Origin: a bacterium
Lineage (GTDB): Bacteria > UBP6 > JAFGXH01
Length of the DNA stretch: 35,932 nucleotides
Direction of reading: 5' to 3'
Assembly (NCBI GenBank): GCA_027064085.1
Contig: JAMOQH010000131.1
Coordinates: forward strand, 1 to 35,932
The translations under genes and the position numbers were made by a program. Shown in pieces: positions 1 to 35,932 of the stretch (position 1 is its first letter; each line of letters starts with the position of its first letter). Below the pieces are notes generated by a model. It worked only from the letters and a program-made list of their open reading frames with translations, was not told where the DNA came from and ran no database searches.

Positions 1-15
1 AAAGCTCCATGTGAT

Positions 16-43
16 TAATCGTTATCAATATTGATAACGATTA
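16..43. promoter_or_regulatory. 28-bp perfect palindrome, possible operator
   Basis: Every base of 16-43 pairs with its mirror position, with half-site TAATCGTTATCAAT. Each half contains TGATAACGATTA, which matches 11 of 12 positions of the first part of a Fur-type box (TGATAATGATTA). It lies about 135 bases upstream of the dnaJ promoter, so it more likely serves a gene beyond the left edge. The regulator is not known; Fur family is only a guess. Confidence 0.45.
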
Positions 44-178
44 GTTTCTAAATGTCAAGTAATAAATTATCTCTTTCTCGTAATAATTCAATAAAATAAT
101 CACTTAAAAAATGTATCAGTGTTTTAAATAATTTATATATTCTTATCATTTAAATATCAAATTGTACTTAAAAACATA

Positions 179-206
179 TTGACACTTAAAAAAAAATGCT
201 TATATT
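179..206 (+). promoter_or_regulatory. sigma70-type promoter of dnaJ
   Basis: A perfect -35 box TTGACA at 179-184 is followed after 16 bases by TATATT at 201-206 (5 of 6 to consensus). This predicts transcription start near 213 and a leader of about 20 bases containing the GAGG ribosome site before ATG 235. No heat-shock sigma32 pattern was seen. Confidence 0.6.
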
Positions 207-234
207 CTAATTTGGGTTTGCTTTGTGAGGAAAA

Positions 235-1344
235 ATGAGCGAGAAAAAAGATTATTATGAAATATTAAGTGTACACAGAGACGCAAATTCTGTAGAAATA
301 AAAAAAGCATATAGAAAAATAGCTTTGGAAAACCACCCCGATAGAAACCCTGGTAATACTGAAGCAGAAGCAAAATTCAAAGAAGCTAGTGAAGCCTATG
401 ATGTTTTATCAAATGAAGAAAAAAGAGCAACTTATGATAGATATGGTCATGAGGGCTTAAATGGCATGGGCGGAGGTGGCTTTGGTGGCTTTGATTTTGG
501 AGATGTTGGAGATATCTTCGAGCAGTTTTTTGGTGGTGGTAACTCAAGAAGAAGTAGAACCCAACCAGGACATGATTTAAAATTCAGGCTTGAACTAACA
601 TTTCAAGAAGCTGCTTGGGGCTGTAAAAAAACAATTTCAGTAAATAAACATGAAGTTTGCCATTCTTGTAATGGTCTTGGAGTAAAAGACCCTAATAAAG
701 ACCTAAAAATATGCTCTTATTGTGGTGGAAAAGGTCAAATAAATCAAGGTGGAGGTTTTTTTGTAATTAGACAAACTTGTCCTGCTTGTCATGGTAAAGG
801 AAAACAAGTTATAAATCCTTGTAAAGAATGTAGAGGTGAAGGTTTAACAACAATAAAAAAAGATGTTGAAATTACTATTCCTGCTGGAATAGATGATAGT
901 AATAGATTAAAAGTAAGTGGTGAAGGAGAACCAAGTATGGATGGTGGTGAAAATGGAGATTTATATATCTTTGTTTCAGTTAAACCACATCCTCACTATG
1001 AAAGAGAAGATTATGATCTATATGGTACTTATGAGATATCATACCTTGATGCAATTATTGGAACCAAACTTTCTCTAGACGGCATTAAAAAAGATGAAAA
1101 GATTGAATTAAATATTCCTGCAGGAACTCAAACTGATACAATACTAAAATTTCGTAACAAAGGAATTCAAAACTTATATAACAAGAATAGAGGAACTTTA
1201 CATATTAAAATTGTAGTAAAAGTTCCTAAGAAAATATCCAAAAAAGAAAGAGAACTACTCCTTGAACTTAAGAAAATTCAAGAAGATAATAAGAATAGTA
1301 AAGAAAATTCATTTTTTAATAAATTCAAAAAAATATTTAATTAA
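235..1344 (+). CDS. dnaJ: Chaperone protein DnaJ (Hsp40)
   Basis: Co-chaperone that delivers unfolded proteins to DnaK and stimulates its ATPase in the cytoplasm. All parts of a type I DnaJ are present in order: J domain at about residues 5-70 with the HPD motif at 34-36; a Gly/Phe-rich linker at about 73-105; four CxxCxGxG zinc motifs at 142-149, 160-167, 182-189 and 196-203; and a C-terminal substrate-binding region to about 345. At 369 residues it has the normal family length. The ATG follows GTGAGG at good spacing. No dnaK or grpE lies in the window. It is followed by a separate promoter, so it is probably transcribed alone or with read-through into the next gene. Confidence 0.97.
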
Positions 1345-1364
1345 ATACAACATTATCAAAAAGA

Positions 1365-1393
1365 TTGACAATTTAGTAAAAAAAAATTAGAAT
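1365..1393 (+). promoter_or_regulatory. sigma70-type promoter of the 1415-7210 operon
   Basis: TTGACA at 1365-1370, a 17-base spacer and TAGAAT at 1388-1393 (5 of 6) form a near-consensus promoter just after dnaJ. Transcription would start near 1400, giving a very short leader before the AGGAGG site and ATG 1415. This start position also argues against the GTG at 1397. Confidence 0.6.
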
Positions 1394-1414
1394 ATAGTGT
1401 TTTTTAGGAGGTGT

Positions 1415-3133
1415 ATGAATATTAATTGTCCTCAATGTGGTAAAGAATATGAAATTGATGATGCTAAAATTCCAAAAGGTGGTGCAAAAGTAAAGTGTTC
1501 TCAATGCGAAACAATGATAGATATTGATTTTCCCGTAGTTCCTGCCCCTGATTGGTATATTACAACTGATGGTGAAAATATTTATGAAGCAACAACTGAA
1601 GAAGTTACAGATTGGATACAAGAAAATAGATTACTAAGAGAACATAAAATATCTAAAGATAATAAAAATTGGACCACTCTTGAAGAAAATCCTAAATTTT
1701 TAGTGATTTTTGAAGATAAAGAAAAAGAAGAATCTATTGCTGAAGAACCAACAGAAGAAAACAGTAGTCAAGAAGAACCAATTGTTAAAGCTTATAAAAA
1801 AATAGACTATACTGATTATGATGATAGCATTATTGAATCATCTGATACTTATAAACCTAAAAAAAGCCACTTTTTTATTTGGTTTATTCTATTTTTAATT
1901 ATGGGAGCAGGAATATTTGCTCTTATAAAGCCTAAACTTGTAAAAAGTTGGTTTATGAAAATGAATTCTAAAACTAATACAGATACTAGCTATAATGAAG
2001 CAGTGAAGTTGTCAAAACAATATAATCTCCAAAATAAAGATAAAATCATATATCTTTTTGATAATGCTTTGAAAAAAAATCCAAAAGACATTAAACCTTT
2101 AACCGGTAAAGCACTTTATATTACTCATCTTATTTACCTAGAAAAATTAAATATAGAGTTTAGAACAAAATTATTTAAAAAGTTAGAAATTCTTTCAAAA
2201 CAAAATAATAATGAAATTATTAATAAGATATTATTGAACAACAATAAAAAACTCTTAAAATCTAAAAGAACATTAAAAGACTTAAATACATTATTAACTC
2301 AAGAATATAAAAACAAATTAAAAGAAATTGAAAAAACTAAAAACAATTATACTACATCTATAGTAATGGGATTATTAAGTTATTTTGATACCAATAAAAA
2401 CGCGTTATCAATACATCTTTCAAATGCTAAAAAATTAGATTTAGATAATCCAGAAACCTCATTATTAAAATTATTATATTTGAAATTAAAAAAAGATAAC
2501 AGTTACTTAGTTGTTTTAGATGAGTCAACAACAAAATATGCAAATTCAATTCCTTTAAATATATTAAATGCTTTCGAATTACTTAACCAAGATAAGTTTG
2601 GAGAAGCTAAATCTAGTTTTAAAGGAATAAAAGGCCTTACTCCAGATAATAAATTAGTATTAGAATATATTTTATTACTAAATAACTTGATAAAAAATAA
2701 AGATTTATTAGTAGTGGCTAAAACTTCTGAAGAAAAAAATAGTAAAGATAAGCTCAAAGATACTCCTCTTAAAAAAGAAGAGAATAAAGTAGACAAAAAT
2801 AATGCAAAAATATCAACAAACAATAATCCCAAAGAAATTAAAAAAGAAGTTAAAAAAGCAGTCAAAAAACTAAGTCCATCAAGAGCAACAGAAATAGGTT
2901 GGGAATTAATAGATGCAAATAAACTTTCATCAGCTATTAAAAAATTTAAATATGCAATATCAGTTAATCCTAACTACGCAGAGGCATATCAAGGTCTTGG
3001 TGAAGTTTATAGAATAAGAAAAGATAATGAAAATGCAATAAAATACTTTAAAATATTTTTAGCAAAAGACCCTCATAACTCAGAAGCAGGACTAGTTAAA
3101 AGACAAATTAAAAAATTAAGTAGTGATAAATAA
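1415..3133 (+). CDS. Zinc-ribbon, GYF-like and TPR membrane protein
   Basis: Function unknown. The N-terminus is an MJ0042-type zinc ribbon with Cys pairs at residues 5/8 and 28/31. A GYF_2-like segment follows at about 47-97 (DWY start, W-x-x-L and NPKF end). Next come an acidic linker, one transmembrane helix at about 152-171, a long Lys/Asn-rich helical region, and C-terminal TPR-like repeats at about 490-570. This architecture is common in Deltaproteobacteria-type genomes. ATG 1415 is chosen because AGGAGG lies 4 bases upstream; the in-frame GTG at 1397 would put that site inside the gene. The stop overlaps the next ATG by one base (TAATG), suggesting translational coupling to the M16 pair. 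It may recruit partners on the cytoplasmic side; that is inference. Confidence 0.85.
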   Translation: MNINCPQCGKEYEIDDAKIPKGGAKVKCSQCETMIDIDFPVVPAPDWYITTDGENIYEATTEEVTDWIQENRLLREHKISKDNKNWTTLEENPKFLVIFEDKEKEESIAEEPTEENSSQEEPIVKAYKKIDYTDYDDSIIESSDTYKPKKSHFFIWFILFLIMGAGIFALIKPKLVKSWFMKMNSKTNTDTSYNEAVKLSKQYNLQNKDKIIYLFDNALKKNPKDIKPLTGKALYITHLIYLEKLNIEFRTKLFKKLEILSKQNNNEIINKILLNNNKKLLKSKRTLKDLNTLLTQEYKNKLKEIEKTKNNYTTSIVMGLLSYFDTNKNALSIHLSNAKKLDLDNPETSLLKLLYLKLKKDNSYLVVLDESTTKYANSIPLNILNAFELLNQDKFGEAKSSFKGIKGLTPDNKLVLEYILLLNNLIKNKDLLVVAKTSEEKNSKDKLKDTPLKKEENKVDKNNAKISTNNNPKEIKKEVKKAVKKLSPSRATEIGWELIDANKLSSAIKKFKYAISVNPNYAEAYQGLGEVYRIRKDNENAIKYFKIFLAKDPHNSEAGLVKRQIKKLSSDK

Positions 3134-4437
3134 TGAAAAATAAAAAATTTAAATTAATTAAAGAAGATAAAATCTTTAATATAGGATATGCTAAATTTTA
3201 TAACTTACTAAAAAATAATTTAAACATAATTTTATTAGAAAATAAAATTGCTCCTTTAGTAAGTTTTCAAATTTGGTATGATGTTGGTTCTGGTGATGAA
3301 ATCAATGATATTAAAACAGGTCAAGCTCATTTTTTAGAACACATGATGTTTAGAGGAACTAAGAAACATCCTCAAGGTGTTTTTGACACCCTATTAGATT
3401 CAGCAGGGGGCAGTGGAAGCAATGCATTTACAAGTATGGATTTCACCGCATATACAGTTGATTTACCATCAAATGAATTAGAATTAATCATTAAACTAGA
3501 ATCTGATAGAATGAAAAACCTAAATATAAACTCAGAAAACTTAAATCTTGAAAGAGGTGCTATTTTAAATGAACGCTCCTTAAGAGTTGATGATGATCCT
3601 AATGGTTATTCTTGGGAGTTACTCTTAAATTCCATTTACCGAGGAACATCTTATCAACACGATACAATTGGTAGTATCAGTGATATAGAAAACATCTCAG
3701 TAGAAGATTGTAACAATTTTTACTCTAAATATTACTCTCCAAATAATGCAACTATTGTTATTACTGGTGATTTTAATGAAAATAAAACTTTAGATTTAAT
3801 AGATAAATATTTCTCTCCAATTGAAAAGTCAAATATTGTTAAAAATAAATTTGATTCATTTGATATTGCACCAAATAATAAAGTAATCAATAAAGAATTT
3901 AATATTCTTTTTGATAAATTTTTAATTGGATATCAAGCAACAAGCTTTACCCATACTGATTTTTTTAAACTAAAGCTACTCTCCATTATGTTAACCGATA
4001 CTAAAACAGCATTTCTAAAAAAAGAATATATAGATACAGATAAACTAGTTAGCATTAATACAGATATTTTATACTTAAAAAATCCATCTATTTTTATTAT
4101 AGATGGTACACTAAAAACTATCAACAAATCAGACTTTTTAGAAGATTTAGACTACAAATTAAATAATTTCATAAAAAATCTTTCAAAAAATGACTTATTA
4201 ATAGCAAAAAATAAATTTAAAATTGATTTGACAGTATCATTTTCAAATAATTATAAAATATCATCCCTATTTGGAGAATCAATAAGTTTGACTAGCTTGC
4301 CTTTTTATATATACGATAAGTTAAATGAAATAGAAACTATCACAATTAGTGACATAAAAACAGTATTTCAAAAATATATACAAGCTAAAAATAGAGTAAC
4401 TATCCTACTTTCAAAGAGAAACAATGACAAAATATAA
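3133..4437 (+). CDS. M16 family zinc metallopeptidase, catalytic subunit
   Basis: Pitrilysin/insulinase-like peptidase. The inverted zinc motif HxxEH is present as HFLEH at residues 66-70, and the third ligand is Glu147 in an ERGAILNE segment 77 residues later, the usual spacing. At 434 residues it is the size of one half of a two-subunit M16B enzyme, like bacterial processing-peptidase relatives. No signal peptide is obvious, so the location is unclear. The next gene, overlapping by 14 bases, encodes the partner that lacks the zinc motif, so the two products probably form a heterodimer. Substrate unknown; M16 enzymes usually cleave peptides or unfolded segments enclosed in their chamber. Confidence 0.93.
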   Translation: MKNKKFKLIKEDKIFNIGYAKFYNLLKNNLNIILLENKIAPLVSFQIWYDVGSGDEINDIKTGQAHFLEHMMFRGTKKHPQGVFDTLLDSAGGSGSNAFTSMDFTAYTVDLPSNELELIIKLESDRMKNLNINSENLNLERGAILNERSLRVDDDPNGYSWELLLNSIYRGTSYQHDTIGSISDIENISVEDCNNFYSKYYSPNNATIVITGDFNENKTLDLIDKYFSPIEKSNIVKNKFDSFDIAPNNKVINKEFNILFDKFLIGYQATSFTHTDFFKLKLLSIMLTDTKTAFLKKEYIDTDKLVSINTDILYLKNPSIFIIDGTLKTINKSDFLEDLDYKLNNFIKNLSKNDLLIAKNKFKIDLTVSFSNNYKISSLFGESISLTSLPFYIYDKLNEIETITISDIKTVFQKYIQAKNRVTILLSKRNNDKI

Positions 4438-5755
4438 CTGGCAATCAAATATAACAGAAGAAGCACTAGAAAATAAAAGTATTTTATATAAAATAGAAGA
4501 CAATTCTATTCCTATCATTTATTTTAAACTCATAATTGAAGATGGTGCCTTAACAGAAGATGAGTCAGAACTTGGAATAACTTCACTACTTGTTCAAATG
4601 TTATTAAATGGTAATAAAAATTTTCCACAAGAAAAGGTTAATATCGAATTAGATAAACTAGGAGCATCATTAAATATTGCAAGCGGATATGATTATTTTG
4701 CTTTAATATCAAGAATGCCTGCAAATAATTTTAAAAAATTTATAAATTTTTTAAATAGTTTATTATTCTCTAATATGAATTTTGATAAAGAAAAATTTGA
4801 AATATCAAAATCTAAGGCAAAATCTTTATTACTAAGAATAAAAGAACATGATAGCTATTTATCATCTATGATATTTTCTAATATCGTATTTAAAAATAAA
4901 AACTATGGCCTTTTATCCTCTGGTAATAGTAATTCATTAGATAAATTAAAAATAGAAAATTTAAATAATAGGCTGGAATATTTAAAAAGCGCTAGACACT
5001 TCTGGCTTATTGGAGGTGATTACAATAATAATGACATATTAAAATTAAAAGAATTTACAAATAAATTTAAAATTAAAAATAATAAGTCAAGTAAAAATAT
5101 TAAAACCTATAACCCTAAAGGATTTGAATTATATTATTATCAAAAAGATAATAAAAATAAAGTAAATACCATAATTGGAGCGTCTTCAATACCTTTAAAA
5201 AATAAAGACATCAGCTCTATCTTAATATTTAACAAATATTTTGGTTCTGATTTCACCTCTATTTTAGCCCAAGAAATAAGAGAAAAAAATGGCTGGTCAT
5301 ATTACGCTAATAGTGAATTTTCATTATATAAATATGCGACTCTATTTAATATGGAATATGCTCCGAATATAGAAAATTTATTAAAATCATTTAAATATTT
5401 TAAAAAATTATTTACAGATAATATTAATAAACAAATAGATAAAGAACATCTTGAATTTACTAAAAATAAAATAATAAATTCATATAATTTTAAATTTTCA
5501 ACAACAGTAAAAAAACTATCTCTTTTATCAGACTTAAAATTATATGAATATCCTAATAATTTTTTTGAAACATATCAATCAGATACTCTAAACATCAATA
5601 AAGATATTTTAGGACAAAGAATTAAAAAAATTATAAATCCCAATAACCAAATAGTTGTAATGGTTGGAGATGTAAATAAAAAAATTGAAGAATTAAAAAA
5701 TAGTAATATTTTTAGTAGTATCACTAAATTAGAAAACTTAGACTACTTAAGTTAA
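4424..5755 (+). CDS. M16 family protein, non-catalytic subunit
   Basis: Homologue of the preceding peptidase that has lost the zinc site: the segment aligned with HxxEH reads SLLVQ, without the His or Glu ligands. It keeps the Arg/Tyr motif at about residues 286-292 (REKNGWSYY), which in M16 non-catalytic halves binds the substrate C-terminus and completes the active site of the partner. Length 443 residues, matching the catalytic subunit. The start lies 14 bases inside the previous gene, which favours coupled translation and equal amounts of the two chains. Family assignment is secure; heterodimer formation is inferred from family knowledge. Confidence 0.9.
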   Translation: MTKYNWQSNITEEALENKSILYKIEDNSIPIIYFKLIIEDGALTEDESELGITSLLVQMLLNGNKNFPQEKVNIELDKLGASLNIASGYDYFALISRMPANNFKKFINFLNSLLFSNMNFDKEKFEISKSKAKSLLLRIKEHDSYLSSMIFSNIVFKNKNYGLLSSGNSNSLDKLKIENLNNRLEYLKSARHFWLIGGDYNNNDILKLKEFTNKFKIKNNKSSKNIKTYNPKGFELYYYQKDNKNKVNTIIGASSIPLKNKDISSILIFNKYFGSDFTSILAQEIREKNGWSYYANSEFSLYKYATLFNMEYAPNIENLLKSFKYFKKLFTDNINKQIDKEHLEFTKNKIINSYNFKFSTTVKKLSLLSDLKLYEYPNNFFETYQSDTLNINKDILGQRIKKIINPNNQIVVMVGDVNKKIEELKNSNIFSSITKLENLDYLS

Positions 5756-5756
5756 T

Positions 5757-6470
5757 ATGTATCAAAATTATAAAATTGCAGTAGTTATACCTACTTACAA
5801 TGAAGAAAAACTAATAAACTCAACAATCAAAGATATACCTAATTTTGTAGATAGAATTATTGTTATTAATGATTCAAGTACGGATAATACGAATATAATA
5901 CTTGCTGAAATAAAAAAAAATAATTTAACAATAATAAATCATAAAAAGAATAAAGGCGTTGGTGCAAGTATTGCAACTGGATACAAATATTCATTAAAAC
6001 AGAACTTTGATTACACTGTTGTTATGGCCGCAGATGGCCAAATGCTTGCTACAGAATTAGCACCAATGCTTAACTGTATCATCAATAATAATTTAGATTA
6101 TGTAAAAGGAAATAGATTTTTAAAGCCATGGACATTGGTATCAATGCCTATAATAAGAATAATAGGATCTATTGCACTTAATTTTATGACTAAAATTGCC
6201 ACCGGTTATTATCATATTGGAGACCCACAATCAGGATATACAATAATTTCATTAAATACTTTAAAAAAACTAAATTTAAATAAAATTTACCCACAATATG
6301 GTTATCCAAACGATTTACTAGGTAAATTATCTATGATAAATGCAAAAGTTAAAGATTTTCCTATTTCAGCTATATATAATGAAGAAAGAAGTGACCTAAA
6401 ACCAATAAAAATTATCCTTCCATATACTAAACTCTTAATTAAAATCTATAAAGAAAGGAGAAAACAATGA
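5757..6470 (+). CDS. GT2 family glycosyltransferase (DPM1-like)
   Basis: Predicted GT-A fold glycosyltransferase transferring a sugar from a nucleotide donor. The N-terminus has the GT2 opening VVIPTYNEE at about residues 9-17 and the IND-S-STDNT segment at 37-45. The metal/donor motif appears as ADGQM at 92-96, and DPQSGY at 156-161 is typical of the dolichyl-phosphate mannosyltransferase-like branch. At 237 residues it is the soluble catalytic type with no C-terminal membrane domain. It starts 1 base after the M16 gene and overlaps the nucleotidyltransferase by 4 bases. Together those two could make an activated sugar and use it, perhaps for a lipid-linked or envelope glycan. The acceptor cannot be deduced. 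Confidence 0.88.
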   Translation: MYQNYKIAVVIPTYNEEKLINSTIKDIPNFVDRIIVINDSSTDNTNIILAEIKKNNLTIINHKKNKGVGASIATGYKYSLKQNFDYTVVMAADGQMLATELAPMLNCIINNNLDYVKGNRFLKPWTLVSMPIIRIIGSIALNFMTKIATGYYHIGDPQSGYTIISLNTLKKLNLNKIYPQYGYPNDLLGKLSMINAKVKDFPISAIYNEERSDLKPIKIILPYTKLLIKIYKERRKQ

Positions 6471-7210
6471 TAGACTTATCAAAAAATATTCCTAATATTT
6501 TTATACTTGGAGCAGGATTAGGAACTCGATTAAGACCATTAACAAATAATACTCCTAAACCACTTATTAAATTATTAAACAAAGAAATTATAAATTATAA
6601 TTTTGAATTGTTTTACAACAAGGGCTATAAAGATTTCATAGTGAATATTGCCTATAAAAAGGAAAAATTTTTAGATTTTATTCCTATTTTACCGGTAAAT
6701 ATTAAATTTAGTATAGAAGATTCTCCTCTTGGTACTGGAGGTGGAGTAAAAAATGCAAAAAAACTCTTTAATTTAAAGAAAGATACAATAATTATGAATG
6801 GAGATATAATATACGACTTTGATATTAAAGATTTAATTAATTTTTATAATAAGCAAAACTCCCCTTTAACAACCATGGTTTTAAAGCCATCAAACAAGGG
6901 AAATGTAACAGCAAGAAATAATATAATCACCTCAATTAGAGGCCAAAAAAGTAATTATTTTAAAGAAAGTGATAAAAAATATCAATTTACAGGCTTACAC
7001 ATAATTTCACCTGATTTCATAAATTTAATTGATGATTTTTGCATAATTGATACATATATTAAAAATTTAAATACAAATAAACTCATAGCTTTTATTGAAG
7101 ATGAAAATTTGTACTGGTCTGATATTGGGACTATAGCTTCATATAATAAAACGACTAAATATCTAAAAGAAAATTATAAACAACTAAAAATATTAAAAAT
7201 CAATATTTAA
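6467..7210 (+). CDS. Sugar-1-phosphate nucleotidyltransferase
   Basis: Transfers a nucleotide from an NTP to a sugar-1-phosphate, making an NDP-sugar in the cytoplasm. The signature GAGLGTRLRPLT at residues 15-26 with PKP at 30-32 is the NTP-binding loop. NGD at 111-113 is the metal-binding Asp motif, and WSDIGT near 217 closes the core. Length 247 is that of short single-domain members such as MurU or mannose-1-phosphate guanylyltransferase-like proteins, lacking a left-handed beta-helix acyltransferase domain. Substrate (mannose, glucose or MurNAc phosphate) cannot be told apart by eye. The start overlaps the GT2 stop by 4 bases (ATGA). The 3' end overlaps the convergent small gene by 4 bases, so no terminator fits between them. 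Confidence 0.88.
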   Translation: MIDLSKNIPNIFILGAGLGTRLRPLTNNTPKPLIKLLNKEIINYNFELFYNKGYKDFIVNIAYKKEKFLDFIPILPVNIKFSIEDSPLGTGGGVKNAKKLFNLKKDTIIMNGDIIYDFDIKDLINFYNKQNSPLTTMVLKPSNKGNVTARNNIITSIRGQKSNYFKESDKKYQFTGLHIISPDFINLIDDFCIIDTYIKNLNTNKLIAFIEDENLYWSDIGTIASYNKTTKYLKENYKQLKILKINI

Positions 7211-7503
7211 AGTTGAGCTAAAATATTATCAAGCTCTTTATTGCTCATTTCATTAATTGAATCATCAAAAATAATTTCATTATCTTCATAAATATCATCT
7301 TCAATAATACTACTAATCACATTATTAGGCTGAATTTTTGACTTATTAGAAACAGCAAACATAATAACAGATAAAAATATCATTGCTGCAATTCCTAAAT
7401 AAATATAAACACTTGTATTCACATTCTTCTTAGAGTAATTTTCCCAAATATTTTCAAAAACAGCATCTTTTTCATCTGTAGTTAGTTTTTTATAATTACT
7501 CAT
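7207..7503 (-). CDS. Small single-pass membrane protein, possible anti-sigma partner
   Basis: Unrecognised 98-residue protein. A cytoplasmic N-terminus of about 30 residues precedes one transmembrane helix at about 32-52 and a short outer tail rich in Asp/Glu (about 62-82). It has no ZAS-type His/Cys motif, so it is not a standard zinc anti-sigma factor. Its ATG lies 8 bases inside the ECF sigma gene with an AGGGAG site upstream, a coupling typical of sigma/anti-sigma pairs. The size and N-in topology would let the N-terminus hold the sigma factor at the membrane. That role is inference; it may simply be a small envelope protein. Confidence 0.75.
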   Translation of the reverse strand: MSNYKKLTTDEKDAVFENIWENYSKKNVNTSVYIYLGIAAMIFLSVIMFAVSNKSKIQPNNVISSIIEDDIYEDNEIIFDDSINEMSNKELDNILAQL

Positions 7504-8032
7504 ACTCCCTCTCCAAATATTTTTTTAATTTTTTTATTGCATTATGATATGTTACTTTAGCACTATTTTCACTTATACTTAATTCTTCTGCAATCTCTTT
7601 AAATTTACTTTCTTTAAATATTCTTAAATTTACAACATTCTGTTGACTATTTGATAATTTAGCAATTGCATTATTCATATCTTTTTTTAACTCTTGGGCT
7701 AAAACAACATCCTTTGAGTTACTTCCTAATTTATAATCTATTTCATCTATTGTAATATCATTTTTATTCTTTTTATAAAAATCAAAAACAACATTTCTTG
7801 CAATTGTATATAACCAAGATTTAAATATTTTTCTGTTTTTTAGCTTTTTTAAATTTTTAAAAGCTTTTAAAAATGTTATTTGCAATAAGTCTTTTCCAGA
7901 ATCAGCAGGATAAATACGATTATGAATATAAAAATAAATTTGGTCACTATATCTTAAAAATAAAACACGCCCTGCCTCTTTATTATTATTTATTATTTTT
8001 TCAATAAGCTCTTCATCTGTAAGATTAAACAT
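7496..8032 (-). CDS. ECF-type RNA polymerase sigma factor
   Basis: Extracytoplasmic-function sigma factor of 178 residues. Region 2 spans about residues 17-88 (LFLRYSDQIYFYI opening, DLLQITFLKAFKNL for region 2.2, then SWLYTIARNVVFDFYKK for 2.3/2.4). Region 4 spans about 118-172, with a helix-turn-helix around the EIAEELSISENSAK segment. No extra C-terminal domain is present. It follows four minor pilin genes and overlaps the small membrane protein gene that may restrain it. A possible autoregulated promoter lies at the pilX end (8058-8082). The arrangement suggests a pilus- or envelope-linked signal, but the regulon cannot be read from this window. Confidence 0.92.
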   Translation of the reverse strand: MFNLTDEELIEKIINNNKEAGRVLFLRYSDQIYFYIHNRIYPADSGKDLLQITFLKAFKNLKKLKNRKIFKSWLYTIARNVVFDFYKKNKNDITIDEIDYKLGSNSKDVVLAQELKKDMNNAIAKLSNSQQNVVNLRIFKESKFKEIAEELSISENSAKVTYHNAIKKLKKYLEREYE

Positions 8033-8057
8033 TAGAGTCCCACAAAGGTTCTATATA

Positions 8058-8082
8058 TAGACTATTTTTTTGGGAAAAGGTT
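8058..8082 (-). promoter_or_regulatory. Candidate ECF-dependent promoter
   Basis: On the minus strand AACC (8082 to 8079), 16 bases and GTCTA (8062 to 8058) resemble the AAC / GTC-type boxes of ECF promoters, directly upstream of the sigma gene and overlapping the pilX stop. A second AACCTTT copy lies at 8050-8044, close to the start codon. Autoregulation is plausible but unproven. Confidence 0.3.
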
Positions 8083-8860
8083 AATCTGAACTTGGAATAA
8101 TTTGTTTATATGAAGCAATCCCTTCTGCTTCTGCTATTAAACCATCACTATCTGCACTAGATCTTATATAAAAGTATTGCCAAAAAGCCTTATCTTCTCC
8201 AATCGCAGCATTATACCCTTCTGTAATAGGTATTGGATCAATAAATTTACTTGTTATAGAAGATTTACTTGCAGCAGTATTTACATCAGTAGCAGTTGCC
8301 TCACTTACTGTTGGATCAAGAATTGCTCCAACTTGGGAAATTCTTATAATATTCCATTTATAGGTAGCAATTTCATTTCCTGTAGAAGTATCTTTTAAAG
8401 TATAGTCTGAAGCAGTTATGGCTTTACCTAATCCATCTGTGTAACCATCAGGAGAATTAAAATTAGAATCTGTTATATTAGTATTATCATTTGCAGTAAA
8501 ATTAATTGCAACTGTGGTATCTGTCAATATGCCTGCTCTTGAGAAATTATCTTCTATACTAGTATCAGTTATTGTAGGCCTAACAACAATAAATAATTCA
8601 TCTCCATTACCTGCATTTAAAGGGATTGCATTTGGTTTATAATGCAAAGACAGCCAGTTTTTGGCTTCCATTACTCCTAAATTAGCAAGTTGCTGGGCTT
8701 GAGCAGATATTTTCTCATTACCAGTAATCATAATATCAGTTTTAGGAGACTGCATGCCAATTACAGACAAAACAGTTACTACCATCAAAAAAAGCAATGA
8801 AGTTATTAAAACAGCACCTTCTTCATCTCCTCTAAGCTTATTAATAAAAAAATTATTCAT
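8081..8860 (-). CDS. pilX: PilX-like minor pilin
   Basis: Type IV pilus minor component of 259 residues. The N-terminal region has a short positive leader, then EEG followed by A-V-L-I and a hydrophobic helix of about 20 residues (about 15-36). Then comes the M-Q-S and N-E pattern of PilX N-terminal domains (SPKTDIMITGNEK at about 43-55). As usual in PilX types, the Glu at mature position 5 is absent. The C-terminal part is a soluble, Asp/Thr/Ser-rich pilin head. It is last of four minor pilin genes, 8 bases after pilW, with a GAGG ribosome site. Minor pilins prime pilus assembly and sit at the tip. No pilY1 tip adhesin is next to it. Confidence 0.83.
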   Translation of the reverse strand: MNNFFINKLRGDEEGAVLITSLLFLMVVTVLSVIGMQSPKTDIMITGNEKISAQAQQLANLGVMEAKNWLSLHYKPNAIPLNAGNGDELFIVVRPTITDTSIEDNFSRAGILTDTTVAINFTANDNTNITDSNFNSPDGYTDGLGKAITASDYTLKDTSTGNEIATYKWNIIRISQVGAILDPTVSEATATDVNTAASKSSITSKFIDPIPITEGYNAAIGEDKAFWQYFYIRSSADSDGLIAEAEGIASYKQIIPSSD

Positions 8861-8868
8861 AATATCCT

Positions 8869-9540
8869 CTATTGAAAAGTTTTATTTATAAAAAATACTC
8901 TTGCAACAATTTCACTTCCTTCTAATTTCGTATTACTTTCCGTTATTTCATTTTCTTTAGTTTCTGCTTGAAGAGTAACCTGAATACTATCTATTTTATC
9001 TTTATCTGAAGGCGCACTATTACAAGTTGTTCCTCCTGCAACAGGATCAGTGTAGCAAGCTTTTATTTCAAACTTTTTTATATTATCTAAAATAAACTGA
9101 CATTTATTATTAGATTCAGGATCGCTAGTTACATTATTTGCACAAATATATAGCGAATTATCTCCCCCTTTAATAAAAGTTACTCTCTCCATAGTATTTG
9201 CTATTTGAGCAGGAGCATCAACCTTTCCAGTCAAGTTAGTATCTGAGGTAATTGTAAAGTAATTTGAAGCAATAGTTTCAAGACCAGTACATTTGTTATT
9301 ATCATCAACAAAAGAACAATTGGAAATACTTATTCCAGCTTTTTTGATATAACCTTTCATTATATTAAGAGCAGCTCTTGTATCTTGTCCAATTTTTATT
9401 ATCTTTTCTTGCCTTGAGTACAACAATTTTTGATTTTTAAAAGTTGTAAAAACTCCCCCAAAAATAACAATACCAATAAACATTGATATCATCAATTCAA
9501 CTAAAGTAAATCCTTTTTTATTTTGTTCTAAAATATTCAT
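8869..9540 (-). CDS. pilW: PilW-like minor pilin
   Basis: Type IV pilus minor pilin, 223 residues. The class III signal sequence is clear: a short leader ending KKG, cleaved before FTLVELMIS, with Glu at mature position 5 and a hydrophobic helix to about residue 30. The head contains six or more Cys residues (for example at SNCSF, NNKCTG, YICAN, NKCQF, ACYTD and TTCNS), so disulfides are likely after export. PilW rather than another pilin type is assigned from gene order (between pilV and pilX types), its size and the NQK-L-Y-S-R-Q-E-K segment after the helix. AAGGAT precedes the ATG. Confidence 0.82.
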   Translation of the reverse strand: MNILEQNKKGFTLVELMISMFIGIVIFGGVFTTFKNQKLLYSRQEKIIKIGQDTRAALNIMKGYIKKAGISISNCSFVDDNNKCTGLETIASNYFTITSDTNLTGKVDAPAQIANTMERVTFIKGGDNSLYICANNVTSDPESNNKCQFILDNIKKFEIKACYTDPVAGGTTCNSAPSDKDKIDSIQVTLQAETKENEITESNTKLEGSEIVARVFFINKTFQ

Positions 9541-9549
9541 AATAAATCC

Positions 9550-9993
9550 TTATTTACTTGTTATAACACCATAACTGTAAATTACATGTTTATTCATCGC
9601 ACCTGTACCTAGTAAATCTGTCCATGCAACTTTTATTTCAACAAAACTAGCATGGGCAGAAGCTATACCTATTTTTTTATTAGCTAACATTGGAGCAGTA
9701 TCAGCATTAACTCCACAAGTAATAGTATATTTAACTCCTTTATGAGTTATTTCTTTACTACTGCTTAAAGTAGCATCATCATCTAAAAGGCAACCTGTTT
9801 CAGTAATTACTTTATTAATTGGTCTAGACATTTGCTTTTGTAAAGCTGTTTGTGCTAAATTTTGAGCATATGTTAAATCCCCAGAAAGTTTAGTAATAAC
9901 AGCAGAGGTTGTTTGTAATTTTATTACACCAGTCATTCCAGCAAGCAATATAAAAAGTGAAATCATTACCTCTATTAAAGTAAAACCCTTCAT
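9550..9993 (-). CDS. pilV: PilV-like minor pilin
   Basis: Type IV pilus minor pilin of 147 residues. It begins MKG and is predicted to be cleaved before FTLIEVMISLF, giving a mature N-terminal Phe and Glu5. The ILLAGMTGVIKLQ segment after the start of the helix is typical of PilV. The short head contains two Cys residues that could form one disulfide. An AGGAGG site stands at ideal spacing before the ATG. It lies 8 bases after the fimT-like gene and 9 before pilW, clearly in one operon. The precise pilin class is inferred from order and the N-terminal pattern. Confidence 0.83.
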   Translation of the reverse strand: MKGFTLIEVMISLFILLAGMTGVIKLQTTSAVITKLSGDLTYAQNLAQTALQKQMSRPINKVITETGCLLDDDATLSSSKEITHKGVKYTITCGVNADTAPMLANKKIGIASAHASFVEIKVAWTDLLGTGAMNKHVIYSYGVITSK

Positions 9994-10001
9994 TTATCCT
10001 C

Positions 10002-10523
10002 CTAATTACATTTAGTTGCAGAACTATCATCTGTTGTACAAAATCTCGTTACTCCAGAAATAGATACTTGAATAATAAAATATGCAACATTCTCAGATTC
10101 TGCATCTGTTGCAGTAAATTTAAAATAAGTTGCAGAACCAATCTTCTTTATACCTTCCGAATTAAATTCAACTTCATGATTTCCATTAGAGCTAATATGT
10201 CCATTTTTGAGTTTAAAATTTTCACTCATTAAAGCTTTTAACTTAGATTTTACGAGAGTTGCTCTATCTCCAGAAACATTGGGACCATTATTACCTGCAT
10301 CACAGAAAGTAAATTTATTACCACTTGGTTTAATACAAACATCAATTCTTCCAACAATAGCTAAACTTCTTGCTAGTTTTATGGCATTTAATGCTCTTGT
10401 TGAAACAGCTTTTAAATCATTCTTTCTTTTAAAATAAGAACTAGAATTTGATGTTACAGATGCCATAATACCAATTACAGCGAGAACAACCATAAGTTCA
10501 ATTAATGTAAATCCTCTTTTCAT
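10002..10523 (-). CDS. fimT: FimT/GspH-like minor pseudopilin
   Basis: First of four minor pilins. MKRG is followed by the cleavage point and FTLIELMVVLAVIGIMA, the strongest type IV prepilin signal in the window. The next segment, LKAVSTRALNAIKLARSLAI, matches the FimT/GspH pattern of a conserved helix after the membrane anchor. The head (about 140 residues) ends with a C-terminal Cys pair region (FCTTDDSSATKC). GGAGG lies 6 bases before ATG 10523; the adjacent ATG at 10526 is an alternative. A longer in-frame start at 10556 would put the ribosome site inside the gene and is rejected. FimT of other bacteria can bind DNA during natural transformation; nothing here proves that. Confidence 0.85.
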   Translation of the reverse strand: MKRGFTLIELMVVLAVIGIMASVTSNSSSYFKRKNDLKAVSTRALNAIKLARSLAIVGRIDVCIKPSGNKFTFCDAGNNGPNVSGDRATLVKSKLKALMSENFKLKNGHISSNGNHEVEFNSEGIKKIGSATYFKFTATDAESENVAYFIIQVSISGVTRFCTTDDSSATKCN

Positions 10524-10552
10524 CATACTCCTCCATAATACTTTACTACATA

Positions 10553-10566
10553 GCAATATTTATTCC
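10553..10566 (-). promoter_or_regulatory. Candidate sigma54 (-24/-12) promoter for minor pilins
   Basis: Reading the minus strand, GG (10566-10565) and GC (10554-10553) are exactly 10 bases apart, the sigma54 spacing, and the -12 box reads TTGCT. The -24 side (TTTAGGAA) matches consensus less well. It sits in the roughly 105-base gap between the prepilin peptidase and fimT. It would start RNA near 10541, just before the fimT ribosome site. Pilin genes are often sigma54-driven, but this match is short. Confidence 0.3.
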
Positions 10567-10631
10567 TAAATTATTTGAATATAAAATAAATAATATAAAA
10601 TATTAAGTGATTTTAGTTATAATGTGTGTAA

Positions 10632-11483
10632 TTAATTACCTATCTTCATGAAATTAAACCACCAATTCAGAATTTTTTCTCCCCAAAATAGGTATTCCAA
10701 ACTCCCTATTATCAGAAATGGAATAAAAGGAAGTGCCGCTTTATCTTTTATAGGGTCATCATCAGTAACATCGTCATAAGGGACAGTTTGTTTCTTGCCT
10801 ATAAGTATCATTGTAATTCCAATTAAAGATGCTTGAAATACAGAAAAGAATAAACTAGTAATGGCCCCTTTTGCACCTAAATATATTCCAATTATAGAAA
10901 GAACATATGCGTCACCCCAACCAAGAGCATCAATATTTCTTATTAATTTATATAGTATTATTATTATTGCAATTGTAGCAAAGCCAACTAAGCCCCCAAT
11001 TAATGAAGTAAAAATATCTATATAAAAAATATAATTTAAGAAATAACTGATTGCAGGCACTAATAAACCAACTATAGCTAATAATATTAAAATTGAATCT
11101 GGAACCATCCAATGTTTTAAATCAATAAATGCTAACGCAATCATTCCAAAAACAAATACAAAGTAGTATAAGTATTCTATAGTAAAATCAAATTCTAAAT
11201 AAAGAGCTAAGCCCATTACACTGCCAATAAATTCTACAATTGGGTACTCTATAGAAATATGTGTTTTACAATTACGACACTTTCCTCTAAGAATTAAATA
11301 ACTTATTATAGGAATATTATCGTATGGTTTTATTTGATTTTTACAGACCGGGCATCTACTTGGAGGATAAACTACTGATAAGCCCTCTGGAACTCTAGAA
11401 ATAACAACATTTAAAAAACTACCCCAAGCTCCACCAAATAAAATAGAAGCAATAATCAATAATAAATTATATTCCATATTCAT
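10632..11483 (-). CDS. pilD: Prepilin peptidase / N-methyltransferase (PilD/GspO)
   Basis: Inner-membrane aspartyl protease that cleaves class III signal peptides of prepilins and N-methylates the new N-terminus. The N-terminal cytoplasmic domain carries two CxxC zinc pairs at residues 44/47 and 69/72. The catalytic Asp residues are seen in DLKHWMVPD (121 and 129) and in the GWGDAY motif (191), close to the family GxGD. About eight hydrophobic segments and a length of 283 match full-length PilD. The start ATG directly abuts the kinase stop (TAG then ATG). A second ATG at 11477 is possible. Its substrates include the four minor pilins downstream. Confidence 0.93.
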   Translation of the reverse strand: MNMEYNLLLIIASILFGGAWGSFLNVVISRVPEGLSVVYPPSRCPVCKNQIKPYDNIPIISYLILRGKCRNCKTHISIEYPIVEFIGSVMGLALYLEFDFTIEYLYYFVFVFGMIALAFIDLKHWMVPDSILILLAIVGLLVPAISYFLNYIFYIDIFTSLIGGLVGFATIAIIIILYKLIRNIDALGWGDAYVLSIIGIYLGAKGAITSLFFSVFQASLIGITMILIGKKQTVPYDDVTDDDPIKDKAALPFIPFLIIGSLEYLFWGEKILNWWFNFMKIGN

Positions 11484-12716
11484 CTACTTTAAGTATAAAA
11501 CAAGTGCTACAATAGCAATAACGACAAAAACAAGTAAAAGTAATATTATTAATAAATTACTTGAATTAGACTTACCTACTGGTTTATCAAATTGTATTGA
11601 TGCAGATTGCTTTAATTCATCCTCTTCTGTAAAAATATTTAGAGGCTTATCGGCATCTATCAATTCTATATTACTTGCAATAATATCTTTTACATTATCG
11701 CCTTCTTGAATTGTTTTAATTTTAAATAATGCATTCATAATTAATTGATCAATCATATCTTCTTTATTCTGTTTTACTTTATCAATTTCTTTCTTGTAGG
11801 TAAAAGCCTGAATTAAAGATTGTGAAACATCATGGGTAATAACTTTTAAGTTATTTTTAAAAATATATATAGCCAAATCATTTTGAAATTCTAATGCTGT
11901 TTGATATCTATTTTTAGCATTTGGAGCAAGAGCTTTTTTTAATATAACTTCTAATTCAGGTTGAACATTAGGGTTAATCTCTCTAATGGATTTGATATCA
12001 GCCTTTTGAACAATATCAAGAGTTTCCCTAGTTGCTTTATTAGAATAAAGTTTTTTATTAGAGAGTAATTCATATAGCAATATTCCTGTTGCAAAAATAT
12101 CCGTTCTTTGATCAACTGTTTCCCCTTTAGCTTGCTCGGGAGACATATAATCAATTTTTCCTTTTAAGCTATTTGGACTTGTTTTTTCAAGTTGAGTAGT
12201 TGCTTTCGCAAGACCAAAATCAGTAATTTTAACATGTCCATCTGATGTCATAATTATGTTTGGAGGTGAAATATCTCTATGAACAACATTTAACGGTTGA
12301 TTATCATTATCTTTTCTTGTATGAGCATAGTATAACCCCTCTAAAGTTTGCATTATAATAAATACTGAATGATGTATAGGTATCTGATAACCTTTTTTCC
12401 TTACTCCTTTCATTATTAATTCAAGATTTGCACCATCTACATATTCCATAACAATAAAAAAGCTATCATTATTATCTATTCCTGTTCCTAAATCAAAAAC
12501 CTGAACAATATTATTATGATTAAGCCTTGCCCATAATCTTGCTTCATCTAGAAACATTTTTACAAATGTTTCTTTGTTTTCATCATCATTGGTTAGATTA
12601 GGCAAAATTCTCTTTATTGCTACAAATTTAGAAAACCCCTCTGCTGCTTCAGCTGTGGCCAAGAAAACTTCAGCAAAACCACCTGCTGCAAGTTTTTTAA
12701 TAATTTTATAATCCAC
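11484..12716 (-). CDS. Eukaryotic-like Ser/Thr protein kinase with C-terminal membrane anchor
   Basis: Hanks-type kinase with a complete catalytic set: Gly-rich loop AAGGFAEVFLA at residues 10-20, Lys35 in VAIKRI, Glu58 in helix C, HRDISPPN from 146, DFG at 166-168 and an SPE (APE-type) motif in YMSPEQA. The HRDISPPN form resembles myxobacterial-type kinases. The catalytic domain ends near 290. A linker then leads to one transmembrane helix at about 388-409 with almost nothing beyond it, so it is a tail-anchored kinase facing the cytoplasm with no PASTA or other outer sensor. It stands between an MXAN_5187-like protein and the prepilin peptidase, suggesting phosphorylation of pilus or envelope regulators. 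Targets unknown. Confidence 0.93.
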   Translation of the reverse strand: MDYKIIKKLAAGGFAEVFLATAEAAEGFSKFVAIKRILPNLTNDDENKETFVKMFLDEARLWARLNHNNIVQVFDLGTGIDNNDSFFIVMEYVDGANLELIMKGVRKKGYQIPIHHSVFIIMQTLEGLYYAHTRKDNDNQPLNVVHRDISPPNIIMTSDGHVKITDFGLAKATTQLEKTSPNSLKGKIDYMSPEQAKGETVDQRTDIFATGILLYELLSNKKLYSNKATRETLDIVQKADIKSIREINPNVQPELEVILKKALAPNAKNRYQTALEFQNDLAIYIFKNNLKVITHDVSQSLIQAFTYKKEIDKVKQNKEDMIDQLIMNALFKIKTIQEGDNVKDIIASNIELIDADKPLNIFTEEDELKQSASIQFDKPVGKSNSSNLLIILLLLVFVVIAIVALVLYLK

Positions 12717-12731
12717 TGAGTATACTCCTAT

Positions 12732-13661
12732 TTAGTATTTAGGGGTAGCTTTAAGGGCAGCTTTTCCATTTTTATTATAAACAGTAAATTCAACTTTTTT
12801 ACATTTATTAGATGTTATTAATTTCTTTTCAGTATCTTTTAATTTTTTAATAAATGCACTTTCTGTTAATGAATTAGTAGGTTCTCCTAATTCTATTTTC
12901 ATTTCATAAAATTTATTAAAAACAGATTTGAACTCATTCTCTCTGTTATTTTCTATAAAATTCTGACTTTCTCTTAATAATTCTTCAGGAACGGATGCAA
13001 TTACTGTTTCTGCTCCTTTTGAACTATCATCATCATCTGCAAAATCTGAAAAATTTGAAGGAGTAAAATCTTTATTCTCTTCTTCAACCTTAGGCTTCAT
13101 ATTTTCTAATTCAGCCAAATCAAATGAAGATGCAACAATAGTTTTTTTATCTTCACCATCAAATTCATCAGGATTTGGTAAAGAAGGCTCAAAAGCTTCC
13201 ATTTTATCAGATTCTAATTTATTTTCTTGCTCAAAAGGTAATTCTTCAACTTCTTTTTTAGTTTCTACAGGTGATTCAACCTCCTGTATTTCAGAATTAT
13301 AATCATTGTTATCTTGCCCTTGTATAGACTCAGTTCCTCCAATTCCTTTAATATATTCAGCAATACTTCTAGATACTCTATCAAGCTTTGGTAAGTCTTT
13401 ATCTGGCATACCATTTTTTAAAAAACTTAATAGTCTATTTACTTTCGAAGAAGATTCAATACTTGAAAATAATAAGCCTAGAATCATTAAAACTAAAGTT
13501 GTAGAAACAATAATAATAATAGGCAAACTCTTAAAATTAATTTTACTAAAATCAGGAATGAATATAGCCTGAAGATTGATTTCAGTAGCACTACCTAAAA
13601 AGGATAGAGAAATCATCACTAACAGTATAGATAATAAAATTATTATAATTTTTGACAACAT
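12732..13661 (-). CDS. MXAN_5187-like membrane protein of unknown function
   Basis: A 309-residue protein with two N-terminal hydrophobic helices (about 3-24 and 47-66), a long acidic, low-complexity middle section (about 110-235) and a conserved C-terminal domain of about 65 residues. That domain (GEPTNSLTESAFIKKL... then VEFTVYNKNGKAALKATP) resembles the C-terminal domain of the Myxococcus xanthus MXAN_5187 family. This is recalled from the family pattern, not searched. The middle section has many Ser/Thr residues beside acidic ones and includes TIVAS and TVIAS segments, which could be sites for the neighbouring kinase; that is speculation. First gene of the kinase/pilD operon, 15 bases before the kinase. 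Confidence 0.75.
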   Translation of the reverse strand: MLSKIIIILLSILLVMISLSFLGSATEINLQAIFIPDFSKINFKSLPIIIIVSTTLVLMILGLLFSSIESSSKVNRLLSFLKNGMPDKDLPKLDRVSRSIAEYIKGIGGTESIQGQDNNDYNSEIQEVESPVETKKEVEELPFEQENKLESDKMEAFEPSLPNPDEFDGEDKKTIVASSFDLAELENMKPKVEEENKDFTPSNFSDFADDDDSSKGAETVIASVPEELLRESQNFIENNRENEFKSVFNKFYEMKIELGEPTNSLTESAFIKKLKDTEKKLITSNKCKKVEFTVYNKNGKAALKATPKY

Positions 13662-13683
13662 AATACCCCAAAAAAATTAGTTA

Positions 13684-13712
13684 ATTATATTTATAAATAG
13701 TATAAATGTCAA
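13684..13712 (-). promoter_or_regulatory. Perfect-consensus sigma70 promoter
   Basis: On the minus strand TTGACA (13712 to 13707), exactly 17 bases, then TATAAT (13689 to 13684). Both hexamers and the spacing are ideal, predicting start near 13677 and a short leader to ATG 13661. It would drive the MXAN_5187-like gene, kinase and pilD, and may continue into the pilins. Confidence 0.8.
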
Positions 13713-13829
13713 ATTTTCTTTTATCTAAATACTCTTTTCTTATTTTTTAAAATTTAAAAGATTAAAAAATAACTTGATTTTTATATAATTAAATAATATT
13801 TTGTATATAACATAGGTTGTTGAGGTATA

Positions 13830-14660
13830 GTGGATTTAATTTTTTTCAATTTTTTATCTGGAAAGAAAGAAAAAAGTACAGATCAAAAAAATAAATTTTT
13901 TGTTCCTATTGATAATAAAACATTTATTATTGAATTATTAGAACAAATTTTAAAATCTAGAAAATCGATTACGATATTTGTAGGTAACTCTAAAAAAGTA
14001 TTTAAGTCATTTATATCAAAAATTGATACAAATGATAATAAATCATTTATTATAACAGAGTACATATCTTTTTTAAATTTATACAAATCAAGATTTGAAT
14101 CAGAAAGTATAATTTTTGTGTTTAACTATAACAATATTTACTATGGTTTTAACACAAAGTTTATTAGCTTTATAAATAAAAATCAATTAAAGGTAGATGT
14201 TCCAAAATTATTTTACAAACTACAAAGAAGAGAATTTGTTAGAGTTAAGCAATCAATTACCATGCCAATAAAAATAAAAGTAGCCCCTTACTATAAAAAT
14301 GATTTAAAAGACCATTTCATAGATTTTATTAAATTTTGGAATGAAGAAAAATCTACGATATTACCTACAGTAGTGGATATATCAGAAGGAGGAGTTAGTT
14401 TTATTATTTATAGTAATACAATAGGACTTGATTCTTATAATTTCCCCATTTTTAGAATGATATTAAAAATATTTGATAAAGATATTTCAGTAATAGCTAG
14501 AGTCGCATCTATTTTACCACTATCGAATAAAGATAAAAAATACAGATATAGAATTGGATTTTCATTTAGAAACATTTCAAATCCTGACCGCTCTGTAATA
14601 AAAGAATACATAATGGAACGACAATCAGAAATACTAAAAAACCGTAAAAGGAATTTATAA
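13830..14660 (+). CDS. PilZ domain protein (c-di-GMP receptor, YcgR-like)
   Basis: Predicted cyclic di-GMP effector of 276 residues. The N-terminal half (about 20-125) resembles the YcgR-type N-domain by position but is divergent. The PilZ part begins with QRREFVRVKQ near residue 132, supplying the RxxxR binding motif. It continues to DISEGGVSF near 183-191, the (D/N)xSxxG motif, so ligand-binding residues are intact. The start is GTG with GAGGT upstream; no better ATG exists nearby. It is divergent from the kinase/pilD operon and leads a three-gene unit with a MacB-type permease 7 bases downstream. PilZ proteins often control pili or motility, which suits the divergent pilus genes. Confidence 0.88.
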   Translation: MDLIFFNFLSGKKEKSTDQKNKFFVPIDNKTFIIELLEQILKSRKSITIFVGNSKKVFKSFISKIDTNDNKSFIITEYISFLNLYKSRFESESIIFVFNYNNIYYGFNTKFISFINKNQLKVDVPKLFYKLQRREFVRVKQSITMPIKIKVAPYYKNDLKDHFIDFIKFWNEEKSTILPTVVDISEGGVSFIIYSNTIGLDSYNFPIFRMILKIFDKDISVIARVASILPLSNKDKKYRYRIGFSFRNISNPDRSVIKEYIMERQSEILKNRKRNL

Positions 14661-14667
14661 GGATACC

Positions 14668-15906
14668 ATGTCTCTATTTAAAATAGCTTTCTTTAACATA
14701 AAAAGAAATAAAAAAAACTTTTTTCTATCAAGCTTTGGAATAATTATTGGAGTTATGATTTTTATATTTTTTTCTGCATTATCCCAAGGAATGAAAGAAA
14801 TTGTAAATAATAAAATATTTGATACTTCTGCAAACTTTTTAACAATAAAATCTCAAGGACCATTAAACGATGCAAGTATAAGGAAAATAAAAAAATGGGC
14901 GGAAGTAAAAGATATTTATCCTATTCAAAATATGGATGTACCATTTATGGTAGAGGGAAAAATACTTGGTAATGACTTTAGAATGGATGCAATTGCTTAT
15001 GGCCTAAGCAATAAAATGATAAAAAAAGATTTAAGGAATCCAGAACTCTTTAAATATAATAAAGACAATAAATTTATTCCTGTTGTTATTTCACAGGAAG
15101 TTTTTGAAATCTATAATGGTAGCTATGCTATTAGTCATGGAATGCCAAGATTATCTCCTCTACTACTAAGCAATCATCCTTTTAAAATTGTTTTAGGAAA
15201 ATCTTTTGTAAGAGGGAGGGTTGGAGATAAACCTATAAAAAGATTAAAAGCAAGAGTTGTCGGGGTATCGAAACAAGTTCCATTGGGCTTTTCTGTTCCA
15301 ATAGGATATCTAAAAAAGTGGAGAACTGAATACAATGATGAGAAATCATCAAAATTATATGATAAACTTGTTATAAAAGCCAAAAACAAAGATATGCTGA
15401 CAGAGTTAAAATCTAAAATAATGAAAGATAAAAATTATATTGCAGTTACAGATAATAACGAAAGAATTAACTTTTTTATATCTATTGTAATGATGCTATT
15501 TTTAGTTATATCTTTAATTATTATTGCAATTTCTGCAATAAATATTATGCAAACATTTTATTCTTCGATCAATACAAGAATAAAAGAAATTGCAGTAATG
15601 AGAGCATTAGGTGCGACTAAGAGCTATATTAAAAATATGATATTATTAGAATCATCGATTATAGGAGTTTTTGGGGGTATTTTTGGAGTAACATTTGCTC
15701 TTTTACTAAGTTATTTAATAGACTGGTTTTCTAATAATAAATTACCTGACTTTCCATACAAACCAGAAACCTACTTTTCATTTCCATTGTGGCTTATCCT
15801 TATTGCAATACCTTTTGCAATGTTTTTCTGTATACTTGGAGCCTATTTCCCTGCTAGAAAAGCAGCAAACCTTGACCCGTCTTCATCTTTGACTATGCAA
15901 CAATGA
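14668..15906 (+). CDS. MacB/FtsX-type ABC transporter permease
   Basis: Inner-membrane permease of 412 residues with the type VII ABC layout: helix 1 at about 20-42, a large periplasmic domain (about 45-265), then three helices at about 270-298, 325-352 and 370-398. The FtsX core is clear, with the coupling segment INTRIKEIAVMRALGATKSYI between helices 2 and 3 and a terminal LDP. Such proteins work in lipoprotein release (LolCDE), drug/peptide efflux (MacB) or peptidoglycan hydrolase control (FtsEX). No ATPase gene is adjacent, so the partner must be elsewhere. An AAGGAT site precedes ATG. It overlaps the next gene by 4 bases. Confidence 0.9.
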   Translation: MSLFKIAFFNIKRNKKNFFLSSFGIIIGVMIFIFFSALSQGMKEIVNNKIFDTSANFLTIKSQGPLNDASIRKIKKWAEVKDIYPIQNMDVPFMVEGKILGNDFRMDAIAYGLSNKMIKKDLRNPELFKYNKDNKFIPVVISQEVFEIYNGSYAISHGMPRLSPLLLSNHPFKIVLGKSFVRGRVGDKPIKRLKARVVGVSKQVPLGFSVPIGYLKKWRTEYNDEKSSKLYDKLVIKAKNKDMLTELKSKIMKDKNYIAVTDNNERINFFISIVMMLFLVISLIIIAISAINIMQTFYSSINTRIKEIAVMRALGATKSYIKNMILLESSIIGVFGGIFGVTFALLLSYLIDWFSNNKLPDFPYKPETYFSFPLWLILIAIPFAMFFCILGAYFPARKAANLDPSSSLTMQQ

Positions 15907-16616
15907 AAAAGTTTTTTAATTTTCTATCAATTATAATTTATATGATTTTAATTGCGATTTTATATAAAAATTATTCTATAAGCAATAAAGACTATTATTT
16001 AAATTATACTAAAATTAATTCAATATTTATAGCAATACTTCTTTTAGTAAAAATAACACTAGATGTTCTAAGTTTTTTAAAAAAAGAAAGTAAACATATA
16101 GAAAAAATATCAATTATTTATATATTTATAATTTTAGTAATAGGAATGCTTTTTATACCAAAAGCCGAAAATGAATCAAAACTTTTAAATAAAAATTTAA
16201 AGGCAATGTTAGAATTAAATAAAATAGTGTTTTCAGGCTTTAATATAAAAGAGAATAAACTTCCAAAAGATAAGTTTTTTAAAAAATTAAACGAATTAGA
16301 TTTAGGAGATACAATATATTTAAAAAAGGGTAATAAAAAGTATAAGTATAAAATAAAAGTTATATATGATGATTTTCCCAAATTAAAAGCAGAAAATTCG
16401 GCACCAGGAACATTTTTCATAGTTGTAAGTAAAAAACATAAGGACTTTTATATAACAGCAACAATCCTTGATCCAGTAAACAAAAAATTAGCTATGCTAT
16501 CAATAAATGGAGAAATCATAGTTCTAAATAAAAATATAAATTTAGAAGAGATTTATAAAAGAAAACGACAAATAGAATTTACAAAAAAACTTTATATGAA
16601 TCTAAAATATAAATAA
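15903..16616 (+). CDS. Hypothetical membrane protein with C-terminal soluble domain
   Basis: Unrecognised 237-residue protein. Three hydrophobic helices lie at about 4-23, 38-60 and 68-87. A soluble Lys-rich domain of about 150 residues follows, rich in predicted beta strands (LGDTIYLKKGNKKYKYKIKV, TFFIVVSKKHKDFYITATIL). Translation is probably coupled to the permease gene, whose TGA lies within the ATGA overlap. The soluble part resembles in layout the globular head of pilin-like or periplasmic accessory proteins, but no motif allows a name. Likely an accessory of the MacB-type permease or a PilZ-linked envelope factor; both are guesses from position. Confidence 0.75.
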   Translation: MKKFFNFLSIIIYMILIAILYKNYSISNKDYYLNYTKINSIFIAILLLVKITLDVLSFLKKESKHIEKISIIYIFIILVIGMLFIPKAENESKLLNKNLKAMLELNKIVFSGFNIKENKLPKDKFFKKLNELDLGDTIYLKKGNKKYKYKIKVIYDDFPKLKAENSAPGTFFIVVSKKHKDFYITATILDPVNKKLAMLSINGEIIVLNKNINLEEIYKRKRQIEFTKKLYMNLKYK

Positions 16617-16704
16617 ATTTTACTACATTTTTAAACATTTTAATAAAATAAGCCTAAACATCTAATATGTTAAATAAGTAAATATTATTGTTATACACAA
16701 AAGA

Positions 16705-16724
16705 TAAAACCCACGATTGTGGGT
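16705..16724 (-). terminator. Rho-independent terminator of the ygeY-like gene
   Basis: A 6-bp GC-rich stem (ACCCAC at 16709-16714, GTGGGT at 16719-16724) with loop GATT. On the minus strand it is followed by TTTATCTTTT. It lies just past the M20 hydrolase stop. Confidence 0.6.
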
Positions 16725-16740
16725 GTGAGTGGAGTAAAAT

Positions 16741-17937
16741 CTACTTTTTCAAAGAAGCAACTAAACCAGCATAAAATGCACTAGCCTTTTCTAAATGCTC
16801 TATTTCACAATATTCATTAGGAGCATGAGCATGTCTTTCGTGGCCAGGACCAAATCCAATTACCGGAATACCTTCTCTTCCCATAATCGAAACTCCATTA
16901 GTAGAAAATGTCCATTTATCAATTTTAGGAGCAGTTTTAAATAAATTTTCATAAGCTGATTTTGCATCTTGAACAAGAGGATGACTTTCTTCAATTTTCC
17001 AAGTTGGATAATACTTTTCTGTAGGATAAACAAGGCCTGTATAAGCCGCTCTAGCATATTCATACATAGTAACTTTTGCATTATACTTTTTAGCAGAAGG
17101 TAAATTTTCAATTTCAGCAATTGCAGACTCTTTTGTTTCTCCCCAGGTTAATCTTCTATCTATAGAAATACTACAGCCATCAGCAACCGCACATTGAGAA
17201 GGAGAAGTAAAAAATATTTGACTAACAGTTAAAGTTCCCTTTCCTAAAAAATCATCATCTTTAAGTTTTGGGTTTAAATCTTCAAGTTCATTTAATATTT
17301 TAGCCATTTTATAAATAGCATTATCACCTCTTTCAGGAGCAGAACCATGAGCAGAAATACCAGAAACTTCAACTTTAATTTCCATTCTTCCTCGGTGTCC
17401 TCTATAGATATTTAAACTTGTTGGCTCTGTAGAAACAACAAATTCAGGCCTTAATTTCATTTCTTCATTAATGATATATTGCCAACAAAGGCCATCACAA
17501 TCTTCTTCCATTACAGTACCGGTAACCCAAAGAGTAATACCATCAAGAAGCCCTAATTCTTTCATTATTTTTGCACCATAAACCATGCCAGCCATTCCAC
17601 CACTTTGATCTGCTGTTCCACGGCCATAAACTTTAGTATCATCAATATCACCACTAAAAGGATCTCTATCCCAATTATTTAGATTTCCTGGCTCAACAGT
17701 ATCAATATGAGCATCCATTGCAATAACTCTTTTACCGTTTCCTACTCTACCTAAAATATTTCCTAATCCATCAATGATGATTTCATCAAAACCAACTTTT
17801 TCCATTTCTTCTTTGATTCTTAAGACAACATCTTTCTCTTCTGCCGAAAAAGAAGGTATTTTAACCATGTCTGATAAAAATTTTGCTGTATCCATTTTGT
17901 ATTTAGCAGCTAATTCATTAATTTTTTCCCATACCAT
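16741..17937 (-). CDS. ygeY: YgeY-family M20 metallohydrolase
   Basis: Zinc-dependent amidohydrolase/peptidase of the M20 family, 398 residues. Metal ligands and catalytic residues are visible: DAHID (His77, Asp79), Asp110 in GRGTADQ, Glu144/145 in VMEEDCDG, Glu171 in STEPT and a C-terminal His in the [11 protein letters not shown] segment. Several long motifs ([19 protein letters not shown], [35 protein letters not shown]) match E. coli YgeY closely as remembered, so the subfamily is well supported. YgeY is called selenium metabolism-linked because of genome co-occurrence; no selenium or xanthine-dehydrogenase gene is nearby here. Related functions include diaminopropionate or dipeptide breakdown. 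GAGGAG precedes the ATG. It is a single-gene unit. Confidence 0.9.
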
Positions 17938-17995
17938 AAAAAACTCCTCATAAAAACTTAGAGTAAAGCTATATCATATTTTTAATCAAAATAAT

Positions 17996-18028
17996 ATATA
18001 AAAAATTATAAATTATAATTTTTTATAT
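17996..18028. repeat. 33-base AT-only inverted repeat
   Basis: Two 16-base arms (17996-18011 and 18013-18028) are exact reverse complements around a single central A, made only of A and T. It lies upstream of the ygeY-like gene and downstream of mlaE, beside the CACTAGTG repeats. It might be a terminator arm or a protein-binding dyad; AT-rich composition makes chance symmetry more likely than elsewhere. Confidence 0.6.
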
Positions 18029-18057
18029 TCACACTAGTGAGTTTTGGAGTTTCCTAT
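18028..18057 (+). repeat. 30-base direct repeat, copy 1
   Basis: Identical over 30 bases to 18100-18129, 72 bases away. It starts TTCACACTAGTGAGT and ends GTTTCCTAT. Its TTCACA, GTGAGT/ACTCAC and GTTTCC pieces can pair, nested, with GGAAAC (18061-18066), ACTCAC (18076-18081) and TGTGAA (18084-18089), making one long imperfect hairpin from 18028 to 18089. Confidence 0.85.
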
Positions 18058-18075
18058 TACGGAAACAGTACCTGC

Positions 18076-18114
18076 ACTCACATTGTGAAAAGCGTGGTTT
18101 TCACACTAGTGAGT
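18076..18114. repeat. Hairpin between the two direct repeats
   Basis: TGTGAAAA (18084-18091) pairs with TTTTCACA (18098-18105) around loop GCGTGG. After an internal loop, ACTCAC (18076-18081) pairs with GTGAGT (18109-18114). The 18076-18091 arm can instead pair with repeat copy 1, so two folds exclude each other. It could also end mlaE transcription. Confidence 0.7.
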
Positions 18115-18129
18115 TTTGGAGTTTCCTAT
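18100..18129 (+). repeat. 30-base direct repeat, copy 2 (overlaps the mlaE stop)
   Basis: Exact second copy of 18028-18057. Its last four bases include the mlaE stop codon (18126-18128). A third, partial ACACTAGT lies just inside mlaE at about 18139-18146. This suggests an inserted or expanded element that now supplies the end of the gene. Confidence 0.85.
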
Positions 18130-18905
18130 GTAAACATTACACTAGTTAAGAAATAATCACTTATGAAAATTAAAATTGAACTTGACACGACAGCCTTTGT
18201 TGTTGCTTCTCCTACTCCTCTTGCTCCTCCAGTTGTATTATAGCCATAATAAGTACCATTTAATGATATAATTGCACCAAACACAAGAGCTTTTATTAAT
18301 CCACTATTTAAATCTCCTATTGTTACTATCCATTTTATTTTATCCATAAAAATACCTGGATCTATATCCATCATAACAACAGCAACTAAGTATGCTCCTA
18401 TCATTCCAACAATATTAAAAAGCATTGTTAATACTGGCATCATGAGGATTGTAGAAAAAATCCTTGGTGCGACTAAATAATGAATTGGATCAACTGCCAT
18501 AGTATGCAAAGCATCAATTTGCTCTGTAACCCTCATAGTTCCAATTTCTGTCGCCATTGCGCTAACAGCTCTCCCGGTAACCATTAAACCAGTTAAAACA
18601 GGGGCTAGCTCACGGGTTAAAGTTAAGGCAACAGTTGCACCAGTTAAACCTTCTGCATTAAATTGACTAAACGCATAAGCTCCCTGAAGAGCTAAAACAG
18701 CCCCAGTAAAGCTACCTGTTAAAAAAATAATAAAAATAGAACCAACTCCAACAAACTCTAATGTTTCTATATAGTTTTTAAATCTATATGGAGGTTTAAA
18801 AACTAAACTCATTGCATGAAAGAAAAATAACATCATTTTCCCAAAGTTTTCAATTAAACTTAAAAACTTTTCTCCTAATTGCTCTATTTTATTTTTTACA
18901 AACAT
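18126..18905 (-). CDS. mlaE: MlaE-family ABC transporter permease
   Basis: Inner-membrane permease of the MlaE/YrbE family, 259 residues with about five to six hydrophobic helices. Family hallmarks are GSFTGAVLALQGAYAF, the RELAPVLTGLMVTGRAVSAMATEIGTMRVTEQIDAL block in the centre and the GGARGVGEATTKAVV segment near the C-terminus (each is longer in the family; only parts quoted). MlaE with MlaF and MlaD moves phospholipids between inner and outer membrane. Here mlaF and mlaD are missing; the neighbours are a crp-type gene 2 bases upstream and a structured repeat downstream. It therefore looks like an orphan copy, or other subunits are encoded elsewhere. Confidence 0.92.
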   Translation of the reverse strand: MFVKNKIEQLGEKFLSLIENFGKMMLFFFHAMSLVFKPPYRFKNYIETLEFVGVGSIFIIFLTGSFTGAVLALQGAYAFSQFNAEGLTGATVALTLTRELAPVLTGLMVTGRAVSAMATEIGTMRVTEQIDALHTMAVDPIHYLVAPRIFSTILMMPVLTMLFNIVGMIGAYLVAVVMMDIDPGIFMDKIKWIVTIGDLNSGLIKALVFGAIISLNGTYYGYNTTGGARGVGEATTKAVVSSSILIFISDYFLTSVMFT

Positions 18906-18907
18906 TA

Positions 18908-19609
18908 TTACCTGATTTTTTGAAAATACTTCATTAATTTATTCGTATTATAAATTGTTAGCTTCTTATCTTCTAGACTCAAGATATGTTTTTCTAACAT
19001 CTTATTTAATGCTCTTGTTACTGACTCTCTTGTTGTTCCTACTCTTGCAGCAATATCTTTATGGGTAAAACTAAAATCTACAACAGCACCGGTAACTAAC
19101 GGTACTTCATTTGAAATAAATATTTTAGTAATAAATCTTGAAATCCTGCCCAAAACATCATGAATAGATAAGCTATTAATCACATCATCAGCTTTTCTTA
19201 ATCTTCCAACAAGTTCTTTTAAAATATTTATAGACATATTTGGATATTGCATCAATAAATTCATAAAGTCATTTCTTTTAATCATTATTGTTGTTGTTTT
19301 ATCAGTTGTGATTATATTTGCAGACCTTGGCATTTTATCAATAATAGACATTTCTCCAAAAAAGCCACCCTTTTCTATTATATCAAGAATAACCTCTCTT
19401 CCATTTTCACTAAATAATGAAACTTTTACACTACCATCTAAAATTATAAACATTGCATCACCCATATCATTATGCCTTACAATAGTATAATTATTAGGAT
19501 ACTCTTTATAAATAACAATTCCCATTAATGAAGCGAGTTCATCATCTAAAAGATTTTCAAAAATAGATATTTTTTTAAAGATATCTACATATTCTGAATA
19601 CTTAGCCAT
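18908..19609 (-). CDS. Crp/Fnr-family transcriptional regulator
   Basis: DNA-binding regulator of 233 residues. The N-terminal cNMP-binding fold covers about residues 12-125 (beta-roll with the GGFFGEMSIIDKMPRSANI segment, matching the phosphate-binding cassette layout). A dimer helix follows, then a winged helix at about 165-225 with recognition helix TRESVTRAL. The N-terminal Cys cluster of FNR is absent, so it is not an oxygen-sensing [4Fe-4S] FNR. The PRSA stretch resembles the cyclic-nucleotide pocket. ATG 19609 is chosen because TAGGAGGG lies just upstream; the start at 19627 would place that site inside the gene. It lies in one unit with queE and mlaE; the signal is unknown. Confidence 0.9.
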   Translation of the reverse strand: MAKYSEYVDIFKKISIFENLLDDELASLMGIVIYKEYPNNYTIVRHNDMGDAMFIILDGSVKVSLFSENGREVILDIIEKGGFFGEMSIIDKMPRSANIITTDKTTTIMIKRNDFMNLLMQYPNMSINILKELVGRLRKADDVINSLSIHDVLGRISRFITKIFISNEVPLVTGAVVDFSFTHKDIAARVGTTRESVTRALNKMLEKHILSLEDKKLTIYNTNKLMKYFQKIR

Positions 19610-19623
19610 ATTCCCTCCTAAAA

Positions 19624-20280
19624 TCAAACACCAACTTCAATATTTGGCCAAATAATTTTATGCAACTGTATTTGTAATCTGATATTTTTCATTTTTGCGT
19701 TTAATACCCAAGCAGCTATTTTCTGAAACTCCAATTTATCGCTAATAGGAGAAAACAATATATGAGATTTAAGATTTAATTTAAATCTCTTAATTATGTC
19801 TATTGCAAAATCAAAATCTTCTTTTGAACCACATACAAATTTTACTTCATCCCAAGCCCTTAAATACTCAAAATTATTATAATCATTTCTATCTGCCATT
19901 AAAGATGATGGGGTTTTAATATCCATTATTATTTTAACTCGCTTCCAGTCTTTCTTTGCAATATTTTTTATAGATATAGCACCACTAGTTTCTATTGAGA
20001 TCTGTTTTCTAATACTTACCAATTTTTTAATTAAAAATAACAGATTTTTCTGTAAAAGAGGTTCCCCACCAGTTAAACAAATATGTTCTACCTTGAATTT
20101 ACTTATTTCCTTTAATATCTCTTCTAAGTTTTTTTGTTCTCCATTATGATAAGCATATTCCGTATCACAATAACTACATCTAAGGTTGCATCCTGTAAAT
20201 CTAACAAATACAGTTGGAATCCCCATTGTTGTTGATTCACCTTGTATAGAATAAAATATTTCATTTACATTAAAATCCAT
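19624..20280 (-). CDS. queE: 7-carboxy-7-deazaguanine synthase QueE
   Basis: Radical SAM enzyme making 7-carboxy-7-deazaguanine from 6-carboxytetrahydropterin, on the route to queuosine and other 7-deazaguanines. The cluster motif CNLRCSYC at residues 31-38 gives the CxxxCxxC ligands. The upstream SIQGESTTMG and the CLTGGEPLLQ segment near residue 70 are typical for QueE. Length 218 fits the family. The start overlaps the dnaB end by 11 bases; the other queuosine genes (queC, queD, queF) are not in the window. The product could also feed a 7-deazaguanine DNA-modification system, but none is visible here. Confidence 0.93.
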   Translation of the reverse strand: MDFNVNEIFYSIQGESTTMGIPTVFVRFTGCNLRCSYCDTEYAYHNGEQKNLEEILKEISKFKVEHICLTGGEPLLQKNLLFLIKKLVSIRKQISIETSGAISIKNIAKKDWKRVKIIMDIKTPSSLMADRNDYNNFEYLRAWDEVKFVCGSKEDFDFAIDIIKRFKLNLKSHILFSPISDKLEFQKIAAWVLNAKMKNIRLQIQLHKIIWPNIEVGV

Positions 20281-21604
20281 TGTTTATATCCTCATAACTA
20301 TCTTCCATTCTATTTTCAAATTTAGTAAATTCACTTTGAAATACAAGTAAAAACTCACCTATTGAACCATGCCTGTTTTTAGCAATACTTACTTCAGCAA
20401 CCCCTTCTTCCATGTCTTTATCTTTATAAACTTCTCCACGATAAATAAATAAAATTTGGTCTGCATCTTGCTCAATTGCTCCCGACTCTCTTAAATCAGA
20501 AATCATAGGCCTTTTATTTGGCCTCGAATCAACTTTTCTGTTTAATTGACTTAGTACCAACATTGGTATATTTAATTCCTTAGCAAGTACTTTTAATGAC
20601 CTTGAAATTGTAGATATTTCCAACTCTCTACTTGACTCACCCGTTCCCTTCATTAATTGAATATAATCAATTACAATTAAATCCAAACCCTGTTTCATTT
20701 TTAGCATTCTTGCCTTACTCGCTAACTCAGCAACAGTAATACTACCAGTATCATCAAGAAATATTTTATTTTTTATGAGATTTGTTATTCCTACCTGTAA
20801 CTTATTCCATTCATCTGTATTTAATCTACCTTTTCTTAAATTTGATGAATTTAAACTAGCTTCAGCAGCAACTAACCTATTAACTAACTGCTGAATAGGC
20901 ATCTCAAGTGAGAAAATAGCAACTTTATGCCCTGCTTTTGCTGCATTTGCAAGAATATTTAAAGCTAAAGATGTTTTTCCCATTGCAGGCCTAGCGGCAA
21001 GAATAATTAAGTCAGAAGGTTGCAACCCTCCGGTAACATCATCAAGTTTTTTAAAACCTGTTGTTACTCCCGTTAAAGAAGATTTATTCTTTTGCATAGT
21101 TTTCAAATTCTGAAAAAACTCTTTTAAAGCATCTTTTATTTCAACAATTTCATTTTTAGATCTTTTCATAGATAAATCAAAAATACTTTGCTGTACTTTA
21201 TCCATAAATTCATCTGTGTCTTCAGGTAATCGTTGTGCCTCTTCCATCATTGATTTCATTGTTAAAATTAATCTTTTTAATTTAGATTTTTTAGAAACAA
21301 TATTAATATAAGCCTGAATATTACTAGGAGATGCAATTACATCTAATAATTCCATAATATAATTTTCGGGAACATCTTGTTTTAATTTTGTATGAGAATC
21401 TAAATAATCCTCTATTGTTACCATTTCAACAGTTCTTCCTTGATCGTTGAGATCTCGAATAGCCCTCATTATAGCTCTATTTTCCTTAAAGTGAAAATCT
21501 GATTCACTTAAGTCAACAAAAACTTCACTAATTTTCTCATTTTCCATCAAAATACTATAAATAATAGATCTTTCAGCTTCAAGACTATAAGGTAGTTTAT
21601 CCAT
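20270..21604 (-). CDS. dnaB: Replicative DNA helicase DnaB
   Basis: Hexameric 5'-3' helicase that drives the replication fork. The N-terminal domain (about 1-100) begins with the usual LPYSLEAERSIIYSIL. The linker leads to the RecA-like ATPase from about 175. Walker A is AARPAMGKTS near 203-212 and Walker B is DLIVIDYIQLM near 307-317. The Arg-finger region includes the SDLRESGAIEQDADQILFI segment (quoted in part from the family pattern). Length 444 is normal and no intein is seen. ATG 21604 follows GGAG; the in-frame TTG at 21616 is less likely. First gene of dnaB-queE-crp-mlaE. Confidence 0.96.
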   Translation of the reverse strand: MDKLPYSLEAERSIIYSILMENEKISEVFVDLSESDFHFKENRAIMRAIRDLNDQGRTVEMVTIEDYLDSHTKLKQDVPENYIMELLDVIASPSNIQAYINIVSKKSKLKRLILTMKSMMEEAQRLPEDTDEFMDKVQQSIFDLSMKRSKNEIVEIKDALKEFFQNLKTMQKNKSSLTGVTTGFKKLDDVTGGLQPSDLIILAARPAMGKTSLALNILANAAKAGHKVAIFSLEMPIQQLVNRLVAAEASLNSSNLRKGRLNTDEWNKLQVGITNLIKNKIFLDDTGSITVAELASKARMLKMKQGLDLIVIDYIQLMKGTGESSRELEISTISRSLKVLAKELNIPMLVLSQLNRKVDSRPNKRPMISDLRESGAIEQDADQILFIYRGEVYKDKDMEEGVAEVSIAKNRHGSIGEFLLVFQSEFTKFENRMEDSYEDINNGF

Positions 21605-21624
21605 ACAACTCCACAAAGAGTTTT

Positions 21625-21633
21625 CTTATAACA
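21625..21633 (-). promoter_or_regulatory. Candidate extended -10 promoter of dnaB
   Basis: The minus strand reads TGTTATAAG (21633 to 21625), a TGn extended -10 with one mismatch, about 20 bases upstream of dnaB ATG. No good -35 is seen, as expected for this type. Confidence 0.35.
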
Positions 21634-21675
21634 TAATTTTCAAAAAAAATTAAAATTTTTTTTATTTTTATAATC

Positions 21676-21700
21676 AATTTTGAGATTTTAGCTCAAAATA
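21676..21700. repeat. Hairpin motif, copy A
   Basis: Stem TTTTGAG (21678-21684) and CTCAAAA (21692-21698) around ATTTTAG. It matches 28826-28850 at 21 of 25 positions, and one stem pair has changed from G:C to T:A with pairing kept. Lies upstream of dnaB and just past the lgt terminator. Confidence 0.55.
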
Positions 21701-21733
21701 AAAAAAGAAACATGCAAAGCATGGTTACTTTTT
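21701..21733 (-). terminator. Terminator of the lsp/lgt operon
   Basis: On the minus strand AAAAAGTAACCATGC, loop TTT, GCATGTTTCTTTTTT: stem plus U-run immediately after (and overlapping) the last lgt stop. It shares the AAAAAGTAACC...GTTTCTTTTTT frame with the terminator at 30657-30690. The A-run on the other side may also stop leftward or rightward RNA. Confidence 0.75.
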
Positions 21734-22619
21734 ATTCCAAAACTTTATTTTTTGCCTTTTTAGATAAGTAAATCATAAATCCCACAGCAATAATTACAAT
21801 AATTAAAGATATAAACTGTGATGTTGACAAAATAATAGCAGAACCTTTTGGTAAACCTAAAAAATCAGTTAAAGAGCGAGGACTCCATTTAAATAAATGC
21901 TTTCTTATACCATCACCTCTAAATATTTCAACAATAGAACGCTCAACAGAATACAAAATTACATATAAAAGCCCTATCTGCCCATGAAACTTCTTTTTAT
22001 TTCTAAATAACCATAGTATCAAAAAAATTATACTCACACCCAATGCCTCATATAACTGTGTTGGATGAATACTTAATGAATGATTTGCATGAACATCAAT
22101 AACACCTTTTAAAACTTCATCATTAAAAGGAATAGAATTTTGTGGAAAACTTACTCCTAAAAAACTATTTGTCTCATGACCATAACAGCAACCTGCAGAA
22201 AAACATCCTAGCCTTCCAATAGCATGCCCCAATGGCATACCCATTGCTAAAACATCAAGCAATTTAAAAGTATTTAATTTATATTTACGAATATAGTAAA
22301 CTGCCGCAGAAAATCCACCTATTAAACCACCATAAAATACAAGCCCACCTTCCCAAACTCTAAAAACAGCAAAACAATCGTTTTGAGTGCTACACATATC
22401 AATATAAGATGGTATATTTGTAATTATATACAATAACCTTGCCCCTATCATAGTCCAAATTAAAACAGGAAATGCCATTTCTATAATAATTTTAGGGTCT
22501 ATTTCAGCCCTTGCTGCTTCTCTTGTTATAAGCCATATACCTGTTAAATATCCAAGAGCGGTTAATACTCCATAAGAATAAATACTTATTCCAAAAATAT
22601 CAAAAAGATGATTAAACAT
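21732..22619 (-). CDS. lgt: Prolipoprotein diacylglyceryl transferase Lgt, copy B
   Basis: Inner-membrane enzyme that adds diacylglycerol from phosphatidylglycerol to the lipobox Cys of preprolipoproteins. It has 295 residues and about seven hydrophobic helices. The Lgt signature is GRLGCFSAGCCYG, preceded by the GGLVFYGGLIGG segment. HPTQLYE and ERSIVEIFRGDG carry further conserved residues. All core motifs are intact, so it should be active. It overlaps the other lgt by 8 bases and is last of four lipoprotein-processing genes. Compared with copy A it keeps the more standard HPTQLYE motif and lacks a long Cys-rich loop. It is probably the housekeeping copy, but both look functional. Confidence 0.94.
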   Translation of the reverse strand: MFNHLFDIFGISIYSYGVLTALGYLTGIWLITREAARAEIDPKIIIEMAFPVLIWTMIGARLLYIITNIPSYIDMCSTQNDCFAVFRVWEGGLVFYGGLIGGFSAAVYYIRKYKLNTFKLLDVLAMGMPLGHAIGRLGCFSAGCCYGHETNSFLGVSFPQNSIPFNDEVLKGVIDVHANHSLSIHPTQLYEALGVSIIFLILWLFRNKKKFHGQIGLLYVILYSVERSIVEIFRGDGIRKHLFKWSPRSLTDFLGLPKGSAIILSTSQFISLIIVIIAVGFMIYLSKKAKNKVLE

Positions 22620-23559
22620 TTTCTTCCTTATTTAAATTTTTAATTACAAATCTAGCCATAACAGATAAAATTACAACTATAATACTAATCCACTGAGAAG
22701 TACTGAAAATAAGCAAACTACCTCTATCATCACCTCTAAAAAACTCTATAATAAATCTAAAAATACTATAAAGAATCAAAAACTGTATAAACATTTGCCC
22801 ATTATATTTTTTTTTCTTTCTTAACAGAAAGTATAAATATAAAAATATTATAAAATTAGCTCCTGCTGAAAATAACTGAGTAGGAATAACAGGTAGAGAA
22901 TGAGTATGATTATGCATTAGTTCAGGATAAATTTCCAAATGCTTTTTAAATGCAGGAGAGCCACTAGGAAATGAGATCCCTAAAAAAGAAGAAGTGTAGT
23001 TACCAAAACAACAACCTGCCATAAAGCAACCAATTCTTCCTATTCCAACACCAAGGGCTAAAACGGGAGCCGAAATATCTAAAATTTTAAGAAAATTCAT
23101 TTTTTTTCTGATTATAAATATAGTTGCCGACAAAAAACCACCAATTATTCCACCGTAAAGAACAAATCCACCCCGTCCTAAATTAAATGCAGCTAAACAA
23201 GTTTGCTCATAACACTTTCCATTAGATAAATTACATATATTCCCCAAATCCTTTGCTACACACATCGCATCAGTTTTACAACCACCAGGATAATACTTTG
23301 CCATATTTTCAACTTTAAAGGGAGCTGTGCACATATTTATATAATCATGTAAATGTCCATCAAATAAAACATGAAAAAATTTGGCACCAATAAGAGAAAA
23401 TATAAATATTATAAGTGATAAGTCTAAAATTTTACTAGGGTCAACCCCTATTCTTTTAGCCTCTTTTACAGAAATATAAATTCCAATTATAAAAGCTAAA
23501 ATCTCTAATGTAAAATATGAGGATATTTCAATTGGCCATGTTAACAAAAAAGGGTGCAT
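22612..23559 (-). CDS. lgt: Prolipoprotein diacylglyceryl transferase Lgt, copy A
   Basis: Second Lgt, 315 residues. It has the signature GRIGCFMAGCCFGN, the RGGFVLYGGIIGG segment and FRFIIEFFRGDDRG, so the core is preserved. Differences from copy B: an extra outer segment at about residues 75-130 with six Cys in C...C...C...C...C...C order (MCTAPF, GGCKTDAMC, NICNL, GKCYEQTC), and VIPTQLFSAG in place of HPTQLYE. The inserted loop faces the periplasm and could be disulfide-bonded. The start overlaps the lspA stop by 1 base (TAATG). Likely a paralogue with shifted substrate range, or a partner of one LspA; this cannot be decided from sequence alone. Confidence 0.92.
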   Translation of the reverse strand: MHPFLLTWPIEISSYFTLEILAFIIGIYISVKEAKRIGVDPSKILDLSLIIFIFSLIGAKFFHVLFDGHLHDYINMCTAPFKVENMAKYYPGGCKTDAMCVAKDLGNICNLSNGKCYEQTCLAAFNLGRGGFVLYGGIIGGFLSATIFIIRKKMNFLKILDISAPVLALGVGIGRIGCFMAGCCFGNYTSSFLGISFPSGSPAFKKHLEIYPELMHNHTHSLPVIPTQLFSAGANFIIFLYLYFLLRKKKKYNGQMFIQFLILYSIFRFIIEFFRGDDRGSLLIFSTSQWISIIVVILSVMARFVIKNLNKEENV

Positions 23560-24083
23560 TAACTCATTTCCTCTTTATTTTGTTTTTCAACTTCAGCATA
23601 CTCCTTATGGTGTAAAATCCAATCTATTACAAGTAATCCCATACCTGTAGAAATAGCCACATCAGCAATATTAAATGTAGGCCAGTGATGAACACCTATA
23701 TGCCAATCTATAAAGTCAACAACAAAGGTAACAAAAACCCTATCTATAAAGTTTCCAATCATTCCTGCAACAACAAACGAAAGAGCAAATTGTAAAATAA
23801 CTTGTTCCTTTTTCAACTTTTTATAGTAGTAACCAAGTACAACAGATGCTATTATAGTAATTACAATAAAAAACGGTATCCTAAATTTAGTACCAAAGTT
23901 TCCAAACATTCCCCATGCTGCACCATGATTTATTACATAATTTAAATCAAAATAATCTTTAATAATGACAATTCTTGGTTTAGCTTTAAGAGCATTTGTT
24001 GCCCATGTTTTGGTGATTTGATCTAAAAAAATAAAAACAACTGAAATAATCACCAAAATTAAATATTTTCTTTTAATCTTCAT
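23559..24083 (-). CDS. lspA: Lipoprotein signal peptidase LspA, copy 2
   Basis: Signal peptidase II, an inner-membrane aspartyl protease cleaving before the lipidated Cys. It has 174 residues and four hydrophobic helices. The catalytic Asp pair is in NFIDR (Asp114) and in FNIAD (Asp141); the FLDQITKTWA N-terminal motif and NHGAAWGMF are standard. Between the two Asp residues lies a WHIGVHHWPTFN stretch identical in the other copy. Overlaps copy 1 by 11 bases and lgt copy A by 1. LspA is the target of globomycin and myxovirescin; extra copies can reduce sensitivity, and myxobacteria are known to carry several. Confidence 0.94.
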   Translation of the reverse strand: MKIKRKYLILVIISVVFIFLDQITKTWATNALKAKPRIVIIKDYFDLNYVINHGAAWGMFGNFGTKFRIPFFIVITIIASVVLGYYYKKLKKEQVILQFALSFVVAGMIGNFIDRVFVTFVVDFIDWHIGVHHWPTFNIADVAISTGMGLLVIDWILHHKEYAEVEKQNKEEMS

Positions 24084-24591
24084 TTATTTGCTCCATTTTT
24101 TTACTTTTATGCTCTTTAATTCCCGACAAAATAACTTCAAGACCAAGCAATGTCATTGCAATTACAAGTGATACATCAGCAATATTAAATGTAGGCCAGT
24201 GATGAACCCCGATATGCCAATCTATAAAATCAACAACTGCTCCATTTGTGAATCTATCAGATAAATTTCCACCTGCTCCACCAACAATTAACGGAAACGC
24301 AAATTGTAAAAGCTTTTGTTCATCTGTTAACTTAGTAATCATAAATAAAACTAATAATATTGCTCCAATTGTTAAAATCATAAAAAATGGAACTCTAAAA
24401 CTATCATGAGTATCAGCCAAAAAACTCCAAGCGGCACCTTTGTTTTCTCTATAAATAAAGTTAAAATACCCTTTGATTACTGTAATATTATTATTTGGTT
24501 TTAGATTTTTTATTGCCCAATATTTAGTTATTTGATCTAAAAATAAAACAATAGGAACAATTATTAACAAAATTTTATATTTTTTATTCAT
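24073..24591 (-). CDS. lspA: Lipoprotein signal peptidase LspA, copy 1
   Basis: First gene of the four-gene cluster, 172 residues and four hydrophobic helices. Catalytic Asp112 (GNLSDR) and Asp139 (FNIAD) are both present, with FLDQITKYWA and ENKGAAWSFL as the other family motifs. The protein differs at many positions from copy 2 outside the active site. The 65 bases coding for the second catalytic region, however, are almost the same in both genes. AGGGAG precedes the ATG. No clear consensus promoter was found upstream in 24592-24700, which is very AT-rich. Confidence 0.94.
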   Translation of the reverse strand: MNKKYKILLIIVPIVLFLDQITKYWAIKNLKPNNNITVIKGYFNFIYRENKGAAWSFLADTHDSFRVPFFMILTIGAILLVLFMITKLTDEQKLLQFAFPLIVGGAGGNLSDRFTNGAVVDFIDWHIGVHHWPTFNIADVSLVIAMTLLGLEVILSGIKEHKSKKMEQINED

Positions 24592-24885
24592 ATTACTCCC
24601 TAGTAATTAAATATTTATTAAAACAATAAATAATTAAATTTATTCACTAAACAAGAAATTAATTCTTATTTAATGTTTTACTTTTAGTTATATATCAAAG
24701 ATTTAATTAATTGTCTATTTTAAAATTTGGCTTTTAATTTTGATATTAGAATTATTCTGCCCCAATGACCCATTTTTTTCTATAAAAAACAATCTATAAT
24801 TATGAAAAAGTAAATATTTATAATAAATACTTATCTTTTTTATAAAAAACTCCGAGTGATTTACAAATGTTATTTTGAGAAATGA
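24592..24885. other. Divergent intergenic region, no gene seen
   Basis: This 294-base AT-rich region separates lspA copy 1 from the divergent histidine kinase. TATAAT occurs at 24795-24800 and 24819-24824, but no convincing -35 fits either. A TATAAAAAAC string occurs at 24781-24790 and again near 24840-24850. No tRNA, open frame or strong hairpin was found. Confidence 0.4.
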
Positions 24886-26250
24886 ATGCTTAATGAATTT
24901 TATATATATTTAAACAAAAAATCTAGATTAGTTTTTAAAGATGTGACTCTTGAAAAAAAATTTAGAAAAGAATATGTGCAAGATAATTTAAAACAAAATA
25001 AGTTTGCTGTATTAATAACTTTAATTTCTTATATTATTTATCTTCCACTTGGTTTTTTTATTACTCCAGATGATTTTATATATGACTTAATTTTAATGCT
25101 TGCACTACCAATAGTATCATCAGTTTTAATGCTATTCTATATTAACAAAATAAGGAATAAACATTCCCTAATTTTATTCTTTTATTCTATTACAATTACA
25201 ATTCCACCAATTATTTCCATTTGCTATACAGATAAATACTACAAAATTTATTTAAATAATTATATTCTAGTAATGATAGGAATAATGGTAATTTATGGAG
25301 CATTTTTTTTAGTAACTTTTTTTTCCGTCTTACTTGTAAATATTTTTGCAATAACTACATTGGTAATAAACATCCAAAATCGGTCAGAATTCATTTATGA
25401 TTTATTTTTTATAAACACAGCATTTATTGTTACTTCTATAGCTTCATACCTTATAGAAAAAAGTAAAAGAAAAATATATTCAGATAAATATAAACTGGAA
25501 GAACAAGATAAGTTTATTCTACAACAATCAAAACTTGCTCAAATGGGAGAAATGATATCTATGATTGCACATCAATGGAGGCAACCACTTGCGGCAATAA
25601 ACAGTAATATATTAGGGATTAATAGCAAAATAGCAAGTAATAGATTTGATTTATCTAATGAAAGCTCACAAAAAGAATTTTTTGACTATTTAAATAAAAA
25701 ACATACAAAAATAAAAGATTATACCCAAGAGCTTTCTGATATCATTGATGTTTTTAGAACCTTTTATAAACCAGATAAAGAAAAAAAGAAGATATCACTA
25801 GTTTTACCTATAGAAAACACTTTAAAAATAGTTGAAACAAGCTTAGAAGCTAGTAATATACAGGTAGTAAAAAATTTTAAAATAAAGGATAAACTTTTTA
25901 TTTATCAAAACGAATTGATGCAAGTATTATCAAATATTTTTAAAAATAGTAAAGATAATTTTATTGAACAAAATATCAAAAACAGAGTTATAAATATAAA
26001 AACAGAAAAAAATGATAATAAACTTGTAATTAGAATATCAGATAATGGAGGCGGAATCCCTAAAGATATTATAAGTAAAATATTTAACCCATATTTTACA
26101 ACTAAAGATGAGAAAAACGGTACGGGGATGGGCCTTTATATGTCAAAAATGATAGTAGAAAAGCACCATCTAGGAAAATTAAAAGTAAAAAATATAAAAA
26201 ATGGAGTGTGTTTTAAAATAATTTTACCAAGTGGAGAAAATAATGTATAA
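24886..26250 (+). CDS. Membrane histidine kinase
   Basis: Sensor kinase of 454 residues. The N-terminal part (to about 195) contains about six hydrophobic helices with only short loops, so the signal is probably sensed within the membrane. The phosphorylation helix is QQSKLAQMGEMISMIAHQWRQP with His229 (first 20 residues or fewer are the family hallmark). The ATPase domain follows: N-box SNIFKNSKDNF, DNGGGIP, and GTGMGLYMSKMIVE. This AQMGEMI...AHQWRQP class is common in Campylobacterota and Deltaproteobacteria. It has no receiver domain of its own; the next gene, overlapping by 8 bases, starts with one, so the two probably exchange phosphate. ATG 24886 has a weak GAGA site. Confidence 0.9.
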   Translation: MLNEFYIYLNKKSRLVFKDVTLEKKFRKEYVQDNLKQNKFAVLITLISYIIYLPLGFFITPDDFIYDLILMLALPIVSSVLMLFYINKIRNKHSLILFFYSITITIPPIISICYTDKYYKIYLNNYILVMIGIMVIYGAFFLVTFFSVLLVNIFAITTLVINIQNRSEFIYDLFFINTAFIVTSIASYLIEKSKRKIYSDKYKLEEQDKFILQQSKLAQMGEMISMIAHQWRQPLAAINSNILGINSKIASNRFDLSNESSQKEFFDYLNKKHTKIKDYTQELSDIIDVFRTFYKPDKEKKKISLVLPIENTLKIVETSLEASNIQVVKNFKIKDKLFIYQNELMQVLSNIFKNSKDNFIEQNIKNRVINIKTEKNDNKLVIRISDNGGGIPKDIISKIFNPYFTTKDEKNGTGMGLYMSKMIVEKHHLGKLKVKNIKNGVCFKIILPSGENNV

Positions 26251-27388
26251 ATTTAATGAGATTTACTTATATTCTAAGGATTTAGATGTGTTATATGTTG
26301 AAGATGACAAAAATCTTTTACAAGAAACAACAGAAATATTAGAAGATTTTTTTAAAGTTATAATAACAGCAACAAACGGAGAAAAGGGAATAACCAAATT
26401 TAATGAATTTAAAAAAAACAATAATACATATCCAGATTTAATTATAACAGATATCAATATGCCTAAAATGGATGGAATCACTATGATAAAAAAAATCGTG
26501 GAAATAAATCCTGAACAATCAATAATTGTAATTTCAGCCTATAATGATAGCGATAAACTAATTAAATTAATACATTTAGGCATATCCAACTTTATAATGA
26601 AACCAATGAATACAGAAAACATGACTAATGTATTATACAAAACATGTAAAGCAATTAGCAATCAAAAATCTAAAAACAATCACCTAATTCAACAATCTAA
26701 GTTTGCTCAGATGGGCGAAATGATTGATTTTATAGCCCATCAATGGATACAACCAATTAATGTAATAAAAATGTCAACAGATTTATTCGAACTGAATAAT
26801 AATAATAAAAAAATTACTCAAAAGTATATTGATGAATATTTAAAAACACAACTTTCCCAAATAGATTTAATCTCCGAAACATTACAAGAATTTAGGAATT
26901 TTTTTAGAAAAGAGTCAGACCTTAGAATTATTTCTTATAAAGAACTAGTTGAAAAGACATTAATCTTACTAAAAGGAAAATTAAAGAATAAAGTTGATAT
27001 TTTTAATTATATTACAGAAGAGGTTAAAACAAAAGTAATTATAAATGAATTTAAACATATTATCATTAACATTGTAAATAATGCACTTGAAGCATTTGAA
27101 ATAAATGAAATTAAAGAAAAGAAACTTATATTTAAACTTGAAGAAATTAATGACTATATTGCCTTAAACATTATAGACAATGCCGGTGGTATTCCCCAAA
27201 AAATAATAAGTAATATATTTAATCCATATTTTACAACAAAAGAAACAGGTACAGGAGTTGGCCTTTATTTATCCAAATTAATTATTGAAAAGATAAAAGG
27301 TAAAATTCAAGTAGAAAACTTAGGAGAAGGAGCAAAATTTAGTATTTTATTACCAAAAATAAAAACTGAAGATTATTCAAAATCATAA
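26243..27388 (+). CDS. Receiver-histidine kinase hybrid protein
   Basis: Soluble 381-residue protein with reversed hybrid order: receiver domain first (about 14-130; acidic VEDD at 19-22, phospho-Asp70 in ITDINMPKMDG, Lys120 in MKPM), then a kinase core. His166 lies in AQMGEMIDFIAHQW, and the ATPase region has NIVNNALEAF, DNAGGIP and GTGVGLYLSKLI. Both phospho-acceptors are present. The bases WRQP of the usual helix are WIQP here. No DNA-binding or enzyme output domain follows, so the final target must be encoded elsewhere. Start ATG 26243 follows GGAG; the in-frame GTG 26231 would bury that site. It overlaps the upstream kinase by 8 bases and the convergent aminopeptidase gene by 16. Confidence 0.9.
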   Translation: MYKFNEIYLYSKDLDVLYVEDDKNLLQETTEILEDFFKVIITATNGEKGITKFNEFKKNNNTYPDLIITDINMPKMDGITMIKKIVEINPEQSIIVISAYNDSDKLIKLIHLGISNFIMKPMNTENMTNVLYKTCKAISNQKSKNNHLIQQSKFAQMGEMIDFIAHQWIQPINVIKMSTDLFELNNNNKKITQKYIDEYLKTQLSQIDLISETLQEFRNFFRKESDLRIISYKELVEKTLILLKGKLKNKVDIFNYITEEVKTKVIINEFKHIIINIVNNALEAFEINEIKEKKLIFKLEEINDYIALNIIDNAGGIPQKIISNIFNPYFTTKETGTGVGLYLSKLIIEKIKGKIQVENLGEGAKFSILLPKIKTEDYSKS

Positions 27389-28767
27389 AAAACCTTATAA
27401 GCCTGATATATTTCATGAATATCAAATTTACTTGCTAACTCCATAGGGGAATGCATTGATATTACTGCAGCGCCAGCATCTATAGTTCTAATACCATAAT
27501 GAGCAAGAAACATTGCTACAGTTCCACCACCACCTTCATCTACTTTACCTAACATTCCTGTTTGCCACTTAATATTATGATTATCAAATAATTTTCTTAA
27601 CTGAGCAATATACTCAGCATCAGCATCACTTGAACCACTTTTCCCCCCTGAACCAGAATATTTTGTTAAAACAATTCCATAACCGAGCTTACTAACATTA
27701 TCGAGGTCATGAACAGACTTAAATAATGGATTTAATCCTGCATTTACATCAGATGACAAAGAATGACTGTTCCAAAGTACTTTTTTTAATAGGTAATCAT
27801 TGTATTTATCACCAACTAGCTTATAAAGAATATCAGCCATAAAAAATTCAAGATAATTAGATCTTAAACCAGTTGAGCCGGTTGAGCCAATTTCCTCTTT
27901 GTCAACCAAATAGCAAATTGCAGTTCTTTGAGGTGTTTTATCCAAATCAAATATAGACATCATTGAAGTAAATGCACAAATTCTATCATCCTGCCCATAA
28001 GCACCAACAATAGAACGATCTATTCCAATATCACGAGCTTTTTCAGCAGGTACAAGCTCTAGTTCTGCTGATGTAAAATCCTCTTCGGTAATACCATAAT
28101 CATCATTTAACTTTTTGAGTATTGTTGCCTTAAAATAAGTTTTAACCTCATTATCCTTTAATACCGTAGGTATTGAACCAACTATAATATTTAATTCCTC
28201 GCCTTTTAGCACCTCACTTGATTTCCTATCTCTTTGAACTTTTCTATCTAAATGAGGTAGCAAATCAGGAATAGTAAAAACTGGGTCGTCACTTTCTTCA
28301 CCAATTACAATATTTATCTTTTTACCATTCTTTAAAATAACAACTCCATGTAAAGCTAATGCTCTAGCTCCCCACTGATATTTTTTTACTCCTCCATAGT
28401 AGTGTGTTTTAAACAATGCAAAATCACTATCTTCATATAATGGATTTTGCTTTAAATCAAGCCTTGGTGAATCAACATGTGATACAATAAAATTCACTCC
28501 GTTTAAAATATCCTCCTTACCAATAACAGCTAAAATAAGATTTTTATCTCTGTTATTATAATAGATTTTATCTCCCGTTTTTAATTCAGTTACTTCTTTT
28601 GCATCAATAAAACCATTTTCTCTAGCAAGTTTAATTGATTCAGTAACAACCTCCCTTTCAGTTTTATTTTCACTTAAAAATTTTTTATATTTCTCTGAAA
28701 ATTTAAAAATTTCCTTCTTTGTTGAATCATTCACTGATTTCCAAGCATTCTCTTTTTTATAAAACAT
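27373..28767 (-). CDS. M18 family (aspartyl-type) aminopeptidase
   Basis: Cytoplasmic zinc aminopeptidase of 464 residues forming dodecamers in the family; removes N-terminal residues, often acidic. The M18 motifs are present: SHVDSPRLDLK with the first metal His, THYYGGVKKYQWGARALALHG, VDKEEIGSTGSTGLRS with the catalytic Glu pair, SSDVNAGLNP, and a C-terminal HSPMEL with the last metal His. ATG 28767 follows GGGGAGAAAT; the GTG at 28779 is rejected because it would place that site in the coding part. The 3' end overlaps the convergent receiver-kinase gene by 16 bases. The upstream region carries two hairpins and is shared with the divergent dehydrogenase gene. Confidence 0.93.
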   Translation of the reverse strand: MFYKKENAWKSVNDSTKKEIFKFSEKYKKFLSENKTEREVVTESIKLARENGFIDAKEVTELKTGDKIYYNNRDKNLILAVIGKEDILNGVNFIVSHVDSPRLDLKQNPLYEDSDFALFKTHYYGGVKKYQWGARALALHGVVILKNGKKINIVIGEESDDPVFTIPDLLPHLDRKVQRDRKSSEVLKGEELNIIVGSIPTVLKDNEVKTYFKATILKKLNDDYGITEEDFTSAELELVPAEKARDIGIDRSIVGAYGQDDRICAFTSMMSIFDLDKTPQRTAICYLVDKEEIGSTGSTGLRSNYLEFFMADILYKLVGDKYNDYLLKKVLWNSHSLSSDVNAGLNPLFKSVHDLDNVSKLGYGIVLTKYSGSGGKSGSSDADAEYIAQLRKLFDNHNIKWQTGMLGKVDEGGGGTVAMFLAHYGIRTIDAGAAVISMHSPMELASKFDIHEIYQAYKVFYDFE

Positions 28768-28825
28768 ATTTCTCCCCACAGTCCCAAAAGGATAAAATAG
28801 TATATGTAAACAATAAAATCAATAA

Positions 28826-28850
28826 AATTTTTAGATTTCAGCTAAAAATT
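28826..28850. repeat. Hairpin motif, copy B
   Basis: AATTTTTAG (28826-28834) and CTAAAAATT (28842-28850) pair over 9 bp around ATTTCAG. It is 21 of 25 identical to 21676-21700. On the minus strand both copies lie upstream of a start (this one of the M18 gene). Confidence 0.55.
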
Positions 28851-28857
28851 CAGCGTA

Positions 28858-28885
28858 AACCCATATTTTGTCAAAAATATGGGTT
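28858..28885. promoter_or_regulatory. 12-bp stem-loop in divergent promoter region
   Basis: AACCCATATTTT (28858-28869) pairs perfectly with AAAATATGGGTT (28874-28885), loop GTCA. It ends 36 bases before the -35 box of the dehydrogenase gene and neither side has a U-run, so an operator or the M18 leader is more likely than a terminator. Confidence 0.5.
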
Positions 28886-28921
28886 GAAGTTGCAATAAAA
28901 AATAAAAAATAACGATTTTAG

Positions 28922-28950
28922 TTGACAGCTATTAATTTTGCAATTAATAT
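28922..28950 (+). promoter_or_regulatory. sigma70 promoter of the dehydrogenase gene
   Basis: TTGACA at 28922-28927, 17 bases, TAATAT at 28945-28950. Transcription would start near 28957, about 30 bases before ATG 28988. A dyad ATTAATT/AATTAAT (28931-28948) sits between the boxes. Confidence 0.7.
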
Positions 28951-28987
28951 ACCTTTGATTTATTTAATTTACTTGATGGAGAAGACT

Positions 28988-30616
28988 ATGACTCAAGGAT
29001 TTTTTAAAGTACCAACACCTTATAATGAGCCTATTAAAGCTTATGAAGCAGGAAGTAAAGACAGGGAACTTTTAAAAGAGGCATTAAACGAACTATATAA
29101 CAAAACAGTAAACATTCCGTTATATATCGGTAATAAACAAATTCATAAAGAAAAAAAAGCTGTTTCGGTTATTCCTGACGAACATAAACATGTTTTAGGA
29201 TATTATAGTGAAGCAAGCAAAGAAGACATACAAGATGCTATAGATGCAGCAATGAGAGCAAAGGAATCATGGGGGAATATGCCTTGGCAAGATAGAGCCG
29301 CAATATTCTTAAAAATTGCTGATTTGCTAACTACAAAATACAGATACATGGTAAATGCAGCAGCAATGCTCGATTTAAGTAAAAATGCTTATCAATCAGA
29401 AATTGATGTAATATGTGAATTAGCTGATTTTTTTAGATTTAATGTAAAATACTTAGAAGAAATTATGCAAAACCAACCTGCATCTCCAAAAGGTCAGTGG
29501 AACAGAACAGATACTCGCCCTCTTGATGGATTTGTATTTGCCGTAACTCCTTTTAATTTTGCCTCCATTGCAGGTAATTTACCAACCTCTGCCGCCATTA
29601 TGGGTAATACAGTTATTTGGAAGCCAGCATCAAGTGCTGTTTATATTGCTCATTTTCTGATGAAAATATTCTTAGAAGCTGGTTTGCCTGCTGGAGTTAT
29701 AAATATGGTTCCAGGCAAAGGCAGTGTAGTGGGTCCGCTTGTAATGAACAATGAAAACTTTTCTGGTGTTCATTTTACAGGTTCAACAGGAGTTTTTCAA
29801 GGAATGTGGGGAATGATAGGACAAAATATCACTAAGTATAAATCATACCCAAGAATAGTAGGTGAAACAGGAGGAAAAGATTTCTTGTTTGCTCATAATA
29901 GTGCTCAAATTGCACCACTTGTTGCAGCAACAGTAAGAGGAGCTTTTGAATATCAAGGACAAAAATGTTCTGCTCTTTCACGAGAATTTATTCCTAAATC
30001 AATATGGCCTGAATTTAAAGAATTACTACTTAAAGAAATGAATACTGTTAAAACAGGTAGTACTTTAGATTTTACCAATTTTCATAATGCAGTTATAGAT
30101 AAATGGGCTTTTAAGAGCATTACAAATTATATAGATTATGCTCAAGAAAATGAAAACATAGAAATTTTACATGGTGGAACTTATGATGATAGCAAAGGTT
30201 ACTTTATAGAACCTACAATTTTATTATGTAAAGACCCTAATGTAAAAACTATGCAGGAAGAAATTTTTGGTCCGGTGTTATCTATTTTCGTTTATGATGA
30301 TGAAAAGCTAGATGAAGCACTAGAAATATGTGACGAAGGCTCAGAATATGCACTTACAGGAGCAGTTTTCTCACAAGACAGAGAAATGGTCATAAAAATC
30401 ACAGAAAGATTAAGAGGAACAGCAGGTAACTTTTATATCAATGATAAACCAACAGGAGCTGTAGTTGGACAACAACCATTTGGTGGAGCAAGAGCAAGTG
30501 GAACTAACGATAAAGCAGGTTCTGTTCTTAATCTCCTAAGATGGGTTAGCCCTAGAACAATTAAAGAAACCTTCGTTCCTGCTGAAGATTATAGATATCC
30601 TTTTTTAGAAGAATAG
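28988..30616 (+). CDS. pruA: L-glutamate gamma-semialdehyde dehydrogenase (P5C dehydrogenase)
   Basis: NAD-dependent oxidation of glutamate semialdehyde to glutamate, the second step of proline breakdown and a step of arginine/ornithine breakdown. It has 542 residues, the length of the single-function form found in eukaryotes and some bacteria, with no proline dehydrogenase domain fused. The Rossmann part includes VTPFNFASIAGNLPT and VIWKPAS, then FTGSTG and GETGGKD. The catalytic Cys is near residue 327 in EYQGQKCSALSR. The C-terminal QQPFGGARASGTNDKAGS segment is typical. ATG 28988 is preceded by GGAGAAG. The longer frame from 28922 begins in the -35 box and is rejected. A proline dehydrogenase gene is not in the window. 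Confidence 0.93.
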   Translation: MTQGFFKVPTPYNEPIKAYEAGSKDRELLKEALNELYNKTVNIPLYIGNKQIHKEKKAVSVIPDEHKHVLGYYSEASKEDIQDAIDAAMRAKESWGNMPWQDRAAIFLKIADLLTTKYRYMVNAAAMLDLSKNAYQSEIDVICELADFFRFNVKYLEEIMQNQPASPKGQWNRTDTRPLDGFVFAVTPFNFASIAGNLPTSAAIMGNTVIWKPASSAVYIAHFLMKIFLEAGLPAGVINMVPGKGSVVGPLVMNNENFSGVHFTGSTGVFQGMWGMIGQNITKYKSYPRIVGETGGKDFLFAHNSAQIAPLVAATVRGAFEYQGQKCSALSREFIPKSIWPEFKELLLKEMNTVKTGSTLDFTNFHNAVIDKWAFKSITNYIDYAQENENIEILHGGTYDDSKGYFIEPTILLCKDPNVKTMQEEIFGPVLSIFVYDDEKLDEALEICDEGSEYALTGAVFSQDREMVIKITERLRGTAGNFYINDKPTGAVVGQQPFGGARASGTNDKAGSVLNLLRWVSPRTIKETFVPAEDYRYPFLEE

Positions 30617-30656
30617 AGTTTAAAAAAACTTCAACTGCCCTTGGCATTTTCCGTTT

Positions 30657-30690
30657 AAAAAAGTAACCAAACAAGTTTGTTTCTTTTTTA
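30657..30690 (+). terminator. Terminator of the dehydrogenase gene
   Basis: AAAAAAGTAACCAAAC pairs, with small bulges, with GTTTGTTTCTTTTTT, followed by a U-rich run. The same AAAAAGTAACC...GTTTCTTTTTT frame ends the lgt operon at 21701-21733. Confidence 0.65.
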
Positions 30691-30703
30691 TTTATGGTAA
30701 CTA

Positions 30704-30732
30704 TTGAATTATTCACAAAATTTCACTATAAT
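30704..30732 (+). promoter_or_regulatory. sigma70 promoter of the multidomain lipoprotein gene
   Basis: TTGAAT (30704-30709), 17 bases, perfect TATAAT (30727-30732), then an AGGAGG site at 30745-30750 before ATG 30756. All elements are close to consensus, so the gene is probably well expressed. Confidence 0.75.
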
Positions 30733-30755
30733 ATACTTATCTATAGGAGGAAATA

Positions 30756-33491
30756 ATGCTAAATAAAATTAATTTAATAAATAAACTACCCTATTCTATT
30801 ATTTTTCTCACCTTAATCATATTTAGCTCTTGTGATAATACATCAACCGGCTATAAAACTAAAGAGTGTAATAATCAATGCTTAGAAACTGGTATTTTCT
30901 GTGATAAAGATAATAGTTCTGCAGTATTCAATTGTACACAAGATAAAAATGGCTGTTTTATCAAAGAGCTCTTTCAAGAATGTGAAAATAATAAAATTTG
31001 TGTTGCTGGCACCTGTCAAATAAAAAATTGTGAATCACAATGTATTACCGAAGGTTATTTTTGTGAAAACAATAATCGATATCAATGTGGCAATTTCAAT
31101 GATGACAATTGTTTAGAAAAAAAAGAGGCTTTTTGTGAAAATGGTTATAATTGCGTTATGGGAGAATGTAAAAAAGATTGCGTTCCATCAGAAGAAGTTT
31201 GTGATGGCATAGACAACAATTGTAATGGCGAAACAGACGAAGGTGTAAAAATCACTTTTTACAAAGATTCAGACAACGATGGCTTTGGGGATATTAATAA
31301 CATAATTGAAACATGTTCTGCTCCTGATGGATATGTTGAAAATAATAATGACTGTAATGATACCGAACACAATACCAATCCTGATGCTCAAGAAATTTGT
31401 GATGGAATAGATAACAACTGTAATGGTAAAATTGATACTGAGGACAATACCCTTGAAGATGCACCATTAGCAGATAACCAAAATGGAATATGCAATGGAA
31501 GCAAAAAAATATGTAATAACGAATGGATAAACCCTGATTATACAACCTTAAATAGTTATGAATTAAATGATGAAAGTTGCAATAGCATTGATAATAACTG
31601 CAATGGTGAAACTGATGAAGGATATATCATTACAAATATCTCATGTGGAATAGGTGAATGCTCTAATACAGGAAGACTTGAATGCCAGAATGGCCAGGAA
31701 ATTGATACTTGTACACCTAATCAACCATCAGAAGAAGTCTGTGATGGCATAGACAATAACTGTAATGGTGAAATAGACGAAGGGTTAAAAATTACTTTTT
31801 ACAAAGATTCAGACAACGATGGCTTTGGGGATATTAATAACACAATTGAAGCATGTTCTCTTCCTGATGGCTATGTTGAAAATAATAATGACTGTGATGA
31901 TACCGAACATAATACCAATCCTGATGCTCAAGAAATTTGTGATGGAACTGATAATAACTGCAATAGTGAAACAGACGAAAACTTCCCGGATAGTGATAAT
32001 GATGGAATTGCTGATTGTGTTGACAACTGTGTTTATACGCAAAATGTCAATCAACTAGATGCAGATGATGATAATATGGGTAATGCTTGTGATTGTTACT
32101 TAGGAAATTCAAATATTGCCATTCAAGAAATATGCAATGGTATAGACGACAATTGCGATGGTCAAGTTGATGAGGGAAATGTATGTGCAACTGATAACTG
32201 TGTTGTTAGATTTCATGATAACCATAATTACATATTCTGTTCTACAAATACTATGAAAAAATCATGGAATAATGCCCGAAAATACTGTAATCAAAAAAAT
32301 TATAACTTAGTTACAATAGAAACAGAAGAAGAAAACAATTGGATTAGAAGTGAAATATCAAATAATCATTGGATAGGCTTAAATGATTTAAGAGATGGCC
32401 ACAAATGGGAAGCAGGTTTTGGAAGAATCTGGAATACAGACCATGATGATTGGGACGAAAAATGCTGGGAAATAAGGCATAATGATACTAAATGGCATGA
32501 TAGATATTGTAGCAGTGATGTAAAAAGAAGGTTTATTTGTGAAGAAAATTTTAACTTAGGTGCAAAAAAAACCTACGCTAAATCCTGTAAAGAAATTCTT
32601 GATAATGCCATAAATAACAATCAGCCAACTCCTACTTCTGGTGTTTATTATATAAATATCGGAACTCCGGGTAACTTCAACCCCATACCTGTTATTTGTG
32701 ATATGGATACAGATGGTGGAGGCTGGACACTTGTTGCTTCATGGTTTTATGACTACAACTGGACTCTTTCTTCTTATTCAACATCTAAATTTTTTGGAAT
32801 GGCAACAAAGGATACTGTTTCTTCAAATTTTGGAAATATGGTAATAAATGATTTTAGAATTATAGCAACAGAAAACCTTGTATATCGTGGATTAGAAAGA
32901 AATGATGATAATGGAAATCCTCTTGGAGCAACAGGAGCAGATTGGTACTATCATTATGATACCCCTATAAAATGGAAAGAAGTATGGGCTCCTCAAGCAC
33001 ATAATGGAAATAATGAAAATGATTGTAGTAATGGTTGGATTTCTTCAGAAGTAGAAACATCAAGACAAGCTATAAAGAAATTTAATTACTCTAAAAATAT
33101 TAAATTTAATTACATAAATAATAATCATCATTGGAACAATATTGGCGATTGGAGTACTATCTATCAAGGAGGTGAAGATAGGCCTAATACATGCGATAGA
33201 ATTGCAGATTATTGGGGAGCATTAACTCAGGAAGGCATAGAATTTACTATTTACAATAATTCAAATGAAAACTATGACCCTATTGAAGACGGTACATTGG
33301 GAATACCTAGAGAAAACAACCATACTGAAATTACCGGACATGATATTAGTACATACTACAGTGCAAGAGTTGGTTATGATGATGATAATAAAAATGCCTG
33401 TTATGGAAATAATTCCCTTCATACTGCAACTTATAGTGATAACGATGAAAATATTGATAATTCTACTAAATTATGGTGGTTTGTTAGATAA
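30756..33491 (+). CDS. Lipoprotein with MopE, TSP3, C-type lectin and fibrinogen-like regions
   Basis: A 911-residue exported protein. The signal peptide ends in lipobox IFSSC (Cys near residue 26). Next come Cys-rich segments, then six copies of a CDGIDNNCNG-type motif (about residues 149-465) in MopE-like metal-binding repeats, with Asp-rich DSDNDGFGD strings. A thrombospondin type 3-like stretch (DSDNDGIADCVDNC...) lies near 413-447. A C-type lectin-like domain follows at about 480-602 (WNNARKYC, WIGLNDL, RRFICEE). The last 300 residues resemble a fibrinogen C-terminal domain: SCKEILDNA, GVYYI, CDMDTDGGGWTLV, ending in LWWFVR. It is probably a surface-anchored, calcium-dependent adhesin or glycan binder. 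Ligand unknown; the domain names are by pattern and unsearched. Confidence 0.88.
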   Translation: MLNKINLINKLPYSIIFLTLIIFSSCDNTSTGYKTKECNNQCLETGIFCDKDNSSAVFNCTQDKNGCFIKELFQECENNKICVAGTCQIKNCESQCITEGYFCENNNRYQCGNFNDDNCLEKKEAFCENGYNCVMGECKKDCVPSEEVCDGIDNNCNGETDEGVKITFYKDSDNDGFGDINNIIETCSAPDGYVENNNDCNDTEHNTNPDAQEICDGIDNNCNGKIDTEDNTLEDAPLADNQNGICNGSKKICNNEWINPDYTTLNSYELNDESCNSIDNNCNGETDEGYIITNISCGIGECSNTGRLECQNGQEIDTCTPNQPSEEVCDGIDNNCNGEIDEGLKITFYKDSDNDGFGDINNTIEACSLPDGYVENNNDCDDTEHNTNPDAQEICDGTDNNCNSETDENFPDSDNDGIADCVDNCVYTQNVNQLDADDDNMGNACDCYLGNSNIAIQEICNGIDDNCDGQVDEGNVCATDNCVVRFHDNHNYIFCSTNTMKKSWNNARKYCNQKNYNLVTIETEEENNWIRSEISNNHWIGLNDLRDGHKWEAGFGRIWNTDHDDWDEKCWEIRHNDTKWHDRYCSSDVKRRFICEENFNLGAKKTYAKSCKEILDNAINNNQPTPTSGVYYINIGTPGNFNPIPVICDMDTDGGGWTLVASWFYDYNWTLSSYSTSKFFGMATKDTVSSNFGNMVINDFRIIATENLVYRGLERNDDNGNPLGATGADWYYHYDTPIKWKEVWAPQAHNGNNENDCSNGWISSEVETSRQAIKKFNYSKNIKFNYINNNHHWNNIGDWSTIYQGGEDRPNTCDRIADYWGALTQEGIEFTIYNNSNENYDPIEDGTLGIPRENNHTEITGHDISTYYSARVGYDDDNKNACYGNNSLHTATYSDNDENIDNSTKLWWFVR
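31185..31427 (+). repeat. Internal direct repeat, copy 1 (MopE unit)
   Basis: About 243 bases nearly identical to 31725-31967, offset by exactly 540 bases. It includes an unbroken identical run of more than 40 bases around 31263-31303. The reading frame is kept, so a unit of 180 residues was duplicated. Confidence 0.85.
31725..31967 (+). repeat. Internal direct repeat, copy 2 (MopE unit)
   Basis: Second copy of 31185-31427; differences are scattered and many are silent (for example AAC/AAT and GTT/GTC). Indicates a fairly recent in-frame duplication and a likely spot for copy-number change by recombination. Confidence 0.85.
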
Positions 33492-33602
33492 CTTATCTAA
33501 ATATTTTACTCCATACGGCTTTAGCCTTGAAGTCTAAATAGGAAATAAGTATATATTTATTTATTTAACATAAAATTAAAAATAAGATTAATAGATTAAA
33601 AT

Positions 33603-33686
33603 ATGAGCTATCGTAATATCATAGATTGTATAAATAATGATAACTACCAATCAACAAATGGAGTTTATAGAGCTATTGATGACTAA
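33603..33686 (+). pseudogene. Possible remnant of a fibrinogen-like domain
   Basis: A 27-codon frame reads RNIIDCINNDNYQSTNGVY and ends soon after. The C-x-I...N...S-x-G-V-Y pattern resembles the start of a fibrinogen-like domain, as at residues 609-630 of the upstream lipoprotein. No ribosome site precedes its ATG. It may be a leftover of a decayed paralogue; the match is short and could be chance. Confidence 0.25.
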
Positions 33687-33730
33687 GTAAATAAGTTTCA
33701 ATGATAATGTTTTATCAAAAAAATAAAAAT

Positions 33731-33745
33731 CCTAGCTATGCTAGG
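33731..33745 (-). terminator. Terminator of the small membrane protein gene
   Basis: CCTAGC and GCTAGG pair over 6 bp around a 3-base loop; on the minus strand ATTTTTATTTTTTT follows directly. It lies 25 bases after the stop at 33771. Confidence 0.8.
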
Positions 33746-33770
33746 TGGAGCTTTGATTAAATATAAAAAA

Positions 33771-34292
33771 TTATCTTTTCTGTAAAATTGTTAATTTAAA
33801 AAATAAAACTGCAATTACATATAATTCAACAAAAAGAAATACCCACTTTTGTATAGAACAAATCCCACTAATCATAACTAAATAAGCAGGCATTTTGTAA
33901 TTTACAGTGATAAAATAAATATGAAACACATTTTCTATTAAATCAAAAAAAGCAATTATAAATGGTAAAATCAAAAATATAGTTCCTCTAGTTTTTACTT
34001 TTGCATGAATATAAAACCTAGAAACAACAGAAAACATTAAAAGTGAATATGAAATTAAATATAAAAAATCTAAGTAAAAATGATTATGATATTCTAATAT
34101 TTGATTATTATCCCATGAATTAATTATTTTAACAAAGGTATCTTTATTAAGAGTTATTTGCATATTAATAAACTCTTTCATATTAATATCTTTTAAGATA
34201 AATGCCATTGTGCCATAAATAATGATAGTAAAAATAAAAAGTATTGTGATAGCTTTTCCGTTTCCTAATTTATTTTTAAAAATATTTAACAT
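33771..34292 (-). CDS. Hypothetical four-helix membrane protein
   Basis: Unrecognised protein of 173 residues with hydrophobic helices at about 13-33, 71-92, 102-124 and 137-166. An outer or inner loop at about 35-70 contains a NHFYLDFLYL segment. No catalytic motif stands out. ATG 34292 is chosen because GGAGAG lies directly upstream; the GTG at 34295 overlaps that site. It is a single gene with its own terminator and no operon partner. Base composition is like the surroundings. The layout (four helices and FDLIENVFH in the third) is seen in many uncharacterised small integral membrane proteins, so no function is proposed. Confidence 0.75.
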   Translation of the reverse strand: MLNIFKNKLGNGKAITILFIFTIIIYGTMAFILKDINMKEFINMQITLNKDTFVKIINSWDNNQILEYHNHFYLDFLYLISYSLLMFSVVSRFYIHAKVKTRGTIFLILPFIIAFFDLIENVFHIYFITVNYKMPAYLVMISGICSIQKWVFLFVELYVIAVLFFKLTILQKR

Positions 34293-34339
34293 CACTCTCC
34301 ACGCAAAGTATTTGCTTTCTTATAACATTTTTTATTATT

Positions 34340-34367
34340 TTGTAAAATATAAATTTTATGCTATAAT
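34340..34367 (+). promoter_or_regulatory. Extended -10 promoter of pgeF
   Basis: TGCTATAAT (34359-34367) is a perfect TGn-TATAAT extended -10; TTGTAA at 34340-34345 is a partial -35 with 16-base spacing. Transcription would start near 34374, about 18 bases before the ATG. Confidence 0.6.
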
Positions 34368-34391
34368 TGACAAGTTCAACGATGAGGGATT

Positions 34392-35069
34392 ATGTTTATT
34401 GAACCAAAGATATTTAGAAATACAGAATTATTATCTGGATTTTCATTTAACGACAAAGATTATAAATCACAAAATGATTTAGAAGAAGAATTAATAGGCT
34501 CAAAAACTAAAAAAATGATTTTCTTAAATCAAAACCACACTGACAAAATTGCAATTTACCCTGGAAGTGATTTAAAAAATGAATTTGATGCAATAATTAC
34601 ACAAAGAAAAGGATACTACTTATTTCTAAAAACAGCAGATTGTAACCCTATTTTATTTTTTAATTCAAAAGTAAAAGTTATAGGAGCAATTCATGCTGGC
34701 TGGCGAGGAATAGAACAAAAAATTATAACTAAAACAATAGAATTAGCACAAAAAAAATATCACTTAGAGCTTAAAGATACTAAATTTGTTATAGGGCCAA
34801 GCATTAGGTCTTGTTGTTATGAGGTAAAACAGGATTTAGTAGATAAATTTAGTAATTCATTTAAAAACACTGATAATTTCTTTATAAAAAGAGGAAATAA
34901 AATACATTTTGACCAAATTGAAGCAATTAAGCAGGAATTTAATAATTTAGGACTCAAAGAAGAAAATATTGAAATTATAGACCAATGCACACATTGCTCA
35001 AATCAATTCTTCAGCTATAGAAAAAATGGTACTGACCTTAGAAATATCTCTTTTATTGGTATGTCGTGA
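34392..35069 (+). CDS. pgeF: Peptidoglycan editing factor PgeF (YfiH/laccase-domain protein)
   Basis: Member of the YfiH/YlmD family, earlier called polyphenol oxidase or laccase-like. In E. coli it corrects peptidoglycan by removing L-Ser wrongly added to UDP-MurNAc in place of L-Ala. It has 225 residues. Metal-site residues are His49 (NQNH), Cys84 (TADCNP) and His101 (AIHAGWRG). The SCCYEV and FFSYRKNGTDLR...SFIG C-terminal motifs are standard. GAGG precedes the ATG. The start of a lytic transglycosylase gene overlaps its stop by 4 bases (GTGA), so the two cell-wall genes are probably coupled. Some family members have purine nucleoside phosphorylase activity, so substrate is not settled. 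Confidence 0.92.
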   Translation: MFIEPKIFRNTELLSGFSFNDKDYKSQNDLEEELIGSKTKKMIFLNQNHTDKIAIYPGSDLKNEFDAIITQRKGYYLFLKTADCNPILFFNSKVKVIGAIHAGWRGIEQKIITKTIELAQKKYHLELKDTKFVIGPSIRSCCYEVKQDLVDKFSNSFKNTDNFFIKRGNKIHFDQIEAIKQEFNNLGLKEENIEIIDQCTHCSNQFFSYRKNGTDLRNISFIGMS

Positions 35070-35932
35070 TTTTTTTACTAATTTTTTTTAATTTAAATAT
35101 TTCAGGATTTGGAAACAGACACATACCTTTAAATTCTGATTTTACACAATATAAAAGAGATAATCGTTTTCCGCTTACTTACAATGAAAGTATAGCTAAA
35201 TTTATTAAATATTACACAGGATATGCTAAAAAATACTATGAAAAAACTATAGGAAAATCAGAAGATTATAAAAAAATAATTTTCAAAGAGTTAGACAAAG
35301 CAAATCTTCCTCATGAGTTATTTTTACTTCCCTTTATAGAAAGTGGATACAACGAAATTGCCCTTTCAAGTGCAAAAGCTCAAGGTTTGTGGCAACTAAT
35401 GCCTTTTACAGCTGTTTCTTTAGGCTCTAAAGTTGATATATTCATAGATGAAAGACGAAATTACCAAAAAGCAACTCAACATGCAGTTAAATTTTTAAAA
35501 GAGCTTTATGACAAATACGATGATTGGTATCTAACTCTAGCAGCATATAATTGTGGCCCCAGTTGTGTTGACAAAAGAATTGAAGAGGGAGAAAGCAGGG
35601 ATTTTTGGAAAATAAGAGATAGTTTTCCTACTGAAACTCAAAATTATGTAAGTAAATTTATTGCAGTATTAATTATTTACAAAGATTTAAATGAATTTGG
35701 ATTAACTCCTATTATTAAACCAAAAGATAAAACATTTGTATTTGAATTATTTAATCCTGTACCATTAAGCTTTATTGCAAAAGCAAGCGGTTTATCAATA
35801 GACGATATAAAAAAATATAACACCGAATTAACAACTAACATAACCCCTCCGAATGTTGATATTTATAAATTAAAATTACCTATTACTGTAAAAGAAAATT
35901 TTACAAAAAATTTTGAAAAGATGAAAGATGAG
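35066..35932 (+). CDS. Lytic transglycosylase (SLT/MltD-like), 3' end cut by window
   Basis: Partial gene, 289 codons in the window and open at the right edge. GTG 35066 overlaps the pgeF stop. The product starts with a short hydrophobic signal-like segment (IFLLIFFNLNISGFG). An N-terminal helical region leads to a transglycosylase domain with catalytic Glu92 in LLPFIESGYN, the AQGLWQLMP motif and AAYNCGPS. After about residue 230 comes a LysM-like segment (VPLSFIAKASGLSIDDIKKYN), as in MltD types. The enzyme would cleave MurNAc-GlcNAc bonds in the periplasm. GTG start is chosen because no ATG fits upstream of the signal-like segment; a later in-frame start would remove it. Confidence 0.9.
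   Translation, partial: MIFLLIFFNLNISGFGNRHIPLNSDFTQYKRDNRFPLTYNESIAKFIKYYTGYAKKYYEKTIGKSEDYKKIIFKELDKANLPHELFLLPFIESGYNEIALSSAKAQGLWQLMPFTAVSLGSKVDIFIDERRNYQKATQHAVKFLKELYDKYDDWYLTLAAYNCGPSCVDKRIEEGESRDFWKIRDSFPTETQNYVSKFIAVLIIYKDLNEFGLTPIIKPKDKTFVFELFNPVPLSFIAKASGLSIDDIKKYNTELTTNITPPNVDIYKLKLPITVKENFTKNFEKMKDE

Follow-up and report, generated by a model that had tools for sequence, protein, structure and literature searches.

Lgt and LspA, the prolipoprotein diacylglyceryl transferase and the signal peptidase II, are usually regarded as single essential drug targets. What, then, might a bacterium gain from encoding two of each, back to back, in one operon? The question is raised by a bacterial contig of 35,932 nucleotides, analysed over its whole length and referred to here as the window (contig C131 of a 195-contig, 3.65 Mb genome, 94.7% complete and 0.6% contaminated). 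Its minus strand carries the array lspA1-lspA2-lgt1-lgt2, in which successive genes overlap by 11, 1 and 8 bases, respectively. Coordinates and Pfam matches agree with the initial annotation, which had described two complete lspA genes followed by two complete lgt genes, overlapping by 1-11 bases. The features of the array are as follows:

24591-24073, minus strand: lspA1, signal peptidase II, 172 aa; the extra copy
24083-23559, minus strand: lspA2, signal peptidase II, 174 aa; orthologous to the one operon lspA of the relatives
23559-22612, minus strand: lgt1 (315 aa), prolipoprotein diacylglyceryl transferase; member of the first-in-operon clan
23188-23332, minus strand: six-Cys insert of lgt1 (approximate coding stretch, from the alignment; coordinates computed by hand)
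22619-21732, minus strand: lgt2 (295 aa), prolipoprotein diacylglyceryl transferase; member of the general GCF..GCC clan
21723-21711, minus strand: weak terminator-like hairpin of 5 pairs after lgt2, from a hairpin scan

A Shine-Dalgarno-like purine run stands shortly 5' of the ATG of all four genes. Terminator-like hairpins in the region numbered three, against 1.2 expected by chance; a promoter scan of the region gave no excess over shuffled sequences and was uninformative, and no known RNA elements or tRNAs were found in the window. A recent foreign origin of the array was rejected, given that all four genes have GC and GC3 values close to those of the adjoining dnaB and that the nearest relatives of lspA1 are the family's own LspAs. 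Elsewhere in the window (8081-11483, minus strand), judging from the translations only, several minor-pilin-like genes in a row, their products bearing a methylation motif at the N terminus, lie beside a prepilin-peptidase-like gene.

Both LspAs look intact. They match PF01252 with 132 bits (lspA1) and 136 bits (lspA2) against a cut-off of 25, and both pass TIGR00077 (lspA), with 128 and 117 bits against a cut-off of 73.95. Mapping on Staphylococcus aureus LspA shows that each protein has the full set of 14 highly conserved residues listed in PMC6952399 (14/14 in lspA1 and 14/14 in lspA2), among them the catalytic Asp dyad, and Trp57 is also kept. Every catalytic and substrate-contact residue tested is present in both LspAs. 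All four genes of the operon are complete and apparently competent.

The initial annotation had all four proteins keeping their active-site motifs, and this stands for the LspAs but not for the Lgts, in both of which E. coli H103 is replaced by Tyr and N146 and E151 are replaced by Cys (residues mapped on E. coli Lgt, with a reference sequence that agrees with PDB 5azb over the part compared). Both Lgts match PF01790 well above its cut-off of 24.9 bits (181 bits for lgt1, 203 for lgt2); against the TIGR00544 (lgt) cut-off of 118.9 bits, lgt2 scores above at 137.4 and lgt1 narrowly below at 113.1. Each retains Y26, G98, G99, G104, D129, G142, R143, G145, G154, Y235, R239, E243 and R246, such that four members of the set essential in E. 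coli (Y26, H103, R143, N146, G154 and R239) are kept, namely Y26, R143, G154 and R239. The GRxGCFxAGCCxG form of the two proteins is also the form of nearly all related loci that we collected. In PMC13251419, this form is reported for distant Lgts and changes at H103 and N146 are described in other Lgts; N146A abolishes the function of E. coli Lgt, and a Leptospira Lgt with the same N146C change complements only poorly. Weak or altered activity of both operon Lgts is thus possible, given the Cys at N146. As for overall structure, the AlphaFold model of lgt1 (mean pLDDT 91) aligns with E. coli Lgt 5azb with a Z of 23.2 and an rmsd of 2.8 over 256 residues, which at the level of the model confirms the E. 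coli Lgt fold.

How unusual is the arrangement itself? Among 80 named loci collected with an lgt2-based query and counted by hand, lspA lies upstream of lgt on the same strand in 71, and in this Lgt type the two genes as a rule lie side by side rather than, as previously supposed, usually apart. Neighbouring lgt-lgt pairs occur at L103-L109 and at L170, and two lspA genes at none of the 80 loci. L103 and L104 are the loci of two genomes of the same family as the window's, G001 and G002 (the LspA of each locus is identical to that of its genome), both of which have lspA-lgt1-lgt2 with one operon lspA. The same order is found in the Myxococcota-like metagenome-assembled genomes at L106-L109, with ileS just upstream of the operon in L107 and L109, whereas in other families of the phylum a single lspA stands immediately 5' of one lgt, and further Lgt paralogues lie elsewhere. 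The lspA-lspA-lgt-lgt order that the initial annotation had proposed to look for in related genomes therefore recurs in its lspA-lgt1-lgt2 part but not in its four-gene form. The array is a new combination: no other sampled genome or locus showed all four genes in this form, and each half is known or recurrent. As an aside on nomenclature, L104 (DYRY01000011.1) is titled Anaeromyxobacter dehalogenans but belongs to the family of the window's genome (G002), and the name looks doubtful.

The window's genome holds further members of the pathway. A third Lgt, of the canonical NFxxxE type, is encoded at C22:30042-30779, a third and divergent LspA at C164:13959-14321, and Lnt is present as two pieces on two contigs. 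This third LspA belongs to a type II secretion operon, and all three family genomes carry such a divergent LspA-like gene, with gspF on one side of it and gspG on the other:

L037:5549-6361 (G000:C164, the window's genome), minus strand: divergent LspA-like gene, in one open frame with gspG
L070:5902-6354, plus strand: divergent LspA-like gene of a family genome
L071:5700-6140, plus strand: divergent LspA-like gene of a family genome

In the encoded protein the two catalytic Asp are present, as are most of the LspA residues, whereas G54 and Trp57 are missing together with part of the extracytoplasmic region; the other sampled genomes gave no such match. Lgt, for its part, is expanded across the phylum (G003-G027): each genome has three to seven matches to PF01790, and many of these are divergent and away from lspA. 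Some are fusions (L084:967-4725, minus strand; L085:8546-12274, plus strand; L086:4938-7415, minus strand), of two types: Lgt with a two-component-regulator propeller and an AraC-type HTH (~1,250 aa), and Lgt with Lcl_C and an amine oxidase (825 aa).

An operon with the two lspA genes next to each other and then the two lgt genes could be taken to mean that one block of lspA and lgt was copied, so that two matched lspA-lgt pathways arose, and joint doubling had indeed been the suggestion of the initial annotation. The histories of the genes argue otherwise. In the Lgt tree, two clans are split with a support of 100/99. The lgt1 clan comprises dispersed paralogues, the lgt that comes first in the operon in the family and in L105-L109, and the operon lgt found in other families; the lgt2 clan comprises the second-in-operon lgt and the single lgt of Myxococcota, Thermodesulfobacteriota, Nitrospirota and Nitrospinota, and includes lgt2 orthologues in G001 and G002 (100/99). 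Approximately unbiased (AU) tests rejected the window's lgt pair as one clade (p about 6e-30) as well as all six family lgt genes as one clade (p 5e-5). Because the clans split at such support and both constraints are rejected, the Lgt pair is, on phylogenetic grounds, one of ancient paralogues, inherited as a pair in the order lspA-lgt1-lgt2, and by the same trees their split long predates the family. On the lspA side, lspA2 groups with the lspA of G001 and G002 (support 95/88) and is thus orthologous to the one lspA in the relatives' operon. Related operons, moreover, have one lspA with two lgt, and copying lspA-lgt as a block would not be expected to give the order lspA-lspA-lgt-lgt. The Lgt trees and AU tests led us to reject a joint tandem duplication, and we regard the block-copy account, with its two matched pathways, as very improbable.

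The origin of lspA1 is less sharply placed. It falls outside the group formed by lspA2 and the relatives' lspA, and inside the phylum's group in a wider tree (support 86); it has no counterpart in G001 or G002, so that among the three family genomes it occurs only in the window's. When the window's two LspAs were constrained to a single clade, the AU test gave p = 0.067; with all four LspAs of the family so constrained, it gave 0.20, and neither constraint was rejected. By these trees, the doubling of lspA is an event separate from that of lgt. Tandem lspA genes also occur in G055 and G087, which belong to other phyla, and in a first tree the copies of each genome pair together. Within the class of G055 (58 genomes), ~33 of the 39 members of its family have two LspA matches within ~1 kb by hand count. 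The LspA trees place the window's copies with their own phylum and those of G055 with Myxococcota; at the moderate backbone support of these trees, the window and myxobacterial lspA doublings look separate.

Given the age of the Lgt pair, the question becomes whether its members could differ in function. Between TM2 and TM3, lgt1 carries ~45 extra residues (about residues 76-124) with six Cys in a fixed pattern, probably a disulfide-bonded module. In the alignment this insert is kept in the first lgt of L103, L104, L105, L106 and L108 and, with the window's own, in lgt1 of all three family genomes; it is absent from the lgt1-clan members of L107 and L109 and from the operon lgt of the other families of the phylum (f2-f4), and is therefore not essential to the lgt1 clan. 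Substrate choice by Lgt is reportedly set by arm-2, H103 and the head domain (PMC13251419). Because the TM2-TM3 arm, which lies in a region with this reported role, is not alike in lgt1 and lgt2, we infer that they may favour different prolipoproteins. The earlier proposal that the pairs are specialised for different substrates is accordingly plausible for the Lgts, with their ancient split and differing arm insert, but neither lspA1 nor lspA2 shows a tie to one particular Lgt. A bolder version, which we put forward only tentatively, is that lgt1 represents a subfamily of Lgt not described before, in which the periplasmic arm with its six Cys would select one class of prolipoproteins, providing two parallel lipidation routes from one operon in this lineage and in several Myxococcota-like bacteria, here together with a matching LspA pair.

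The predicted lipoproteins were surveyed in part, by a crude lipobox rule. In 291 kb of the window's genome 13 lipoproteins were predicted, at a density not above that in G001, and a second lipobox class was not found in these 291 kb or in 206 kb of G001. We thus rejected the idea of two lipobox classes, with the reservation that one class only was seen in a small sample by a crude rule. The large lipoprotein at 30756, which had been named as a possible client of the array, is one of the 13, has a normal lipobox (FSSC) and shows no tie to the array genes.

These observations also bear on plain redundancy, whereby the extra LspA, and perhaps one Lgt too, would add gene dose or be neutral, without a role of its own. 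Such an account fits with the presence of lspA1 in only one of the three family genomes, with the tandem lspA pairs of G055 and G087 grouping by genome in the first tree, and with a sampled lipoproteome of one lipobox type and unremarkable density relative to G001. On the other hand, lspA1 and lspA2 are only 46% identical yet keep every key residue, which suggests long selection on both, and the lgt pair is old and has been retained in several lineages. We consider redundancy a real possibility, if on the whole a rather unlikely one.

Another role suggested for the extra LspA was protection from a globomycin- or myxovirescin-type inhibitor of LspA, whether self-made or released by neighbours. 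According to a review (PMC8689077), producers of such inhibitors have extra lspA copies; in the same review, the tandem lspA1-lspA2 pair of Myxococcus xanthus is proposed as housekeeping and is not the protective pair. In the three family genomes (G000, G001 and G002), neither the NRPS condensation domain (PF00668) nor the ketoacyl-synthase domain (PF00109) had a match, with positive controls; the array's operon is without a transport or biosynthesis gene, and the inhibitor-contact residues and Trp57 are unchanged in both LspAs. Self-resistance to a home-made inhibitor was rejected because the genome has no condensation or ketoacyl-synthase domain, and self-protection is further unsupported because the inhibitor contacts of LspA are unchanged. 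Overexpressing a drug's target is a possible way to tolerance, and protection from neighbours' antibiotics through target dose is possible on this basis. Taken together, inhibitor protection in either form appears improbable. A side observation from the same searches is that PF00109 (FabB/FabF type) had a match in none of the three family genomes as opposed to seven of eight other genomes of the phylum, controls being positive; judging from these matches, the family may be without ordinary fatty-acid synthesis, a lack reported for some predatory polyauxotrophs.

On balance we favour, with moderate confidence, a lipoprotein-maturation operon in which two types of Lgt probably divide or widen the range of substrates and two LspAs have overlapping roles. 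Both Lgts would transfer diacylglycerol to the lipobox Cys of prolipoproteins, with lgt1 and lgt2 preferring different substrates through their differing TM2-TM3 arms. The two LspAs would then cleave the Lgt products in overlapping roles, contributing dose or substrate breadth, as has been proposed for M. xanthus lspA1-lspA2, and the pathway would be completed by Lnt and by the third, canonical Lgt encoded elsewhere in the genome. Two ancient Lgt clans in one operon constitute a natural pair for asking how Lgt selects its substrates, and also whether lipoprotein maturation splits into parallel routes.

Among known systems, that of M. xanthus bears out the statement that myxobacteria carry several lspA genes: a lspA1-lspA2 tandem lies in the lgt operon (Xiao and Wall 2014, via PMC8689077), and this review has the genes of that operon all active in E. 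coli lacking lpp. The likeness to the window's array lies in the tandem lspA, the single operon and the downstream lgt; M. xanthus has one lgt where the window has two. A protective LspA of the producer type, like M. xanthus lspA3 and lspA4, would be expected in the NRPS/PKS cluster for the inhibitor, and the window's genome is without a PF00668 or PF00109 match. Closer in gene order are the Myxococcota-like genomes at L106-L109 together with G001 and G002, which have the same order and the same two Lgt clans, with one lspA against the window's two. For the Lgts themselves, the nearest described parallels, in PMC13251419, are those of Leptospira interrogans and other N146C Lgts, which likewise keep R143 and R239 and have Cys at N146; the passages compared describe neither a pairing of two Lgt clans in one operon nor a six-Cys arm. 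Mycobacterium smegmatis, with MSMEG_3222 and MSMEG_5408, similarly combines a canonical N146 Lgt and an N146C homologue in one genome, as given there. In M. smegmatis, however, the N146C copy is presumed to be weak, whereas the window's genome has two N146C copies within the lspA operon and its canonical Lgt elsewhere.
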